Source: Herbidospora yilanensis
GTDB lineage: Bacteria > Actinomycetota > Actinomycetes > Streptosporangiales > Streptosporangiaceae
DNA length: 64,000 bases
Direction of reading: 5' to 3'
Assembly (NCBI RefSeq): GCF_001570565.1
Contig: NZ_BBXE01000013.1
Location: forward strand, 576,984-640,983
The notes under the pieces were generated by a model, which was given only the letters and a program-made list of their open reading frames with translations, was not told the origin of the DNA and made no database searches. Shown here one piece after another: positions 1-64,000 of the stretch (position 1 is its first letter; each line of letters starts with the position of its first letter). The position numbers were made by a program, and so were the translations under genes.

Positions 1-267
1 GAAGAGCCGCAGCCCTTCGGGCAGCACCCCGATCGAGCTCTTGACCTTCACGGGCTCGGCCCACGCGTCGGCGCCGTGGATCTCCACCAGCCCGCCGTCT
101 GGCCTGAGCAGCCCCGTGATCATGCTCAGCGTGGTCGTCTTCCCCGCCCCGTTGGGCCCCACGAGCCCCGCGAAACTCCCGGCGGGCACGACCAGATCCA
201 CCCCGGCAACCGCGACCTGCTGCCCGAAGGCCTTCACCAGGCCCCGCGTCCGAACCGCCTCTGTCAT
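1..267 (-). CDS. ABC transporter ATP-binding protein, N-terminal part
   Basis: The first 89 codons of an ABC transporter ATPase; the gene runs off the left edge. The translation begins MTEAVRTRGLVKAFG and contains the Walker A motif GPNGAGKTTT around residues 36-45, followed by SMITGLLRPDGG, typical of an exporter-type (DrrA/CcmA-like) nucleotide-binding domain. The Q-loop, signature and Walker B regions lie outside the window, so substrate and partner permease cannot be told. It would energise transport at the cytoplasmic face of the membrane. Confidence 0.9.
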   Translation of the reverse strand, partial: MTEAVRTRGLVKAFGQQVAVAGVDLVVPAGSFAGLVGPNGAGKTTTLSMITGLLRPDGGLVEIHGADAWAEPVKVKSSIGVLPEGLRLF

Positions 268-347
268 GCCCTCCACTCTGCCCCGCCTCCCCCGAATCCG
301 GCTCTGCCGATCTCCGCCAGGAGGTCACGATTTCGACGTGGCGGCGG

Positions 348-671
348 TCAACCGGCAAGCAGGTCGATCTGTTCGGCCTCCTCCTCGCCCACGGAGATGG
401 TGAACCGGACCCCCATCGCCCGGCCGATCCGGTCAAGCATTTCCAGGGTCGGTATCCCGCCACCCAGTTCGATGCGGGAAAGGGCAGGCTGGGAGATCCC
501 CGCCCGAGCGGCGACCTCGGCCTGGGTCAGCTTCCGCGCCACCCGGACCTCGCGAAGCCGGTCACCCAGATCCATGTCGCGGAGGGCCCGGGTGTACTCC
601 GGGTGCTCCTCGACCTCGGCCTCCTGGAGCCGTTTGTCCCGCAGAGTCCGCCACGTGCTGTGTCCGGCCAT
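348..671 (-). CDS. XRE-family antitoxin (HigA-like)
   Basis: A 107-residue DNA-binding protein with a Cro/C1-type helix-turn-helix at about residues 38-90 (LREVRVARKLTQAEVAARAG, then ISQPALSRIELGG). It follows a RelE/HigB-like toxin gene directly, so the expected role is to bind the toxin and repress the operon. Start choice: two ATG codons lie in tandem (674 and 671). AGGAGG sits only two bases before the first but five before the second, which favours 671; the toxin stop then overlaps the start by one base (TGATG). The toxin-first order is the higBA arrangement. Family assignment is from motif and context. Confidence 0.82.
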   Translation of the reverse strand: MAGHSTWRTLRDKRLQEAEVEEHPEYTRALRDMDLGDRLREVRVARKLTQAEVAARAGISQPALSRIELGGGIPTLEMLDRIGRAMGVRFTISVGEEEAEQIDLLAG

Positions 672-1033
672 CATGACCTCCTGTCGAACACGTGGGTGGT
701 GCTCATGTCATGCCCCGACTGGCAAGCTCGCATCGCCTTCACCGCCCGCTCCACGTCATCATGCTGTGGCCCGTTGCGTGTCTTGGCAAACACCGTCAGC
801 AGAATGATCGTTCCGCCCCCGGGCCGCCAGAAAGTGATCCGCCAGGATTGTTCGTGCAGCGGCACTCGTAATTCGCTGACACCCTCACGCAGGCTCTTGA
901 CGTGATCACCATCCGGTTGTCCGCACCGTTGCCAGAGATATCGGTCCACCTTCGCCATGACTCGCTGGTAGTGCCCGAAGGGCAACTCCGCCAGCCACGC
1001 CTCCACCTCGGGCTCCAGCGCGATCTCGACCAT
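671..1033 (-). CDS. RelE/HigB-like toxin (Gp49/DUF891 type)
   Basis: A 120-residue protein resembling the phage-derived Gp49-like family of RelE/ParE-superfamily toxins, which in HigB-type systems cleave mRNA on the ribosome. The core YQRVMAKVDRYLWQ ... HVKSLREGVSELRVP ... WRITFWRPGGGTIILLTVF ... AKTRNGPQHDDVERAVKAM shows the usual pattern: helix, strand with LREG-type turn and ELR, the hydrophobic strand LLTVF, then the K-T basic segment and a C-terminal helix. It overlaps the downstream antitoxin gene by one base. A palindromic sequence covers its start codon. Activity is inferred from family and pairing. Confidence 0.82.
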   Translation of the reverse strand: MVEIALEPEVEAWLAELPFGHYQRVMAKVDRYLWQRCGQPDGDHVKSLREGVSELRVPLHEQSWRITFWRPGGGTIILLTVFAKTRNGPQHDDVERAVKAMRACQSGHDMSTTHVFDRRS

Positions 1034-1066
1034 ACCGTCGATGGTATATATCCTTGATAGTATGCG
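1032..1066 (-). promoter_or_regulatory. Toxin-antitoxin promoter/operator
   Basis: ATACC (1032-1036) and GGTAT (1043-1047) form an inverted repeat with a 6-base spacer that includes the toxin start codon. On the minus strand an A/T-rich TATATA-type -10 lies only about 10 bases before the ATG, which would give a leaderless transcript. The palindrome over the -10/start region is where an autoregulating XRE antitoxin would bind. This is inferred from sequence alone. Confidence 0.5.
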
Positions 1067-1093
1067 CGGGCAGACGGAGAATCCAGCCCTCGG

Positions 1094-2410
1094 CTACAAG
1101 GATTTCGACCGTCTGCCCACCAGGTGGTTCACCGCCCACAACACCACGCCGATGGCCAGCAGGATGAGGGCGCGGAGGTAGACCGAGCCCTCGCGGCCGG
1201 TGATCGGGAGGATCAGGATCACGCAGGCGGCCGCGCCCAGAACCGGGGCCCACGACGGGGCGTGGAAGTGGTCGTGCTCGACGGTCTCCCTGCGCAGCAC
1301 CAGGACGGCGATGTTGACGATGGTGAAGACGCCGAGCAGCAGCAGGACCGTCGTGTCGGCCAGGCCGCCCACGTCGCCGGTGCAGACCAGGACCACGGCG
1401 ATGGCGACGGTGAAGAGGATGGCGACCCACGGGGTGGCGCGGCTCGGGTGGACGGCGCCGAAGACCTTCGGCACGATGCCCTCGCGGGCCATGCCGTAGA
1501 CCAGGCGCGAGGCCATCAGCATGTTGATCAGGGCGGTGTTCCCGACGGCCAGCAGGGCGATCAGGGCGAACAGCTTCGGGGGGAACTCCAGGCCGGCGAC
1601 CTTGACCACTTCGAGGAGCGGGCCGGTGGAGTTCTTCAGGGTCTCGGTGTCGACCAGCGTCGTCGCGGTGAACGCCACCGCCAGGTAGATGACGCCGGCG
1701 ACGGCCAGGCCGCCGAACAGGGCCCGGGGGAAGGAGCGCTGCGGGTCTTCGGCCTCTTCGGCCAGGTTGACCGAGTCCTCGAAGCCCAGGAGGGCGTAGA
1801 AGGCCAGGGCGGTGCCGCCCAGGATGCCGAGGAAGGCGCCGTTCTCGGGGTGGAACTCCAGGGCGCGGGAGGGCTCGCCGTCGCCGGTGAGGAGGGCGTA
1901 CACGCCGATCGCGATGATGACCAGGAGGCCGAACGCCTCGATCAGGGTCAGGACCACGTTGACCTTGACCGATTCGGAGATGCCGGCGAAGTTCACCAGG
2001 GTCACGACGGCCAGGAAGATCAGGGCGCCCACGACGGTGGGGAGGGTGACGAACTCGGCCAGGTAGGTGCCGCCGAAGGCCCTGGCCGCCGCGCCGGCCG
2101 AGGTCACGCCGCTCATCAGCACGGCGAAGGCCACGATGAAGGTCAGGAACGGGATGCCGAAGGCACGGTTGGTGTAGAGGGCCGCGCCGGCCGCCTGGGG
2201 GTACTTGCCGACCAGTTCCGCGTAGGCGGTCGCGGTCAGGGCCGCCAGCACGAACGCGACCAGGAACGGCACCCACAACGCCCCGCCGACCTGGCCGGCC
2301 ACCTTGCCGGCCAGAGCGTAGATGCCGGCGCCGAGGATGTCGCCGACGACGAACAGCAGCAGCATGCGGCGTCCGATGACGCGCTTCAGAGCCGGGGCCT
2401 GCGTACTCAT
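1094..2410 (-). CDS. APC-family amino-acid permease
   Basis: A 438-residue integral membrane protein with about 12 hydrophobic segments. The N-terminal segment MLLLFVVGDILGAGIYALAG carries the GDxxGAGIY signature of the amino acid-polyamine-organocation superfamily (first helix, unwound substrate site). FYALLGFEDSVNLAEEAEDP matches the conserved helix-6 region, and the DPQRSFPRALFGGL stretch follows it. It should import amino acids or a related cation with proton symport. It stands alone between the toxin-antitoxin module and the divergent carboxylase gene. Substrate cannot be decided. No strong Shine-Dalgarno sequence precedes the ATG. Confidence 0.87.
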   Translation of the reverse strand: MSTQAPALKRVIGRRMLLLFVVGDILGAGIYALAGKVAGQVGGALWVPFLVAFVLAALTATAYAELVGKYPQAAGAALYTNRAFGIPFLTFIVAFAVLMSGVTSAGAAARAFGGTYLAEFVTLPTVVGALIFLAVVTLVNFAGISESVKVNVVLTLIEAFGLLVIIAIGVYALLTGDGEPSRALEFHPENGAFLGILGGTALAFYALLGFEDSVNLAEEAEDPQRSFPRALFGGLAVAGVIYLAVAFTATTLVDTETLKNSTGPLLEVVKVAGLEFPPKLFALIALLAVGNTALINMLMASRLVYGMAREGIVPKVFGAVHPSRATPWVAILFTVAIAVVLVCTGDVGGLADTTVLLLLGVFTIVNIAVLVLRRETVEHDHFHAPSWAPVLGAAACVILILPITGREGSVYLRALILLAIGVVLWAVNHLVGRRSKSL

Positions 2411-2493
2411 GCGTCGCGACTACCCAGCGTCACGCGGGTCACGCGTGAACACCCCCTGGAAGTCGGCGGGGGCGTCCGGATTACCCTTGCGCC

Positions 2494-4079
<1,586 letters not shown>

Positions 4080-4083
<4 letters not shown>

Positions 4084-4283
4084 CCCACCTCAGGATCGTG
4101 CGCGGCGACGCGACGCCCGAAGAGGTGGCCGCGCTGGTCGTAGCGCTACGTGATATTTCACTGACGGAGCAGCAAAGCGAGCCGAGTCCGCCCAGGTGGC
4201 GGGCCCCTTCGCGAAGGATGCGGGGAAACGTCCCGCAAAGACCCGGTAAGGGATCCTGGAGGGCCAGCGGACTACCCGAATAG
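4080..4283 (+). CDS. accE: Acyl-CoA carboxylase epsilon subunit
   Basis: A 67-residue protein overlapping the beta-subunit stop by ATGA. It begins [20 protein letters not shown], the usual opening of the small actinobacterial acyl-CoA carboxylase epsilon subunit (LRVVRG, then PEE-AALV). It ends in a basic, Trp-containing tail (PPRWRAP and [10 protein letters not shown]), also typical. In Streptomyces and Mycobacterium this subunit binds the beta hexamer and stimulates activity. Position right behind the beta gene supports the call. The middle part is poorly conserved, as is usual. Confidence 0.88.
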
Positions 4284-4397
4284 ACAGGGATTAGATCGGC
4301 CGAACCGGGTGTCAAGTGGCCCAAGAGTTGGGAGTATCTCCAAAAGGGCAATACCAGCTAGACCAACAACACACGGAGACGAGGCCTGGAGGACGCG
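4284..4397 (+). promoter_or_regulatory. Leader/promoter region of the NYN-domain gene
   Basis: A 114-base spacer, clearly less GC-rich than its surroundings. It contains an imperfect palindrome TTGGGAGTATCTCCAA (about 4327-4342), then the A-rich segment AAAGGGCAATACCAGC and, just before the gene, a strong CTGGAGG ribosome binding site. The composition and the palindrome suggest a regulated promoter or leader. No specific regulator can be named. Confidence 0.35.
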
Positions 4398-5336
4398 ATG
4401 GCCATCCCGGACCTCGCAGTGCACAGCATGGCAGCGAAATACGCGGTTCTCGTCGATGTCGGTTATCTCTACGCCGCCGCCGGCGAGGTTCTGCTGGGCG
4501 CGAAGGAACGCAAGGAATATCGCGTCGCGGCCGACGAACTGATCCAGTCCCTGCAGAAGCATGCCATGGAGCGCCTCCCCGGCGAACTCCTGCGTGTCTA
4601 TTGGTACGACGCCGCCCGCGACCGGGTCCCCACGGTCGACCAGCGGGTGATCGCCCAGCTCCCCTGGGTGAAGGTGCGGCTTGGCAACCTCAACGCGCGT
4701 GGCCAGCAGAAGGGCGTGGACGCCCAGATACGGAGCGACCTGGAGGCGCTGGCCCGGCACCACGCCGTCAGCGACACCGTCTTGATCGCCGGTGACGAGG
4801 ACATGGTGCCGGCGGTGGAGGCCGCCCAGGCCTACGGGGTCCGGGTGCACCTGTGGGGGGTGGAGCCCCCCTTCGGCACGAACCAGGCCGAACGGCTGGT
4901 CTGGGAGTCCGACACCGTTGAGATCATCACCGCCGACTTCCTGAGGGCCTTTTTCACGCGTGCGCCGATCCCGGTGGCGGTGACCCCGCCGCCCTCACCG
5001 GCCCAGGTCTTCGCGGGCCGCACCGCCAAACCGGCGGCCCCGCCGCAGAAGCAGGCGGGCCAGCCCAAGCTCGGGCCGAGCCGCCCCCGGGTAGAGGAGG
5101 TCGGCGAGCACGTCGCGCAGAAGTGGATCCTGACGCGGGGCCGCGACAACATCCGCGACCTGCTCCCGGGACCGCTCCTGCCGACCGTGATCGACACCGA
5201 GTTGCTCATCGAGGCCGAGAAGGAGCTCGGGCACTCGCTGCGGCCCTACCCGGAGGCCCGCGTCTGGTTGCGCGACGGCTTCTGGGCACGCGTCTACCGC
5301 GAGTTCGACCTGGGCGTCGGCATCTCGTCGAAATAG
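4398..5336 (+). CDS. NYN-domain (PIN-like nuclease fold) protein
   Basis: A 312-residue protein. Residues about 15-190 form a NYN/LabA-like domain: AVLVDVGYLYAAAG supplies the first Asp; DAQIRSDLEALARHH and VLIAGDEDMVPAVEAAQAYG give the further conserved Asp residues (D-x-x-L, GD-D--P) that bind metal in this PIN-fold family. A Pro/Ala/Lys linker (about 195-235) leads to a separate C-terminal helical domain (VGEHVAQKWILTRGRD ... WLRDGFWARVYREFD). NYN proteins are predicted RNases; the target is unknown. The start has GGAGG seven bases upstream. Tandem repeats follow the gene. Confidence 0.8.
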   Translation: MAIPDLAVHSMAAKYAVLVDVGYLYAAAGEVLLGAKERKEYRVAADELIQSLQKHAMERLPGELLRVYWYDAARDRVPTVDQRVIAQLPWVKVRLGNLNARGQQKGVDAQIRSDLEALARHHAVSDTVLIAGDEDMVPAVEAAQAYGVRVHLWGVEPPFGTNQAERLVWESDTVEIITADFLRAFFTRAPIPVAVTPPPSPAQVFAGRTAKPAAPPQKQAGQPKLGPSRPRVEEVGEHVAQKWILTRGRDNIRDLLPGPLLPTVIDTELLIEAEKELGHSLRPYPEARVWLRDGFWARVYREFDLGVGISSK

Positions 5337-5362
5337 CGCCCGGAGGTCCCGGACGCCATGCA

Positions 5363-5429
5363 CGCGCCGAAGGCGCGCGTGGACAGCGGCGGATCGATAT
5401 GCCGAAATTTCGGGCGGCGCAAGCCGCCC
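5363..5429 (+). repeat. Dispersed structured element, copy 1
   Basis: Three consecutive dyads: hairpin CGCGCC-GAA-GGCGCG (5363-5377), the perfect palindrome CCGAAATTTCGG (5402-5413), and a hairpin GGGCGGC-GCAA-GCCGCCC (5412-5429) with a GNRA-type loop. A second copy with the same order lies inverted at 15306-15359. The two share GATATGCCGAAATTTCGGGC exactly, while the last stem differs in sequence but keeps its pairing. Confidence 0.7.
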
Positions 5430-5448
5430 GAACCAGATGCGGCGAGGA

Positions 5449-5724
5449 CTCGCCCTTCGTAGCTGCGACGCCGGATCGCGCTTTTGAAGCTGCGGCGCCG
5501 ACTCACCCTTTGTGGCCGCGGCGCCGACTCTTGTGGCTCCGGCGCCGACTCGCCCTTTGTGGCGGCGGTCTCGCCCTTTGTGGCGGCGGTCTCGCCCCTT
5601 GTGGCGGCGGTCTCGCCCCTTGTGGCGGCGGTCTCGCCCCTTGTGGCTGCGGCGCGCCGACTCGCCCTTTGTGGCCGCGGCGCCGACTCGCCCTTTGTGG
5701 CTGCGGCGCCGACTCGCCCTTTGA
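5449..5724 (+). repeat. Degenerate 21-27 bp tandem repeat array
   Basis: About 11-12 head-to-tail units built on ACTCGCCCTTTGTGGC followed by a G/C-rich tail (NGCGGCGCCG or GGCGGT). Unit lengths of 21, 22, 26 and 27 bases alternate; four nearly identical 21-base units lie at about 5560-5642. Because 22- and 26-base units break any reading frame, the array is not a simple coding repeat. It fills most of the 570-base gap between the NYN gene and alkA. The rest of the gap (5725-5907) is GC-rich sequence with nothing recognisable apart from a likely -10 before alkA. Confidence 0.85.
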
Positions 5725-5907
5725 AGGGGCTTTCCGTTACGGCTCCGCCCGGCCGGCCCCGCCGCCGGTCTCCGGCTCGGCCGCAAGCGGCGCCGACCGG
5801 CCGCGAAGGCGCGACGGTCGTGACGTCGTCCCTGGTCAGAAGGGTTGCCACGCTGACGTCCGAATTCCGCCAGCTCGTCCCTGTGAGCTGGGCGTAGCGT
5901 GTTCGGC

Positions 5908-7284
5908 GTGAACACACTCGACTTCGAGGAGCGTTATCTGGTGATCTCGGCCAGGGATCGCAGGTTCGACGGGCGGTTCTACACGGCGGTGACCTCGACC
6001 GGCATCTACTGCCGGCCGATCTGCCCGGCGCGCACACCCGCCAGGAAGAACGTGCGGTTCTACGACCACGCCGCCTCGGCGGAGGCGGCCGGGTTCCGGC
6101 CGTGCCGCCGCTGCCGGCCCGAGTTGTCGCCCGGCGCGCCCGGCTGGGACCTCCGGGCCGACCTGGTCGGGCGGGCCCTGCGGCTGATCGACGACGGGGT
6201 CGCCGACGACGGCGGGGTGGCCGAGCTGGCCCGCCGCCTGCACGTCAGCGAGCGCCACCTCCACCGGCTGTTCGCGGCCGAGCTCGGCACCGGGCCGCTC
6301 GCGGTGGCCCGGACCCGGCGGCTGCTGCTGGCCAAGCAACTGCTGACCGAGACGTCGCTACCGATGGCCGATGTGGCCTTCGCCGCCGGGTTCGGTTCGG
6401 TACGCCAGTTCAACGCCGCCATGAAGGAGTCCTACCGGTTCGCGCCCGGCGACCTGCGCAGGTCCGACGGGCCGATGGCGCCCGGAGGGCTGACGCTGCG
6501 GCTGGGCGTCCGGCAGCCGTTCGAGGCGCGGGCCCTGCTGGCCTTCCTGAACGCGCGGGCCGTGCCGGGCGTGGAGGAGGTCGTCGACAACGCCGTCTAC
6601 AAGCGGCGCATCCCCGGCGGCGAGGTCACGCTGACCCCGGTCACCGACCATGTCCGGCTGACCGTGACCGGCGGCGACACCCGCCAGCTCGCCAGGATCG
6701 TGGCCCGGTGCCGCCGGCTGCTCGACCTCGACGCCGATCCCCACGCCATCGCCGCCGCCCTCGAACCGACCACGCTCGGGCCGCTCGTCGCGGCCCGGCC
6801 GGGGTTGCGGGTGCCGGGGGCGTGGGACTCCTTCGAGCTGCTCGTACGGGCGGTCGTCGGCCAGCAGATCTCCGTCGCCGGGGCCCGCACGATCCTGGGG
6901 CGCATCGCCGCCCGGTCGGCGGAGATCTTCCCGTCGGCCGAGGAGATGGCCGGCCTCGACCTCGACGGGCTGGGCATGACGACGCGCCGGGTGGCCACGC
7001 TGCGGGCCGCCGCCGAGGCGGTGGCGTCCGGGGAGATCGACCTGGAGGCCGGCGATCCGGCCGAGACGGTCGCGGCGCTGGTCGAGCTGCCCGGGATCGG
7101 GCCGTGGACGGCCGGATACGTGGCCCTGCGGGCGCTGCGCGATCCCGACGCGTGGCCCGACGACGATCTCGGGCTGCGCCGCACCATGGCCGCGCTGGCC
7201 ATCCCCATGAGTGAGACCGAGCGCTGGCGGCCCTGGCGGGCCTACGCCGCGCTGCATCTGTGGAACGCCGAGGAGAAATCATGA
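5908..7284 (+). CDS. alkA: Ada-type regulator / AlkA DNA glycosylase fusion
   Basis: A 458-residue repair protein in three parts. The N-terminal Ada metal-binding domain has the four zinc cysteines as GIYCRPIC (C35, C39) and FRPCRRC (C66, C69); an alkylated phosphotriester would be transferred to one of them. An AraC-type HTH follows (about 85-190: VAELARRLHVSERHLHRLFA ... VAFAAGFGSVRQFNAAM). The AlkA 3-methyladenine glycosylase domain fills the C half, with the helix-hairpin-helix LVELPGIGPWTAGYVALRAL and catalytic Asp in WPDDDLGLRR. The GTG at 5908 lies seven bases after TAGCGT, so a leaderless start is likely; GTG 5899 is the alternative. The stop overlaps ogt by ATGA. Confidence 0.93.
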   Translation: MNTLDFEERYLVISARDRRFDGRFYTAVTSTGIYCRPICPARTPARKNVRFYDHAASAEAAGFRPCRRCRPELSPGAPGWDLRADLVGRALRLIDDGVADDGGVAELARRLHVSERHLHRLFAAELGTGPLAVARTRRLLLAKQLLTETSLPMADVAFAAGFGSVRQFNAAMKESYRFAPGDLRRSDGPMAPGGLTLRLGVRQPFEARALLAFLNARAVPGVEEVVDNAVYKRRIPGGEVTLTPVTDHVRLTVTGGDTRQLARIVARCRRLLDLDADPHAIAAALEPTTLGPLVAARPGLRVPGAWDSFELLVRAVVGQQISVAGARTILGRIAARSAEIFPSAEEMAGLDLDGLGMTTRRVATLRAAAEAVASGEIDLEAGDPAETVAALVELPGIGPWTAGYVALRALRDPDAWPDDDLGLRRTMAALAIPMSETERWRPWRAYAALHLWNAEEKS

Positions 7285-7778
7285 TCATCGCCCAGACCGT
7301 GCCGACGCCCGCGGGACCGCTGGCCATGCTCGCGCACGACGACGTCCTGGTGGCGGCCGGTTTCACCGGCGATCCGGAGGCCATGTTCGCCCGGCTCTCC
7401 CCGGAACTGCGCAAGCTGGGCCTGGCCGTCGGGGAGGTGCCGGGGGCGGCGGGAGCCGTAAAGGAATATCTCGACGGACGCCTCGACGCCCTCGACGCCA
7501 TCGCGGCCGTCCAGCCCGGCAGCGACCGGCGGCAGCGGCTCCTGACCGCGCTCCGCGGGGTCAGGGCCGGGACGACGGTGAGCTACGCGGAGCTGGCGGA
7601 GCGGGCCGGGATGCCGCGGACGGCGGCCCGCGCGGCGGGCGGCGCGTGCGCGCAGAACCTGGTCGCGCCGTTCGTGCCCTGTCACCGGGTGTTGCCGTCG
7701 ACGGGCGGCTACGGCGGCTACTACTACGGCACGCCGGTCAAGGAGTGGCTGCTCGCCCACGAGGGCGCGGCGCTCTAG
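7281..7778 (+). CDS. ogt: Methylated-DNA--protein-cysteine methyltransferase
   Basis: A 165-residue suicide repair enzyme that removes methyl groups from O6-methylguanine in DNA. The active-site motif VPCHRVLPSTGGYGGY carries the acceptor Cys; GTTVSYAELAERAGMPRTAA is the DNA-binding helix-turn-helix with the Tyr and Arg-type recognition region, and the N-terminal RNase H-like domain is present but short. It is translationally coupled to the upstream Ada-AlkA gene (ATGA overlap), so the pair is an adaptive alkylation-response operon. One change from the commonest form: AGGACAQNL replaces AVGxAxxxNP. Confidence 0.93.
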   Translation: MIIAQTVPTPAGPLAMLAHDDVLVAAGFTGDPEAMFARLSPELRKLGLAVGEVPGAAGAVKEYLDGRLDALDAIAAVQPGSDRRQRLLTALRGVRAGTTVSYAELAERAGMPRTAARAAGGACAQNLVAPFVPCHRVLPSTGGYGGYYYGTPVKEWLLAHEGAAL

Positions 7779-7785
7779 TCAGGGG

Positions 7786-7830
7786 CCGTGATCGTGCGCC
7801 GAAGGAGATGTGACGGACGCACGATCACGG
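7786..7830. terminator. Bidirectional terminator hairpin
   Basis: CCGTGATCGTGCG (7786-7798) and its exact reverse complement (7818-7830) form a 13-bp stem with a 19-base loop between two convergent genes. No T-run follows on either side, as is common in high-GC actinobacteria. Confidence 0.75.
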
Positions 7831-7840
7831 GCTTGGACGA

Positions 7841-8770
7841 CTACCCCTCGACAGAGGTTTGCACCTCACCCACGGGTACGTCTCGGGTCACCGTCGCCTC
7901 AACCGGATCGTAAACGAAGGGCACGACGGACTGGTCGACATTGCTCGTGACCGGCCAGACCGTCGTCACCGTCAGCGTGTAGACCTTGCGCGGCTGGTCG
8001 GCCGAGGCGCGCAGGTAGCGGACGCCGCAGGTGAACGTGCCGCCCTTCACGTAGGGGTGCCCGTTGGGGCCGCAGTTCTGCTTCACCTCGGCGCGGTCCT
8101 TGCTCGTGCCCGCGTCGATCGTGATGGTGTCGAGGGTCGCGGTGACCGTGGCCGACATGACGCCGGGCAGGGTCGCGGTGACCGACCGGGTGGTCGCGCC
8201 CTGGTCGCCCAGCCATACCCACGTCGGCAGGTTGACGTAGCTCTTCGCGTCGGGGTTGAGCTCGATCGTCGGTTCGGGCACGGTCAGCGCGGCGCGGGCG
8301 ATCTGGAGGAGTTCCTCCATGGTGATCCCCCCGGCCGGGGTCTCGCCGTCGGGCACCCAGAGTGCCCCTTCGAGGCCCGACCAGCACGCCATGCCGCCGG
8401 GGTCGGCCGCGTTGTAGGCCGGCGACCACCAGCGGCCGTCCTGGCCGACCTTGTCCTTGTACTGCTCCAGGAACTTCTGGAAGTCCTCCTCGGTGCCGCC
8501 GGGGTTGGTGTGGAACCACCAGCTCCGGAGCTGCTCCTGGGTCTGCAGCATGTCCTCGGCCGACTTGCCTGGTTCGTACCAGCAGGGGCGCTTGATCTTG
8601 TAGCCGTCGGCGCGGCCGTTGGTCCCGTTGCCGCTGATGATGATGTTGGAGTTGGTCAGGCGGACTCCGACGGTCCGGCCCGTCTGGAAGCCCTCGCCGT
8701 GGGCGCCGCCGGGGGTCGGGGCGGCGGAGACCAGGTTCAGGGCCAGTGTCAACGCGAGCGCGGCTTTCAC
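7841..8770 (-). CDS. Secreted protein at the end of the Tad operon
   Basis: A 309-residue exported protein of unknown function. The start is GTG at 8770 with GGAG about 10 bases upstream, overlapping the previous stop (GTGA); the ORF could be extended upstream but that would discard this coupling. A signal peptide is visible (MKAALALTLALNLVSAAPT). The mature part is Trp-rich (LRSWWFHTNPGGTEEDFQKF, RWWSPAYNAAD, ACWSGLEGALWVPDGE) and ends in beta-rich sequence with a Cys pair (KQNCGPNG, GTFTCGVRYL). It is the last gene of the pilus operon, so a role at the cell surface with the pilus is plausible. I do not recognise the family. Confidence 0.75.
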   Translation of the reverse strand: MKAALALTLALNLVSAAPTPGGAHGEGFQTGRTVGVRLTNSNIIISGNGTNGRADGYKIKRPCWYEPGKSAEDMLQTQEQLRSWWFHTNPGGTEEDFQKFLEQYKDKVGQDGRWWSPAYNAADPGGMACWSGLEGALWVPDGETPAGGITMEELLQIARAALTVPEPTIELNPDAKSYVNLPTWVWLGDQGATTRSVTATLPGVMSATVTATLDTITIDAGTSKDRAEVKQNCGPNGHPYVKGGTFTCGVRYLRASADQPRKVYTLTVTTVWPVTSNVDQSVVPFVYDPVEATVTRDVPVGEVQTSVEG

Positions 8771-9435
8771 CGTTGGCACTCCTTCGCGGCTTGGTCGGGA
8801 AAGGCGGCGTGCTGGAAGAACTTGACGCGCCAGGTTCCGTCGTCCCCTCGCCGTACGGCGGCGACCTGGAGATAGATGGATTTGGGGGGCTTGGTCCAGT
8901 TGGGCTGCTGCGGCAGCGGGGCGTCGGCGGCGTCGACGACCTGGACCCCCGACGTGTCGACGCAGGCGTCGACCTCGGCGCCCCGGCCGTCGACCGCGGC
9001 GACCCGGATCGAATAGAGCTTGGCGGTGCCCTTCGCCGAGGTCTTCGTCTTGGCGAAGCTCGACACCCAGGCGTAGGCGACGCGGCTCGCCTCGTCTTCG
9101 ACGTTGCGCAGGTACGTCTCGTCGGCGCCGCCGGAGGCCACCGCCTTCCACTGGTTCACGTAGGAGTCGGTGAAAGCGGTGATCATCTCGTCGCGCCGGT
9201 CGGGCCACTCGATGGAGACGGTCAGGTCGTCGTTGATCGTGACGGTCTCGGCGGTCGCCGGCGCGGCCGCCACGGCGGCCTTCGACGGGGCCGCGCCCTG
9301 CGGCGTGAAGCCCCGGTCCGCCGGGGCTCCGCAGGCGGTCAGGGCGGTGACGAGCCCGATGACGGCTACCCAGCGCACGGGGTGAACGTAACGACCGGGC
9401 CGGACCGTGATCCAGTGATGTGTGTGTTTCGGCAT
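8767..9435 (-). CDS. Lipoprotein of the Tad operon
   Basis: A predicted lipoprotein of unknown function. Hydrophobic VRWVAVIGLVTALTAC ends in the lipobox LTAC, followed by GAPADRG. The mature domain (about 150 residues: EMITAFTDSYVNQWKAVA ... RVAYAWVSSFAKTKTSA ... RVKFFQHAAF) has the length and amphipathic pattern of a cystatin/NTF2-like extracytoplasmic module, but no diagnostic motif is visible. The ATG at 9435 lies just behind the preceding stop; a GTG at 9378 would give a tighter signal peptide and is the alternative. The stop overlaps the secreted-protein gene (GTGA). Both probably act on the outer face of the membrane. Confidence 0.72.
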   Translation of the reverse strand: MPKHTHHWITVRPGRYVHPVRWVAVIGLVTALTACGAPADRGFTPQGAAPSKAAVAAAPATAETVTINDDLTVSIEWPDRRDEMITAFTDSYVNQWKAVASGGADETYLRNVEDEASRVAYAWVSSFAKTKTSAKGTAKLYSIRVAAVDGRGAEVDACVDTSGVQVVDAADAPLPQQPNWTKPPKSIYLQVAAVRRGDDGTWRVKFFQHAAFPDQAAKECQR

Positions 9436-9440
9436 GGTTC

Positions 9441-12400
9441 TCACGCGGTGGTCGTCGCTCGCCACACGGGGAGCAGTTCGTCGATGAGGGCTTCGGTCTC
9501 GGGAGCCATGCCGCCTCCGTATGGATGGGAGGCGGCCCGGCGGTGCAGGCCGTCGACCACGGCGCGGAGCCGGGCCGGCTCGCCGGTGGCGTGGGCGGCT
9601 CTGAGCAGGTCACGCCAGAGGCCCTCGTCGTCGGCGGCCAGCAGCAGCCCCGTTCTCGCGGCGGCGATCGCGCCCTCGGCGTCGCCCCGGTAGAGGCGCG
9701 ACTCGCACAGGCGGTGGGCGGCGTCGGCCACCGAGGCGGTGACGTCGAACTCCAGCGGGTCGGCGGCCAGCCACGCGTAGCGACCAGCCGGCCTGGGGTT
9801 CAGCAACGGCCCTCTGACCAGGCGCAACGCCTTCTCCAGCGACATCGGGTCGCCTCTCCTGACCAGGTCCTGGAACATCGACCAGTCGGTTCTGACCTCC
9901 TCGCTCAGGTGGAGGCGGCCGGAGGCGTCGGCGTACAGGTAGGGGCGGCCCTCCTGGTCCTTGCCGAGCCATTCGGCGACGCGGGCCAGGGTCGCGTCGC
10001 GCACCATCGGCTGCACGCCGCGCGGCCAGAGCACTCCGCCCAGCACCACCGGGTGCACGCCCCCCGGATGCGTGGCCAGGTAGACCACCAGCTCGCCGGC
10101 CAGCGCGGCGCGGCCCTCCTCCAGGGCGTTGACCGGGGAGATCTCGATCGGGCCGAGGATGCGGACCTCGATGGCCGGGGGCTCGTCGTGGCGGCGGATG
10201 TCCGGCAGCGGCAGCGGTTCGCCCTGCTTGTCGTCGGCGGTGCGGAAGAGGTCGACGATGGCCCTGTAGTGGCGGCGCGGCAGCAGTTGCGCCTTCACGT
10301 CGAAGCCCAGCGCCTCGATGACCGAACGGCCGTCTTCGGTGACCTCCCACGTCCAGGTGGCGTGCTGGAGCGGCGCGGCGATCACGTATCCGGCCGCCGA
10401 CCTGGTGTTCTTCGCCAGCACCGCGAGCCTGCGCGCCTCCTCGGCGGTCGGCTGGACGGCGCTCAGCAGGTAGTGGGGCGGATGGACGGGGTTGCGCGCC
10501 CGGCCGTGGATACGCCCGGTGAGGACGTCGGGCGGCTGGGCGGCGTTCTCGAACTCCGGCAGGACCTCGGCGAGCGAGGCCGCGACGTTCACCCGTTCCG
10601 GGGCGATCGCGCGCAACTCCTGGCCGAAACCGACGAGAGTGACCTTCATCGTGTCCGACCAGCGGTTGGTGACCAGCTCGACGGCGAGCGCCGACAGGGC
10701 GGCGACCGCCTGCGGGCCCACGACGCTGATGACGCCGTGGGCGGCTTCGAGGTCGACGAGCACCCGGCCGGTCTCGGCGGTGCCGAGGGAGAACAGGCCC
10801 GGGTAGGGGGCCGGCACGTCGGCCAGGGCCTGGTCGTCGAGCCTTCTCGCCTCGTGGGCGGCCAGCCGCCAGATCTGCCCGCCGTCGGCCGCCTCGAACG
10901 GGGCCGGGACGTCCTGGCTCGGCGGATGCACCCACAGGTCCATGCCGCGCGCCGACAGGTGCAGCGCGTAGATGGCGGGCGGCCGACGGTCGGCCTCGGC
11001 CAGCAGCCTGCCGAGCAGCCGGAGCCCGCTGTCGAGGACACGGCTGCCCGGGGCGTCCGCGCCGAGCCGCATCGCGACCTCCGCCGAGGCCGCCTCTCCC
11101 CTGGGCCGCTGGATCCGGTGCCCGAACGCCCGCGTCCAGAGCTGCCGCCTGCGCCTCCTGCCCAGCAGCAGGAGCAGTCCCGCCGAGAGCAGCGCGGCCC
11201 CCGCGAGGTAGTCGGCCAGGTCGACCTGCTCGGTCCAGCCCTGTCCGGCGACCGGGGTGGTCAGGATGGCGCCGCCTTCGGGCGCGGCGACCACGCCCGA
11301 CCGGGGGATCGTGGTGTCCCCGATGCCGGGCTCCTCGGCGGGGGTGGTCGCGGTGACGGTCGGGATCGGTTTCCTGGGCTCGGTACGGTCCGGGCGGGCG
11401 GTGGCCTCGGGCCTGCCGGTCTCATACGGGCGAGTCCCGGTCTCGGCCGGGCGGCCTGCGGTCTCCTCGGTCGGCGGCCGGGTGGGGGTCTCGGCGGCGG
11501 GGGGACGGGTCGAGTCGTCGGCCGGGTTTCCCGTGGCAGGGGGGCGGGTGGCGTCGTCGCCCGGGTTTCCCGTGGCAGGAGGACGGGTGACGTCGTCGGC
11601 CCGGTTTCCCGTGGCAGGAGGACGGGTCGAGTCACCTGGCCTGGTCGAATCGCCGTCGACCGGTGGGCGGGTCGGCTCGCCCGCGACCGGCGGGCGGGCG
11701 GCGTTGTCCTCCCCCGCCGAGGGCGGCGGGGTCGGGTCGGCGGTCGGCGGGCGGTTCTCTGCGGGTGGCCGCGTCGGGTTCCGCGTGGGGTCGGCGCCGG
11801 GTCGTTCCGCTGGAGGCTGGGCGTGGGTGTTGTCGCGGTTCTCGAAGCGGGTGTCGTCGCCCGGCCGTGTGGTGTCTCGGTCGGGCTGGCCAACCCGGTC
11901 GGGCTGGGTGCTCCGCTCGGGTTGGGTGCTCCGGTCTGGCGGGGCGGTGCGGTCGGATTTGTCCTTGCCGGGCGGGCCCGGGTGGTCTTTGAGGATCTCG
12001 GTGCGGCTGTCGTCGGCGGGGACCACGTGGGTGTTGCGGGAATCGCCCGGCATGTCCAGCACCCAGCCCGGACGGATCAGGTCGGCCATGTGGAGGCGGG
12101 CCCCGTCGGGTTGTTCCTTGTGCTTGTTGAGCTCGTAGATCTCGCCGTAGCGGCGGCCGTCTCCGAGGCACTTCTCGGCGATCTCCCACAGGCTCTCGTG
12201 GTGGCGGCCGTGGGGCGGCTGGACGACGTACACCTTCTTGACCTCGCCGCGCGGCACCAGGGCCGCGCGCTCGGTGATCGCCGACTCGGCGCTCACCAGC
12301 GTCGGCTTGACGGGCACCACGGGCGTGGACGCGAACCGCGTCAGCGGGACGGCGACGGCCGAGACCGTGAAGAGGACCAGCACGGCCGAGACCAGCCGGT

Positions 12401-12707
12401 TGGCCAGCACCTGGGTGCCGCCCGACAGCGGGACGCGGGCGGGCATGCCGATGCGGCGGATGCCGGCGTACACCTCGACCAGGACGCAGACCACGAGCTG
12501 GGCCCAGGCGACCCACACGAGCAGCACCAGCACGGCGGTGATCGTCTCGGTGCCGACCTGGCTCATCAGGGCGTCGAGGTCGAGCAGTTCGTCGGGGATG
12601 GGCGGCCCGGCGAACCGGATCAGGGCATAGGGGACGCCCCCCAGCAGCGCGACCAGCGCCACCAGGGCCGCCAGACCGGCGAAGACGTCACCGGCGGTCC
12701 GTTTCAC
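9441..12707 (-). CDS. LysM and BTAD-domain membrane protein of the Tad locus
   Basis: A 1088-residue multidomain protein; start GTG 12707 overlaps the previous stop (GTGA). Order: three N-terminal membrane helices (about 5-125); a LysM-like peptidoglycan-binding module (about 155-220: VYVVQPPHG ... LWEIAEKCLGDGRRYGEIYE ... LIRPGWVLDMP); a 270-residue Pro/Thr/Asp-rich linker with 13-residue repeats TRPPATGNPADDS; another helix near 495 (YLAGAALLSAGLLLLLG) followed by RRRRR; then a large cytoplasmic region ending in an OmpR-like wing plus bacterial transcriptional activator domain (about 845-1070: IEVRILGPIEISP ... LWPRGVQPMVRDATLARV). Related proteins occur in actinobacterial Tad loci. A wall-to-cytoplasm sensing role is inference. 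Confidence 0.82.
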   Translation of the reverse strand: MKRTAGDVFAGLAALVALVALLGGVPYALIRFAGPPIPDELLDLDALMSQVGTETITAVLVLLVWVAWAQLVVCVLVEVYAGIRRIGMPARVPLSGGTQVLANRLVSAVLVLFTVSAVAVPLTRFASTPVVPVKPTLVSAESAITERAALVPRGEVKKVYVVQPPHGRHHESLWEIAEKCLGDGRRYGEIYELNKHKEQPDGARLHMADLIRPGWVLDMPGDSRNTHVVPADDSRTEILKDHPGPPGKDKSDRTAPPDRSTQPERSTQPDRVGQPDRDTTRPGDDTRFENRDNTHAQPPAERPGADPTRNPTRPPAENRPPTADPTPPPSAGEDNAARPPVAGEPTRPPVDGDSTRPGDSTRPPATGNRADDVTRPPATGNPGDDATRPPATGNPADDSTRPPAAETPTRPPTEETAGRPAETGTRPYETGRPEATARPDRTEPRKPIPTVTATTPAEEPGIGDTTIPRSGVVAAPEGGAILTTPVAGQGWTEQVDLADYLAGAALLSAGLLLLLGRRRRRQLWTRAFGHRIQRPRGEAASAEVAMRLGADAPGSRVLDSGLRLLGRLLAEADRRPPAIYALHLSARGMDLWVHPPSQDVPAPFEAADGGQIWRLAAHEARRLDDQALADVPAPYPGLFSLGTAETGRVLVDLEAAHGVISVVGPQAVAALSALAVELVTNRWSDTMKVTLVGFGQELRAIAPERVNVAASLAEVLPEFENAAQPPDVLTGRIHGRARNPVHPPHYLLSAVQPTAEEARRLAVLAKNTRSAAGYVIAAPLQHATWTWEVTEDGRSVIEALGFDVKAQLLPRRHYRAIVDLFRTADDKQGEPLPLPDIRRHDEPPAIEVRILGPIEISPVNALEEGRAALAGELVVYLATHPGGVHPVVLGGVLWPRGVQPMVRDATLARVAEWLGKDQEGRPYLYADASGRLHLSEEVRTDWSMFQDLVRRGDPMSLEKALRLVRGPLLNPRPAGRYAWLAADPLEFDVTASVADAAHRLCESRLYRGDAEGAIAAARTGLLLAADDEGLWRDLLRAAHATGEPARLRAVVDGLHRRAASHPYGGGMAPETEALIDELLPVWRATTTA
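11503..11628 (-). repeat. 39-bp coding repeat (TRPPATGNxxDDx)
   Basis: Three near-identical 39-bp units, plus more degenerate flanking ones, encode the 13-residue repeat TRPPATGN followed by (P/R)(A/G)DD and one variable residue, in the extracytoplasmic linker of the LysM/BTAD protein. Such units usually vary in copy number between strains and would set the length of the linker. Confidence 0.7.
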
Positions 12708-13129
12708 GCGCCGTCTCCCTGGTCGGGGACGGCCGTCGCCGACGCGGTCATCTCCGATCCCGGAAATCCGATCGCGGCCAGGAAGAACGCTTCCCATGTA
12801 ACGCTCACCTCCACCGTCACCTCGGTCTGGCCCGCCCCGACCGTGCACCGACCCATCGCGACCCCGTCGGCGTCGTGCGCGGAGACGATCTCGCCGGCCC
12901 GGCCGCACACCTCGGCGTCGCCGAGCAGCCGCAACCGTCCGGTCGACCGGAGCGTCTCGACGTCGATCCGGTCGGCCGCCGCCCGCGCGCCCTGCTCGGC
13001 GATGTCGGCCGCGCGCAACTTGGCGTTGATCGCCGCGCCCCCGTCGACGAGCAGGCCCGCGAGCAGGAACACGGCGACCGAGAAGAGCACCACGAAGGTG
13101 GACATGGAACCCCGGTCGGCCCGTCTCAC
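12704..13129 (-). CDS. TadG-like pseudopilin (Rv3655c type)
   Basis: A 141-residue protein with one N-terminal membrane helix after a short basic stretch (RADRGSMSTFVVLFSVAVFLLAGLLVDGGAAIN). The RGS--T/S pattern followed by a long helix and ending DGG is the signature of TadG/Rv3655c-type helicase/secretion neighbourhood proteins. The remainder is extracytoplasmic with two Cys residues (VCGRAGE, GRCTVG). Start GTG 13129 overlaps the previous stop (GTGA). It is probably a minor pilin or assembly factor. Confidence 0.8.
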   Translation of the reverse strand: MRRADRGSMSTFVVLFSVAVFLLAGLLVDGGAAINAKLRAADIAEQGARAAADRIDVETLRSTGRLRLLGDAEVCGRAGEIVSAHDADGVAMGRCTVGAGQTEVTVEVSVTWEAFFLAAIGFPGSEMTASATAVPDQGDGA

Positions 13130-13518
13130 TCGACCCTCCGGAACTGTTCGAGGGGGACGACGGAGTCCCCGCTGATCGTCACGGCGGCGCCGAAGCCGAG
13201 GAAGTCGAGGTCGAGCGTGCAGGTCACGGTCACCTCGACCTGGCCTCCCTCCTGCCAGTCGGTGCCCGCCATCGACACCTCCGGCGGGCAGTCGGCGAGC
13301 GCGCCGGTGGCCGCCGACGTGGCGGCCTCCTCGGCCGCGCCCCTGTCGCGCTGCACCGAGGCGGCCCGCGCGGCGTCGCGGGCGGCGCCGTTGACCTCGC
13401 CCTGGGCTTCGACGACACGTCCGGCGCCGACCAGGAACAGCAGGAAGAGCAGCAGGACGGGCGCCAGCATGACGGTCTCGACCGACATGGACCCCCGGTC
13501 CGTCGCCTGCTCACTCAT
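13126..13518 (-). CDS. TadE-like minor pilin
   Basis: A 130-residue protein with the TadE pattern: basic start, DRGSMSVETVMLAPVLLLFLLFLVGAGRVVEA, a single helix with the conserved Glu (SVE) five residues after the Gly where pseudopilins are processed, then an extracytoplasmic domain with two Cys (DCPPEV, VTCTLDL). The ATG at 13518 overlaps the upstream stop by eight bases; GTG 13527 is an alternative start. TadE proteins are minor pseudopilins needed for pilus biogenesis. Confidence 0.82.
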   Translation of the reverse strand: MSEQATDRGSMSVETVMLAPVLLLFLLFLVGAGRVVEAQGEVNGAARDAARAASVQRDRGAAEEAATSAATGALADCPPEVSMAGTDWQEGGQVEVTVTCTLDLDFLGFGAAVTISGDSVVPLEQFRRVE

Positions 13519-13942
13519 CCGGCGCACACCCCCCGCTGCCGTCGTCGGGCCGGAAACACTCCACCGGCCCGCCGAACCGGGCCGTGATCGTGAAGGAGAT
13601 CTCGGGCAGCAGCGGCACGACCTGCACCGCGCTGCCCGTCACCTCCACACCGCGCGAGTCGCCCTCCTCCCACGCGGTCGCCGTGGCCGACCGCAGGATC
13701 TCCGGCCCGATGGCCTGGATGATCTGCTGGGCCTTGGCCTCGGCGGCGCCCTGCCAGTCGTCGTCACCGGATCGTGCGATCCGGGCGCCCTCGCGCGCGG
13801 CCGCGTCGGCGACCTGCCGCCCGTGGAACCAGAGGGCCATCTGGACGATCAGCAGCACCACGACCAGGACGACCGGCATGAGCAGCGCGAGCTCGATGAC
13901 GGTCGCGCCCCGGTCGTTGTCCCGGCGGTCAGGACGTCTCAC
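13511..13942 (-). CDS. TadE-like minor pilin
   Basis: A 143-residue TadE-family protein. NDRGATVIELALLMPVVLVV matches the pseudopilin pattern (RGA-V-E-AL--P), with a single membrane helix, then GRQVADAAAREGARIARSG, the amphipathic segment found in most TadE proteins, and an acidic C-terminus. Start GTG 13942 overlaps the pilin stop (GTGA). Together with the next two genes it forms the minor-pilin set of the pilus. Confidence 0.85.
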   Translation of the reverse strand: MRRPDRRDNDRGATVIELALLMPVVLVVVLLIVQMALWFHGRQVADAAAREGARIARSGDDDWQGAAEAKAQQIIQAIGPEILRSATATAWEEGDSRGVEVTGSAVQVVPLLPEISFTITARFGGPVECFRPDDGSGGCAPDE

Positions 13943-14163
13943 TCACCACCGCCGCCGCCACCGGATTCGCCGCCGCCGAAGTTCGTGGTGATCTCGGCCG
14001 AGCGGGACTCGACGAGGCCTTGGATGAGCGCGGCCAGGCCCAGCGCCACCCCGGCGATGATCGCCGTGATGATCGCCCACTCGACCGCCGACGCCCCGCG
14101 TGAGGGGGCCGTCCGGGCCTTGTGGATGCGGACGCTGATCATCGCCACCAGGTAATCGATCAT
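13939..14163 (-). CDS. Flp/Fap-type major pilin
   Basis: A 74-residue prepilin two bases after tadC. The sequence RGASAVEWAIITAIIAG fits the Flp prepilin processing motif, with cleavage after Gly and Glu at the +5 position followed by an aromatic residue (Trp here, usually Tyr), and one hydrophobic helix. The C-terminus is Gly-rich (GGGESGGGGGGE), unlike most Flp pilins. It would be polymerised by the TadA/B/C machine. No TadV/CpaA prepilin peptidase gene is present in the window, so it must be encoded elsewhere. Confidence 0.85.
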   Translation of the reverse strand: MIDYLVAMISVRIHKARTAPSRGASAVEWAIITAIIAGVALGLAALIQGLVESRSAEITTNFGGGESGGGGGGE

Positions 14164-14165
14164 TT

Positions 14166-15104
14166 TCAAGATCCCAACATTTTCATCGCGGCCGGGTAAC
14201 TGAGAAAGATCACGAAGCCCGCGCACAGCAGGAGCTGCGCCACGAGCATCGACTGCGAACGTTCGCCCGCCTTGCCCTCGATCTCGGCCAGCTCGCGCCT
14301 GCGGAGCGTGGCCGCGCGGGCCGTCAGCGACGACCGCACCTTGGCCCCGTCGTCGGCGACGAGCCCGAGCGCGGCCGACAGGTCCCGCAGCTCGTCGACG
14401 TTGATCTCGTCGCCGAGTTGCCCGAGGGCCTGCCAGGGGGTGATGCCGACGATCCGGGCGTTGGCGAGCGCCTCGCGGATGCGCTCCATCGCCCAGTTGG
14501 AGCCCGGGGCGTTCACCCCCGGGCCGGTGCCGACGGAGACGGCCATCATGAGCGCCTCCGGCACCCCGCGCCCGCCGGCGAGGTTCATGGCCACCAGGTC
14601 GAGGAACGCGCCGACGGCGTGCCGGAAGTCGCGGCGGCGGACGGCCGCGTCCTTGCCGATCTGCACGTCGGGCAGGAAGAAGAAGATCACGCTGACCAGC
14701 AGCGCCGACCAGAGCGGAATCTGGAACGACACCCCCCACCCCATGACCGCCAGCCATCCCACGAGCAGCGGGAAGGCGAGCAGCCCGGAGACGGCCAGCA
14801 GGACCTTGGTCGCGAGGAACCCCTCGAACGACTTGCCCAGCAGGGTGAGGTCGGCCCGGATCGACCGGGCCTCCCACCCACGGGCGGCGTAGAACTTGGC
14901 GAGCCGCTGCCCGAGTGCCTGCCGGAACGCGCTGACCTCCTCGTCGGGCGCGACGAGGGGCGTCTTCGGGGCGTCCTCCCCGGTCCGGGCGACGTCGAGC
15001 GCCGCCAGCCTGGTCGCCAGCCCGGGTCTCGGCGGGAACAGCGCTCTGAGCAGCAGCAGGATCCCCAGCCCGAGCACGCCTCCGGCGAACGCGGTCGCGA
15101 TCAC
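14166..15104 (-). CDS. tadC: TadC-like pilus assembly membrane protein
   Basis: A 312-residue T2SF (GspF)-type inner-membrane protein. It has an N-terminal helix (MIATAFAGGVLGLGILLLLR), a central pair (KVLLAVSGLLAFPLLVGWLA, IPLWSALLVSVIFFFLPDV), the cytoplasmic helical T2SF domain (RRRDFRHAVGAFLDLVAMNLA ... GGRGVPEALMMAVSVG) and a C-terminal helix. With TadB it forms the platform for the pilus. Start is GTG, four-base overlap with the small ORF upstream. Confidence 0.87.
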   Translation of the reverse strand: MIATAFAGGVLGLGILLLLRALFPPRPGLATRLAALDVARTGEDAPKTPLVAPDEEVSAFRQALGQRLAKFYAARGWEARSIRADLTLLGKSFEGFLATKVLLAVSGLLAFPLLVGWLAVMGWGVSFQIPLWSALLVSVIFFFLPDVQIGKDAAVRRRDFRHAVGAFLDLVAMNLAGGRGVPEALMMAVSVGTGPGVNAPGSNWAMERIREALANARIVGITPWQALGQLGDEINVDELRDLSAALGLVADDGAKVRSSLTARAATLRRRELAEIEGKAGERSQSMLVAQLLLCAGFVIFLSYPAAMKMLGS

Positions 15105-15460
15105 GAGGTCACCCCCAGAGGGACGGCGCGGCCCTGATGCCGCAGAGCCACGCCGAACCCACCATCAAGAGCCGCCTTCAGACCGCCCGTTTCCGTAAGT
15201 GCACCGGCGAAGGACCTCGACACCCCGCAAGAGGAAGCCACGGCGGAGCCACCGGTTGCACCGAGACCCAGAACCACGGCCGAGGAGCCGAGCGCGTCGC
15301 GGACCGGGCGCTTCCGCGCCCGAAATTTCGGCATATCGCACCAGCCTTCGGCCCCCGAATCCAGCCACTCGCCAGCCCGTTCACGCCCGAGGCATAGCGC
15401 CGTGCGGCGGAGAGAGGCGTGTCGCGGGCCGATCGGCCCTGTGGATGTCCGGTTGCTCAT
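15101..15460 (-). CDS. Small ORF between tadB and tadC, contains the dispersed element
   Basis: A 119-codon ORF joined to tadB by ATGA and to tadC by GTGA overlaps, exactly like the true genes of the operon. I do not recognise the product. Its codon use is weaker (many T/A third bases) and its middle encodes MPKFR from the palindrome of dispersed element copy 2. tadB and tadC usually adjoin directly, so this looks like an insertion whose frame has been kept open so that ribosomes still reach tadC. It could be a real small protein or only a translated spacer. Confidence 0.45.
   Translation of the reverse strand: MSNRTSTGPIGPRHASLRRTALCLGRERAGEWLDSGAEGWCDMPKFRARKRPVRDALGSSAVVLGLGATGGSAVASSCGVSRSFAGALTETGGLKAALDGGFGVALRHQGRAVPLGVTS
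15306..15359 (-). repeat. Dispersed structured element, copy 2 (inverted)
   Basis: Read on the minus strand it has the same three parts as copy 1: hairpin TTCGG-GGG-CCGAA (15347-15359), palindrome CCGAAATTTCGG (15320-15331) and hairpin GGGCGC-GGAA-GCGCCC (15306-15321). The loop is again GNRA. The tandem repeats that follow copy 1 are absent here. Confidence 0.7.
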
Positions 15461-16338
15461 GAGCTCACCGCCTCCGCCGTCTCCGGGCGTCGGTAAGGGG
15501 CCAGGATCCGGCCGGGTTTGTCGAAGCGGGCCAGCCGGCGCATCCACGCGAACCCCGCCCCGAACAGCGCCGCCACGACCACGAGCACGGCCTGCCCGAG
15601 CAGGGAGTCGTATTCGGCCACGTAGTCGCGGTTGGCGATGACCAGGAAGGCCGCGAAGGCCAGGGCCGTGCCGACCACGATCTGCACGCTTCTCCTCGTC
15701 GACCGGCGTTCGGCCTCCACACGGCGGCGCATGTCGAGTTCCTCGCGGGCCGACACGGCCAGGGCCGAGAGCACGTCGCGCAGGCCGGGACCCCGGAGGC
15801 GGGAGTTGAGGATCAGCGCCGCCACCACCAGGTCGGCCGACGGGTCGTCGAGCTCGTCGGCGAACATCCGGAGGGCGTCGCCGAGGGGCATCCGGGCGCG
15901 CAGCCGGTCGACCAGGGCGCGCAGGTGCGGCTGGAGCATGGGGGCGGCGGCCCGGATCGAGGCGGGGATGGCCTGTTCGAGGCCGGCCGCGCCCGCGATG
16001 GTGTCGCGCAGCGACTCGGCCCAGGCCGCGAGGCCTTCGAGGCGCTTCATCGCGGCCCGCTCCTCGGCCGCGCCGCCCGTGAAACCCTTCCAGGCGATCA
16101 CCAGGAGCACCGCGCCGACGGCCACGACCGGCCAGCCGGTCACCACCAGCGTCAGGCCGCCCGCGATGGCCGCGATGGCCCCCCGGGTGGTGAGCGACTG
16201 GAACAACCGGAGCCGCTGGGCGCCGGTGTCGGGTGAGGCCGGGCGGGGGCGCAGACCGTACAGAGAGAGGAAGAGCAGGAACAGGCCGCCGCCGGCGGCG
16301 GCGCCGGCCAGGATCACGAGCGGATCGAACGGGATCAT
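15457..16338 (-). CDS. tadB: TadB-like pilus assembly membrane protein
   Basis: A 293-residue T2SF-type membrane protein: N-terminal helix (LVILAGAAAGGGLFLLFLS), a second region GAIAAIAGGLTLVVTGWPVVAVGAVLLVIA, the cytoplasmic domain (AWAESLRDTIAGAAGLEQAI ... LVVAALILNSRLRGPGLRDV) and two C-terminal helices. Position between tadA and tadC and ATGA overlap with tadA support the call. It forms the platform that couples TadA to pilin extraction. Confidence 0.88.
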   Translation of the reverse strand: MIPFDPLVILAGAAAGGGLFLLFLSLYGLRPRPASPDTGAQRLRLFQSLTTRGAIAAIAGGLTLVVTGWPVVAVGAVLLVIAWKGFTGGAAEERAAMKRLEGLAAWAESLRDTIAGAAGLEQAIPASIRAAAPMLQPHLRALVDRLRARMPLGDALRMFADELDDPSADLVVAALILNSRLRGPGLRDVLSALAVSAREELDMRRRVEAERRSTRRSVQIVVGTALAFAAFLVIANRDYVAEYDSLLGQAVLVVVAALFGAGFAWMRRLARFDKPGRILAPYRRPETAEAVSS

Positions 16339-17642
16339 GACCAGCCGCCCCCCGCCGACGGCACGTAGCCGTGGTGGACGAGTTCGTCGATGCAGGCGAT
16401 GGGGGCGTGCGCCACCGCCACCCCGGCCTCCGAGGCGGTGAAGATCTCCGACGACAGGACCCGGCCGTCGCAGCCCGCGACCTCGCGGACGGAGGAGACG
16501 AAGCGCTTGAGCGCGCCGCCCCGGTGGTAGTCGTTGCGCTTCTCGATGAACACCACGAAGTCGATCGCCCCGGCGATGAGCATGTGGGACGCCTCGATCG
16601 GCAACCGCTCCTCGGCCTGCAGGGCGTAGGTCGCGATGCGGTTGAAGACCTCCATCGACGAGTTCGCGTGGATCGTCGACAACGAGCCGTCGTTGCCCTG
16701 GGTCATCGCGTTGAGCATGGTCACGATCTCGTCGCCCAGGACCTCGCCGACGATCACCCGCGACGGGTTCATGCGCAGCGAGCGGCGCACCAGCTCGGCC
16801 ATGGTGATCTCGCCCTGGCCCTCGGAGTTGGGCAGCCGCTGCTCGAAGGCGACCACGTTGGGGTGGAGCTCGGGGAACTGGTCGAGGCCCAGTTCGAGTG
16901 CGCGCTCGACGGTGATCAGGCGCTCGTGGACGGGGATCTCGTTGGCGATCGCGCGCAGCAGGGTGGTCTTCCCCGCGTTGGTCGATCCGGCGATCATGAT
17001 GTTCTTGCGCGCCTGCACCGCCGCCGCGAGGAACCGGGCCAGGTCGGGCGTCAGCGTGCCGTTGCCGACCAGGTCGGTCAGGAACACCTTGCCCAGCCGC
17101 GCCCGCCGGATCGAGATCGCGGGCCGCACGGCGACGTCCATGACCGCCGACAACCGCGACCCGTCGGGGAGGCGCAGGTCGAGCTGGGGGTTGGCGGTGT
17201 CGAAGGGGCGGGACGACAGGCCCGAGTAGGCCGCGAGGATCTGGATGAGCTCGATCAGCTCCTCGTCGGACTCGGCGACCGGCTCGTGGCTGAGCTCCTG
17301 ACCGTCGGCGTAGCTGACGAAGACCCGGTCGCAGCCGTTGATGTCGATGTTCTCGACCTCGGGGTCGTCGAGGAGCGGCTGGAGGCGGCCCACGCCGAAC
17401 AGGGCGGCGTGGATCCCGGCCGCGAGGGCCTCCTCCTCGTCGACGGTCGGCGGGGTGCGGCCCACGCCGATCTCGCCGCGCGCGAACTCTTCGAGGACCT
17501 GGGCGATCAGGGCGCGGGCGAACTGGCGTTCGTCCTCGCCGCTCATCGGCGGGATGCCGCCGGCCTGGTCGAGCCGCCGCTGGTGGGCCAGCCGGTCGCC
17601 GACCTCCTGGCGGAAACGTTTGACGAGCGTGTGGTCGATCAC
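16335..17642 (-). CDS. tadA: TadA/CpaF secretion ATPase
   Basis: A 435-residue hexameric ATPase of the VirB11/CpaF class that powers Tad pilus assembly. The N-terminal helical domain (RQEVGDRLAHQRRLDQAGGI ...) leads to VENIDINGCDRVFVSY, then the ATPase core: Walker A GSTNAGKTTLLRAIANEIP, Asp/His boxes (ITVERALELGLDQFPELHPN), Walker B-like RMNPSRVIVGEVLGDEIVTM and TQGNDGSLSTIHANS. Start GTG 17642 shares GTGA with the tadZ stop. All catalytic elements appear intact. Confidence 0.94.
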   Translation of the reverse strand: MIDHTLVKRFRQEVGDRLAHQRRLDQAGGIPPMSGEDERQFARALIAQVLEEFARGEIGVGRTPPTVDEEEALAAGIHAALFGVGRLQPLLDDPEVENIDINGCDRVFVSYADGQELSHEPVAESDEELIELIQILAAYSGLSSRPFDTANPQLDLRLPDGSRLSAVMDVAVRPAISIRRARLGKVFLTDLVGNGTLTPDLARFLAAAVQARKNIMIAGSTNAGKTTLLRAIANEIPVHERLITVERALELGLDQFPELHPNVVAFEQRLPNSEGQGEITMAELVRRSLRMNPSRVIVGEVLGDEIVTMLNAMTQGNDGSLSTIHANSSMEVFNRIATYALQAEERLPIEASHMLIAGAIDFVVFIEKRNDYHRGGALKRFVSSVREVAGCDGRVLSSEIFTASEAGVAVAHAPIACIDELVHHGYVPSAGGGWS

Positions 17643-18379
17643 GGGGCCACCTTCTTCTGGAGGTGGCCGGCCAGCCGTCCGGCGAGTTCGCGGGCGGTCC
17701 GGATGAGCGGGCTGCGCTCCAGCCGGCCGCCCCATTCGCCGCGCAGCAGTTCGGCGCCCTTGGGGTCGTAGGCTATGCCGCCGACGAACGAGACGTCGTG
17801 GCCCGACACGATGCGCCGCACCTCGTCGAGCGAGGGCCGGTAGTTGCGCGGATCGGCGACCACGACCACACCCGCCCGCCGCTTCAGCAGGGTCAGCCGC
17901 TCGCGCAGGTGGGCGACGTGGTCGAGGCTGGCCCTGGTGAACAGGATGACCTGGTCGGCCTCGTCGACCAGCTCGTTCATGGCGGGCTGTACGCCCAATC
18001 GCCCGCAGTCGGCCAGCACGTCGGCGTGGTCGAGCGCGGCGAACGAGCGCCCCAGCGGGCCCCAGAGCCAGGTCAGCCCGGCGGCCTGCTCGCCGTTGGT
18101 CAGCCCGGCCAGCACGTCGAGGCCGCCGACGAGCCGCTGGGTGTGTTCGTACACCTGGTCGGGGTGGAGCCCCCGCCGGGCCACCGCACCGAGGCTGAGC
18201 AGCCCGCGCGCCGGATTGAGCACCCCGCCGTCGGCCGCCGGCAGCCGGTAGGCGAGGTCTCCCCCGGACGGGTCGCACTCGGCCAGCAGCACCGGACGCG
18301 GCCACACGGCCCCCAGGGCGGTCGCCGCGGTGGTGACCCCGGGCGCGCCCTTGTCGGCGGCGAGCACGATCAGCGCCAT
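17639..18379 (-). CDS. TadZ/CpaE-like MinD/ParA ATPase
   Basis: A 246-residue ParA/MinD-superfamily protein. It starts MALIVLAADKGAPGVTTAAT, a deviant Walker A (KGAPGVTT, with the leading Lys kept) followed by LLAECDPSGGDLAYRL as the switch/Asp region and VLADCGRL as Walker B. It lacks the N-terminal receiver domain of Gram-negative TadZ/CpaE. Such proteins place the pilus apparatus at a chosen site. Three bases separate it from the CpaB-like gene. Confidence 0.85.
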   Translation of the reverse strand: MALIVLAADKGAPGVTTAATALGAVWPRPVLLAECDPSGGDLAYRLPAADGGVLNPARGLLSLGAVARRGLHPDQVYEHTQRLVGGLDVLAGLTNGEQAAGLTWLWGPLGRSFAALDHADVLADCGRLGVQPAMNELVDEADQVILFTRASLDHVAHLRERLTLLKRRAGVVVVADPRNYRPSLDEVRRIVSGHDVSFVGGIAYDPKGAELLRGEWGGRLERSPLIRTARELAGRLAGHLQKKVAP

Positions 18380-18382
18380 CGG

Positions 18383-19084
18383 CTACCTGGCCCCCGGGAG
18401 CACCGCCAGGGCGATCTCCCCGGTCGAGGCGAACGCCGCGACCTGCGGCGACAACGAGGCGTCGACGATCACGGTCACCAGCCCGGAGGCGCCCCGCTCC
18501 GACGACCCGACGCTGTGCACCCGCGCCGAGGGCACCAGCACCTTCTGCGGCACGGCGCCCGCCCGCGCGTTGCCCGGCACGTAGATGACCTGCACGACGT
18601 CGCCGGCGGTCAGGCCCGACGGATATTGCCCCGCCTTGAGCGAGAGCCCGACCCTGGCCCGGTTGGGCCCGACCTCCTCGCTGTCACTGGTGACCATCGT
18701 CTCGGTCAGCAGCGTGCCGGGCAGCAGGGTGACGGCGGCGAAGGTCTTGGCGACCTGGTCGCGGTGGCGCCAGGGGACGTACGCGATCCCGGTGTCGGCG
18801 ATCTGCACCTCGCGCAGCGCGGCGACCGGGATCTGCTGCCCGGCGCCGATCTGCTCGGCGACGCCGACGGCCGAGACGCGGTCGCCGCTGCGCATGACGA
18901 GGAGGGTGCTGGTGAGGGCGCCGCCGACGATGAGGAGCACGGCGACGGCCGCGAGCGCGGGTTTGCGCTCCCGTGGTGGCACCGGCAGCTTGCGCGAGGC
19001 CGGTCCGGAAAGGGTGGGCCGATCGACGGGGGAGCCGTTGACGGGGCGGGGGACGTCCCGGACGGGCTTCTCGCTGGTCCTCAT
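18383..19084 (-). CDS. SAF-domain protein, CpaB/RcpC-like
   Basis: A 233-residue protein opening the Tad operon. After a basic, Pro-rich cytoplasmic tail there is one membrane helix (LAAVAVLLIVGGALTSTLLV), then a SAF/ChapFlgA-like domain (AEQIGAGQQIPVAALREVQI ... VTLLPGTLLTETMV ... GLSLKAGQYPSGLTAGDVV). In Gram-negatives CpaB/RcpC acts in the periplasm with the outer-membrane secretin. Here it must act at the outside of the single membrane. GGGAG lies upstream of the ATG. Confidence 0.82.
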   Translation of the reverse strand: MRTSEKPVRDVPRPVNGSPVDRPTLSGPASRKLPVPPRERKPALAAVAVLLIVGGALTSTLLVMRSGDRVSAVGVAEQIGAGQQIPVAALREVQIADTGIAYVPWRHRDQVAKTFAAVTLLPGTLLTETMVTSDSEEVGPNRARVGLSLKAGQYPSGLTAGDVVQVIYVPGNARAGAVPQKVLVPSARVHSVGSSERGASGLVTVIVDASLSPQVAAFASTGEIALAVLPGAR

Positions 19085-19633
19085 GGGCAGGGAACTCCCA
19101 GATCAAAAGCAATTTAGGATTCGCGACGAAATATCACGCCATTATGGACATCGCCGAACCCGATGGTTCCGAAAAATGGCGAGCCATGCTTATCGGTTAT
19201 AGGTCACGCCGTCAAAGAGAACGGCATCATCGCCCGTTTTCCCAGGTAGACAGGGCGAGAAGTCCCACGGGTCACAAACGCCACAATTGCCCCAGCCTCT
19301 TTCGTATAACACTGAAGCGGGGCACAACCGCAACGGATATGGAATTTCGGTATATATCGCCCGAGCATCCCGGACACCTGTGGACAACCCCACCGGTTTT
19401 CCACAGAAACGCCAGGTGAACACGGTGGATCCGGCGCGGAAGAACCCGGCAAAGGCCCCACTTGAGAGCGGCGCGACCACGCGGACCCTGCCGGAATGCG
19501 GACACGTTGTCCACAGGGTTACCCACAGGCATGCGGCCATGTCCACACACCAACCGATTCGGTCATACACCGCCGTGGTGACGCGCCGTCTCTGTACGGT
19601 GACCCCGCCACCGATCCCCTTGGAGTACCGCCG
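19085..19633. promoter_or_regulatory. Divergent intergenic region between tad operon and eccC
   Basis: 549 bases without a convincing gene, clearly richer in A/T than the flanks. It must hold the promoters of the Tad operon (minus) and of eccC (plus). Its right half contains the DnaA-box-like 9-mers listed separately; near the left end are A/T-rich tracts and the sequence GATATGGAATTTCGGTATAT, which loosely resembles the dispersed element core but lacks its palindrome. Confidence 0.6.
19379..19547. promoter_or_regulatory. Cluster of DnaA-box-like 9-mers
   Basis: Five matches in 169 bases: TTGTCCACA on the minus strand (19379-19387); TTTTCCACA (19397-19405), TTGTCCACA (19507-19515), TTACCCACA (19519-19527) and ATGTCCACA (19539-19547) on the plus strand. 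TTGTCCACA is the preferred DnaA box of high-GC actinobacteria. There is no dnaA or dnaN gene here, so this is not the usual oriC. Confidence 0.6.
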
Positions 19634-22600
19634 ATGCGGATCACCCTCACCGTCGTCGGCAGCGCCGGTCACCGTGACGTGATCGTCGACGGCGACGAGT
19701 CGACCACGGCCACCGGCCTGGCCACCGCCCTCGACACCCGCAACCTGGGCAACGTCGTCCGGCTCCCGCGTGCGCGGGCGCCCTACGGCATCGACAGGGA
19801 CGCGGGTCACGACACGTCACACGGCGCGGGCCACGACACGGGCCACGACGGCGTGCTCTGGCTCGACGGCCGTCCGCTGCCCGCCGACGCGCGCGTGTTC
19901 GGTCTGCTGCGCGACGGCGACCGGGTGGCGCTCGACCCCCGCGGGGCGGCGGCCACCGTGGTCGAGGAGCCGGGTGGCACGGCCGAGTTGCGGGTCGCCG
20001 GTGGCCCGGGAGCCGGGTCGGTCCACCGCCTGGGGCTTGGCGCACACGTGATCGGCGGCGATCCGGCGTGCGCCGTGGCGGTGGCCGACCCTCTTCTCCC
20101 GCCCGAGGCCGCCGTGGTCCGGCTGGGGCCGGCCGCGATCACGGTCGAGCCGGTCGGCACGGTGCCGCTGCGGCTGGCCGGAGAGCCGGTGACCGGGCCG
20201 GTCGACTGGCCCGAGGACGCGGTGCTCGCGATCGGCCATTCGGTCTTCACGGTCGGCCGCGTCGAGCCGCCCGACGCCCACCTCGACGCGCTGCCCGACG
20301 GCGGGCTGGCCTACAACCGGCCGCCCCGGCTGGTGCCGCCCGAGCGGGTGGCCAGGATCGAGGTGCCGCAGGAGCCCCGGAGGGCCGAAGGGGCCCGGCT
20401 GCAACTGCTGGCGGCGTTCCTGCCCGCGGCGTTCGGGCTGGTCATGGCGTGGGCGTTCCAGAACTGGTACTTCCTGCTGATCGCGTTCATGACGCCGATG
20501 ATCATGATCGGCCAGTGGGCGAGCGACCGGCGGCACGGCCGCAAGCAGCACCGCCAGGCGGTCAAAGACCACAAGGCGGCCATGGAGGCCTTCCACCGGG
20601 CGGTCGAGAAGGCCCGCGCGGCCGACGAGGCGGCCCGGCGGGCGGCCGCGCCCGACCCCGCCGAGCTGCTGCTGACCGCGACCGGCCCGAGGCGGCGGCT
20701 CTGGGAGCGGCGCACCCACGACGCCGACGCGCTGCGGTTGCGGGTGGGGCTGGCCGACCTGCCCGCCGAGATCACCTTCGAGCCGCCCTCCCCCGAGCTG
20801 GTGCCGCCGGCCCGCGACGTCCCGGTGGCGCTGGCGATGCGCCGCCTGGGCGTGGCCGGGGTGACCGGCCCCCGGCCGGGCGCTCTGGCGGTCGCGCGCT
20901 GGCTGGTGGCCCAGGCGGCCACCCTGCACAGCCCCCGCGACCTGGCCATCGTCGTGTTGTCGGCGAACCCCGACGGCGCGTCGCAGTGGGGCTGGGTGCG
21001 CTGGTTGCCCCACTGCGTCACCCACGCGACCGGCAGCCTGGCGTCGGTCGGCGGCGACCTCGAATCGGCCGCCCGGCGGGTGGCCGAACTGGCCGCCCTG
21101 ATCACCGAGCGCCAGGGCGACGAGGGCGGCCCGCTGCTGAAGCCGGGCCGGTTGACGGGCGGCCCGTCGAGCTGGAACGACCTGGGCCGCGGCGCCCCCA
21201 AACAGGCCGAGCCGTCGTTCGGCACCTACGACGAGCGGCCCTACGACGTGCTGGTCGTGCTCGACGGCGCCCAGGCGATGCGGGCGCTGCCCGGCATGCC
21301 GCAAGTGCTGCGCCAGGGCCCGCCCGCCGGGGTCTACACGATCGCGGTCGACGACGCCCAGTCGCTCCTGCCGGAAGAGTGCGCGACGGTCGTGGCCTGC
21401 GAGGACGACGGCACGATCCGGCTGCGCGGCGGCGGCCTCGACTCCCTCGGCGCGATCCGGCCCGACCAGGTCTCCCCCGCGTGGGCCGACCGGCTGGCCC
21501 GCTCGCTGGCGCCGCTGCGCGACGTGAGCCGCGACGACCCGTCGGCCGCGCTGCCCGACTCGGCGCGGCTGCTCGACCTGATCGACGTACCGGACAACCC
21601 GGGCCGGTCGACCCGGGCGATCCTGGGCGTGGGCCCCGACGGGCCGTTCGCGGTCGACCTTCGCCGTGACGGCCCCCACGCGCTGATCGCCGGAACCACC
21701 GGCGCGGGCAAGTCCGAGCTCCTCCAGACGCTGATCAGCTCGCTGGCGGCGGTGAACCGGCCCGACGAGATGACGTTCGTGCTGGTCGACTACAAGGGCG
21801 GCGCGGCGTTCAAGGAGTGCGTCCGGCTGCCCCACACGGTCGGCATGGTCAGCGACCTCGACGCCCACCTCACCCAGCGCGCGCTGGCGTCGCTGGCCGC
21901 CGAGATCCGCCGCCGGGAGCGGCTGCTGCTCGACGCCGGGGCCAAGGACATCGACGACTACCTCGAAGACCGCGGCACGACCTGGATCATGGGCGCCACC
22001 GGCGTCCAGCAGGCCACCGCCCCCGGCATCTTCGGCCGGGCCGCCGTCCGGACGACGGGCGTCCGGGAGCCGATGCCGCGCCTGGTGCTGATCATCGACG
22101 AGTTCGCCGCCCTGGTCGCCGAGTTGCCCGAGTTCGTCGAGGGCCTCGTCGACATCGCCCGCCGGGGCCGGTCGCTGGGCATCCACCTGATCCTCGCCAC
22201 CCAGCGCCCCGCCGGTGTGGTGACCGCCGACATCCAGGCCAACACGTCGCTCCGGATCGCGCTTCGGGTCACCGACGCCCGCGAGTCGGCCGACGTCATC
22301 GACGGGCCGGAGGCCGCCCACATCCCCAAGTCCACCCCCGGGCGTTGTTACGTCCGGTCGGGCGCGGGGCCGGCGGTGGCCGTCCAGGCCGCTCGCATCG
22401 GGGGGCGGGCGCCCGGCGGGGGCGGGTCGCCCGGGCAGGTACGGGTGACCGACCTGCCCTGGGAGGCCCTGGGGCGTCCGCCGGCGAGCACCCTCGTCTC
22501 CGAGCTGACCGGCACGACCGACCTGGCCCGCCTGGTCGACCGGGTGATCGAGGTGTCGCGCGGGGTGCCCAAGCAGCCGAGCCCCTGGTTGCCCCCGCTG

Positions 22601-24160
22601 ACCGACCAGGTCGCCCTGCCCGAGGTCGGCGGCGAGACGATCGTGTTCGGCGTGACCGACCTGCCGTGGGCGCAGAAACGGCGCCCTCTGGTGCTGGGCC
22701 CCGGCCACCTGCTGATCGCCGGCACCGCCCGCAGCGGCCGCTCGACGGCCCTGCGGACCATCGCCGGATCGCTGGCCACCCAGGTCACCGCCGACGACGT
22801 CCACCTGCACGCGATCGACTGCGGCTCCGGCGCCCTGCTGCCGCTCGTCGCCCTCCCCCACTGCGGCGCGGTCGTCACCCGCGACCAGCTCGACCGGGTC
22901 GAACGGCTGCTGGCCCGGCTGCGGGCCGAGATCGCGCGGCGGCAGCAGGTCCTGGCCGAGGCCGGTTTCGCGTCGCTGGCCGAGGCGCGGGCGGCGGGCC
23001 TGCGGGAACCGTGGCTGCTGCTGATGATCGACCGGTGGGAGGGGTTCGTCGCGGCCTTCGAGAACTACGATTACGGCCGGCTGGTCGACGGGGTGATGCA
23101 GATCCTCCGCGAGGGTCCCGCCGTGGGCCTGCGGGCGGTGGTGACCTCCGACCGGTCGGGCCTGATCGGCCAGATCTCGACGGTGTTCGACGACCGGCTC
23201 GTGCTGCGGCTGGCCGACCCGGCCGACTACGGCCTGGCCGGGCTCCCGGCGAAGAACGTGCCGTCGGCGATGCCCAACGGCCGGGCGTTGTCGATGAGCG
23301 AACACGGCATCGTGGAGAGCCAGATCGCCCTGCTGGCCGACGACCCCTCGGGCCCCGCCCAGGTGGCGGCCCTCCAGTCCCTCGCCCGCTCGGCGGCCCC
23401 CGCGACGGTCAACCGGCCGCTGCGGGTCGACGCGCTGCCCGCCCGCATCACCGCCGACCAGGCGCTCGGTCTCGTACGCGGCTTCGCACCGCCCTCGCGC
23501 CTGTGGGCCCTCCTGGGGGCGGGCGGCGACGCGCTGGCCCCGATGGGCGTCGACCTGCTGGGCCAGGGCCCGGCGGCGGTGATCGCCGGGCCGGCACGGT
23601 CGGGCCGCTCCTCGACGTTGCTGACGGCGGCGCAGTCGCTGCTCGACCGCGACGTGCCGGTGCTGGTGATCGCGCCTCGCCGCAGCCCGCTGCGGGAGCT
23701 CCGGGGTGTGCTGGCCGTGCTCGACGGCAACGCGCGGAGCGTGCGGGAGGACGACCAGGCGGCGGCCGGCGGCGGCTTCGGCGGGCTGCCGGGGGCGCAC
23801 GACCCGATGAAGCTCCTCGAAGGCCAGGAGAACTACGTCGTGATCGTCGACGACGCCGAGCTCATCTCCCCCGACTCGGCCCTCGGCACGGCCCTCGACG
23901 AGATCCTCCGCACGGCGAGAGACGGCGACCACGGCCTGCTGATCGCGGGCACCACGGGCGACCTGGCCACGGCCTACCGGGGTTTCGTGGCCGAGGCCCG
24001 CAAGGCCCGCACGGGCCTGCTCCTGTCGGTCCAGAGCCCCGCCGACGGCGACCTGTTCAACGTCCGCCTCCCGCGAGGGGCGACGGGCGGCGGCCCGGCC
24101 GGCCGGGGCCTGCTGATCGTCTCGGGCACGGCGACCCCGATCCAGACGGCCGTCCCCTGA
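19634..24160 (+). CDS. EccC/EssC-type FtsK-SpoIIIE ATPase (type VII secretion)
   Basis: A 1508-residue type VII secretion motor. The N-terminal 230 residues include an FHA-like beta domain (RVAGGPGAGSVHRLGLGAHV ... AVLAIGHSVFTVGR). Two membrane helices follow at about 255-300 (LQLLAAFLPAAFGLVMAWAF, WYFLLIAFMTPMIMIGQW), then three FtsK/SpoIIIE domains. Domain 1 has an intact Walker A near residue 686 (AGTTGAGKSELLQTLI) with LVDYKGGAAF and VLIIDEFAALV; domains 2 and 3 (near 1029 and 1319) have Arg in place of the Walker Lys (GTARSGRST, GPARSGRSS). It should move WXG100 proteins; a WXG100 gene lies convergent downstream, but no EccB, EccD, EccE or mycosin gene is nearby. Confidence 0.92.
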   Translation: MRITLTVVGSAGHRDVIVDGDESTTATGLATALDTRNLGNVVRLPRARAPYGIDRDAGHDTSHGAGHDTGHDGVLWLDGRPLPADARVFGLLRDGDRVALDPRGAAATVVEEPGGTAELRVAGGPGAGSVHRLGLGAHVIGGDPACAVAVADPLLPPEAAVVRLGPAAITVEPVGTVPLRLAGEPVTGPVDWPEDAVLAIGHSVFTVGRVEPPDAHLDALPDGGLAYNRPPRLVPPERVARIEVPQEPRRAEGARLQLLAAFLPAAFGLVMAWAFQNWYFLLIAFMTPMIMIGQWASDRRHGRKQHRQAVKDHKAAMEAFHRAVEKARAADEAARRAAAPDPAELLLTATGPRRRLWERRTHDADALRLRVGLADLPAEITFEPPSPELVPPARDVPVALAMRRLGVAGVTGPRPGALAVARWLVAQAATLHSPRDLAIVVLSANPDGASQWGWVRWLPHCVTHATGSLASVGGDLESAARRVAELAALITERQGDEGGPLLKPGRLTGGPSSWNDLGRGAPKQAEPSFGTYDERPYDVLVVLDGAQAMRALPGMPQVLRQGPPAGVYTIAVDDAQSLLPEECATVVACEDDGTIRLRGGGLDSLGAIRPDQVSPAWADRLARSLAPLRDVSRDDPSAALPDSARLLDLIDVPDNPGRSTRAILGVGPDGPFAVDLRRDGPHALIAGTTGAGKSELLQTLISSLAAVNRPDEMTFVLVDYKGGAAFKECVRLPHTVGMVSDLDAHLTQRALASLAAEIRRRERLLLDAGAKDIDDYLEDRGTTWIMGATGVQQATAPGIFGRAAVRTTGVREPMPRLVLIIDEFAALVAELPEFVEGLVDIARRGRSLGIHLILATQRPAGVVTADIQANTSLRIALRVTDARESADVIDGPEAAHIPKSTPGRCYVRSGAGPAVAVQAARIGGRAPGGGGSPGQVRVTDLPWEALGRPPASTLVSELTGTTDLARLVDRVIEVSRGVPKQPSPWLPPLTDQVALPEVGGETIVFGVTDLPWAQKRRPLVLGPGHLLIAGTARSGRSTALRTIAGSLATQVTADDVHLHAIDCGSGALLPLVALPHCGAVVTRDQLDRVERLLARLRAEIARRQQVLAEAGFASLAEARAAGLREPWLLLMIDRWEGFVAAFENYDYGRLVDGVMQILREGPAVGLRAVVTSDRSGLIGQISTVFDDRLVLRLADPADYGLAGLPAKNVPSAMPNGRALSMSEHGIVESQIALLADDPSGPAQVAALQSLARSAAPATVNRPLRVDALPARITADQALGLVRGFAPPSRLWALLGAGGDALAPMGVDLLGQGPAAVIAGPARSGRSSTLLTAAQSLLDRDVPVLVIAPRRSPLRELRGVLAVLDGNARSVREDDQAAAGGGFGGLPGAHDPMKLLEGQENYVVIVDDAELISPDSALGTALDEILRTARDGDHGLLIAGTTGDLATAYRGFVAEARKARTGLLLSVQSPADGDLFNVRLPRGATGGGPAGRGLLIVSGTATPIQTAVP

Positions 24161-24169
24161 CGCGTGGCA

Positions 24170-24200
24170 GGCGTGGTTCCCGGCGCGGGGGAACCACGCC
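24170..24200. terminator. Bidirectional terminator hairpin
   Basis: GGCGTGGTTCCC (24170-24181) pairs perfectly with GGGAACCACGCC (24189-24200) around a 7-base loop, between the convergent eccC and WXG100 genes. Confidence 0.8.
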
Positions 24201-24206
24201 CACTGG

Positions 24207-24479
24207 TCAGCGGGTGGCGGACTCGATGTTGCCTCGGTAGGTGTTGATCGTCCGGGACGCCTCGTTGAGCTCCTCCGACATGCGCTGGAAGGCCGCGCGG
24301 TAGTTCTGCCAGGCGTCGCGGAACCGTTCGGCGCCGGGGCCGGTCCAGACCGAGCCGACCTTGGCGGCCTCGCGGTCGAGGGTGGCCATCGTCGCGCGGA
24401 CCTGGTCGGCCTGCTGGGTGAACTGGGCGGCCATGGTCTGCATCTCCGCCGGGTCGCCGCCGAGCAAGCTCTGACTCAT
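24207..24479 (-). CDS. WXG100 (ESAT-6-like) protein
   Basis: A 90-residue helical hairpin protein of the WXG100 family. It has VWTGPGAERFRDAW at the turn: the canonical Trp-x-Gly motif is present as WTG, with flanking amphipathic helices (PAEMQTMAAQFTQQADQVRA, AAFQRMSEELNEASRTINTY). The ATG at 24479 has GAAGGG with good spacing; in-frame GTG codons upstream are less likely. No C-terminal YxxxD/E secretion signal is evident. Members dimerise and are exported by EccC-type systems; the EccC gene is convergent, sharing only a terminator. Confidence 0.9.
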   Translation of the reverse strand: MSQSLLGGDPAEMQTMAAQFTQQADQVRATMATLDREAAKVGSVWTGPGAERFRDAWQNYRAAFQRMSEELNEASRTINTYRGNIESATR

Positions 24480-24624
24480 CTTTTTTCCCTTCACGGACAC
24501 CGATATGGCGACCTCACGGTAGACGCCGGACCGGCCCTGAGCACTGGTTATGCGCAGTCGCTATAAGCGGGGGCTGTTTTCGGGAGGTCAACGGTGAAAA
24601 ACCGGCGCAAACCCGGGTCGGCGG

Positions 24625-24652
24625 TTGGTCACCCGACGAGGATCCATACACT
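24625..24652 (+). promoter_or_regulatory. Promoter of the carboxylase alpha gene
   Basis: TTGGTC (24625-24630) and TACACT (24647-24652) with a 16-base spacer resemble a sigma-70-type promoter, about 30 bases before the GTG start of the carboxylase gene, which also has GGAG. Confidence 0.5.
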
Positions 24653-24683
24653 CCAGTCTCAGGTCGAGGGATAGGAGCTCCCG

Positions 24684-26429
24684 GTGCAGAAGGTGCTGAT
24701 CGCCAATCGGGGCGAGATCGCCGTTCGGATCGCCCGCGCGTGCGCGGACGCGGGTCTGGCCAGCGTCGCCGTGTACGCCGACCAGGACCTCGACGCCCTG
24801 CACGTCCGCGTCGCCGACGAGGCGCACGCGCTGGGCGGCCAGAGCCCGGCGGAGACCTACCTCGACATCGAGAAGCTGCTGGCCGTGGCCCGCCGGACGG
24901 GGGCCGACGCGGTCCACCCCGGTTACGGGTTCCTCGCCGAGAACGCGGGCTTCGCCCAGGCCGTCATCGACGCGGGGCTGACCTGGATCGGCCCTCCCCC
25001 CTCGGCGATCATGGCGCTGGGCGACAAGGTGCAGGCCCGGCACATCGCCCAGCGCGTCGGCGCCCCGCTCGTGGCGGGCACCCCCGACCCCGTCTCCGGC
25101 GTCGAGGAGGTCGTCGCGTTCGCGGCCGAGAACGGGCTGCCGATCGCGATCAAGGCGGCCTTCGGCGGCGGCGGGCGCGGGCTCAAGGTGGCCCGCACGA
25201 TGGAGGAGATCCCCGATCTGTACGAGTCCGCGGTGCGCGAGGCCGTCACCGCGTTCGGCCGGGGCGAGTGTTTCGTCGAGCGCTACCTCGACCGTCCCCG
25301 CCACGTCGAGACCCAGTGCCTGGCCGACTCCCACGGCAACGTGGTCGTCGTCTCGACCCGCGACTGCTCGCTCCAGCGCCGCCACCAGAAGCTCGTCGAG
25401 GAGGCCCCGGCTCCGTTCCTGACGGGGGAGCAGATGCTCATCCTGTACGACAGCTCGAAGGCCATCCTCCGCGAAGCCGGCTACGTGGGGGCCGGCACGT
25501 GCGAGTTCCTCGTCGGCCAGGACGGCACGATCTCCTTCCTTGAGGTCAACACCCGTCTCCAGGTGGAGCACCCGGTGACCGAGGAGGTGTCGGGCATCGA
25601 CCTGGTGCGGGAGATGTTCCGGATCGCCGACGGGGAGACCCTCGGCTACGGCGACCCGAAGCTGCGCGGGCACTCCTTCGAGTTCCGCGTCAACGCCGAG
25701 GACGCCGGGCGCGGCTTCCTGCCCGCCCCCGGCACGCTGACCGCGCTGCGCACCCCCTCGGGCCCGGGGGTCCGGCTCGACTCGGGTTACGAGGCCGGGA
25801 TGACGGTCCCCCAGTCGTTCGACTCGCTGGTCGCGAAGCTGATCGTGACGGGAGCCACGCGTACCCAGGCGCTGGAGCGGGCCCGCCGGGCGCTCGCGGA
25901 GTTCGAGGTCGACGGGATGCCGACGGTCATCCCGTTCCACCGGAAGATCGTGTGCGACCCGGCGTTCGTCTCCGAGCCGTTCTCGGTGCACACCCGCTGG
26001 ATCGAGACCGAGTTCGTGAACGACATCGCACCCTACGAGGGGGTGCGGGAGACGGCCGAACCGGCCGGCCGCGAGCGGATCACGGTGGAGGTCGGGGGCA
26101 AGCGGCTGGAGGTGGTCCTGCCGTCGGGCTTCTCCGGCGGGAGGGTGGCGAGAGACGTACAGAAGGCTCCCAAGCGCTCCGGCGGTGCGGCCAAGAAGGC
26201 GGCGGCGTCCGGCGACTCGCTGGTCAGCCCCATGCAGGGCACGATCGTCAAGGTCGTGGCCGGAGACGGCGAGTCGGTGGCCCCCGGCGACACGATCGTG
26301 GTCCTGGAGGCCATGAAGATGGAACAGCCGCTCACCGCCCACAAGGCCGGCGTGATCACCGGCCTGGCGGCCGGGGTGGGTCAGACGGTCACCGCCGGGT
26401 CGGTCATCTGCGAGATCAAGGACGCGTAG
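24684..26429 (+). CDS. accA: Acyl-CoA carboxylase alpha subunit (biotin carboxylase + BCCP)
   Basis: A 581-residue biotin-dependent carboxylase subunit. The biotin carboxylase part starts [20 protein letters not shown] and has the ATP-grasp glycine loop [14 protein letters not shown], the EFLVGQD segment and [18 protein letters not shown] with the catalytic E-N-R residues. The C-terminus is a biotinyl domain with the biotinylated Lys in [17 protein letters not shown]. With the beta and epsilon subunits at 2494-4283 it makes propionyl/acetyl-CoA carboxylase. In most actinobacteria the genes are near each other; here about 20 kb of pilus and secretion genes lie between. Confidence 0.95.
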
Positions 26430-26551
26430 CGGATCCCCTGTCCGGCGGGCTCATCCGCGCGCGTGGCGTCGTCCGCGGGCGGATACGGTGGAGTGGCAGA
26501 GGAACCATCGCGCAACGCCGTTCGTCCTCATGGGCGAAGGAGGGCCGAATC

Positions 26552-27919
26552 GTGACAAAATCCCACCCACTAGGCCGCCTCGGGGCCGCCGTCGCGGCCC
26601 TGTTCGTCGGCTTGTCCGCCCTTTTCCTGGTGAGCCCCCCGGCGGGCGCCGCCGCCGCGCCTCCCGACGCGGCGACCGTGGTCGGTGCGTGGAAGCAGAG
26701 CCCGCTGTTCACGGTGAGCGGATCCCCCCTGACGAGCGCGCAGCAGTCGGAGATCACCCAGACGCTCGACGACTCGAAGTTCCCGATCTACGCCGTAGCG
26801 CTGCCCGAGGGCACCGTGACCCGTGCGAACGTCGCCCAGTTCATCCCGGGCCTGCTCACCCAGCTCGACAAGGAGGGCCGTTCCGCGGCGACCGTGGCGG
26901 TCATCGACGGCACGAGCCTGTTCGCCGGAACCAGCGCGTTCCCGCAGAACGCGGCCGGCAAGATCGCCAATGAGTCGGCCTACGCCCACGTCGGCGACCC
27001 GGTGGCCGTGATGAAGGAGTTCACGAACCGGGTCGACATGCAGCTCTCTGGCAATCCCCGCGGAGCCCAGGGTTCCGGTGACACGATCAGCGGCAACGCG
27101 GGCGTCTGGATCGGCCTCGGCGTCATCGCCGTGGTCGGCGGCGGCGGCATCTGGCTGATCGGCCGCCGGAACAAGCGCCGGCGCGAGGAGAAGGAGGCCG
27201 CCGAGCTCAAGGCGGTCAGGCAGACGGTCGAAGAAGACGTCACCAAGTTCGGCGAGGAGATCACCTCGCTCGACCTCGACGCCAAGATGCTCCCGGCCGC
27301 CGGCACCGACCACGACTGGCAGCACGCCCTCGACTCCTACGAGAAGGCGAAGGTCCAGCTCAACCAGGTCAGGCGGGCCGATGAACTGCGCGACGTCACC
27401 GCCACCCTGGAAGACGGCCGCTACGCCCTGGCCGTCGTGAAGGCCAAGGTCAACCAGCTGCCGCTGCCCGAGCGGCTCCCCCCGTGCTTCTTCAACCCCC
27501 AGCACGGCCCCTCGGTCCGCAACGTCCGCTGGGCCCCGCCCGGCGGCGCGCTCCGCGACGTCCCGGCCTGCGCCATGGACGCCAACGCGATCGAGCGCGG
27601 CTTCGACCCCCAGATGCGCGAAGTGGTCCTGCCCAACGGCCAGCGGGCGCCCTACTGGGCGGCCGGCCCGGCCTACCAGCCCTACGCCAACGGCTACTAC
27701 GGCGGCTTCGACGGCCTGCTGACCGGCATGCTGGTCGGCACGATGCTCGGCAGCGCCTTCGGCGGCTTCGGCTACGGCGGATACGGCTACGACGCGGGCT
27801 ACGCCGACGGCGTGGCGGCCGACGGCGGAGGCGACTTCGGCGGCGGAGGCGACTTCGGTGGCGGCGGCGACTGGGGCGGCGGCGACTTCGGCGGCGGCGA
27901 CTTCGGCGGCGACTGGTAA
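26552..27919 (+). CDS. Membrane protein with extracytoplasmic N domain and shared cytoplasmic domain
   Basis: A 455-residue protein of unknown function. GTG 26552 has AAGGAGG eight bases upstream. A signal peptide (about 1-34) precedes a 140-residue extracytoplasmic domain (KQSPLFTVSGSPLTSAQQSE ... KFPIYAVALPEGTVTRANVA) reminiscent of actinobacterial TPM-like modules. A membrane helix at about 184-204 (WIGLGVIAVVGGGGIWLIG) is followed by RRNKRRREEKE and a helical cytoplasmic region (VEEDVTKFGEEITSLDLDAK ... DHDWQHALDSYEKAKVQL). This region recurs in the next gene. Then come CFFNPQHGPSVRNVRWAPP and a Gly/Asp/Phe-rich tail of GGGDFGG repeats. Confidence 0.75.
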   Translation: MTKSHPLGRLGAAVAALFVGLSALFLVSPPAGAAAAPPDAATVVGAWKQSPLFTVSGSPLTSAQQSEITQTLDDSKFPIYAVALPEGTVTRANVAQFIPGLLTQLDKEGRSAATVAVIDGTSLFAGTSAFPQNAAGKIANESAYAHVGDPVAVMKEFTNRVDMQLSGNPRGAQGSGDTISGNAGVWIGLGVIAVVGGGGIWLIGRRNKRRREEKEAAELKAVRQTVEEDVTKFGEEITSLDLDAKMLPAAGTDHDWQHALDSYEKAKVQLNQVRRADELRDVTATLEDGRYALAVVKAKVNQLPLPERLPPCFFNPQHGPSVRNVRWAPPGGALRDVPACAMDANAIERGFDPQMREVVLPNGQRAPYWAAGPAYQPYANGYYGGFDGLLTGMLVGTMLGSAFGGFGYGGYGYDAGYADGVAADGGGDFGGGGDFGGGGDWGGGDFGGGDFGGDW

Positions 27920-27938
27920 CCCGCCCGACGAGGGCACG

Positions 27939-27975
27939 GGCCCCGCGGGCCTCGACGAGGCTCCGCGGGGCCTTT
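27939..27975 (+). terminator. Intrinsic terminator
   Basis: GGCCCCGCGG (27939-27948) and CCGCGGGGCC (27963-27972) enclose a second inner stem (CCTCG-A-CGAGG), followed directly by TTT. It is one of the few hairpins here with a T-run. Confidence 0.75.
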
Positions 27976-28063
27976 CCATGTGCGGACCGCGTTCAAGGTG
28001 ACTGCAAGCGGGGCGAAAGGGCGCGTGAGAAACTCGGAGCATCCCCTCAGGAGGCTGTTTCCC

Positions 28064-29260
28064 GTGCGTGCCCTCGTCGCGTTATCTTTTGCCCTCTCCC
28101 TGGTCCTCGTCCCGGCCACCGCCGCCGACGCCGCGGCGGCGCCCTGTAAGAAGGGCTCCGGCGTCAAGCTCCGCGGCGCCGACTTCACCAACGGGCGCCA
28201 GCTCCCGAGCGACCTCCGCTGCGCCGACCTGACCGGCGCCAAACTCGACGAGGTCGACTTCACCCAGAAAGACCTGACGGGCGCGATCCTCCGCAACGCC
28301 TCCATGAAGGAGGCCGACTTCACCCAGGCCCACCTTGAGTACGCCGACCTCCGCGGCGCCGACCTGACCTCCGCCGACCTGGGGCAGCTCCGTGCCAAGC
28401 AGGCCGACCTGCGGGGCGCCACCCTGATCGACGTCGAGGCCGGCCAGGCCGAGTTCCCCCACGCCGACCTCACCGACGCAATCATGACCAGGGCCAACCT
28501 GACCCAGGTCACGCTGACCAACGCCAAGCTCGTCGGCGCCGACCTGAACGAGGCCGAGCTCGGCCAGGTCAAGGGCCGGACGGCCGACTTCACCCGGGCC
28601 AAGATGAAGGAGGCGGAGTTCGGCCAGGGCCAGTTGCAACACGCCGTCTTCAAGGAGACCGACCTGACCGAGGCCCAGTTCACCCAGGCCGAGCTCCAGG
28701 GCGCCGACTTCACCGGGGCGGTGGTCGAGAAGGCGAGCTTCATCCAGGCCGACGACCTGAACCTCGACGGCGCCCGGGGCAACCCGGCCGACCTGCCCAC
28801 CGGCTTCTCGTTCCCGACGCTGCCGGCGGAGCAGCCCACCGGCGGCGACGAACCGACCTCCGCGCCGACCAGCCGCCAGTTGCCGCCCCGGATCCTGGGC
28901 ATGTCGCCCGCCCTGCTGATCATCCTGGCCGGCGCCCTGGGCCTGAGCCTGACCCTGATCGTCTGGGGCGTCAGCCACCAGCGCACCCGCCGCGACGAGG
29001 CCGGCTTCACGATGGCCCGCCGCGTCGCCGAAGAAGACGTGACCCGCTTCGGCGAGGAGATCGACACGCTCGACTTCGACATGAAGGTCAAGGCGGTGAG
29101 CGGCCCCAGCCACGACTGGCGAGCGGCCTTGGACGCCTACGAGGCGGCCAAGCAGGCCCTCTATCTGGCCCGGACGCCGGAGGAACTCCACGCGGCCGCG
29201 GCGGCGGTCCACCACGGGAGGCAGGCGCTCCAGCGGGTGCGCGCGGTGCTGCCCCGCTAG
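28064..29260 (+). CDS. Membrane-anchored pentapeptide-repeat protein
   Basis: A 398-residue protein. GTG 28064 with CAGGAGG upstream starts a signal peptide (VRALVALSFALSLVLVPATA ... ADA). Residues about 35-255 are pentapeptide repeats (LRGADFTNG, CADLTGAKL, VDFTQKDLTGAIL, ADLRGADLTSADL), predicting a right-handed quadrilateral beta-helix outside the cell. A Pro/Thr linker and a membrane helix (about 276-302) lead to a cytoplasmic domain (VAEEDVTRFGEEIDTLDFDM ... SHDWRAALDAYEAAKQAL) homologous to that of the upstream gene. Pentapeptide proteins such as MfpA/Qnr are cytosolic gyrase mimics; an exported, membrane-anchored one is different. Function unknown. Confidence 0.82.
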   Translation: MRALVALSFALSLVLVPATAADAAAAPCKKGSGVKLRGADFTNGRQLPSDLRCADLTGAKLDEVDFTQKDLTGAILRNASMKEADFTQAHLEYADLRGADLTSADLGQLRAKQADLRGATLIDVEAGQAEFPHADLTDAIMTRANLTQVTLTNAKLVGADLNEAELGQVKGRTADFTRAKMKEAEFGQGQLQHAVFKETDLTEAQFTQAELQGADFTGAVVEKASFIQADDLNLDGARGNPADLPTGFSFPTLPAEQPTGGDEPTSAPTSRQLPPRILGMSPALLIILAGALGLSLTLIVWGVSHQRTRRDEAGFTMARRVAEEDVTRFGEEIDTLDFDMKVKAVSGPSHDWRAALDAYEAAKQALYLARTPEELHAAAAAVHHGRQALQRVRAVLPR

Positions 29261-29296
29261 AGGGGTCGCCCGCCGGCGGGTCGCGCCCGGACCGGT

Positions 29297-29327
29297 TTGA
29301 CTTCAAGCGCTTGAAGGCCGGAACACT
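29297..29327 (+). promoter_or_regulatory. MerR-type promoter of the SDR gene
   Basis: -35 TTGACT (29297-29302) and -10 AACACT (29322-29327) are 19 bases apart, the overlong spacing typical of MerR-activated promoters. The perfect palindrome CTTCAAGCGCTTGAAG (29301-29316) lies in the spacer. The ATG is eight bases past the -10, so the transcript is probably leaderless. Confidence 0.75.
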
Positions 29328-29334
29328 TCCGGAC

Positions 29335-30378
29335 ATGACCGACGACATGCCTCTGGAGAACACCACCGTCCTCGTCACCGGAGGGACCGGCCACGTGGGC
29401 GGCCATTCGGTGGCCCGGCTCGTCCGGGAGGGATACCGCGTCCGCGTCGCGGTCCGGCACCCCGGCCAGGAGCCGGACGTCCTCGCCCGGCTCCGCCGGG
29501 CGGGCGTGGACCCCGGCGACCGGGTGACCTTCGTCCACGCCGAGCTGACCTCGGACGACAACTGGGACGAAGCGGTGGCGGACGCGCGATACGTGTGGCA
29601 CCACGCCTCCCCCTTCCCGTTCACCCCGCCGAGCAGCGACGACGAACTGATCGTGCCGGCCCGCGACGGCGCCTTGAGAGTGCTCGCCGCGGCACGTGCC
29701 GCCGGAGTGCGGCGGGTGGTGCTGACGTCGTCGTACGCGGCCGTCGGCTACACGGCCAAACCCGGCGGACACTACGACGAGTCGGACTGGACCGACCCCG
29801 CCGACGACATCCCCGCCTACATCAGGTCGAAGACCGTCGCCGAGCGGGCGGCCTGGGACTACGCCCGTGAACACGGCGGCCCGGAGCTCACCGTCGTCAA
29901 TCCGACCGGCATCTTCGGCCCGCTCCTGGACCGGCGGCTGTCGGCGTCGACCGGGCTGGTCAAGGCGTTCCTGGAGGGCGTCATGCCGGTGGCGCCTCGG
30001 ATGTACTTCGGCGTCGTGGACGTCCGCGACGTCGTCGAACTGCACCTGCGGGCCATGACCTGCCCGGATGCCGCTGGAGAGCGGTTCATCGGCGTCGGGG
30101 GCCCGGCGACCAGCTTCTACGAGATGGGCCGGATCCTGGCGAGGCACCTGCCGGCCCTGGCCGACCGCATGCCCGGCGTCGAACTGACCGACGAGCAGAC
30201 CCGCGAGGGCGCGCGGACCGACCCGGCCCTGCGCGAGGCGGCGACGCTGGGCGGACAGATCCCGACGATCAGCAACGAGAAGGCCCGGAAGGTGCTCGGA
30301 TGGCGGCCGCGCGACCTGACGGAGACGATCACCGACACCGCCGACAGCCTGATCGCGCTGGGCGTCGTCAAGCCCTGA
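29335..30378 (+). CDS. NAD(P)-dependent epimerase/reductase, extended SDR
   Basis: A 347-residue extended short-chain dehydrogenase of the dihydroflavonol-4-reductase/3-beta-HSD-like group. Evidence: nucleotide-binding TVLVTGGTGHVGGHSVARLV, WHHASPFPF, VLTSSYAAVGY, the YIRSKTVAE catalytic Tyr-x-x-x-Lys and VVNPTGIFGPLLD. It reduces or epimerises an unknown carbonyl substrate in the cytosol. A MerR-type promoter precedes it and a MerR gene is convergent behind it, with the two 3' ends overlapping by 11 bases. Confidence 0.85.
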   Translation: MTDDMPLENTTVLVTGGTGHVGGHSVARLVREGYRVRVAVRHPGQEPDVLARLRRAGVDPGDRVTFVHAELTSDDNWDEAVADARYVWHHASPFPFTPPSSDDELIVPARDGALRVLAAARAAGVRRVVLTSSYAAVGYTAKPGGHYDESDWTDPADDIPAYIRSKTVAERAAWDYAREHGGPELTVVNPTGIFGPLLDRRLSASTGLVKAFLEGVMPVAPRMYFGVVDVRDVVELHLRAMTCPDAAGERFIGVGGPATSFYEMGRILARHLPALADRMPGVELTDEQTREGARTDPALREAATLGGQIPTISNEKARKVLGWRPRDLTETITDTADSLIALGVVKP

Positions 30379-30802
30379 ACCCCTGGAGAATCTCCGTCAC
30401 GCGCGCCACGACCTCCTTCTCGGTGGCGGAGTCGCCGTCGGCACGGGCCCGCCACATGCGCGCCTTGAGCGCCAGGTATTCCTGGCGGACCCGGAGCCGA
30501 TCGATCTCGCCGGCGAGCCGCTCGGCCTGGTCGGCGAAGAGCGTGTACAGCTCGTCGGCCGAGTCGTCACCGGCCTCAAGCAGTTCGACGTAGCGGCGCA
30601 TGCCCTCGACGGTCATGCCGGAGGAACGGAGACAGGCCAGCGTCTCGACCCGGGCGACGGTGGCCTCGCCGTACCGCCGGTGCCCGCTCACGGAGTCGCG
30701 GCCCACGGTGCCGAGAAGGCCGATCTTCTCGTAGTAGCGCAGGGTCGGTTCGCTGAATCCGGAGTGCCGTGAGACTTGCTGGATGGTGAGTGAGCCGGTC
30801 AC
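30368..30802 (-). CDS. MerR-family transcriptional regulator
   Basis: A 144-residue regulator. The winged HTH is at residues about 5-72 (LTIQQVSRHSGFSEPTLRYY, EKIGLLGTVGRDSVSGHRRY), followed by the dimer helix. There is no Cys cluster of SoxR or metal sensors, so it probably senses an organic compound. The palindromic promoter of the SDR gene at 29297-29327 is the natural target. Its own start is about 90 bases from lpdA's end. Confidence 0.88.
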   Translation of the reverse strand: MTGSLTIQQVSRHSGFSEPTLRYYEKIGLLGTVGRDSVSGHRRYGEATVARVETLACLRSSGMTVEGMRRYVELLEAGDDSADELYTLFADQAERLAGEIDRLRVRQEYLALKARMWRARADGDSATEKEVVARVTEILQGFRA

Positions 30803-30895
30803 GGCCCCAGAATAGGACGCGACACCGGCCCGACCCGGCCGCCGCCTGCCGCTCCGTCACGTCGCGGATGGGTCGCCGGCGGCTCGGTCGCCCGG

Positions 30896-32287
30896 CTAGA
30901 TTCCCGCCGTCAACGGCGACATCAGGCGGCGGGCCGCCTCGGTGATCGACCCCGACAACGACGGGTAGACCGCGAACGTGTGGGCGAGCTGGTCGACCGT
31001 CAAGCGGTGCTGCACCGCCACCGACAGCGCCAGGATCAGCTCCGAAGCACGCGGGGCCACGACGACCGCGCCGAGGATGATGCCGGTGTTGGGCCGGCAG
31101 AACATCTTGATGAACCCGTCGTGGAAGCCCTGCATCTTCGCCCGCGCGTTGGTCGCCAGCGGCAGCTTCACGACCTTGGCGTCGACTTCCTTGTTCTCGA
31201 CCTGCTTCTGGGTCACCCCCACCGCCGCGATCTCGGGGTCGGTGAAGATGTTGGAGGCCACCGTCGCGAGCCGGATCGGCTGGACGGCCTCGCCCAAAGC
31301 GTGCCACACCGCGATGCGCCCCTGCATGGCGGCCACCGACGCGAGCATGAGGACGCCGGTGCAGTCGCCGGCGGCGTAGACGCCGGGGGCGGAGGTGCGG
31401 GAGACCTTGTCGACCTCGATGAAGCCGTTGCGGTCGAGCCGGACGCCGTTCTCCTCCAGGCCGATGCCGGAGGTGTTGGGCACCATGCCGACCGTCATCA
31501 GGCAGTGGGTGCCCTCGGCGGTGCGGCCGTCTTCCAGGGTCACCACCACCCCGTCGGCGGTGCGCTTGACCGAGGAGGCGCGCGAGCGGCCCATCACGTT
31601 CATGCCGCGCCGCCGGTAGACCTCTTCGAGGACCTCGGCCGCGTCGGCGTCTTCGTTGGGCATCATGCGGTCGCGGGAGGAGACCAGGGTCACCTCGGAG
31701 CCCAGGGACATGTAGGCGCCGGCGAACTCGGCGCCGGTCACCCCCGACCCGACGACGATCAGCTTCTCGGGCAGCTCGTCGATGTCGTACATCTGCCGCC
31801 AGGTGAGGATGCGCTCCCCGTCGGGCTCGGCTCCGGGGAGGACTCGCGGGGTCGCGCCGGTGGCGACGATGACCACGTCGGCGCGGATGGTGCGGTCGCC
31901 GGCCCGGACGGTGCCCGGCTCGATCAGGCGGCCGCGGCCCCGGACGACCTCGACGTTCTCGGCGGCCAGGCGGGCCGCGATGTCGGCCGACTGGGCGCGG
32001 GCGAGTTCCTTGACACGCCGGTTCACGACCGGCATGTCGGCCACCGCGCCGCCGACGTCGCCGTCGGGGCCGCCGGTGAAGTGAACGCCCAGGGAGGTGC
32101 CGTCGACGAGGGCCTGTTTGCGGACGGAGGTCGCGATCATGGTCTTGGACGGGACGCAGTCGGTCAGCACGCACGCGCCGCCCGGCCCCTCTTCCTCGAC
32201 CACGGTGACCCGGGCCCCGAGTTGGGCGGCGACCAGGGCCGCCTCGTATCCGCCGGGGCCGCCGCCGATGATCACGATCCTTGTCAC
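30896..32287 (-). CDS. lpdA: NAD(P)H-quinone dehydrogenase, LpdA type
   Basis: A 463-residue flavoprotein disulfide reductase-fold enzyme. It has the N-terminal FAD site RIVIIGGGPGGYEAALVA, the NAD site KLIVVGSGVTGAEFAGAYMS, APGVYAAGDCTGVLMLASVA for the FAD ribityl contact, and a C-terminal dimer domain. The redox-active CxxxxC of lipoamide dehydrogenases is replaced by ACVLTDCVPSKT, with Cys pair spacing like Mycobacterium Rv3303c, which reduces quinones rather than lipoamide. GTG 32287 has GGGAG at about 10 bases; ATG 32296 is too close to it. Confidence 0.87.
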   Translation of the reverse strand: MTRIVIIGGGPGGYEAALVAAQLGARVTVVEEEGPGGACVLTDCVPSKTMIATSVRKQALVDGTSLGVHFTGGPDGDVGGAVADMPVVNRRVKELARAQSADIAARLAAENVEVVRGRGRLIEPGTVRAGDRTIRADVVIVATGATPRVLPGAEPDGERILTWRQMYDIDELPEKLIVVGSGVTGAEFAGAYMSLGSEVTLVSSRDRMMPNEDADAAEVLEEVYRRRGMNVMGRSRASSVKRTADGVVVTLEDGRTAEGTHCLMTVGMVPNTSGIGLEENGVRLDRNGFIEVDKVSRTSAPGVYAAGDCTGVLMLASVAAMQGRIAVWHALGEAVQPIRLATVASNIFTDPEIAAVGVTQKQVENKEVDAKVVKLPLATNARAKMQGFHDGFIKMFCRPNTGIILGAVVVAPRASELILALSVAVQHRLTVDQLAHTFAVYPSLSGSITEAARRLMSPLTAGI

Positions 32288-32383
32288 ATGTCCCATTCTC
32301 CCGCACCCGAAGAGGTGTAACGGCACGACTACGTGGAACCGCCACGGCCGGTCCTGCGGGCGATCTTGGTTTAGGCTGATGCG

Positions 32384-32836
32384 GTGCCTGTATACGCCGC
32401 CTATGGCAGCAACATGGACCCGAAGCAGATGGCCGAGCGGGCGCCCCACTCGCCGATGAGGGGAACAGGCTGGCTGACCGGCTGGCGGCTGACCTTCGGC
32501 GGGGAGGACGTCGGCTGGGAGGGCCCGCTGGCCACCGTGGTCGAAGACGAGGGCTCGCAGGTGTTCGTCGTCCTCTACGACGTCCCCGAGTGGGACGAAC
32601 CGTCGCTCGACCGCTGGACGGGCCTCGACCTGGGCCTCTACACGAAGATCCGGCTGCGGGTGGCCACGCTCGACGGCGACGTGCTGGCCTGGTTCTACGT
32701 GGTCGACTCCTACGAGGGCGGGCTTCCGTCGGCACGCTATCTCGGCATCATCGCCGACGCCGCCGAGAAGGCGGGGGCACCCGATGACTACGTCCACGAA
32801 CTGCGTGCCCGTCCCTGTAAGTCCCTCGGTGACTGA
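32384..32836 (+). CDS. Gamma-glutamylcyclotransferase-like protein
   Basis: A 150-residue GGCT/AIG2-like protein. It starts MPVYAAYGSNMDPKQMAERA, matching the family's YGSN phosphate/substrate loop, and later has LYDVPEWDEPSLDRWTGLDL with the acidic region used in catalysis, and AWFYVVDSYEGGLPSARYLG. Members cyclise gamma-glutamyl-amines to 5-oxoproline, but the true substrate varies. TAGGCT lies seven bases before the GTG, suggesting a leaderless transcript. It reads into the nucleoside gene pair downstream. Confidence 0.82.
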   Translation: MPVYAAYGSNMDPKQMAERAPHSPMRGTGWLTGWRLTFGGEDVGWEGPLATVVEDEGSQVFVVLYDVPEWDEPSLDRWTGLDLGLYTKIRLRVATLDGDVLAWFYVVDSYEGGLPSARYLGIIADAAEKAGAPDDYVHELRARPCKSLGD

Positions 32837-32853
32837 CTTGTACGCTCAGGAGC

Positions 32854-33654
32854 GTGAGTAACGCATTTTCCCTGGCCGCCGACGCGGCGTCCGCGCTGCG
32901 CGCGAAAACGGGAGTCGACGCGTTCGACGTGGCTCTCGTCATGGGCTCCGGCTGGGTGCCGGCGGCCGACGCGATCGGCGAGCCGTTCGCCGAGTTCCCC
33001 TCGACCGACCTGCCCGGTTTCGCGCCCCCGGCCGTCGAGGGCCACGCGGGGCGGATCCGGGCCGTCAAGGCGCAGAACGGGCAGCATGTCCTGATCTTCC
33101 TCGGCCGCACTCACCTCTACGAAGGGCTGGGCGTCGAGCCGGTCGTCCACGGGATCCGGACCGCCTGCGCGGCGGGGGCGCGGGTGGTCGTGCTGACCAA
33201 CGCCGCCGGAGGGCTGCGGCCCGAGACCCAGAACGTGGGCGACCCGGTCCTGATCAGCGACCACATCAACATGACCGGCGCCAACCCGCTGACCGGCGCG
33301 ACCTTCCTCGACCTCACCGAGGTCTACTCGAAGCGGCTGCGCGCGCTGGCGAAGGAGGCCGACCCGTCGCTGGCCGAGGGGGTGTACGTCGCCTTCCGCG
33401 GCCCGACTTATGAGACTCCGGCCGAGATCCGCATGCTCCGCACCCTCGGTGGGGATCTGATCGGCATGTCTACTGTGCTGGAGGCCGTCGCGGCCCGGCA
33501 GTGCGGCGCCGAGGTGCTGGGCCTGTCGCTGGTCACCAACCCGGGCGCCGGGCTCGTCGGCGAGCCGCTCAACCACGAAGAGGTCCTGGAGGTCGGCCGG
33601 GCGACCGCGCAGCGGATGGGCGGCCTGCTGAGCCAGGTCGTCGGCAGGCTCTGA
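32854..33654 (+). CDS. punA: Purine nucleoside phosphorylase (trimeric class)
   Basis: A 266-residue purine nucleoside phosphorylase that splits inosine/guanosine with phosphate to base and (deoxy)ribose-1-phosphate. Signatures include VMGSGWV, the phosphate loop FLGRTHLYEGLG, VVLTNAAGGLRPETQNVGDP, DHINMTGANPL, FRGPTYETPAEIRMLRTLGG and SLVTNPGAGL with the Asn of the base site. Start GTG with CAGGAG. The downstream phosphohexomutase-like enzyme and the adenosine deaminase act in the same salvage route. Confidence 0.93.
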   Translation: MSNAFSLAADAASALRAKTGVDAFDVALVMGSGWVPAADAIGEPFAEFPSTDLPGFAPPAVEGHAGRIRAVKAQNGQHVLIFLGRTHLYEGLGVEPVVHGIRTACAAGARVVVLTNAAGGLRPETQNVGDPVLISDHINMTGANPLTGATFLDLTEVYSKRLRALAKEADPSLAEGVYVAFRGPTYETPAEIRMLRTLGGDLIGMSTVLEAVAARQCGAEVLGLSLVTNPGAGLVGEPLNHEEVLEVGRATAQRMGGLLSQVVGRL

Positions 33655-33668
33655 GTCCGGGGACGGCG

Positions 33669-35303
33669 ATGAACGATCTGACGACACGCGCGCGGGAGTG
33701 GCTCGGCCAGGACCCCGACCCGGCGACCCGGGCGGAACTGGAGTCGCTGCTCGAGTCGGGCGACCACGACGGGCTGGCCGACCGGTTCGGCGCGAAGCTG
33801 GAGTTCGGCACGGCCGGCCTCCGCGGCGAACTGGGCGCGGGGCCCAACCGGATGAACCGGGTGACCGTGATGCGCGCGGCGGCCGGGCTGGCCGCGGTGC
33901 TGGGCCCGGGGCGTCACGTGGTCGTCGGGTACGACGCGCGGCACAACTCCGACGTGTTCGCGCGCGACACCGCCGCCGTCCTCACCGGCGCGGGCCTCCG
34001 GGTGTCCCTGATGTGCGGCCTCTTCCCGACCCCGGTGCTGGCTTTTGGGGTCCGCCACCTCAAGGCCGACGCCGGGGTGATGGTGACGGCCTCGCACAAT
34101 CCCCCTCAGGACAACGGCTACAAGGTCTACTGGGGCGACGGCTCGCAGATCGTCCCGCCGGTCGACACGGAGATCTCGGCGGCGATCGACGCGGTCGGGC
34201 GGGTCGACGAGCTTCCCCTCGGCGAGGAGTGGACGACACTGGCGCACCGCGACATCCTGGCGCCCTATCTGGAGGCGGTGACCTCGCTGCCGCTGGGTTC
34301 GGCGCGGGAACTGCGGGTGGCGTACACCCCCCTCCACGGCGTCGGAGGGAGCACGCTGGGGCAGGCGTTCCTGCAAGCGGGGTTCGCCTCGCCGATGATC
34401 GTGGGGGCCCAGTTCCGGCCCGATCCCGACTTCCCGACGGTGGCGTTCCCGAATCCGGAGGAGCCGGGGGCCATGGACCTGGCCCTCGAACTGGCCTCGG
34501 CCTCGGCCGTCAGCGCCGACCTGGTGATCGCCAACGACCCCGACGCCGACCGCTGCGCCGTGGGCGCCCGCCAGGCCGACGGCACGTTCCGGATGCTGAC
34601 CGGCGACGAGGTCGGCGGCCTGCTGGCCGAGCACGTGCTGCGCTCGACGAGCAAGCCCGACCGCCTGGTGGCCACCACGATCGTCTCGTCGTCGCTCCTG
34701 GGGAAGATCGCGCAAGCCCATGGTGTACGGCACCGCGAGACCCTCACCGGCTTCAAGTGGATCATGAAGGCGGGCGGCGGGCTGGTCTTCGGCTACGAGG
34801 AGGCCCTGGGTTACAGCGTCGGCTCCGACGAGGGCCTGCCGGTCCACGACAAGGACGGCATCGGGGCGGCGCTGACCGTCGCGGCCATCGCCGCCGAGGC
34901 CAAGCGGCGCGGCCTGAGCCTGATCGACCTGCTCGACGACCAGGCGGTCCGCTACGGCCTCCACGCCACCAGCCAGCTCTCCTTCCGCGTCGACGACCTG
35001 GCGCAGATCACCGACGCGATGGCGCGGCTGCGGTCGAAGCCGCCGGCCCGGCTGGGCGGCCGGACCGTCGAGTCGATCGACGACCTGGCGGCGGGCTCGC
35101 CCGACCTGCCCCCGACCGACGGCCTGCGTTACCGGTTGTCGGGCGGCGGCCGGGTGGTGGTCCGGCCGAGCGGCACCGAACCGAAGCTGAAGTGCTACCT
35201 GGAACTGGTGCTGCCGGTGACCGAGATCGCCGAGACCCGGTCGGCCGCGGCCGACCAGATCGAGGCGCTCAAAGCCGACCTGCGCGAGGTCCTCGCCCTC
35301 TAG
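33669..35303 (+). CDS. Phospho-sugar mutase (phosphopentomutase/phosphomannomutase type)
   Basis: A 544-residue alpha-D-phosphohexomutase. The N-terminal FGTAGLRGELGAGPNRMN, the phosphoserine loop GVMVTASHNPPQDNGYK with the catalytic Ser, the metal loop NDPDADRC, the sugar loop GYEEALGYSVGSDE and the C-terminal phosphate site VRPSGTEPKLKCY are all intact. Located 14 bases after the nucleoside phosphorylase, it may interconvert ribose-1- and ribose-5-phosphate as the PGM2-like phosphopentomutases do; phosphomannomutase is the alternative. The last codons lie in a shared terminator stem. Confidence 0.9.
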   Translation: MNDLTTRAREWLGQDPDPATRAELESLLESGDHDGLADRFGAKLEFGTAGLRGELGAGPNRMNRVTVMRAAAGLAAVLGPGRHVVVGYDARHNSDVFARDTAAVLTGAGLRVSLMCGLFPTPVLAFGVRHLKADAGVMVTASHNPPQDNGYKVYWGDGSQIVPPVDTEISAAIDAVGRVDELPLGEEWTTLAHRDILAPYLEAVTSLPLGSARELRVAYTPLHGVGGSTLGQAFLQAGFASPMIVGAQFRPDPDFPTVAFPNPEEPGAMDLALELASASAVSADLVIANDPDADRCAVGARQADGTFRMLTGDEVGGLLAEHVLRSTSKPDRLVATTIVSSSLLGKIAQAHGVRHRETLTGFKWIMKAGGGLVFGYEEALGYSVGSDEGLPVHDKDGIGAALTVAAIAAEAKRRGLSLIDLLDDQAVRYGLHATSQLSFRVDDLAQITDAMARLRSKPPARLGGRTVESIDDLAAGSPDLPPTDGLRYRLSGGGRVVVRPSGTEPKLKCYLELVLPVTEIAETRSAAADQIEALKADLREVLAL

Positions 35304-35327
35304 AGCACCCTCTAGAGCGCGAGGACC
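35288..35327. terminator. Convergent terminator formed by both gene ends
   Basis: GGTCCTCGC (35288-35296) plus CTCTAGAG (35298-35305) pair with CTCTAGAG (35310-35317) plus GCGAGGACC (35319-35327): 17 pairs, one mismatch, 4-base loop. Both stop codons (TAG) lie inside the stem. Confidence 0.8.
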
Positions 35328-35911
35328 GCCGCGACCAGCAGCACCAGCAACGCCGCCGTCACCGCCAACGAGTCGATCGCCCACGTCACGGTCGGCTCGC
35401 CGGTGGACTCGCCTTTCCTGGTCGTGGCCAGTTCCCTGATCTCGTCGGCCACCCAGTCGGCGTGGGTGCGGCCGGCCATGGCCTCGTGGGCGGCCCGCTC
35501 GCCCTTCGTCAGGGTCGGCTCGGACGTCGGGTAGCGGCCCCGCCTGACCTGGCGGTTCTGCTGCCGCAGGCTCTTGGCCCGTTCGCGCGCGGTCGGCATC
35601 GGCGTCCAGCAGCGGACGGTCAGGTCGCCGGCCGTGATCGTGATCGCGCTGGTCACGGTGACGTCGTCGATGGCCGACCAGGGCAGGTAGGCGGTGCGGA
35701 AGGGGTTGCGGACCCGCACGCCGCCCTGCTCGGTGATCGTCGCCGGGCGCAGCGCCAGGAAGTAGGTCATCCAGGTGACGAAGCCGAGCACGGCCCCCAC
35801 GACCAGCGCCGACGGCAGGCTCCCCCGGACGACCAGGTCGACCGTGTTGACGGCGACGAACACCAGCCAGGCCCAGCCGAAGAACCAGGCCGTCTTCGAG
35901 CGGAAGGTCAT
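35312..35911 (-). CDS. PH-domain (bPH2-like) membrane protein
   Basis: A 199-residue protein. Two membrane helices near the N-terminus ([40 protein letters not shown]) lead to a bacterial PH-like domain ([40 protein letters not shown]), then a charged region ([18 protein letters not shown]) and a C-terminal helix. This is the common actinobacterial PH-domain membrane protein of unknown function that follows adenosine deaminase-type genes. It overlaps the add stop (ATGA). Confidence 0.75.
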
Positions 35912-36981
35912 GCGCGCCACTTCAACTGTGCGAACCCCGGCTTGATCACGCCGTTGATCAGCGCCAGGCGGTCTTCGAAGGGGATGAACGCCGACTTCAT
36001 CGCGTTGACCGTGAACCACTGGAGGTCGTCCCAGTCGTAGCCGAAGGCGTCGACGAGCTGCGCGAACTCCTTGGTCACGCAGGTGCCGCTCATCAGCCGG
36101 TTGTCGGTGTTGACGGTGACCCGGAACTGGAGGCGGCGCAGCAGCCCGATCGGGTGGTCGGAGATCGACTCGGCCGCCCCGGTCTGGATGTTGGACGTCG
36201 GGCACATCTCCAGCGGGATGCGCTTGTCGCGGACGTAGGCGGCCAGCCTGCCCAGCTTGGCGTCCTCGCCCGAGACGGAGATGTCGTCGATGATGCGGAC
36301 GCCGTGGCCGAGTCGGTCGGCCCCGCACCACTGGATGGCCTGCCAGATCGACGGCAGCCCGAACCCCTCGCCGGCGTGGATGGTGAAGTGGGCGTTCTCG
36401 CGCTGGAGGTATTCGAAGGCGTCGATGTGCCGCGTGGGCGGATAGCCGGCCTCGGCGCCCGCGATGTCGAAGCCGACGACCCCGACGTCGCGGTAGCGCA
36501 CCGCCAGTTCGGCGATCTCCATCGACCGGGCCTGGTGCCGCATCGCCGTGAGCAGCGCGCCGACCCGGATGCCCCGCCCCCGCGACCCGATCCGGAACCC
36601 CTCGTTGACCGCCTGGACGATCTCGTCGAGGGACAACCCCCGCTCGGTGTGCTGCTCGGGGGCGTAGCGGACCTCGGCGTAGACCACTCCGTCGTTCGCG
36701 AGATCCTCCGCGCACTCCGCGGCCACCCTGACGAGCGCCTCACGGGTCTGCATGACGCCCACGGTGTGGGCGAAGGTCTCCAGATAGCGCTCCAGCGACC
36801 CGGAGTCGGCCGACGCGCGGAACCACGCGTCGAGCTCGGCCGGGTCGGTGGAGGGCAGTTTGTCGTAGCCGGTCTCGCGGGCCAGCTCGATGATCGTTTC
36901 CGTGCGCAGGCCCCCGTCGAGGTGATCGTGGAGAAGCACCTTGGGGGCCTGGCGGATCTGCTCAAAAGTGGGCAGGCTCAT
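35908..36981 (-). CDS. add: Adenosine deaminase
   Basis: A 357-residue metal-dependent hydrolase converting (deoxy)adenosine to (deoxy)inosine. The metal ligands are visible in [15 protein letters not shown] (HxH), the third His in [10 protein letters not shown] with the catalytic Glu, then DRLGHGVRI and the Asp in [18 protein letters not shown]. The product feeds the purine nucleoside phosphorylase encoded nearby. The length matches actinobacterial enzymes of about 350-360 residues. Confidence 0.95.
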
Positions 36982-37018
36982 TGCGGCATACTACCTTCAC
37001 CTGCGCAAATATGATCTG

Positions 37019-38431
37019 CTACACGGTCTCCAGAACCTGCTCGGGAGCGGGTGCGCGCCGCCTCCTCCCGGCCACCACCCCGGTGATCGAGATCCCCAGC
37101 CCGATCAGCGCGAACACGGCCGAGATGACGATCGCGGCGCGCGTCGACCCCAGCGGGTCGCCGCCCCCGACGCCCGAGGTCAGCGTGGCCGTGACGATGG
37201 CCAGCACGACCGCCCCGCCGACCTGGCCGGAGGTGTTGACGAGCCCCGACGCGAGCCCCTGTTCCGCGTCGGCGACCCCGTTGGTGCCCTGGATGTTGAG
37301 CGAGGGGAAGGCCAGCGCGAAGGCGCCGCCGAGCAGCAGCATCCCCGGGATGACCAGCCAGAGTGACGGGTCCATGTCGATGTTCAGGAAGACCAGGTAG
37401 GCGAGCACCAGCGACACCGACCCCGCCAGCACGATCTTCTGGGTGCCGAACCGGTCGGCCAGCGACCCGACCCTGGTCGAGAACAGCGCGACGAGCAGCC
37501 CGGCGGGCAGGAAGGCCAGGGAGGTGGCCAGCGCCGACCAGCCGAGCATGTTCTGGAAGTACTGCATGGCGACGAACTGGAAGCCGACGTACGAGCCGAA
37601 GAGGATGACGAGCCCGAGGTTGGCCCGGCGCAGCGGCGCTGACCGCAGGATGCCCAGCCGCACCAGCGGGTGCTCGGTGCGCAGTTCCCACCAGACGAAC
37701 AGGCCCAGCAGCACCGCGGCGGCGAGGCCGGTGGCGACGGTCCGTCCGACGGCCACCTCGGGGGCCTCGACGACGGTGTAGACCAGCAGCAGCATGCCCG
37801 AGGTGATGGTGAGCGCCCCGAAGAGGTCGTAGCCGCCCTCGCCGCGCTCCTCCGAGCGGGGCAGCAGGCGGGCCCCCGCGACGAGGGCGGCGACGGCGAC
37901 CGGCACGGGCATCAGGAAGGTCCACCGCCAGCCGAGTTCGGTCAGCAGCCCCGACAGGATCAGGCCGAGGGAGAAGCCGCTGGCCGCGCAGGCGGTGAAG
38001 ATGCTCAGGGCCCGGTTGCGCGCGGGCCCTTCGGCGAAGGTCGTGGTGATGATCGACAGTGCGGCCGGCGCGGTGAAGGCGGCCGACATGCCCTTGACGA
38101 ACCGGGCCGCGATCAGCAGCGCGCCGTTGTCGACGATGCCGCCGAGCAGCGAGGCGAAGGCGAACACGGCCAGCGCGACGAGCAGGACCCGGCGTCGTCC
38201 CAGCAGATCGGCGGTCCGCCCGCCGAGGAGCAGCAGGCCGCCGTAACCGAGGACGTACCCGCTCACCACCCACTGGAGCGCCGAGGTCGACATGCCGAGT
38301 TCGGCCTGGATGGACGGCAGCGCGACGCCGACCATCGAAACGTCGAGACCGTCGAGGAAGACGACGGTGCAGAGCACGATGAGGACGCCCCAAAGGGAGG
38401 CCCCCCAGCGGCCCTCACGAGTAGACATCAT
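37019..38431 (-). CDS. MFS drug transporter (DHA2-like)
   Basis: A 470-residue efflux protein with about 14 hydrophobic segments: SLWGVLIVLCTVVFLDGLDV, GGLLLLGGRTADLLGRRRVL (the conserved MFS loop), GRF-like AARFVKGMSAAFTAPAALSI and a basic tail (RRRRAPAPEQV). The divergent MarR gene across a palindrome-rich spacer is the likely repressor. Tandem ATG codons at 38431 and 38428; no strong ribosome binding site. Drug type cannot be told. Confidence 0.87.
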   Translation of the reverse strand: MMSTREGRWGASLWGVLIVLCTVVFLDGLDVSMVGVALPSIQAELGMSTSALQWVVSGYVLGYGGLLLLGGRTADLLGRRRVLLVALAVFAFASLLGGIVDNGALLIAARFVKGMSAAFTAPAALSIITTTFAEGPARNRALSIFTACAASGFSLGLILSGLLTELGWRWTFLMPVPVAVAALVAGARLLPRSEERGEGGYDLFGALTITSGMLLLVYTVVEAPEVAVGRTVATGLAAAVLLGLFVWWELRTEHPLVRLGILRSAPLRRANLGLVILFGSYVGFQFVAMQYFQNMLGWSALATSLAFLPAGLLVALFSTRVGSLADRFGTQKIVLAGSVSLVLAYLVFLNIDMDPSLWLVIPGMLLLGGAFALAFPSLNIQGTNGVADAEQGLASGLVNTSGQVGGAVVLAIVTATLTSGVGGGDPLGSTRAAIVISAVFALIGLGISITGVVAGRRRRAPAPEQVLETV

Positions 38432-38453
38432 GGACGGCCACGTTACATGCACA

Positions 38454-38480
38454 TGCATTCAATGCACAAGCATTTAATGC
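38454..38480. promoter_or_regulatory. Tandem MarR-type operators
   Basis: TGCATTCAATGCA (38454-38466) and GCATTTAATGC (38470-38480) are perfect odd palindromes centred 15 bases apart. They lie in the spacer between the divergent MFS and MarR genes, with a further TTTGCATACG half-site beyond. Confidence 0.7.
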
Positions 38481-38538
38481 GTTTGCATACGCTTGCCCGG
38501 AGTGCTATGGTGCCGCGCAAGGAGATCAGGGGTGCACG

Positions 38539-38934
38539 ATGACCGACCACGAGGTGCTGTCCGTCTGGCGTGAGTTGTCCGCCAGGCACGCCGCGATCGT
38601 CTCCGACCTGGAACGGGAACTGCAGGATCGCCACGAGCTCGGCGTCAGCGAGTTCGAGGTGCTCGACCGCCTGGTCGAGGGCGTCTGCCTGAGCGCCGAC
38701 GGGAAGTTCCGGGTGCAGGAGCTCGCGGCCGGGGTCCACCTGAGCCAGAGCGCGTTGTCCCGGCTGATCGCCCGCCTGGAGAAGGCCGGGCTCGTGCTCC
38801 GCTCGATGTGCGCCGACGACCGGCGCGGGGTCTTCGTGACGCTGACCGACGCCGGCCGGATCCGCCACTCCGAGGCGCTGCCGACGCAGCGGCGGGTGCT
38901 GCGCGACCACCTGGCCGCCACCCCCCAGGGGTGA
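38539..38934 (+). CDS. MarR-family transcriptional regulator
   Basis: A 131-residue winged-helix regulator: EFEVLDRLVEG, FRVQELAAGVHLSQSALSRL (recognition helix region) and the wing ADDRRGVFVTLTDAG, flanked by dimerisation helices. It is divergent from an MFS efflux gene and is expected to repress both through the palindromes at 38454-38480 until a phenolic or other ligand binds. Confidence 0.9.
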   Translation: MTDHEVLSVWRELSARHAAIVSDLERELQDRHELGVSEFEVLDRLVEGVCLSADGKFRVQELAAGVHLSQSALSRLIARLEKAGLVLRSMCADDRRGVFVTLTDAGRIRHSEALPTQRRVLRDHLAATPQG

Positions 38935-39133
38935 ATTCGGCCCGCACATAAGGGAAAGTAACTTTCAAACGCACGCGAAGATGCACGTGCAGCGCAAAAT
39001 GCCCACCTTGGCTAATTCGGTGCATTGCGCGACCGATCGTTGATCGGGCAAAATTCTTTTCGGTTTCGGCGCGCTTCTCAAGGTGCCGGTGGGGAGCCTG
39101 ACAATCCCTATGGCGGAAAGGAGGCCCGGCCCC
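38935..39133. promoter_or_regulatory. Intergenic region with two palindromes
   Basis: 199 bases of reduced GC. It contains GAAAGT-A-ACTTTC (38954-38966) and CCGATC-GTT-GATCGG (39033-39047). The latter could be a terminator for the MarR gene and the former an operator. The strong AAGGAGG of the next gene ends the region. Confidence 0.45.
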
Positions 39134-40303
39134 GTGCGCGGCTGGACGCCCCTAAATGATGATCGAACACCGGTGAGCCCCGCAGGACGGGTCCAACCCG
39201 GGCCCTTCCAGGACGACTTCGGCAACCCATTACACGGCCTTTACGCCGGACAGCGAGCGGAAAGCGAGTTCGGCTCCTGGACCCGGATACTCGCCGTCTG
39301 GCACGGATACCGGATCTGGGATTTCACCGGACCCGCCATGAATGGATTCAGAAGTTCTCTAGTGAGCCCGTGGAACGAGATCCTTTCACAGGGGTTACTA
39401 AGAGATCTCGCCGATCCGTCGCCTTACGACGGAGCCGCGTGGAGTGAACGCTGGATCGCCGGCGCCCTGCTCTCCGGGCGCAAGCCGTTCGGCCGGTTCA
39501 CCCTCCCCCTCGACGAGGCGCAGGCCTGGTGCATCCGCGCCCGGCGGGTGGGGCTGGAGTATCACCGCGAACGCGTCGACGGGAACGCCCTGCACATCAC
39601 CGCGGGCCGTGAGGAGACGTACGGAGAGCTGTTCGAGCTCGACGCGCTCGTCGCCTACTACCGCGACGTGCTGCCCCCCGAGGCGGCCGAGACGGCCGCG
39701 TGGGGCCTGCTCTCCCACCGCAAGGAATCCCCCGCCAACCACACCTTCGCCGGCATGGACGCCTTCACCGAACTGCCCAGGGCCGTGCGCGGCCTCACCC
39801 TCGGCTATCCCCCGCTGGCCACGGCCCGCCGCATCCTCCTGGAGAGCGGCGGCGAGAACGAGATCGAGTTCCCCGACGTGCCGCTCGACCCGGGACGGCC
39901 GGAACCGGCCCCGCTCGGCGACGTGCCCGTCTGTGACCACGACCATCCGGTGCCCCGCTTCGAGAACCACGACGACCTGGTCAAGGCGTGTGAGCCGCTC
40001 ACCGACCTGGTGTCCTACTACTGGCAGCTCGACCGCGAGTTGTCGATGTTCGCGCCGCGCATCTCCGGCGTCTACCTGGCCGACTACCCCGAAGCCCTGA
40101 TCGCCGCGTTCGAGGCGCACGCGCGTGCCGCCTCCACCGACCGTTATCCGCGCGCCGAGGCCGTCTTCGCGCACATGTGCTGCGTGCTGCGGCATCTGGG
40201 GCGCGAGCCCGACGAGCTGCTGCGCGGGCTCAGACCGCCATCACTGCGAGCGCCCGGTCGAGGGCCGCTCGACCGCCGTCCGGGTCGTCGCTCCGGATCC
40301 TGA
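39134..40303 (+). CDS. Unrecognised 389-residue protein
   Basis: I do not recognise this family. GTG 39134 has AAGGAGG at nine bases, so longer upstream starts are unlikely. The product is soluble, acidic and rich in aromatic residues (FGSWTRILAVWHGYRIWDF, WSERWIAGALL, LVAYYRDVLPPEAAETAAWG, LTDLVSYYWQLDREL), with a short CDHDHPVPRFENHDD segment that could bind metal, and no signal peptide or membrane segment. Its 3' end overlaps the convergent XRE-TPR gene by 74 bases; the last about 25 codons (Arg/Pro-rich) may be only a shadow of that gene. It opens the accessory island. Confidence 0.65.
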   Translation: MRGWTPLNDDRTPVSPAGRVQPGPFQDDFGNPLHGLYAGQRAESEFGSWTRILAVWHGYRIWDFTGPAMNGFRSSLVSPWNEILSQGLLRDLADPSPYDGAAWSERWIAGALLSGRKPFGRFTLPLDEAQAWCIRARRVGLEYHRERVDGNALHITAGREETYGELFELDALVAYYRDVLPPEAAETAAWGLLSHRKESPANHTFAGMDAFTELPRAVRGLTLGYPPLATARRILLESGGENEIEFPDVPLDPGRPEPAPLGDVPVCDHDHPVPRFENHDDLVKACEPLTDLVSYYWQLDRELSMFAPRISGVYLADYPEALIAAFEAHARAASTDRYPRAEAVFAHMCCVLRHLGREPDELLRGLRPPSLRAPGRGPLDRRPGRRSGS

Positions 40304-41594
40304 GGTCGGCGACCCGCATCCACATCGCCGAGGCCCGCTCGCGGGAGGTCATCGTCTCCCAGCGCTCGGCGGCGGCCACGAGGGCCTGTTCGGCCTCCCA
40401 GGTCTCGCCGAGCCGCAGGTGCGCCTCGGCGATGACCTCCGAGGCGTGGACGTGCAGCAGCGCGGCGGTCTCCCCGACGGCCTTGACGACCTCGTTGGCG
40501 CGGTCGATCGCCTGGTGCGGATCGCCCCTGACGAGGTCGGCACGGGCCAGCGCGAGCGCGCAGAACCCCCGGTCGACGATCCCGGCCGCCGCGTCGGCCA
40601 GCTCGCTCTGGGCCCGCGTGAGGACCGGGAAGAGCTCCTCCGCCGTCGCCGGGTCGGCCCTGATGAGTTCCCCGGCCATGGTCGCCCGCAGGCGGGCCAG
40701 GCCGAGCGGATCGTGGTAGCCGGCGCCGTACAGAGATAGGGCCTGCTCGAAAAGGCCCCGTGCGGTCGGCGCTAATCCCGACCTCGCCGCCGCGATTCCG
40801 TTCTGCCAGGCGACCGAAATACGTCCGCGGGGCTCGCCGAGCTCTATCGCGGCACTCGTCAGCTCGCTCAGCAGCAGATGCAATCGCAGATGCGAACCAT
40901 GTCCGGCCTCTTCCGGATGAGAGTGCAGGTCGACCTGCTCTCCGTACGTGGCTATGAGGGCGCATCCGAGCTCGATCACGCTGGAGGTCCAGCCGGCCGC
41001 GCCGATCTCGCGGTCGAGCGCGCTCTCGCCCACGGCCACGCTGGCCGAAATGTCACCCGCTTCGAGGTGACAGCGGCACAACACGGTCGCCAGCCGGACG
41101 CGGTAGTCGACGAACTGCGTCCAGTGCCCGCTCGACCGGGCCAGCGTCTCGGAGGACTCGTCGAGGTGGGAGTCGAGCAGCCGCGTCACGCGGGTGATCA
41201 CCTGGGGCAGGTCGCCCTCGCGTTCGGCCGCCTGGGCCTGGCCGAGTTCGGCCTGCCGCCAGAGGTCGGGGACCATGCCCAGCGACGGCTGCCGGAGCAG
41301 CGCCGCGTAGCGGTCTCTCGCCTCGGGGAAGCGGCCTTCGGCCAGCGCGCCGCCCGCCTTGGCCGCCTCGGCCCGCAGGCCCGCGATCGTGTGCGGGTCA
41401 AGTCCGTCGGTCAACCACAGAGGGGAACATTGGAGGCCTCGCGCGATGATCCTGATCATGGCCGCGGTCGGTTCGAGGTCTCCGCTTTCAATCCGTTCGA
41501 TCGAGTCGGCATCCAGTTCGGACGTCACTTGGAATGGCAACAACCCTCTCTGCAGGCGAGCGGCTCGAACGCGTTGAGCGATCTTCTCGGGCAC
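40230..41594 (-). CDS. XRE-family regulator with TPR domain (NsdA-like)
   Basis: A 454-residue protein with an N-terminal XRE helix-turn-helix (about 6-62: RVRAARLQRGLLPFQVTSEL, IERIESGDLEPTAAMIRIIA) and a long alpha-helical TPR-like region (about 75-450: GRFPEARDRYAALLRQPSL ... PTARGLFEQALSLYGAGYH ... LGETWEAEQALVAAAERWET). The layout matches actinobacterial NsdA-type regulators and, more generally, RRNPP proteins whose TPR repeats can bind peptides. GTG 41594 with AGGAG four bases upstream. It is divergent from the large transposase-derived gene and may control the island. Confidence 0.85.
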   Translation of the reverse strand: MPEKIAQRVRAARLQRGLLPFQVTSELDADSIERIESGDLEPTAAMIRIIARGLQCSPLWLTDGLDPHTIAGLRAEAAKAGGALAEGRFPEARDRYAALLRQPSLGMVPDLWRQAELGQAQAAEREGDLPQVITRVTRLLDSHLDESSETLARSSGHWTQFVDYRVRLATVLCRCHLEAGDISASVAVGESALDREIGAAGWTSSVIELGCALIATYGEQVDLHSHPEEAGHGSHLRLHLLLSELTSAAIELGEPRGRISVAWQNGIAAARSGLAPTARGLFEQALSLYGAGYHDPLGLARLRATMAGELIRADPATAEELFPVLTRAQSELADAAAGIVDRGFCALALARADLVRGDPHQAIDRANEVVKAVGETAALLHVHASEVIAEAHLRLGETWEAEQALVAAAERWETMTSRERASAMWMRVADLRIRSDDPDGGRAALDRALAVMAV

Positions 41595-41822
41595 TGTGCT
41601 CCTCGCCTAACACGGTGCGTAAATCGACGCCTCGATCAAGTGCGTCAAACGGAGCATAGACGTGACAGGGCAACTTGACCACCAGCAAACGTGTTCACGG
41701 GACTAATCAGTGCAGGTTTCTCGGGTCATACCGATCCCGCCTGGACCGAAAGCCTGGTTCCGGACGGCGGTTACCCGCCCACTGCGGCACTGATCTGGGC
41801 GGCTCCCCGGGACGGGTCCTAT

Positions 41823-41845
41823 TTGTGTCAGGTTTCCTGACACAA
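41823..41845. promoter_or_regulatory. Long perfect inverted repeat between the XRE-TPR and transposase-derived genes
   Basis: TTGTGTCAGG (41823-41832), TTT, then its exact reverse complement CCTGACACAA (41836-41845). The 10-3-10 dyad is in the divergent spacer (41595-41948), about 100 bases before the transposase-derived gene. The motif TTGTGTCAG recurs at 49005 before the DUF98 gene. Downstream are two direct copies of TTGACAA (41917, 41928). Confidence 0.65.
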
Positions 41846-41948
41846 TTAATGAGACGAATGTTTGCATAGCTGCCGAATTCGTGTTATTTGGTCGCACGTG
41901 GATCATTACACGGTCATTGACAAAGATTTGACAAGCCGTCCGCATCGT

Positions 41949-44900
41949 ATGCGGGATGTGGACGGCCGGGCGTTCCTGGCGTCCCTGCGCACCACCGCCG
42001 TGACCCGCGTCGAGGCGGGCGAACGGGTCGCGCAGGTGAGCCGGAACATGGGCGTGTCCCGGTCGTCGGTCTACGAATGGCTCCGCCAGGCCCGCTCCGG
42101 GCCGGAGAAACTGCAGGCCAGCCCGTTGCAGGGGCGGCCGTCGGCGCTTTCGCCCGACGGGCTGCACGATCTGGCCATCGCGCTGCTGGCCGGCCCCGAG
42201 TCAGCGGGCTTGACAGGACGGTTGTGGACGCGGGAACTCGTAAACGAGCTCGTCTCCCGTGACCACGGCGTCTCGCTGACGCTCACCAGCATCGGCCGTC
42301 TGCTGCGTTCACTCGGTTTATGGCCCCGGCACTCGCTCGTCACGTGGCCGGACGGATCCGCGCGATTGTGGAAACAGCGTTACGCGTACATAAAAGAGAA
42401 AGCACGGGAACAGGACGCGCTTCTGATGCGCGGGGGACTGGTGGACATCGGCGCGCTTCTCCCCCGTTCGTCCTTCCCGGCCGCGCCGTTCGGCTTCCAC
42501 CTGGCTTATGCGCTGATCCCCGGCGGGCCGCTGCTGTTCCGCGCCTATTCGGGGCCCGCGAACGCGGCCACGTTCCTCGACTTCGCGGCCGGGCTGGTGA
42601 CCGAGACCGGACGTCCCACCTGCCTGATCACCGCCCACCATCCGGTCTTCGACCTCGACGAGTGCGCGCGCGGCCTGGCCGGGCTGCCGCTGACCGTCTG
42701 GGTGCGCAGCGGCGGCGACGCCCGCTCGGTGCGGCCGGCGCCCGCGCCCGCCACGGCCTCGGCCCCCGATCTGCGGCCGGCCGTGCTCGGCGGGCCGTCC
42801 ACCGGCCTGTGGACGATGGACCTGCTGGCCGAGCGGCTGGGCACGCTTTTCGGTCATCCGGTCAGTACCGGCGAGGCCGAGATCCTGCTCTCCGCGCAGA
42901 ACCTGTGGCCCGAGGGCCCGCTGCCGCCCGTGCTGCCGCCGGGGTCGCCCGCCGTCGGCCGGTGGTGCCACGACGTGCTGCCGCTGTTCCAGGCCGACGC
43001 GGGGGCCGGCGCGGCCGTGCGGTTCGTCCAGGAGGTCCCGCTGCCGGGCGGGCGCACGCTCCTGCTGGCCGTCTCCCCCGATCAGGAACGCCGCTTCGCC
43101 TGGTACGAGGAGGCCCGCTACCAGGGCCGCATGCGCGCCGCGACGCTGGCCGACTTCACCCGGCGGCTCCGCCAGGACGTCGCCGGGCCGCTGTGCCTGG
43201 TGGTCACCGACTGCTCCGGCTGGCGTTCCCGGGATCTCGACGCCACCGCCACGACGGTCGGCGACGCCTTCTTCTGCACGTGGGCGGACGGCTGCGGCGA
43301 ACGCGTCTGGCGCGTCCCCGACCACGACCCGGTCCAGGCGCTGTGCCGCCGCCACTACCACCAGCGACGCGGGCCCGCCCCCGCCGGAACCGCCTCGCTG
43401 GAGATGGAACACCCGCCGCGCGGCCCCATCGGGACGGCCGACCGCCAGGTCCGGATCGCCGCCGCCCGGGAACGCGCCCGGCGGCAGCCCCTGTCGGCGG
43501 GAGGCCGGTTGCGCGAGCTCGTCCTGGCGGGCCCGCCCGCCCTGCTGACCATGCGGGCGCTCACCGCCCTGCTGGCCCGCGCCTACGGCCGCCCCGTGGG
43601 CGCCGACCGTGCCGTCGCCGTGCTGCGCGACGAAGGGCTGTGGCCCGAGGAGTTCCCGTCGGTCGAGCCCGGCCCGTGGGAGCACGAGACGCTGCCGCTC
43701 CACCTCGCGCACGCGGGCGCCGGCGCGGCCGTCCGGTTCGTCGCCGAGGCGCGGCTCGGCGGCGACCTCAGCCTCCTGGTGGCGCTCGACCGCGCCGGGG
43801 AGACCCGGTTCGCCTGGTACCCGCAGGCCCGCTATCGGGGGCGGATGCGCGCGACCACGCTCGTCTCCTTCGCCGAACTGCTGCTCGACGAGACCAACGG
43901 GCCGCTCTGCCTGGTCGCCGCCGACGAGGCCGGCTGGAAGTCCAAGGAACTGGCCGCCACGCTGGCCCGGCGGCCAATCCTGGTCGTCGCGGCCGGGGCG
44001 CCCTACCTGTGCGTCTGGCCGGCCGGGTGCGGCAACCGCGCCGTCATGGGCGACCAGTGCCGCACCCACGCGCGCCGGTCACGGCGGCTGGCCGCCCACG
44101 GGGCACGCTCCGGGCCGCTCCTCGACGCCGTGCGCGCCGCCTCGGCCCGACTCGCCGCGGCCCGCGCGACCGGCGACGCGGCCAGGGAGGCGCTGCGGGA
44201 GGCGCTGACCGACCTGCACGCGGCCGGGGCCGGGGACGCCGCTCTGGTCGCCGCCTGGACCGGGCTGCCGGAGAACGAGATCCCCTTCGTGTCCGAGCCG
44301 ATCGACCGGGAGCTCGTGGAGGCGCTGCGCGCGTGCGTGCGGACCGGGGTGACCAGCCTGACCACCCTCATGCGGGTGAGCGGGCTGCCCGAGGGACGGG
44401 TCAGGGCGCTGCGCCGGGAGGTGCGGCTGCGGGCGCGGGCCCAGGAGGCCGTGTTCCTGGCGCGGATCGCCGCCTCGGCCGCCGCCCTCCGCGATCGGCG
44501 GGACCAGCACGGCGACGCCGTCCGCCGCGCCTGGCGCGAGGGGCACCGCACGGTGACGGCGATGTGCGAGGTGGCGCGGATCAGCCCGTACACGCTGGCC
44601 CGGATCCTGGAGGGGCTCGGCGCCGACCTGCTGCTGCCGCCGCGCGCCCCGGGCCGGGGCGCGCTCGCCGAGGTGGGCCGCGCCGCGATCCTGCTGGGCG
44701 AGGCGCGGACGGCCCGCGACGACGAGGTCCGCGCGGCGCTGGCCGCCGGGGTCAACGTCGTCGGGCTGCTCGCGCGGGCCGGAGGGATGACCCAGGCCCG
44801 GGTCCGGCGGCTGCGGCCCGCCCCGACCCGTGAGACGGCTCTGGCGGCCCTGGCGGCGAGCCGGGCCGAACTGGACCGGCGGACGGCGGGCCTGGCGCGG

Positions 44901-45143
44901 GCCTGCCGTCCGCTGCTGGACCGGGTGGCCGAGCGGCTGGCCGCCGTCGCCGACGCCGCTCACACCGAGGCGCTGGCCACCGTCGCCCGCGACGCGGCCG
45001 TGCGCGCGGCCTGGGCGGGCGGAGTCGGCGACCCGGCCGTGCTGGCCGTCTGCGCGGGCACCGACTCCCGCACGGTCACGGCGTTGGTCGGCGCGGCAGC
45101 GGCAGCGGACGCCCCGGATGCTTGCGCGCGTACCAGGACGTGA
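41949..45143 (+). CDS. Transposase-derived protein: three degenerate IS630-like modules plus HTH array
   Basis: A 1064-residue protein I cannot place in a named family. Residues 14-50 form an HTH (VEAGERVAQVSRNMGVSRSS). Module 1: wHTH (70-126) then a DDE-like stretch (155-245) in which the IS630 catalytic positions appear lost (RGGLVDIG, LITAHHPVFD). Modules 2 (279-470) and 3 (526-710) repeat wHTH plus DDE-like core: FQADAGAGAAVRFV/LAHAGAGAAVRFV, RFAWYEEARYQGRMRA/RFAWYPQARYRGRMRA, GPLCLVVTD/GPLCLVAAD, each ending in a zinc-knuckle-like CxWxxGCG...CRxH. The third catalytic Glu region is missing throughout. At 789-1047 four HTH-like repeats follow. The start is uncertain: ATG 41949 or GTG 41898. 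Confidence 0.7.
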   Translation: MRDVDGRAFLASLRTTAVTRVEAGERVAQVSRNMGVSRSSVYEWLRQARSGPEKLQASPLQGRPSALSPDGLHDLAIALLAGPESAGLTGRLWTRELVNELVSRDHGVSLTLTSIGRLLRSLGLWPRHSLVTWPDGSARLWKQRYAYIKEKAREQDALLMRGGLVDIGALLPRSSFPAAPFGFHLAYALIPGGPLLFRAYSGPANAATFLDFAAGLVTETGRPTCLITAHHPVFDLDECARGLAGLPLTVWVRSGGDARSVRPAPAPATASAPDLRPAVLGGPSTGLWTMDLLAERLGTLFGHPVSTGEAEILLSAQNLWPEGPLPPVLPPGSPAVGRWCHDVLPLFQADAGAGAAVRFVQEVPLPGGRTLLLAVSPDQERRFAWYEEARYQGRMRAATLADFTRRLRQDVAGPLCLVVTDCSGWRSRDLDATATTVGDAFFCTWADGCGERVWRVPDHDPVQALCRRHYHQRRGPAPAGTASLEMEHPPRGPIGTADRQVRIAAARERARRQPLSAGGRLRELVLAGPPALLTMRALTALLARAYGRPVGADRAVAVLRDEGLWPEEFPSVEPGPWEHETLPLHLAHAGAGAAVRFVAEARLGGDLSLLVALDRAGETRFAWYPQARYRGRMRATTLVSFAELLLDETNGPLCLVAADEAGWKSKELAATLARRPILVVAAGAPYLCVWPAGCGNRAVMGDQCRTHARRSRRLAAHGARSGPLLDAVRAASARLAAARATGDAAREALREALTDLHAAGAGDAALVAAWTGLPENEIPFVSEPIDRELVEALRACVRTGVTSLTTLMRVSGLPEGRVRALRREVRLRARAQEAVFLARIAASAAALRDRRDQHGDAVRRAWREGHRTVTAMCEVARISPYTLARILEGLGADLLLPPRAPGRGALAEVGRAAILLGEARTARDDEVRAALAAGVNVVGLLARAGGMTQARVRRLRPAPTRETALAALAASRAELDRRTAGLARACRPLLDRVAERLAAVADAAHTEALATVARDAAVRAAWAGGVGDPAVLAVCAGTDSRTVTALVGAAAAADAPDACARTRT

Positions 45144-45327
45144 GCAGCTTCTCCACCGCGACCAGATGGAAGTTGAGCTGGTCGAACAGCTCGCGTACGT
45201 CGTCGTCGGAGGCCGTCAGGCGGAAGGAGTCGACCAGGGTGGTGATGGAGTCGGGGTCGGCGTAGGGACGACGGCCGGCGCGTTCGGCGCGTTCGTCCTC
45301 GAACGGGCTGAAGATGGAGTGCGTCAC
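45076..45327 (-). CDS. Small acidic/helical protein, 83 residues
   Basis: A short gene with AGGGGG five bases before its GTG start, nine bases after the stop of the FemAB-like gene. It therefore belongs to that operon. The product is soluble: an acidic N-terminus (FSPFEDERAERAGRRPYADP), a predicted amphipathic helix pair (DSITTLVDSF, DDDVRELFDQLNFHLVAVEK) and a basic Pro-rich end (KHPGRPLPLPRRPTP). No family recognised. It overlaps the 3' end of the convergent transposase-derived gene by 68 bases. It might be a partner, an adaptor or a substrate of the two enzymes encoded upstream. Confidence 0.65.
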   Translation of the reverse strand: MTHSIFSPFEDERAERAGRRPYADPDSITTLVDSFRLTASDDDVRELFDQLNFHLVAVEKLLTSWYARKHPGRPLPLPRRPTP

Positions 45328-45335
45328 GATTCCCC

Positions 45336-46562
45336 CTAGGCGGCGAACATGCCGGTCTGAGCGATGAGCCGGAGCAGGGCCAGGTCGTCGACGTCCATGT
45401 CCTGCGCGTACGCGTCGAACAGCTCACCGGCGCGCCTGCGGTTGACCTCGCGGGTGTGCCGGGCCGTCCAGCCGAGCGGCGGACGCAGCAGCAGCGACCA
45501 CAGCGGGAGCAGCCGCGCGCCGCGCCGCAGCTTCTCGGTGAACCCGCCGACGCCGAAGTCGATCTCCTGCAGATGCCGGGCCAGGCCCATCCTGACCGGG
45601 GCGTGCGACTGCAACACCGCCTGCTCGGCGAAGTGGCCGGTGCGCCGGGGGTCGAGCGTGATGCGGTGGGCGACCAGGCCGTCGCCGTGCTGGAAGACCA
45701 GCCGGTAGCCGATCGTGACGCCGTTGTGCGTGCAGAGGATCACGTGAGCCGCGCCCGCGAGCGGCGAGGCGAGATAGCGGCGCAGCTCGCGCTCGGCCGC
45801 CGTGGCCTCCTTGGGCGTGGGGTGCAGGCGGGCCAGGTCGGGCAGCAGGGCCGCCGTCAGCGGCAGCACCTTGATCGCCCGCGCGCCGTCGGCGAACACG
45901 CGCTCCTCGCGCCGGGCCAGCGTCCGGCTCGACCGCTGGAGCGCGCCCAGGTGCTCCTCGAAGGTGGCGCCCTGGATCCGCATGACGGTCCGCGCGTGGG
46001 TCAGGATGAGGGGCGCGCGCGGGAAGTAGCGGGTCAGCCGCCCGGCCGTGGGCCCGTCGAGGTAGAGCACGGCGGCCGTGCCGTCGTCGGGCATGGCGTA
46101 CTGGACGGCCCGTGCCCACAGGTGCTCGTCGTCCGGGTGGCAGACGGGCACCGTGCGGTATCCGGCCGTCGCGCCGATGAGCGTGACCCGCCCCCACGCC
46201 TCGGGGGTGCACAACCGTCCGCCCCGCAACATCGAGCCGAACAACCGGGCCGGGTCGAGCATCGGCCGGACGGGGGCCCGGTCGTAGTGGCTGACGGGCA
46301 CCACGGTCCGCAGCGACGGCCGCCCCGCGCCGCCCACCCAGCCGAGGACCACGCCGTGCCAGGCGGCCGCGTCCGGGTCGGCGTGCGCCTGGTGCCAGGC
46401 CCGGCCGTTGAAGAACCCCGCGGCGGTACGGGGGGCGAGCTCGTCCCACCGCGCCGGAGCCGACCGGAGGGGCGCGGTGGTCAGCCGCACCTCCTCGACG
46501 CCCGGCCGCTTCGGCGCCTCCTCGTAGAAGGAGACGGCCGCCGTCGAACCCCCGGCCCTCAT
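45336..46562 (-). CDS. FemAB/GNAT-like acyltransferase-fold protein
   Basis: A 408-residue protein resembling the FemAB/DUF482-like branch of the GNAT superfamily. The N half carries RWDELAPRTAAGFFNGRAWH and the C half a second GNAT-like fold: TFEEHLGALQRSSRTLARRE, AAHVILCTHNGVTIGYRLVF, HRITLDPRRTGHFAEQAVLQ and LQEIDFGVGGFTEKLRRGARL, matching the motif F-K--G at the end of Fem-type domains. Such enzymes transfer amino acids from tRNA or acyl groups. It overlaps the ATP-grasp gene (ATGA) and precedes the 83-residue gene, an operon of three. Substrate unknown. Confidence 0.72.
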   Translation of the reverse strand: MRAGGSTAAVSFYEEAPKRPGVEEVRLTTAPLRSAPARWDELAPRTAAGFFNGRAWHQAHADPDAAAWHGVVLGWVGGAGRPSLRTVVPVSHYDRAPVRPMLDPARLFGSMLRGGRLCTPEAWGRVTLIGATAGYRTVPVCHPDDEHLWARAVQYAMPDDGTAAVLYLDGPTAGRLTRYFPRAPLILTHARTVMRIQGATFEEHLGALQRSSRTLARREERVFADGARAIKVLPLTAALLPDLARLHPTPKEATAAERELRRYLASPLAGAAHVILCTHNGVTIGYRLVFQHGDGLVAHRITLDPRRTGHFAEQAVLQSHAPVRMGLARHLQEIDFGVGGFTEKLRRGARLLPLWSLLLRPPLGWTARHTREVNRRRAGELFDAYAQDMDVDDLALLRLIAQTGMFAA

Positions 46563-48676
46563 CGAACGGCCTTCGCCATGCTGGGCGGCATCACCGGCCG
46601 GCTGTCAGCCGGAGGAGCCGGTTCGGGCGCCTCTTCGGGTTCCGCCTCCGGGGACGGCTGCGGGGCGGGCGGCGCCTGCGGGGGCAGGGGCGTGGAGAAG
46701 GGCGTCAGCGCGGGCAACGGCTCCGACCGGTCCTGCGACGGCTGGAGCGCCGGGGCCCGATCGGCCGACGGAGACGGCACCGAGGCAGGCGGCGCCTGCG
46801 GCGTGGCGGCCTCCACGAGGGGCGGTTCCGGCTTGTCCTGCGACGCCCGGCGAAGCATGGCCTGCCGCGCGGCGCTCTCCACGGGCAACGGAGCCGAGTG
46901 CGGCATCGGGCCGCGCGGCGACTCAGGCGGTTCCGGCGTGGACCGCGGGGCCTGGGCGGACGGCGGCAGGGGCGTGGGGGCCGGCACGGGGGACGGCATC
47001 GGGTTCGGCAGGGGCCCGGGCCTGGTGTGCGCCCCTGGGACCGACGGCAGCGGGGGGATGTACTGCGGCGCGGCGGCCTGCACCGGCAGCGGAGTCGAGT
47101 AGGGCATCGAGGCGGGCAGCGGCTCGGGCGTGGTGTGCGGCGCCGAGGCCGGCAACGGCTGGGGTGTCGTGTGCGCGGCGGACCTCGGCTGCGGAACGGC
47201 CGTCCGGGCCGGCTGGGTGGCCGATTGAGGCACCGCCGTCTGGGTGACCGGCGGGGGTGCCTGGACCTGCGGCGGCTGGAGGGCCGCGAACGGGACCAGT
47301 TCGGGTCTGGCGGGCGCGGGTGCCGGGCTCAGGGGCGGTGGAAGGGTCGGCTGGAGGTCGAGGGCCGGTTCCGGTTCGCGGATCCGCTGGATCGACGGGG
47401 GCAGGAAGGGCCATTCGGCCGGGATGTACAGGTGGGCGGCGCGCATGTGGGCGGCCCTCAGGTGGGCGGCGCGCAGGGCGCACTCGCGGGGGTTGCGGCC
47501 GGTGACGACGGCCCGGCCGCCGGGCTCGTAGCGTTCGAGCCAGCCCGCGTACGGCAGGTCGTCGTCGAGGTCGGCCAGGCGGGGCGCGCGGATGTCGACG
47601 GGGGTGACGATCGCGGCGCGGCGCTGGCGGTGCCGGGTGGCCTCCGGTTCGCGGCCGCAGCTGATGGCCGCGGCGGCGGCCGGGAGGTTGACCCCGGTGA
47701 CCAGCTCGACGACGTGGCACAGCAGCGGGTCGGGCGGCCCGGCCCGCAGGTCCGTCACGATGGCGCCCTCGTCGGACAGCAGCAGGCCGACGCCGCAGTG
47801 CCCGTCCTGGACGCCCACGGCCGCCACCGCGGTGGCGATGACCGCGGCCGTGTCGGCGTCCTCCAGGAGCGGGTCGGCGGCGTCGACGATGTCGTACTCG
47901 CCGAACCGGCGGATCACCGCGACGCCGAGCGGCGCGCCCGAACGGACCCAGCACTCCACAGTGACCGGTGCGCCCACCGGAACCTCCTCGACGAGAACGG
48001 CGCCGCTGTCACCGGTCGCGGCCCGGGCGCCGGCGAATCCGGCGGGGATGCCGGCGAGATCGTCCACGCGTCGCCGGGACAGGTTCCCTCCGGGGGTCCG
48101 GGCGACGAAGAGGACGGGGCAGCCGATGAGCTGGGCGGCCCGGTTCGCCTCTTCGGGTGAGACGGCGAGGATCGACCGCGGGGTGCGCATGCCCCCGGCG
48201 GCGAGCAGGACCTGGGTGCTGAGGGGGTCGGCGCTGCCGATGGCGGCCGTCTCCCCGAAGGAGGGCAGCCCCAGCCGCACGGCGGCCGCCGCCGCGACCT
48301 CCTGGTAGCGCGGCTCCCAGCAGATGAGGCCGTCGACGCGGCGGGAGAAGCCCTCGACGGCGGCGGCGACCGCGGACGGGGTCATGGCCGGAACCCGCAA
48401 CCGGTCGGTGTGGCCGGACCGGCCGGCGGAGACGTCGTCGGTGTCGACGAGCACGACGTCGAAGCCGCCCTGGCGGACCTGGGCCAGCAGCGACGCCGCG
48501 TCCTCGGACCCGCCGGAGCCCACCAGGGCCACGGTGCCGCGGTGGGGGGTGGGGAAGCGCGCGCCGCCGCGGTGCGGCCAGGGAACCCGCCGGGCCAGCG
48601 CCCGGCCGGTCACGACGCGACGTCCGGTCAGTCCGTCCCTTTCGCCGTTCATAACGAACAGGTATTGCACGTTCAC
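46559..48676 (-). CDS. Degenerate ATP-grasp protein with long Pro-rich tail
   Basis: A 705-residue protein. Residues about 45-400 follow the ATP-grasp plan: Rossmann-like TVALVGSGGSEDAASLLAQV, central ATP-binding segment GCPVLFVARTPGGNLSRRRV, and AIVTDLRAGPPDPLLCHVVE then ELVTGVNLPAAAAAISCGRE where active enzymes have a Glu-x-Asn-x-Arg metal site. That site reads TDLRAG, so Mg/ATP binding is doubtful. A triplet RAAHLRAAHMRAAHL follows, then about 250 residues of Pro/Ala/Gln-rich disordered sequence with repeats such as PQPLPASAPHTTPEPLPAS. Start GTG 48676; GTG 48670 or ATG 48652 possible. First gene of the minus-strand operon. Confidence 0.7.
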   Translation of the reverse strand: MNVQYLFVMNGERDGLTGRRVVTGRALARRVPWPHRGGARFPTPHRGTVALVGSGGSEDAASLLAQVRQGGFDVVLVDTDDVSAGRSGHTDRLRVPAMTPSAVAAAVEGFSRRVDGLICWEPRYQEVAAAAAVRLGLPSFGETAAIGSADPLSTQVLLAAGGMRTPRSILAVSPEEANRAAQLIGCPVLFVARTPGGNLSRRRVDDLAGIPAGFAGARAATGDSGAVLVEEVPVGAPVTVECWVRSGAPLGVAVIRRFGEYDIVDAADPLLEDADTAAVIATAVAAVGVQDGHCGVGLLLSDEGAIVTDLRAGPPDPLLCHVVELVTGVNLPAAAAAISCGREPEATRHRQRRAAIVTPVDIRAPRLADLDDDLPYAGWLERYEPGGRAVVTGRNPRECALRAAHLRAAHMRAAHLYIPAEWPFLPPSIQRIREPEPALDLQPTLPPPLSPAPAPARPELVPFAALQPPQVQAPPPVTQTAVPQSATQPARTAVPQPRSAAHTTPQPLPASAPHTTPEPLPASMPYSTPLPVQAAAPQYIPPLPSVPGAHTRPGPLPNPMPSPVPAPTPLPPSAQAPRSTPEPPESPRGPMPHSAPLPVESAARQAMLRRASQDKPEPPLVEAATPQAPPASVPSPSADRAPALQPSQDRSEPLPALTPFSTPLPPQAPPAPQPSPEAEPEEAPEPAPPADSRPVMPPSMAKAVR

Positions 48677-48778
48677 TTGACTGCCGCCTTTACGAAGGAG
48701 GGTTCGCGCGGACTTGATGCAAATGATGTTGGAAGTATTGACAGGCAGATGTCAAGAAGAATTGTGACGGAGGGTGAA

Positions 48779-48826
48779 ATGCATATCTGCCGTGATCCTT
48801 TTACACGACAAAACCCCACATACTAG
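48779..48826 (+). CDS. 15-codon ORF with strong ribosome binding site
   Basis: ATG 48779 to TAG 48826 encodes MHICRDPFTRQNPTY. GGAGGG (48769-48774) lies at ideal spacing, better than for many long genes here. It is in the leader of the DUF98/MFS transcription unit. It may be a leader peptide, a signal peptide for a TPR regulator, or chance. Confidence 0.35.
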   Translation: MHICRDPFTRQNPTY

Positions 48827-49004
48827 GACAATCCGGACTCACGTCACATAAGCAACTCGCATTTCTGTAAAGGAATTTGACAAGAAGTCTTACAGCCTGA
48901 CCGATACCCCGACCTGCAGTGACGACGTGCTGGAACGCGACAGCGCAAGGGTGACCGAAATCCGAACCTATTGCGAAAGCGCAGAAAGTAATTAAGATCT
49001 CAAC

Positions 49005-49025
49005 TTGTGTCAGATAGTTTGTCAG
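49005..49025 (+). promoter_or_regulatory. TTGTGTCAG direct repeat before the DUF98 gene
   Basis: TTGTGTCAG (49005-49013) and TTTGTCAG (49018-49025) are direct copies of the half-site that forms the perfect dyad at 41823. They lie 20-40 bases before the DUF98 start, a position suited to a repressor. Confidence 0.5.
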
Positions 49026-49044
49026 AACGGGAAAGGAGGGTCAT

Positions 49045-49692
49045 ATGAGCATCCCGGCCGACGCCGTGACCCGAATGGTCCTCACCAACGACGGATCAAC
49101 GACGCAATTGCTTTCCGCGTTACTCGGTGTACCGCTGCGCGTCCGTGTGCTCGACCAGCGGGGGCTGCCGTCCTCGCAAGTACGGCCCCGCGCGGCCGTC
49201 AAGGCACTCGTGGCCGGCGAGGGCGACGAACCGCTCGTCGTCCGTAAATCGCAACTCGTCCGCCCGGACGGCAGGGCCATCTCGGTCAACACGGTGATCA
49301 TGACGTCGAGTCATCTGGTCGCCCGCAGCATCGTCGACGGCGGGGGCACCCCCCTCGGCCGGGTGCTGCAGGGGGCCGTCGAACAGCGTCGGGTGATCAC
49401 CGAGACCGGCTGCCGGATGGGCGAATGGGGCGGTGTCGGCCGGCCCAGCGTCTACCGCTCGTATCTCGTCTTCGCTGGAGGCAGGCCATTCCTCCACGTA
49501 GAAGAGCAGTTCCACCCCGCGATCGTGACGCCCATCCGGGACCTCCCCCTGCTGGAGGAGGACCCCCGGCCGTGGCCCGCGAAGAAACGTCCAGCGCACC
49601 CCCGCCGAGGACCCGCGATGCAGACGTACATCAGTGACACCCTGGTCTCCCTCCCCCAACCCGCCGCACCCTCCCGCAAGCCGGCCGAATGA
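49045..49692 (+). CDS. DUF98 chorismate-lyase-like protein
   Basis: A 215-residue protein with the chorismate lyase/UTRA fold. Segments RMVLTNDGSTTQLLSALLG, VRVLDQRG, VKALVAGEGDEPLVVRKSQL and FLHVEEQFHPAIV follow the DUF98 pattern: first-strand Arg/Asp region, the R-S/R-K core strand, and the closing Glu. Enzymes of this family release pyruvate from chorismate to give 4- or 3-hydroxybenzoate. The N-terminal 170 residues hold the domain; the last 40 are Pro-rich linker. AAAGGAGGG precedes the ATG. The overlap (ATGA) with an MFS exporter suggests the product, or a related molecule, is exported. Confidence 0.75.
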   Translation: MSIPADAVTRMVLTNDGSTTQLLSALLGVPLRVRVLDQRGLPSSQVRPRAAVKALVAGEGDEPLVVRKSQLVRPDGRAISVNTVIMTSSHLVARSIVDGGGTPLGRVLQGAVEQRRVITETGCRMGEWGGVGRPSVYRSYLVFAGGRPFLHVEEQFHPAIVTPIRDLPLLEEDPRPWPAKKRPAHPRRGPAMQTYISDTLVSLPQPAAPSRKPAE

Positions 49693-51458
49693 GCGTTCTC
49701 ACCCAGCGGCGCGGCGACGACGGCCTTCCCCCGTTGCTCACCGACCCGCCCCGCCGCCTCCGGGGGCGCGGACGACCGGCGCCCAGCTCGCACAAGCGCA
49801 AGACCACCTACCTGCCCGTCATCGTGTGCGCCGGCATCATGGGCATCACCATGGCCGACACGCTCGCCGCCACCCTCGGCGTGCCGCAACTCGCCGAGAG
49901 CGGCTTCGGCCCCCGGTCACCGATCGACGTCCAGTGGCTGCTGACCGCCTTCGCCCTCCCGTACGCGGCGCTGCTGCCCGTCGGGGGGCGGCTCGCCGAC
50001 GTGTTCGGCCCGCGGCGGCTGCTCACCATCGGACTGTCCCTGTTCTCCCTCGCGGCGTTCTGCACGGTCGTCACACCCATGTGGAGCCTGCTGCTCGCCG
50101 CCCGCGCCGCACAGGGACTCGGCGCCGCCCTCATGGTCCCCGCCTCGCTGGCGATGCTGCTGGCGACGGTGCCCACCACCCGCAGAGCCGCCGCCATCGG
50201 CGTCTGGAGCGCGTCCACCGGAGTCGCCGGCACGCTCATGTACGCCCTCGGCGGCTGGTTCAGCCAGAACATGGAGATCGGCTGGCGCGTGCTGTTCGTG
50301 CCCAGCGCGTTCCTCACCCTGCTCCTGCTGACGCTGTCGATGACGCTCCCCCGCCCGCCCCACACCCGTGGCGCGGTGCCCGACATCATCGGCTGCCTCC
50401 TGCTGGGCGCCGCCCTCGCGATGCTCACCTGGGCGATCGTCCAGTTCCCCCGCCGGGGCTGGGACCCGTACGTCATCGGCGCGGTGTCCGGAGGGACGCT
50501 GATGCTGCTGGCGACGATGGCCCGCTCGGCCCACCACAAGGCCCCCGCCATCGACCTCGGTCTGTGGCGCAAGGGCCGCTTCGCCCTCGCCGGAACCCTC
50601 TCGGCCCTGTACGGCCTGGTCTCCCTCCCGATCCTGGTGATCATGCCGCTGTTCCTCGGCCAGGCCATGTTCCGGTCGCCGGAGCTGATCGGCGCCGCCA
50701 TCGCGCCCAACGCGGCCGGTGTCCTCATCGGCAGCGTCATCGCCGGCGGCCTGATCAAGCGCCGGGGCCCGCGCGTGGTCATCTACCTGGGCGCGGTCAT
50801 CATCGCCGGAAGCTGCATCGGCCTGCTGCAACTGGTCGTCGGCACCGGCAGGCCGCTCGACGTCCTGCATGTGTGGTTGCCGCTGAACGCCGCGCTGGGC
50901 CTCGGCTTCGGCCTGCTCAACGCGGGCTCGTCGGCCGCCGCCGCGCTGACCGCCGGCCCGGAGCGCTACGCCACCGCGGTCGGCGCGACCATGTCCGTCC
51001 GCCAGGTGGGCGGCACGATCGGCATCGCCGTCACGGTGGTCCTGCTCGAACGCCCCCTGGTGGAGGCGCCGATGCCCGGCTACACGAGCGTCATCCTCGG
51101 GTCACTGGCCCTCGCGGTCTTCGCGGGCTGCCTGGGCCTGTTCTTCGGCGCCACGAAGCCCCCGGCGTCGGCCCGTTCCGCCAAACGCACCCCGAACCGC
51201 CCCGAACCCCGCCCGGCCCCCCGTCCCGGACCCAGTCTCGAAGCCCGTCCCGAAGCACGTCCCGCACCCCGCCCCGACCGTCCGGTCGCCCGCACCCCCG
51301 TCCACCCGCCGATCCCCCTGCCGCGCCGGGCCGTCCCCATGTCGGCCCCGGTCGGCGACGAGGTCGCGGCCGAGATGCTGCGCACCCTCAAAGAGACGAC
51401 CAACCGCATCAACCTCATCGCCGACGTCCTGCTGGACCAGCAGCGACCGACCCGGTGA
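49689..51458 (+). CDS. MFS transporter (DHA2-type) with Pro/Arg-rich tail
   Basis: A 589-residue exporter with about 14 hydrophobic segments (for example YLPVIVCAGIMGITMADTLA, LLPVGGRLADVFGPRRLL, VLFVPSAFLTLLLLTLSMTL). The conserved RQVGGTIGIAVTV motif C-like region is present. After the membrane domain come about 70 residues of Pro/Arg repeats (RPEPRPAPRPGPSLEARPEA) and a predicted coiled end (EVAAEMLRTLKETTNRINLI). Such a tail is unusual for MFS drug pumps and echoes the Pro-rich tail of the ATP-grasp protein. Coupled to the DUF98 gene by ATGA. Confidence 0.85.
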   Translation: MSVLTQRRGDDGLPPLLTDPPRRLRGRGRPAPSSHKRKTTYLPVIVCAGIMGITMADTLAATLGVPQLAESGFGPRSPIDVQWLLTAFALPYAALLPVGGRLADVFGPRRLLTIGLSLFSLAAFCTVVTPMWSLLLAARAAQGLGAALMVPASLAMLLATVPTTRRAAAIGVWSASTGVAGTLMYALGGWFSQNMEIGWRVLFVPSAFLTLLLLTLSMTLPRPPHTRGAVPDIIGCLLLGAALAMLTWAIVQFPRRGWDPYVIGAVSGGTLMLLATMARSAHHKAPAIDLGLWRKGRFALAGTLSALYGLVSLPILVIMPLFLGQAMFRSPELIGAAIAPNAAGVLIGSVIAGGLIKRRGPRVVIYLGAVIIAGSCIGLLQLVVGTGRPLDVLHVWLPLNAALGLGFGLLNAGSSAAAALTAGPERYATAVGATMSVRQVGGTIGIAVTVVLLERPLVEAPMPGYTSVILGSLALAVFAGCLGLFFGATKPPASARSAKRTPNRPEPRPAPRPGPSLEARPEARPAPRPDRPVARTPVHPPIPLPRRAVPMSAPVGDEVAAEMLRTLKETTNRINLIADVLLDQQRPTR

Positions 51459-51470
51459 CCCGCGAAACCA

Positions 51471-51509
51471 GCCTGCCCGGTGACCCGCTGCTCGCGTCAC
51501 CGGGCAGGC
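51471..51509. terminator. Bidirectional terminator hairpin
   Basis: GCCTGCCCGGTGAC (51471-51484) and its exact reverse complement (51496-51509) around an 11-base loop, between the convergent MFS and deoA genes. It marks the right end of the island. Confidence 0.82.
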
Positions 51510-51518
51510 TCTCGCGTG

Positions 51519-52801
<1,283 letters not shown>

Positions 52802-52802
<1 letters not shown>

Positions 52803-53197
52803 TACTTCCCCGAAAGATCGTCAGGCCCGAAGGCGAACGGCAGGAACTTCGCCATCGGCCACGGCCCCTCCGGCGTCTCCACCAGGAGTTCGGGGCCGCC
52901 GTGCTCGAACAGCAGTTGCCGGCAGCGCCCGCACGGCATCAGCAGCTCCTCGTGCCCGTCGACGCAGGTGAACGCCACCAGCCGGCCGCCGCCCGAGGCG
53001 TGCAGGGCCGACACCAGGCCGCACTCCGCGCACAGGCCGATGCCGTAGGAGGCGTTCTCCACGTTGCAGCCGGTCACGATCCGGCCGTCGTCCACCAGCG
53101 CCGCCGCGCCCACGGGGAAGTGGCTGTACGGCGCGTACGCGTGCCGCATGGCCTCCCCCGCCGCGGCGCGCAAGGCGTCCCAGTCGATTCGCGTCAT
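52802..53197 (-). CDS. cdd: Cytidine deaminase
   Basis: A 131-residue zinc enzyme converting (deoxy)cytidine to (deoxy)uridine. The zinc motif is CAECGLVSALHASGG (Cys-Ala-Glu; Cys takes the place of His, as in tetrameric cytidine deaminases) with the other ligands in MPCGRCRQLL; NVENASYGIGLC is the substrate loop. The product goes to thymidine phosphorylase encoded next. GTGA/ATGA-type overlap with the upstream permease stop. Confidence 0.95.
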
Positions 53198-54462
53198 TTC
53201 GCCTGTCCCCTTCGATAAGGCAACCCGTCGGCGGCCGGCATCCGCAGCCGTTGCGAGGCCAGCGACAACACCAGCAGCGTCGTCAGGTGCGGCGTGAACG
53301 ACGTGAACTGCTCGGGGATCGTGTCGGTGACCGCGAAGACGACCAGGACCGCGATGGCCGCCACACCGGTCAGCAGGGCGGCCCTCGACCGCTGCTGCTT
53401 CACGAACTGCCAGATCGCCACCGCCACCAGCAGCAGCGCCACGACCAGCAGCAGCGCGTGCACCGAGGTGCCGCCCTGCCGGAGCTGGAGCGCGTCGGTG
53501 TAACCGAACAGGCCCGCGCCGGCCGCCAGGCCGCCCGGACGCCAGTTGCCGAAGATGACCGTCGCCAGGCCGATGAAGCCGCGTCCACCGGTCTGTCCCT
53601 CACGGTAGGTGCCCGCCGCCACGATCGCCAGGAACGCCCCGCCGAGGCCGGCGAAGGCGCCGGAGGCAAGGACCGCCACGTACTTGTAGAAGTAGACGTT
53701 GACGCCGAGCGACTCGGCCGCGACCGGCCGCTCGCCGACCGACCGCAGGCGCAGGCCGAAGGCGGTGCGCCACAACAACCAGAAGGTCAGCGGTACGAGC
53801 ACCACGCCCAGCAGCGTGAACAGCGACACGTTCTGGGTGAGGCCGCGCAGCACCCCGGCCAGGTCGGAGATGAAGAACCAGTGCTGGGATTCCAGATCCT
53901 GGAGCGGGCCGCCGATTCCGGGGATGGAGACGGTCTGCATCACGGGGACCCGCGGCGACTGCGTGTCGCCGCCGCCCGACATCTCGGCGAAGACCAGCGT
54001 CGACAGGTACTTCGTCACGCCCAGGCCGAGGATGTTCAGCGCCACACCGGAGACGACGTGGTCGACCCCGAAGGTCACGGTCGCGACGGCGTGCAGAGCC
54101 GCGCCCAGCAACCCGCCGACCGCCCCGGCGAGCACGCCGGCCCATGGGTTCCCGGTCACGATCGCGCCCCACGCGCCGAACCAGGTGCCGAGGATCATGA
54201 TGCCCTCAAGGCCGATGTTGACCACGCCGGCCCGCTCCGACCACAGGCCGCCGAGCCCGGCGAGGCCGATCGGCACGGCCGCCATCAGGGCCGCGCCGAT
54301 CGCGCCGCCCGAGGTGATGTCGTTCGCGCCGGTGAGCACCCGGGCGACGGAGAGCAGGAACAGCAGCGCCAGCAGCCCCAGGAGGAGGATCTGCCAGGTC
54401 AGCCTGAACTTCCGCGCGGAGGGCGCGGCGGCGGGGGCGGCCGTCGTCGTCGTGGTGGTCAT
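53194..54462 (-). CDS. Nucleoside ABC transporter permease 2
   Basis: A 422-residue permease of the branched-chain/sugar type found with BMP-family binding proteins (YufQ/NupC-like). At least nine hydrophobic segments, with ERAGVVNIGLEGIMILGTWF, the conserved ER-G-NIG-EG motif of this family, and SVGERPVAAESLGVNVYFYK as the cytoplasmic coupling loop. The stop overlaps cdd and the start overlaps permease 1 (ATGA), so stoichiometry is set by coupling. Confidence 0.9.
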   Translation of the reverse strand: MTTTTTTAAPAAAPSARKFRLTWQILLLGLLALLFLLSVARVLTGANDITSGGAIGAALMAAVPIGLAGLGGLWSERAGVVNIGLEGIMILGTWFGAWGAIVTGNPWAGVLAGAVGGLLGAALHAVATVTFGVDHVVSGVALNILGLGVTKYLSTLVFAEMSGGGDTQSPRVPVMQTVSIPGIGGPLQDLESQHWFFISDLAGVLRGLTQNVSLFTLLGVVLVPLTFWLLWRTAFGLRLRSVGERPVAAESLGVNVYFYKYVAVLASGAFAGLGGAFLAIVAAGTYREGQTGGRGFIGLATVIFGNWRPGGLAAGAGLFGYTDALQLRQGGTSVHALLLVVALLLVAVAIWQFVKQQRSRAALLTGVAAIAVLVVFAVTDTIPEQFTSFTPHLTTLLVLSLASQRLRMPAADGLPYRRGQAK

Positions 54463-55598
54463 GCCGTCGCTCCTTCCTTCTGCGGGGTGGACGCTGCGCC
54501 GGCCAGCTCGCGGCTGACCCGCTTCTGCTCGGCGACACTGCGGTAGCGGTGCGCGAGTTCATACGCGATGACCACGGAGAGCACGATCACGCCCTGCATG
54601 ATCGTGACGATCTCGGGTGAGATCTTGTGGAGGCCGAGGATGTTGGCCGAGACGTCGAGGAAGGCCCAGAGCAGCGCTCCGAACGCGATGCCGACGGGGT
54701 TGTTGCGGCCGAGCAGCGCGATGGCGATCCCGGTGAAGCCGAGACCGGGCTGGAAGTCCAGGCTGTAGCTGTACGACGCCCCGAGCAACTGCGGCATGCC
54801 GATCAGGCCCGCCATCCCGCCCGAGATCAGCATGGCGTACACGACCATGCGTTTGACGTTGACCCCGCTGGCGACGGCGGCGGCCTCGGACCGGCCGGTG
54901 GCGCGCAGGTCGAACCCGAACCGAGTGGTGTTGAGCAGCACGTGGAAGCCGATGCCGACGGCGACGGCGAGGAAGATGAGACCGAACACCTTCAACGACG
55001 AACCGGGGACCAGCGTGAGACCGGGGACCTGCCCGGAGGCCGCGATCGGCGGCGTGCCGATGTTGTTGCTGCCCGCGACCGGAACGGCCCACTGGGCCAG
55101 CAGGTAGGCGCCAAGGCCGGTGGCGATGGTGTTCAGCATGATGGTCGAGATGACCTCGCTGACGCCCCGCGTCGCCTTGAGCACACCCGCGATGCCCGCC
55201 CAGGCCGCGCCGACCAGCATCGCGACCAGGATGATCAGGATCGGGTGGAACGGCGCGGGCAGCGTGACCGCACCGCCGACCGCCGCCGCGACCAGAGCCG
55301 CCAGACGGTATTGACCGTCGACGCCGATGTTGAAGAGGTTCATGCGGAAGCCGAGGGCCACCGCGAGCGCCGACAGGTAGTACGTCGTGGCGTTGTTCAG
55401 GATCAGCACGAGCGACCGGGGCTGCGAGCCGTAGTCGACCATCGTCGTGAGGGTGTCGAGCACCGGGTTGCCGGTGAGGGCGAGCACGATCGAGGTGACG
55501 ACCCCGGCGAACAGGATCGCCAGGATCGGCGCGGCCAGCGACACCCAGCCGCTCAGTCTCACCCGCCCGAGCAGGCGATCGGTGAATGTCGAGCTCAT
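54459..55598 (-). CDS. Nucleoside ABC transporter permease 1
   Basis: A 379-residue permease of the same family (YufP/NupB-like): FRMNLFNIGVDGQYRLAALV corresponds to the N-IG-EGQ motif, and RATGRSEAAAVASGVNVKRM is the coupling-helix region, with eight or more membrane segments. It pairs with permease 2 as the heterodimeric channel for purine/pyrimidine nucleosides. ATGA overlaps on both sides. Confidence 0.9.
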   Translation of the reverse strand: MSSTFTDRLLGRVRLSGWVSLAAPILAILFAGVVTSIVLALTGNPVLDTLTTMVDYGSQPRSLVLILNNATTYYLSALAVALGFRMNLFNIGVDGQYRLAALVAAAVGGAVTLPAPFHPILIILVAMLVGAAWAGIAGVLKATRGVSEVISTIMLNTIATGLGAYLLAQWAVPVAGSNNIGTPPIAASGQVPGLTLVPGSSLKVFGLIFLAVAVGIGFHVLLNTTRFGFDLRATGRSEAAAVASGVNVKRMVVYAMLISGGMAGLIGMPQLLGASYSYSLDFQPGLGFTGIAIALLGRNNPVGIAFGALLWAFLDVSANILGLHKISPEIVTIMQGVIVLSVVIAYELAHRYRSVAEQKRVSRELAGAASTPQKEGATA

Positions 55599-57130
55599 GC
55601 TTCCTCCCCGGCGCCCGTCATCGCGGAACCGAGTTGTTCGGGGGTGACGGTCGCGGGGTCGAACTCGGCGACGAGGGACCCGCGGTGGATGACCTTCAGC
55701 CAGTCGGACAGGCCGATCAGCTCGTCGAGGTCGGCCGAGATGAGCAGCACCGCGAGCCCGGCCGCGCGGGCGGTCCGCAGGTGGTCCCAGATGGCCGCCT
55801 GGGCGCCGACGTCGACGCCCCGGGTCGGGTGGGCGGCGATGAGCAGCTTCGGCTCACCGCTCATCTCCCGGCCGACGATGAGCTTCTGCTGGTTGCCGCC
55901 GGACAGGGCGGAGGCGAGGACGTCGATGCCGGGGGTGCGCACGTCGTACTGCTCGACGATGCGCTGGGTGTCGGCGCGGGCGCCCCTGCGGTTGATCCAC
56001 CAGCCCCGGACGTTGACCTTCTCCTTCATGTGGCCGAGGATCCGGTTCTCCCAGAGGGGGGCCTCCAGGATCAGGCCGTGGCGGTGGCGGTCTTCGGGGA
56101 TGTAGCCGATCCCGGCCTCGCGGCGGCGCAGCGTCGTCCAGGTGGTGATCTCCTCGCCGGCCAGCGTGATCGTGCCGGCGGAGGGCCGGATGCCCATGAT
56201 CGCCTCGACCAGTTCGGCCTGGCCGTTGCCCTCGACGCCGGCGATGCCCAGAACCTCGCCCTTGTGGATGGTCAGGGTCACGTCGTCGAGCACCCTGCGC
56301 TCGCCCTCGGCGCCGATCGTCAGGCCGGTCACCTGGAGCGCGACCACGTCGGTGACCGTCGACTCGCGGGTCTCGGGGCTCGGCAGCTCGCTGCCGACCA
56401 TCAGCTCGGCGAGCTGGCGGGCGGTCACGCTCGCGGGGTCGACCTCGGCGACGGTGGTGCCGCGGCGGATGACCGTGATCGCGTCGGCGACCTTCAGCAC
56501 CTCGTCGAGGTGGTGGGAGATGAAGATGATGGTGATGCCCTCGCGGACCAGGCCGTGGAGGTTCTCGAAGAGCTCGTCGACCTCGTGCGGCACGAGCACC
56601 GCGGTCGGCTCGTCGAGGATCAGGATGCGGGCGCCCCGGTAGAGCACCTTGAGGATCTCCACCCGCTGGCGGGTGCCCACGCCGATGTCCTCGACCAGGA
56701 CGTCGGGGTCGACGCCCAGGCCGTAGGCGTCGGAGATCTCCTTGATCTTCTTGCGGGCGGCGGCGAAGTCGAGGGCCAGGCCGCCCTTCCTCGGCTCGCT
56801 GCCGAGGATCACGTTCTCCAGCACGGTGAGGTTGTCGGCCAGCATGAAGTGCTGGTGCACCATGCCGATTCCGGCCGAGATCGCGTCACCCGGGGTGTGG
56901 AAGGTCACCGGCGAACCGTTGACGCGGATCTCGCCCTCGTCGGGGCGCTGCATGCCGTAGAGGATCTTCATGAGGGTCGACTTGCCGGCGCCGTTCTCCC
57001 CCACGATGGCGTGGATGTGCCCCTTCTGGACCGTCAGGCTGATGTCGCGGTTGGCGACGACGCCGGGGAACCTCTTGGTGATCCCCTCAAGCTGGACGGC
57101 GACCTCGGAGACGGTGGTCTCGGTGCTGAT
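55595..57130 (-). CDS. Nucleoside ABC transporter ATPase (two nucleotide-binding domains)
   Basis: A 511-residue duplicated ATPase of the YufO/RbsA class. Domain 1 has Walker A VGENGAGKSTLMKILYGMQ and IGVGTRQRVEILKVLYRGAR, LILDEPTAVLVP; domain 2 has the degenerate GVEGNGQAELVEAIMG and LSGGNQQKLIVGREMS. Start: no ATG, GTG or TTG lies near the only good ribosome binding site; CAGGAGG is five bases before an ATC codon (57130), in frame and at the right length. A GTG and a TTG further up lie inside or at the edge of a hairpin stem. ATC initiation is my best reading. Confidence 0.85.
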   Translation of the reverse strand: MSTETTVSEVAVQLEGITKRFPGVVANRDISLTVQKGHIHAIVGENGAGKSTLMKILYGMQRPDEGEIRVNGSPVTFHTPGDAISAGIGMVHQHFMLADNLTVLENVILGSEPRKGGLALDFAAARKKIKEISDAYGLGVDPDVLVEDIGVGTRQRVEILKVLYRGARILILDEPTAVLVPHEVDELFENLHGLVREGITIIFISHHLDEVLKVADAITVIRRGTTVAEVDPASVTARQLAELMVGSELPSPETRESTVTDVVALQVTGLTIGAEGERRVLDDVTLTIHKGEVLGIAGVEGNGQAELVEAIMGIRPSAGTITLAGEEITTWTTLRRREAGIGYIPEDRHRHGLILEAPLWENRILGHMKEKVNVRGWWINRRGARADTQRIVEQYDVRTPGIDVLASALSGGNQQKLIVGREMSGEPKLLIAAHPTRGVDVGAQAAIWDHLRTARAAGLAVLLISADLDELIGLSDWLKVIHRGSLVAEFDPATVTPEQLGSAMTGAGEEA

Positions 57131-57154
57131 GCTGGCCTCCTGCGTAAGCGTGCC

Positions 57155-57185
57155 GAGAGGCCCGGTGGTGAACACCGGGCCTCTC
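57155..57185 (-). terminator. Intercistronic hairpin behind the binding-protein gene
   Basis: GAGAGGCCCGGTG (57155-57167) and its exact reverse complement (57173-57185), 5-base loop. No T-run follows. In binding-protein operons such stems protect the upstream mRNA or act as partial terminators, giving more binding protein than ATPase. Confidence 0.7.
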
Positions 57186-57203
57186 AACGGTCACGTCGCC
57201 GTG

Positions 57204-58274
57204 TCATTCCTTGGGAACGGTGATCTCACCGCTCGAGATCTTGGCCTTGTAGTCGTCGAGCTGCGTCTTGATGTCGTCGACCTTGCCGCCGGTCGTCGAG
57301 TAGTCGACGCCGCCCGCCGCGAGGTCGTACACCTTGGAGCCGGCCACCACGGAGTTGGTGGTGTAGCTCTTGATGAAGTCGAACACCGCGACGTCGACCT
57401 TCTTCAGCATCGAGGTGATGATGACGTCGGCGACGGTCGGGTCGGCGGTCTTGGCCTGGTCGGAGTCGACGCCGATCGCCATGCCGCCCGCGGCCTTGGC
57501 GGCCTCGAAGACGCCCGCGCCCGAACCGCCGGCGGCCTGGTAGACCACGTCGGCGCCGGCGTCGAACATGCCCTCGGCGGCGGTCTTGCCCTTGGCCGGG
57601 TCGCCGAAGCCGGAGAAGTCCGGCGGCTGGGTCAGGTACTTGGCCTGGATCTTGATGTCCGGCTTGACGGCCTTGGCGCCCGCCTCGAAACCGGCCTGGA
57701 ACTTCTTGATCAGGGGGACCTCGACGCCGCCGACGAAGCCGACGTTGCCCTTGGTCGACTTCAGCGCCGCCGCCGCGCCGACCAGGAACGAGCCCTGCTC
57801 CTCGGCGAAGACCAGGTTGGAGACGTTGGGCAGCTTGTTGGCCTCGTCGTCGACGATGGCGAACTTGGTGTCGGGGAACTCGGCCGCGACCTTGGCGACC
57901 GACGCGGAGTAGGCGAAGCCGACCGCGATGACCGGGTTGAAGCCGCCCGAGGCGAGCAGCCGCAGGCGCTCCTCCTTGGCCGACTCGGCCTCGCCGTTGC
58001 CGGCCTCCAGCTCGTTGATCTCGACGCCGAGCTCGGCCACGGCCTTGTCGAGGCCGGCCGCGGCGGAGTCGTTGAAGGACTGGTCGCCACGGCCGCCGAT
58101 GTCGTACGCGAGCCCGACCTTGACGCCCGAGGCCGCGGGGGCCGACGCGCCGTCGGTCGGCGCGGCGCTGGGGGCGCCCTCGGTGGTGTCGCCGCCGCCA
58201 CAGGCGGCGGCGGCAAGCAGCATCGCACCGGCGGCGGCACCGGCGACGACCTTGCCAAAACGATTGCGGAGCAA
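57204..58274 (-). CDS. BMP-family nucleoside-binding lipoprotein
   Basis: A 356-residue substrate-binding protein. TTG start with GGGGAG eight bases upstream. The signal peptide MLLRNRFGKVVAGAAAGAML ends in lipobox LLAAAAC, followed by GGGDTT. The mature protein has KVGLAYDIGGRGDQSFNDSA, the BMP/Med opening with the substrate Asn/Asp, and GIDSDQA-like AIGVDSDQAKTADP. It captures nucleosides outside the cell for the permeases encoded downstream. This is the first gene of the salvage operon. Confidence 0.93.
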   Translation of the reverse strand: MLRNRFGKVVAGAAAGAMLLAAAACGGGDTTEGAPSAAPTDGASAPAASGVKVGLAYDIGGRGDQSFNDSAAAGLDKAVAELGVEINELEAGNGEAESAKEERLRLLASGGFNPVIAVGFAYSASVAKVAAEFPDTKFAIVDDEANKLPNVSNLVFAEEQGSFLVGAAAALKSTKGNVGFVGGVEVPLIKKFQAGFEAGAKAVKPDIKIQAKYLTQPPDFSGFGDPAKGKTAAEGMFDAGADVVYQAAGGSGAGVFEAAKAAGGMAIGVDSDQAKTADPTVADVIITSMLKKVDVAVFDFIKSYTTNSVVAGSKVYDLAAGGVDYSTTGGKVDDIKTQLDDYKAKISSGEITVPKE

Positions 58275-58442
58275 GGTGGGACTCCCCTTCCGTGACGTTC
58301 ACTTCCGTCGCACGCGCGAACAGAACGCACGGCAACCTGCACGGAAGATAGTTGTTCGGGAAGGATGCTCAAAACGCCAGCACAGCTCCGCAATCAGCCT
58401 GTTATGCAGCTCACGCCACCTTGTGACCGATCAGGTGACCGA

Positions 58443-59726
58443 TCAGGCGAGCAGCGCCTCCGACTCCGAGCCCCGGCGGACCGCCGTGCGCTGGCCGTCC
58501 CACAGGGCGGTCAGGGCCGTCGCGGCCAGCACCCGGACGCCGACGCCCACGCAGCGCTCGTCGACGTCGAAGGTGGCCTGGTGGATGTCGAAGTCGCGGT
58601 TGTCGCCCGGGGTGCGCACGCCCAGGCGGGCCAGCGCGCCGGGGATCGACTCCAGGTACCACGCGAAGTCCTCGCCGCCGAGCGACTGCGACGTCGGGGC
58701 GGGCGCGTCGGGCCCGAGGACCTGGATCGCGGCGTCGCGGAACATCTGCACGCTTCCGGCGTCGTTGACCGTCGGCGGCACGCCGCGCCGGTAGTCGAGC
58801 TCGGCCTCGACGCCATAGGCGCCCGCGACGCCGTCGAGCAGCGCCTTGATCAGGTCGGGGGCGGCGTGCCAGGCCTCGTCCTCCAGGCACCGGACGGTGC
58901 CCTCGATCACCCCGTCCTCGGGGATCACGTTGCCGACCGAGCCCGCCTGCACGCGGCCCCAGACCAGGGACAACGACGAGCGCGGGTCGACCCGGCGGCT
59001 GAGGGCCGCGGGCAGTTCGGTGACGATCTTCGCGAGGGCGTAGACGAGGTCGGCGGTCAGGTGGGGCCGGGCCGTGTGGCCGCCCGGCCCGCGCAGGCGG
59101 ACGGTGAGCCGGTCGCACGCCGCGGTGATGCCGCCGGAGCGCAGGCCGAGCTGGCCGACCTCCAGGCGCGGGTCGCAGTGCAGCGCGAACACCCGGTCGA
59201 GGCCGCTGATGCCGCCGGCCGCCATGACCTCCAGGGCGCCCTCGACGATCTCCTCGGCGGGCTGGAAGATCAGCCGGACCCGGCCCGGCAGCAGCCCGGC
59301 GGCGGCCTGGCGGGCCAGGAAGACGCCGGTGCCCGCGAGGATCGCGGTGTGCACGTCGTGGCCGCAGGCGTGGCAGCGGCCGGGCTGGAGCGAACGGTAG
59401 GGCACGTCCTTCTCGTCGGGCATGGCGAGGGCGTCCATGTCGGCGCGCAGGCCGATCGTGGGGCCGCCGCCGGAGCCGATGTCGCACAGGATGCCGGTGC
59501 CCCGGGGCAGGATCTGGGGCTCCAGACCTGCCCCCTTCAGCAGGTCGACGACCTTGCCGGTGGTGCGGTGCTCGTTGAACGCGAGCTCGGGGTGCATGTG
59601 AAGGTCGCGGCGCAGCGCGACGAGCTCACTCTCGTGAGCGGCGAGGAAGGCGTCGAGCTCCCCCGTCAGACCATGTCCCTCGGGAGACTCCGTCTCCTGA
59701 TCATGTCCCTGCATGATCTGCTCCAT
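58443..59726 (-). CDS. M20-family amidohydrolase
   Basis: A 427-residue metallo-amidohydrolase of the hippurate hydrolase/IAA-amino-acid hydrolase group. It has LRRDLHMHPELAFNEHRTTG, GRCHACGHDVHTAILAGTGV (metal His/Cys), QPAEEIVEGALEVMAAG (catalytic Glu pair), GPGGHTARPHLTADLVYALA in the lid domain and GGEDFAWYLESIPGALARLG. ATG 59726 (or 59714) overlaps the end of the upstream ligase gene by 26 bases. It would remove an acyl group from an amino acid or peptide-like substrate. Confidence 0.88.
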   Translation of the reverse strand: MEQIMQGHDQETESPEGHGLTGELDAFLAAHESELVALRRDLHMHPELAFNEHRTTGKVVDLLKGAGLEPQILPRGTGILCDIGSGGGPTIGLRADMDALAMPDEKDVPYRSLQPGRCHACGHDVHTAILAGTGVFLARQAAAGLLPGRVRLIFQPAEEIVEGALEVMAAGGISGLDRVFALHCDPRLEVGQLGLRSGGITAACDRLTVRLRGPGGHTARPHLTADLVYALAKIVTELPAALSRRVDPRSSLSLVWGRVQAGSVGNVIPEDGVIEGTVRCLEDEAWHAAPDLIKALLDGVAGAYGVEAELDYRRGVPPTVNDAGSVQMFRDAAIQVLGPDAPAPTSQSLGGEDFAWYLESIPGALARLGVRTPGDNRDFDIHQATFDVDERCVGVGVRVLAATALTALWDGQRTAVRRGSESEALLA

Positions 59727-60885
59727 CTGCCTTCCTCGCGGTGACGAACCGGTCTTGGGCCAGCTCGGTAATGGTCGCGTCGACAACGTCTTCAAGAGTT
59801 CCACCGGCGGCGATGATTCCCCGCTGCCGCTCGCACGAGCTGCCCTGTTCGAGCACGTCGCCCAGAACGGCCAGCTCATCGGCGCAGCCGAGCCTCTCGG
59901 CCACCGGTTCGAGTTCTCGCTGGAGTTCGTACAGCATGTCGCGCAGCGGGGCGGTCGAGCCCTTGTCGTCGGTGACGACGACGGCGTCCAGCCCGTAGCG
60001 GGTGGCCCGCCACTTGTTGTCGCGCACGACCCACGCGGCCGGGCTGGGAAGCTTGTAGCCCCGGTCGAGCTGCTGGTCGAACTGTGTCACGAGGCACTGG
60101 GACAAGGCGGTCACCATGCCGACCTCGCGGAGGGTCGGGATGCCGTCGAACATGCGGATCTCGATCGTGCCGAAGTCGGGATGGGGCCGGATGTCCCACC
60201 AGACCTCTTTGATGCTCTTGATCGTGCCGGCACGAATCAGGGTCTCCATGTAGTCCTCGAACTCCGACCAGTCCGCCAGTAAATGCGGCGGCCCGGCCGT
60301 GGGCAGTGCCCCAAAAACGATTGCCCGGCTGGAGGCGAGCCCGGTGTCTTGGCCGCCCCAGAACGGGCTGGAGGTCGTCAACGCCAGGAAATGAGGCAGG
60401 TAGGCCGCAAGTGCGTTGACTATAGGAATGACTTTATCTCGTTCCCGCACCCCGACGTGAACATGTACGCCGAATGTTTGGATGCGCCATGCCAGCCACT
60501 GCATCTCCTCGACGAGTTCGAGGTAGCGCTGGTTCGGCGAGTACTCCGCGTCCCGCCAGTCGCTGATCGCGTGGGTTCCGGTGCAGGCCAGCGCGATGCC
60601 CCGCGGCTCGGCGACCTCCCGGAGCCGGTTCAGGCTCCGCTCCAGATCCTGTACGGCCTCCGCCGCGGTGTGGCAGATGTCCGTCACGATCTCGATCTGC
60701 GACTGCATGAGTTCGTGCATGGCCTTGGGCCGGGCGTTCTCGCTCAGATCGGGCACCGCGGCGAGGATCTCGCGCGCGTCCTGCCGGAGTCTGCGCGTGT
60801 GCGTGTCGACGAGCTGTAGCTCCCACTCGACGCCCAGAGTCGCACCGCGGGACGGATTGAACTCGATCGGCACAACAACCTCCAT
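59701..60885 (-). CDS. GCS2-type glutamate--cysteine ligase (YbdK family)
   Basis: A 394-residue carboxylate-amine ligase. The N-terminal TLGVEWELQLVDTHTRRLRQ carries the catalytic Glu pair of the family, with QTFGVHVHVGVRERDKVIPI and HPDFGTIEIRMFDGIPTLRE as further substrate/metal segments. Members ligate glutamate to an amine such as cysteine. In mycothiol producers the partner may be another amine. The gene overlaps the M20 amidohydrolase, suggesting a joint role in amide formation and cleavage. Confidence 0.87.
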   Translation of the reverse strand: MEVVVPIEFNPSRGATLGVEWELQLVDTHTRRLRQDAREILAAVPDLSENARPKAMHELMQSQIEIVTDICHTAAEAVQDLERSLNRLREVAEPRGIALACTGTHAISDWRDAEYSPNQRYLELVEEMQWLAWRIQTFGVHVHVGVRERDKVIPIVNALAAYLPHFLALTTSSPFWGGQDTGLASSRAIVFGALPTAGPPHLLADWSEFEDYMETLIRAGTIKSIKEVWWDIRPHPDFGTIEIRMFDGIPTLREVGMVTALSQCLVTQFDQQLDRGYKLPSPAAWVVRDNKWRATRYGLDAVVVTDDKGSTAPLRDMLYELQRELEPVAERLGCADELAVLGDVLEQGSSCERQRGIIAAGGTLEDVVDATITELAQDRFVTARKADGADHAGT

Positions 60886-61070
60886 AGTCCATCGTCTCAG
60901 GCACTGTCACCCGACGTGGCGTTAATCGGCCAAACCGAAAGCCCACATCCGATCAAGGCCCCTTGTACATCGTGACCTCTCATCCCGAATCGGCCAACTG
61001 CCCCCAAACGGTCTTTCAACCAGTAGGGTCCAATGCGTACGGCTGCGATCTTTGGGGGATCTTTCGCGAC

Positions 61071-62189
61071 ATGCGTAGATGTACGAGTGCCCTCAGCCTT
61101 GCCGTGCTCACGGCCGGACTGGTGGCGGGCGCCCAGCCGGCCGCGCTGGCGGCCGACGCGATCGGCGGGCCGCAACTCGCCGGCTCCGGGCTCATCGTCC
61201 CGGCGGGGGTGCAGGCGCCGCCCAAGACCAAGGCGAGCTCGTACGTCATCGCCGACGCCGACACCGGCGAGGTGCTGGCGGCCAAGAACCCCCACGGGAG
61301 GTTCCTGCCGGCCAGCACACTGAAGGCTCTGACCGCCCTCACGCTGATCCCGCTGCTCGACAGGAACAAGACGGTCAAGCCGAGCCACGCCGCCGTCAAC
61401 GAGGAGGGCAGCGCCGTCGGCCTCGTGCCCAAGCCGATCTACAAGGTCCACGACCTGCTCAGAGCGCTGATGATGGTCAGCGGCAACGACTGCGCCAACG
61501 CCCTGGCCGAGGCCAACGGCGGCATGCGGGAGACCCTGGCCGACATGAACGAGGTCGCCCGGCGCCTCCAGGCCAACGACACGGTCGCCAAGACCCCCAG
61601 CGGCCTCGACAAGCCGGGGCAGAGCAGCTCGGCGTACGACCTGGCGCTGATCGCCCGCGCGGGCCTGAAGCTGAAGGACTTCCGCGAGTACATCTCCACC
61701 AAGACCGCCAAGTTCCCGGCCCCGAAGGGCCACTACGAGATCGGCAACCACAACAAGATGTTGTGGACCTACGACGGCATGCTCGGCGTCAAGAACGGCT
61801 GGACGTCCAAGGCCTTCGGCAGCTTCGTCGGCGCGGCCAAGCGCGACGGCCACACGATCATCGTGTCGGTCATGCGCCACGAGGAGTCGTTCTGGAAGGA
61901 CGTCGAGGAGCTCATGAACTGGGGCTTCGCCAACCGCGGCAGGAACGCCGCCGTGGGCGCCCTGGTCGAGCCGCTGCCCGACCGGCCGACCCCGGCCCCC
62001 TCGGCCCTGGCCGCCGAGAAGGCCCCGGTGCCCGAGGGCAACGCCGCCGTGTCGGCGCCCGCCGCCCGGGAGACGGGCTCGGGCACGATGGCCACGATCG
62101 TCCTGGGCGGCGGCCTGGTCGCCGGGGTGGGCCTGCTCGGCTGGGGCATCCGCCGCAAACGGCGTCAGTCGCCGACGGCCTCGTCGTAG
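61071..62189 (+). CDS. D-alanyl-D-alanine carboxypeptidase (penicillin-binding protein)
   Basis: A 372-residue S11 serine peptidase that trims the terminal D-Ala of peptidoglycan stem peptides. It has a signal peptide (about 1-28, ending ALA), active-site SxxK in LPASTLKALTALTL, SxN in MVSGNDCANALAE and KTG-like KNGWTSKAFGSF. A Pro/Ala linker and a C-terminal membrane anchor (ATIVLGGGLVAGVGLLGWGI, RRKRR) hold it at the outer face. The third motif is KNG instead of KTG. Confidence 0.92.
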   Translation: MRRCTSALSLAVLTAGLVAGAQPAALAADAIGGPQLAGSGLIVPAGVQAPPKTKASSYVIADADTGEVLAAKNPHGRFLPASTLKALTALTLIPLLDRNKTVKPSHAAVNEEGSAVGLVPKPIYKVHDLLRALMMVSGNDCANALAEANGGMRETLADMNEVARRLQANDTVAKTPSGLDKPGQSSSAYDLALIARAGLKLKDFREYISTKTAKFPAPKGHYEIGNHNKMLWTYDGMLGVKNGWTSKAFGSFVGAAKRDGHTIIVSVMRHEESFWKDVEELMNWGFANRGRNAAVGALVEPLPDRPTPAPSALAAEKAPVPEGNAAVSAPAARETGSGTMATIVLGGGLVAGVGLLGWGIRRKRRQSPTASS

Positions 62190-63121
62190 CCGTCGTGGGT
62201 GGCCGGGGGCGGTGACGGCTCCGGCGGCGGGCCCAGGGTGGCGGTGGCCGTCCAGGCGGCGGAGTAGAAGACCACCCGGGCCGACAGGTTGATCCACAGC
62301 AGCAGCCCGACCATGACGGTGAACGTGCCGTAGAGCGTGTTGTTCGACAGGGTGTGCGACAGGAGCAGCGTCGCGAACTGCTTGAGCACGCCGAACAGCA
62401 CCGCGCCGACCACCGCCCCACGCAGGATCACCCCGAACGGCTGGGCGGGCCGGGCCAGCCAGCCGAACATGACCAGGAAGACGAGGGTGTCGGCGGCCAG
62501 CGAGGCGACGATCCCGGCGACGGCAAGACCGGCCGTGCCGAGCCACGACCCGCCGATCCCGAACCAGTCGGCCACCGTGCCGGCGGCGCCGCCGGCCGCG
62601 CCGCTGACGACGGTCGAGAGGATCACCGCCACTCCGATGAGGACCAGCGCGACGAGGTCGTGCAGCTTGGCGAGCGGGAAGCTGACCGGGGGCTCGCGGT
62701 TCATCCAGATGTCGCGCAGGGCGGTGCGCAGCGTGTCGACCCCGCCCAGGCCGGAGTAGAGCAGGCCGACGAGGCCGATGACCGTGGCGGCGCCGCGGGC
62801 CTCGGCCAGGTAGCTCAGGTCGAGCTTGTCGGCCAGGCCGGGGAGTTGCTCGTTGATCGCCCGGTTCAGGGTCGTCAGCGCGTCGGGCCGGAAGGTCACG
62901 ACGTAGCCGAACACCGCGAAGGCCAGCGCGATGACCGGGAAGAACGACAGGAACGCGAAGTAGGTCACCGCGCCGGCGAGCCGGTCGCCGTGCATGATCT
63001 GGTAGCGGTGGATCGTCCGGATGAGATGGTCGACCCACCGCCAGCGGATGCGGGCGCGCTCGGTTCTGTCGCGCGCCCACGCCTTGGCGGCCTCGATCGA
63101 CCTCGTCGACGAACTGATCAC
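62165..63121 (-). CDS. YihY/BrkB-family membrane protein
   Basis: A 318-residue membrane protein once called ribonuclease BN. Six hydrophobic segments; GDRLAGAVTYFAFLSFFPVI and LYSGLGGVDTLRTALRDIWM are the family landmarks, with YGTFTVMVGLLLWINLSARV near the end. Function unresolved in the family. Its C-terminus is Pro-rich and overlaps the convergent carboxypeptidase gene by 25 bases. GTG start. Confidence 0.88.
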   Translation of the reverse strand: MISSSTRSIEAAKAWARDRTERARIRWRWVDHLIRTIHRYQIMHGDRLAGAVTYFAFLSFFPVIALAFAVFGYVVTFRPDALTTLNRAINEQLPGLADKLDLSYLAEARGAATVIGLVGLLYSGLGGVDTLRTALRDIWMNREPPVSFPLAKLHDLVALVLIGVAVILSTVVSGAAGGAAGTVADWFGIGGSWLGTAGLAVAGIVASLAADTLVFLVMFGWLARPAQPFGVILRGAVVGAVLFGVLKQFATLLLSHTLSNNTLYGTFTVMVGLLLWINLSARVVFYSAAWTATATLGPPPEPSPPPATHDGYDEAVGD

Positions 63122-63145
63122 GCCGGGGTACTACCCCCGCCGAGG

Positions 63146-64000
63146 TCAGTGAGTCGGCAGGAAGCCCATCGCGTCGCGGGCCTTCTCCATGGTCTCCTGC
63201 GCCACCGCGCGGGCCTTGGCGGCGCCGATCGCCAGCATGCGGTCGAGCTCGGCCTCGTTGGCGAGCAGCTTCTCGGCCCGCTCGCGGATCGGGGCGAAGG
63301 TCTCGATGACGGCCTCGGCGACGTCCTTCTTGAAGGTGCCGTAGCCCGCGCCGACGTAGCGCGCCTCAAGCTCGGGGATCGTCGTGCCGGTCAGCGCCGA
63401 CAGGATGCGCAGCAGGTTGGTGACGCCCGGCTTGTTCTCGTCGTCGGCGACGATGTCGGTGCCGGTGTCGGTGACCGCCCGCATGACCTTCTTGCGCAGC
63501 GTGCCCGGCTCCTCCAGCACGTCGAGGATGCCCTGCGGGCTCGACGACGACTTCGACATCTTCGCCGTCGGGTCCTGGAGGTCGGTGATCTTCTCGACTT
63601 CCTTCACGATGTAGGGGTTGGGCAGCGTGAAGGTCGCCCCGTAGCGCGTGTTGAAGCGCTGGGCGAGGTCGCGGGTCAGCTCGATGTGCTGCTTCTGGTC
63701 GGCGCCCACCGGGACCTGGTCGGTCTGGTAGAGCAGGATGTCGGCGGCCTGGAGGATCGGGTAGGTGAACAGGCCCACCGAGGCCGAACCCTCGCCGTAT
63801 TTGGCCGACTTGTCTTTGAACTGGGTCATCCGGCCGGCCTCGCCCATGCCGGTCATGCAGATGAGCATCCAGGCCAGCTCGGCGTGTTCCCGCACGTGGC
63901 TTTGCACGAAGACGGCCGACCGCTCGGGGTCGAGGCCGCAGGCGAAGAGCTGGGCGGCGGCGACGCGGGTGCGGGTGCGCAACTCGGCGGCGCTCGGCGT
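63146..64000 (-). CDS. trpS: Tryptophanyl-tRNA synthetase, C-terminal part
   Basis: The last 284 codons of a class I tRNA synthetase; the start is beyond the right edge. [60 protein letters not shown] and the KMSKS-loop motif [13 protein letters not shown] identify TrpS, which charges tRNA-Trp. The helical C-terminal anticodon-binding part is complete. Confidence 0.95.

Follow-up and report, generated by a model that had tools for sequence, protein, structure and literature searches.

The window, a stretch of 64,000 nucleotides from the genome of the soil actinomycete Herbidospora yilanensis, encodes a protein of 1081 aa (41898..45143, plus strand), here called the giant, whose ancestry very probably lies in a dead, domesticated and triplicated IS630 transposase. 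The initial annotation had already proposed this origin, and unit comparison, profile searches, the state of the catalytic triad, dN/dS and synteny all supported it, while a claim about a catalytic residue of unit 2 did not stand. Support extends to the ancestry, the three units, the absent triad, the conservation and the gene order. The explanation of the protein as a whole that we favor, by a modest degree, is that of a dead domesticated IS630 transposase within a multivalent DNA-binding protein of the Streptosporangiaceae.

The gene is an intact, vertically kept frame that terminates at 45143 according to the open reading frame listing. Its start had been placed at ATG 41949. In-frame stops separate an upstream TTG position from GTG 41898 in genomes L030, L033 and G125, and the alignments of L028-L033 and G125 all begin from that GTG, so the conserved start is probably GTG 41898, 17 codons ahead of the ATG. 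Coding status is reflected in a GC content of 0.78/0.59/0.92 at the three codon positions and in a dN/dS of 0.31, computed from the ATG onward across 10 Herbidospora pairs, which indicates purifying selection. Orthologues were found in 7/7 Herbidospora genomes, five whole and two cut by contig ends, and in one other genus, G125, at 47-53% identity. A frame of 837 aa overlaps the giant in the same stretch. Long frames are common at high GC, and the overlapping frame could be taken to mean that the giant is likewise a chance frame, or a decaying pseudogene; its integrity in all five uninterrupted Herbidospora copies and in G125, together with the dN/dS of 0.31, renders this reading practically negligible.

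As had been noticed from the letters, the protein opens with an HTH followed by a winged HTH (Pfam HTH_28, E 3.3e-9; HTH_33, E 5.1e-7), and three successive units of winged HTH and RNase H-like stretch are present. The N-terminal IS630-type HTH (41976..42143, plus strand, as are all features of the giant) is matched by Pfam HTH_28/29/23 and NCBIfam IS630, and its dN/dS is 0.065. Unit 1 consists of a winged HTH (42147..42347; Pfam HTH_33, with helices in a low-confidence full-length model) and an RNase H-like core that has lost the triad (42363..42713; hhalign and tblastn). Unit 2 has its winged HTH at 42759..42932 (structure models, unit comparison) and its core, with Q378 at the first catalytic position, at 42960..43262 (model, Foldseek/VIA, hhalign), and unit 3 follows with a winged HTH at 43503..43667 (full-length model, unit comparison) and a core at 43671..43997 (unit comparison, full-length model, and hhalign with unit 2). 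Pairwise comparison, with composition correction off, showed that the units are homologous to one another: units 2 and 3 share 45% identity (E 1e-47), and unit 1 matches unit 2 at E 2e-7 and unit 3 at E 3e-8. The peptides quoted earlier from the alignment of units 2 and 3 are present as given.

A tblastn search of plasmids with the whole giant returned annotated IS630 transposases in 13/14 records (the other being unannotated), the best of them aligning with residues 16-250 at E 1e-18. Unit 1, earlier credited with the more typical IS630 HTH, is the closest of the three to IS630 in this search. With the N-terminal HTH it matches annotated IS630 transposases by BLAST, and WP_065493571.1, from a Rhodococcus opacus plasmid, aligns with this part; units 2 and 3 match IS630 by profile, and unit 2, also detected by BLAST, separately aligns with the same Rhodococcus protein (E 8e-8). 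Comparison of the RNase H parts with the IS630 catalytic domain by hhalign gave 89% for unit 1 and 92% for units 2 and 3 together, with scores of 43.0 and 46.3, respectively, against control scores of at most 20.4 in 30 column shuffles of units 2 and 3, 18.7 for the neighboring protein p406 and 12.9 for the XRE-TPR regulator. The profiles therefore place the RNase H-like parts with IS630 and not in an unrelated fold. The NCBIfam model NF033545 scored 67.2 bits on the giant, below its 100-bit threshold, with its best stretch at residues 17-127 of the ATG-start protein.

The RNase H-like domain, identified by profile in all three units, was also seen by modeling in unit 2, for which AlphaFold predicts strands and helices in an RNase H-like succession, E-E-E-H-E-H-E. 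The top-scoring solved structures for this model (Foldseek/VIA) were integrase cores and UvrC, the best being an HIV-1 integrase chain (Z 6.6, rmsd 2.6 over 91 residues); because all matches fall below the Z 8 mark of the tool, the structural match is moderate by itself. No mariner/Tc1 structures occurred among the 50 VIA matches listed, which is uninformative either way. The full-length model, in which alone units 1 and 3 were modeled, is poor (mean pLDDT 50.8, pTM 0.30).

No unit retains all three acids of the D-D-E/D triad. Described from the start as missing, the third-acid segment is indeed lacking from every unit of the window protein, of G125 and of five aligned Herbidospora species. 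The first Asp had been thought to persist in unit 2 only; the aligned residue is Gln378 in that unit and Ala in unit 3, and in unit 1 Asp183 lies near the position, in an unsure register. As for the second Asp, reported in units 2 and 3, D438 and D676 are indeed present but lie one residue past the IS630 catalytic Asp, by profile alignment for unit 2 and by multiple alignment for both, and hence may not be equivalent to it. Units 2 and 3 also miss ~25 residues after strand 1 relative to IS630. The Asp residues that adjoin the second catalytic position, together with a Glu that follows the first in units 2 and 3, might suggest a nuclease or recombinase that is active through a non-canonical site; the Gln or Ala in place of the first Asp and the absence of the third-acid segment throughout make this very improbable. 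The C.W..GC...C..H knuckles reported for units 2 (43275..43355; C460, C466, C483, H486) and 3 (44010..44069; C705, C711, C721, H724) were confirmed, and all four residues of each are kept in 7/7 sequences long enough to include them, among them G125, from another genus. The knuckles are probable zinc-binding sites.

The description of the giant as a series of transposase units holds for the units but left out the last third of the protein, a helical region (residues ~735-1060; 44199..45059, with helices in the low-confidence model) that carries ~5 putative HTH-like repeats. A repeat HMM built from other proteins placed these at 44199-44270, 44319-44405, 44514-44612, 44727-44810 and 44991-45059, with 8.2, 13.7, 5.3, 21.6 and 1.0 bits, respectively. 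The best of 200 shuffles reached 11.0 bits, a score exceeded individually by only two repeats of the window protein, by one in L030 and by none in G125, whose best repeat (8.5 bits) is below the best shuffle. With its N-terminal HTH, its three winged HTHs and these repeats, only partly significant, the giant could be an architectural protein of the nucleoid type, bridging DNA at many sites without a defined regulon. We regard this as possible but unlikely, since the dN/dS of 0.065 of the N-terminal HTH and the fixed place of the gene beside a divergent regulator better suit site-specific action.

That regulator, an XRE-type HTH and TPR protein (XRE-TPR; 40230..41594, minus strand; Pfam HTH_3/TPR below cut-offs), occupies the same place in L028-L033 and G125. 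It separates the giant from p406, an uncharacterised protein of 406 aa (39083..40303, plus strand) without a Pfam match above cut-off or an NCBIfam match, and the giant accordingly lies one gene from p406 in the window, L028-L033 and G125. The divergent intergenic region holds a 17-bp dyad, TGTCAGGTTTCCTGACA (41826..41842), whose core is conserved in 7/7 Herbidospora (one arm has a mismatch in L030) and was not seen in G125. As TGTCAGGNNNCCTGACA has a single exact match in the genome, we do not propose a regulon from the dyad.

The giant is the single match in its own genome, and its orthologues hold the gene order in 7/7 Herbidospora genomes and in G125. No convincing inverted repeats flank it among the 25 longest of 58 pairs, and this, with its fixed location, argues that the giant is not a mobile element. 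It might instead act as a trans-dominant inhibitor, a dead protein that occupies the ends of resident IS630 elements: the recognition HTH is its best-kept part, and the congener G006 has several IS630-like copies. The similarity between the giant and those copies is only 37-38%, however, the other six Herbidospora genomes list only the giant or its pieces (E up to 0.001), and inhibition fails to explain the p406 linkage, the tandem units and the HTH repeats; we consider it improbable.

The p406 gene occurs in 24/200 genomes of the family, and in 17 of these 24 an HTH-repeat gene adjoins it or sits one gene off; none was found near p406 in the other 7. Proteins with one unit and HTH repeats adjoin p406 in G010, G240 and G354, and G207 encodes one of 747 aa beside a diverged p406; no p406 was found in an 8-kb stretch around a second G207 protein, of 779 aa. 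Five genomes of genus g28 encode, beside p406, proteins with seven knuckles each and HTH repeats and without a transposase unit. In a tree, the giant units, the one-unit forms and the G207 proteins fall on one side of a branch in which long branches meet and whose support, 90/89, is below the star of the tool. The best tree does not recover the six giant units as a single clade, and forcing them together was not rejected (AU p 0.247). Among 394 and 256 sampled genomes of the class, no listed match outside the family extended beyond position 252 of the model, where the first repeat has its edge, in a search that scored 3-4 candidates per genome and can miss weak members.

Other readings of the locus were discarded. 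Of the proteins examined with PADLOC (the giant, its G125 orthologue, the G010 short form, XRE-TPR and p406), the giant alone drew matches, marginal ones to HTHs (E 0.0023 and 0.0096), and a defence system is not proposed. Phage origin was rejected, with no p406 or giant match among 50,697 phage records; the PHROGs matches of the giants and the short form lay in the HTH/winged-HTH region, those of XRE-TPR were to repressors and those of the g28 knuckles to HNH families, and a single repeat region of G354 matched weakly. Sequence searches of solved structures gave best E values of 0.13 for the giant (unit 3 knuckle to Sp1), 0.033 for p406 (hydrogenase), 0.78 for the units and 0.0028 for the one-unit set (designed armadillo protein), none of which was taken as homology.

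Well-described examples of DDE transposases that became host proteins are known from vertebrates. CENPB, POGK and POGZ are domesticated pogo (IS630-Tc1-mariner) proteins, and like the giant they derive from transposases of that group, some fused to extra domains such as ZNF in POGZ; they are eukaryotic and independent in origin, and the available text of the source mentions no tandem triplication (PMC7386202). TldR proteins, nuclease-dead, RNA-guided bacterial repressors derived from TnpB, resemble the giant in being bacterial, transposon-derived, catalytically dead and tied to non-transposon genes, but differ in their TnpB/RuvC ancestry and RNA guide, according to the available text (PMC13418256). 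No TnpB/OrfB family is among the Pfam or NCBIfam matches of the giant. With IS630 transposases such as WP_065493571.1 the giant shares an HTH, a winged HTH and an RNase H-like core, in the same order and detectable by BLAST, whereas it lacks the triad, the third-acid segment and, in units 2 and 3, the ~25 residues, and has three units, knuckles, putative HTH repeats and a syntenic single copy. Single-copy truncated IS630-like proteins of other actinobacteria (L062/L063, L037/L041/L043, L068/L069) likewise keep the IS630 HTHs and RNase H part and have lost the third-acid region, but have one unit and no HTH repeats that we could see; L068/L069 sit among IS630 rows in the tree and are probably of independent origin. 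No bacterial domesticated IS630 protein was found in the titles and abstract openings of the open-licence papers listed.

We infer a single capture, zinc and DNA binding, a partnership with p406 and a regulatory role. A Streptosporangiaceae ancestor would have captured an IS630-family transposase gene, which became fused to a protein with C-terminal HTH repeats encoded near p406 and lost its catalytic site. In the Herbidospora/G125 line, the unit of winged HTH and trimmed RNase H core would then have been tandemly copied to three, and in units 2 and 3 a probable zinc knuckle would have replaced the third-acid segment. The product is most likely a multivalent DNA-binding protein in which the strongly constrained IS630 HTH would recognize a specific site, further contacts would come from the winged HTHs, knuckles and HTH repeats, and the dead cores may offer platforms for protein or DNA. 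Regulation would be its most likely use, in concert with p406 and, within Herbidospora and G125, also with the XRE-TPR regulator, and would probably extend to the shared divergent promoter region; we give such a role an even chance.

More tentatively, p406 and the modular HTH-repeat protein may form an undescribed module of the Streptosporangiaceae that took in a dead IS630 unit, expanded in Herbidospora and one related genus, tandemly, to become a bacterial counterpart of CENP-B/POGZ. Such a protein would bridge or mark defined sites on DNA, and p406 would be its effector. If this is true, three tandem dead units with knuckles and HTH repeats would make transposase domestication in bacteria directly testable, along a series of living intermediates that runs from knuckles with HTH repeats through one unit to three, and the recurrent partnership would open a first approach to the family of p406, itself uncharacterised.

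The open frame of the giant gene extends over 41862-45143 on the forward strand. The initial annotation placed its start at the ATG at 41949. The in-frame GTG at 41898 fits better, because in-frame stops separate the position of an upstream TTG from this GTG in L030 and L033, two Herbidospora loci, and in G125, a genome of another genus, and because L028-L033, all from Herbidospora, and G125 align in tblastn from residue 1 of the resulting 1081-aa product. The stretch just 5′ of the GTG is completely conserved in seven Herbidospora sequences and partially in G125, in which one base is missing; this conservation indicates that it is probably a promoter or leader. It is perhaps the -10 region of a leaderless mRNA. 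On the opposite strand, an 83-aa frame (45076-45327) overlaps the 3′ end of the gene; it has 83 to 98% identity in the five other Herbidospora loci reaching that far and was not found in the G125 stretch.

The three successive units proposed for the protein were borne out by their mutual BLAST matches (between pieces, composition correction off): units 2 and 3 share 45% identity (E 1e-47), and unit 1 matches unit 2 at E 2e-7 and unit 3 at E 3e-8. Eighteen unit sequences from six species could be aligned together. Pfam detected only HTH families, all within the N-terminal part, and the NCBIfam IS630 model scored 67 bits, below its cut-off of 100. Searched against plasmids, the whole protein matched 14 records, 13 annotated as IS630 transposases and one unannotated, all within residues 13-274 (best E 1e-18); an IS630 transposase of Rhodococcus opacus additionally matched unit 2 (E 8e-8). 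The best-scoring annotated IS630 transposase of that search, L112 on an R. opacus plasmid, is flanked by ScbR-type regulator and ScbA/BarX genes.

To exclude a signal coming from the HTH only, we used hhalign with the RNase H parts alone against an alignment of 12 IS630 proteins. As predicted, these parts were recognized as IS630-like, at 92% for units 2 and 3 combined and 89% for unit 1; relatives gave 96% (G010/G240), 97% (G207), 98% (G354) and 99.7% (single-copy proteins), and the comparison proteins p406 and XRE-TPR 0.5% and 0.1%. The score of units 2 and 3 was 46.3, versus at most 20.4 for 30 column-shuffled versions of them.

We compared the units with the IS630 reference motifs FxDE, L-DGHPVH and LNPDE. 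At these motifs unit 2 reads FVQE and LVVTD-CSGW, unit 3 FVAE and LVAAD-EAGW, and unit 1 GGLVDI and LITAHHPVF; unit 3 of G125 has IVQE at the first. The first catalytic Asp had been thought to persist in unit 2, but the aligned residue is the Gln of FVQE: units 2 and 3 have Gln or Ala at this position, and the alignment register in unit 1 is unsure. An Asp does lie near the second position in units 2 and 3, but the alignments put it one residue after that position. None of the three units has the third-acid segment, as initially noted. Units 2 and 3 are also missing about 25 residues from between strands 1 and 2 and carry a C.W..GC...C..H knuckle, retained by all 7 sequences covering both.

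AlphaFold prediction of unit 2 from an 18-row alignment yielded a best model with pLDDT 73.3 and pTM 0.75 (remaining four, pLDDT 62.8 to 65.4), in which a winged HTH precedes the order strand-strand-strand-helix-strand-helix-strand. Foldseek returned no PDB row at E 0.001; at the top were the C-terminal half of UvrC (best E 1.3e-3) and HIV reverse transcriptase, and retroviral intasomes ranked lower. In VIA, no match reached Z 8, and the best was HIV-1 integrase (Z 6.6, rmsd 2.6, 91 residues). The modeled strand and helix order agrees with the expected RNase H-like fold; with Z below 8, this evidence is moderate by itself and good in combination with the sequence evidence. The full-length model was poor (pLDDT 50.8), with most ten-residue blocks of units 2 and 3 at 56-84, dipping to about 30-50, and unit 1 mostly below 53.

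In a 29-row tree, in which long branches meet, the units, one-unit forms and G207 proteins fall on one side of a branch supported at 90/89, below the tool's star; in an earlier 32-row tree the group without G207 was supported at 82/85. The six giant units do not form one clade in the best tree, and a constraint to one clade could not be rejected (AU p 0.247). The simplest reading of these sequences would be a single capture with later copying. Two species of genus g105 have, at the same place, single-copy truncated IS630-like proteins (L105 3307-4200, L106 3978-4934) that have lost the third-acid region, flanked by genes that we take to resemble accD and dnaJ; this looks like a separate, syntenic domestication. 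The IS630-like proteins of genus g128 (L068 and L069, 237-254 aa) are probably another independent case, since they are placed among the IS630 rows.

All seven Herbidospora genomes searched have the giant gene, five whole and two (G003, G005) ended by contig edges. At L031, L033 and L034 it is interrupted by an assembly break in two assemblies, perhaps owing to its repeats or GC content. Mean dN/dS among Herbidospora pairs was 0.31 overall, and 0.065 for the HTH, 0.16, 0.30 and 0.28 for units 1 to 3, and 0.49 for the C-terminus. A family search, scoring two candidates per genome, gave matches in 38 of 341 genomes (E 1e-6). The giants among them are those of the seven Herbidospora and G125; the remaining matches fall within the HTH/unit 1 region, among them IS630 transposases as well as the G010, G240 and G207 one-unit proteins.

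The order p406 (39083-40303), XRE-TPR (40230-41594, reverse strand), giant is the same in L028-L033 and G125. The p406 family is uncharacterized, with some members on plasmids and one annotated near a BTAD regulator. It occurs in 24 of 200 family genomes (E 1e-6) and, class-wide, in 4 of 394 (E 1e-8), all in the family of Herbidospora; in the plasmid collection tblastn matched four records, of which one comes from Pseudonocardia and one is the size of a chromosome. We inspected all 24 p406 genomes, picking genes with our own ORF script rather than from annotation, and found an HTH-repeat gene near p406 in 17. In the seven Herbidospora and G125 it encodes the three-unit giant, with XRE-TPR as the single gene between it and p406; in G010, G240 and G354 a one-unit protein directly adjoins p406, and in G355 the end of the HTH-repeat gene does, a piece with two repeats and the unit region lying on another contig. 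In the five genomes of g28 (L098, L099, L100, L107, L137) the protein beside p406 has seven C..GC..C..H (Cys/Cys/Cys/His) knuckles and HTH repeats, without a transposase unit. The knuckles of L100, the one tested, match phage HNH-endonuclease families in PHROGs; its Pfam matches include no HNH domain. In G207, a 747-aa one-unit protein adjoins a p406 that has diverged (E 1.8e-24, versus 2.3e-3 for the best of 100 shuffles), and no p406 was found in the 8-kb stretch around a second one-unit protein of 779 aa; the repeats of both are weak by the repeat HMM (at best 16.3 and 10.9 bits). No HTH-repeat gene was found near p406 by tblastn, ORF picks or repeat HMM in G199, G203, G221, G230, G231, G243 and G340 (best HMM score, 10.4 bits, G243).

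The training set of that HMM was 17 HTH repeats taken from five p406-neighbor proteins, with the giants left out. It scored five stretches of the Herbidospora yilanensis protein at 8.2, 13.7, 5.3, 21.6 and 1.0 bits, versus a best of 11.0 bits, and four stretches above 5, in 200 shuffles. Two repeats thus stand out; the other three are suggested by position and by helices in a low-confidence model. One stands out in L030 (14.9 bits) and none in G125.

The 17-bp dyad between XRE-TPR and the giant gene (41826-41842) has no second exact match in the genome, and all seven Herbidospora keep its core; for these reasons it would suit control at this locus by one of the two regulators that flank it, the giant or XRE-TPR. 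We infer that the giant may be a dead, multivalent DNA-binding protein working with p406 and, at this locus, XRE-TPR. Vertebrates are known to have domesticated proteins of the IS630-Tc1-mariner group that carry additional fused domains (PMC7386202), and bacteria to have dead transposon-derived regulators (TldR; PMC13418256). Among the papers listed by our searches of open-licence literature, none concerned a bacterial IS630-derived host protein. The architecture of the giant is unusual.
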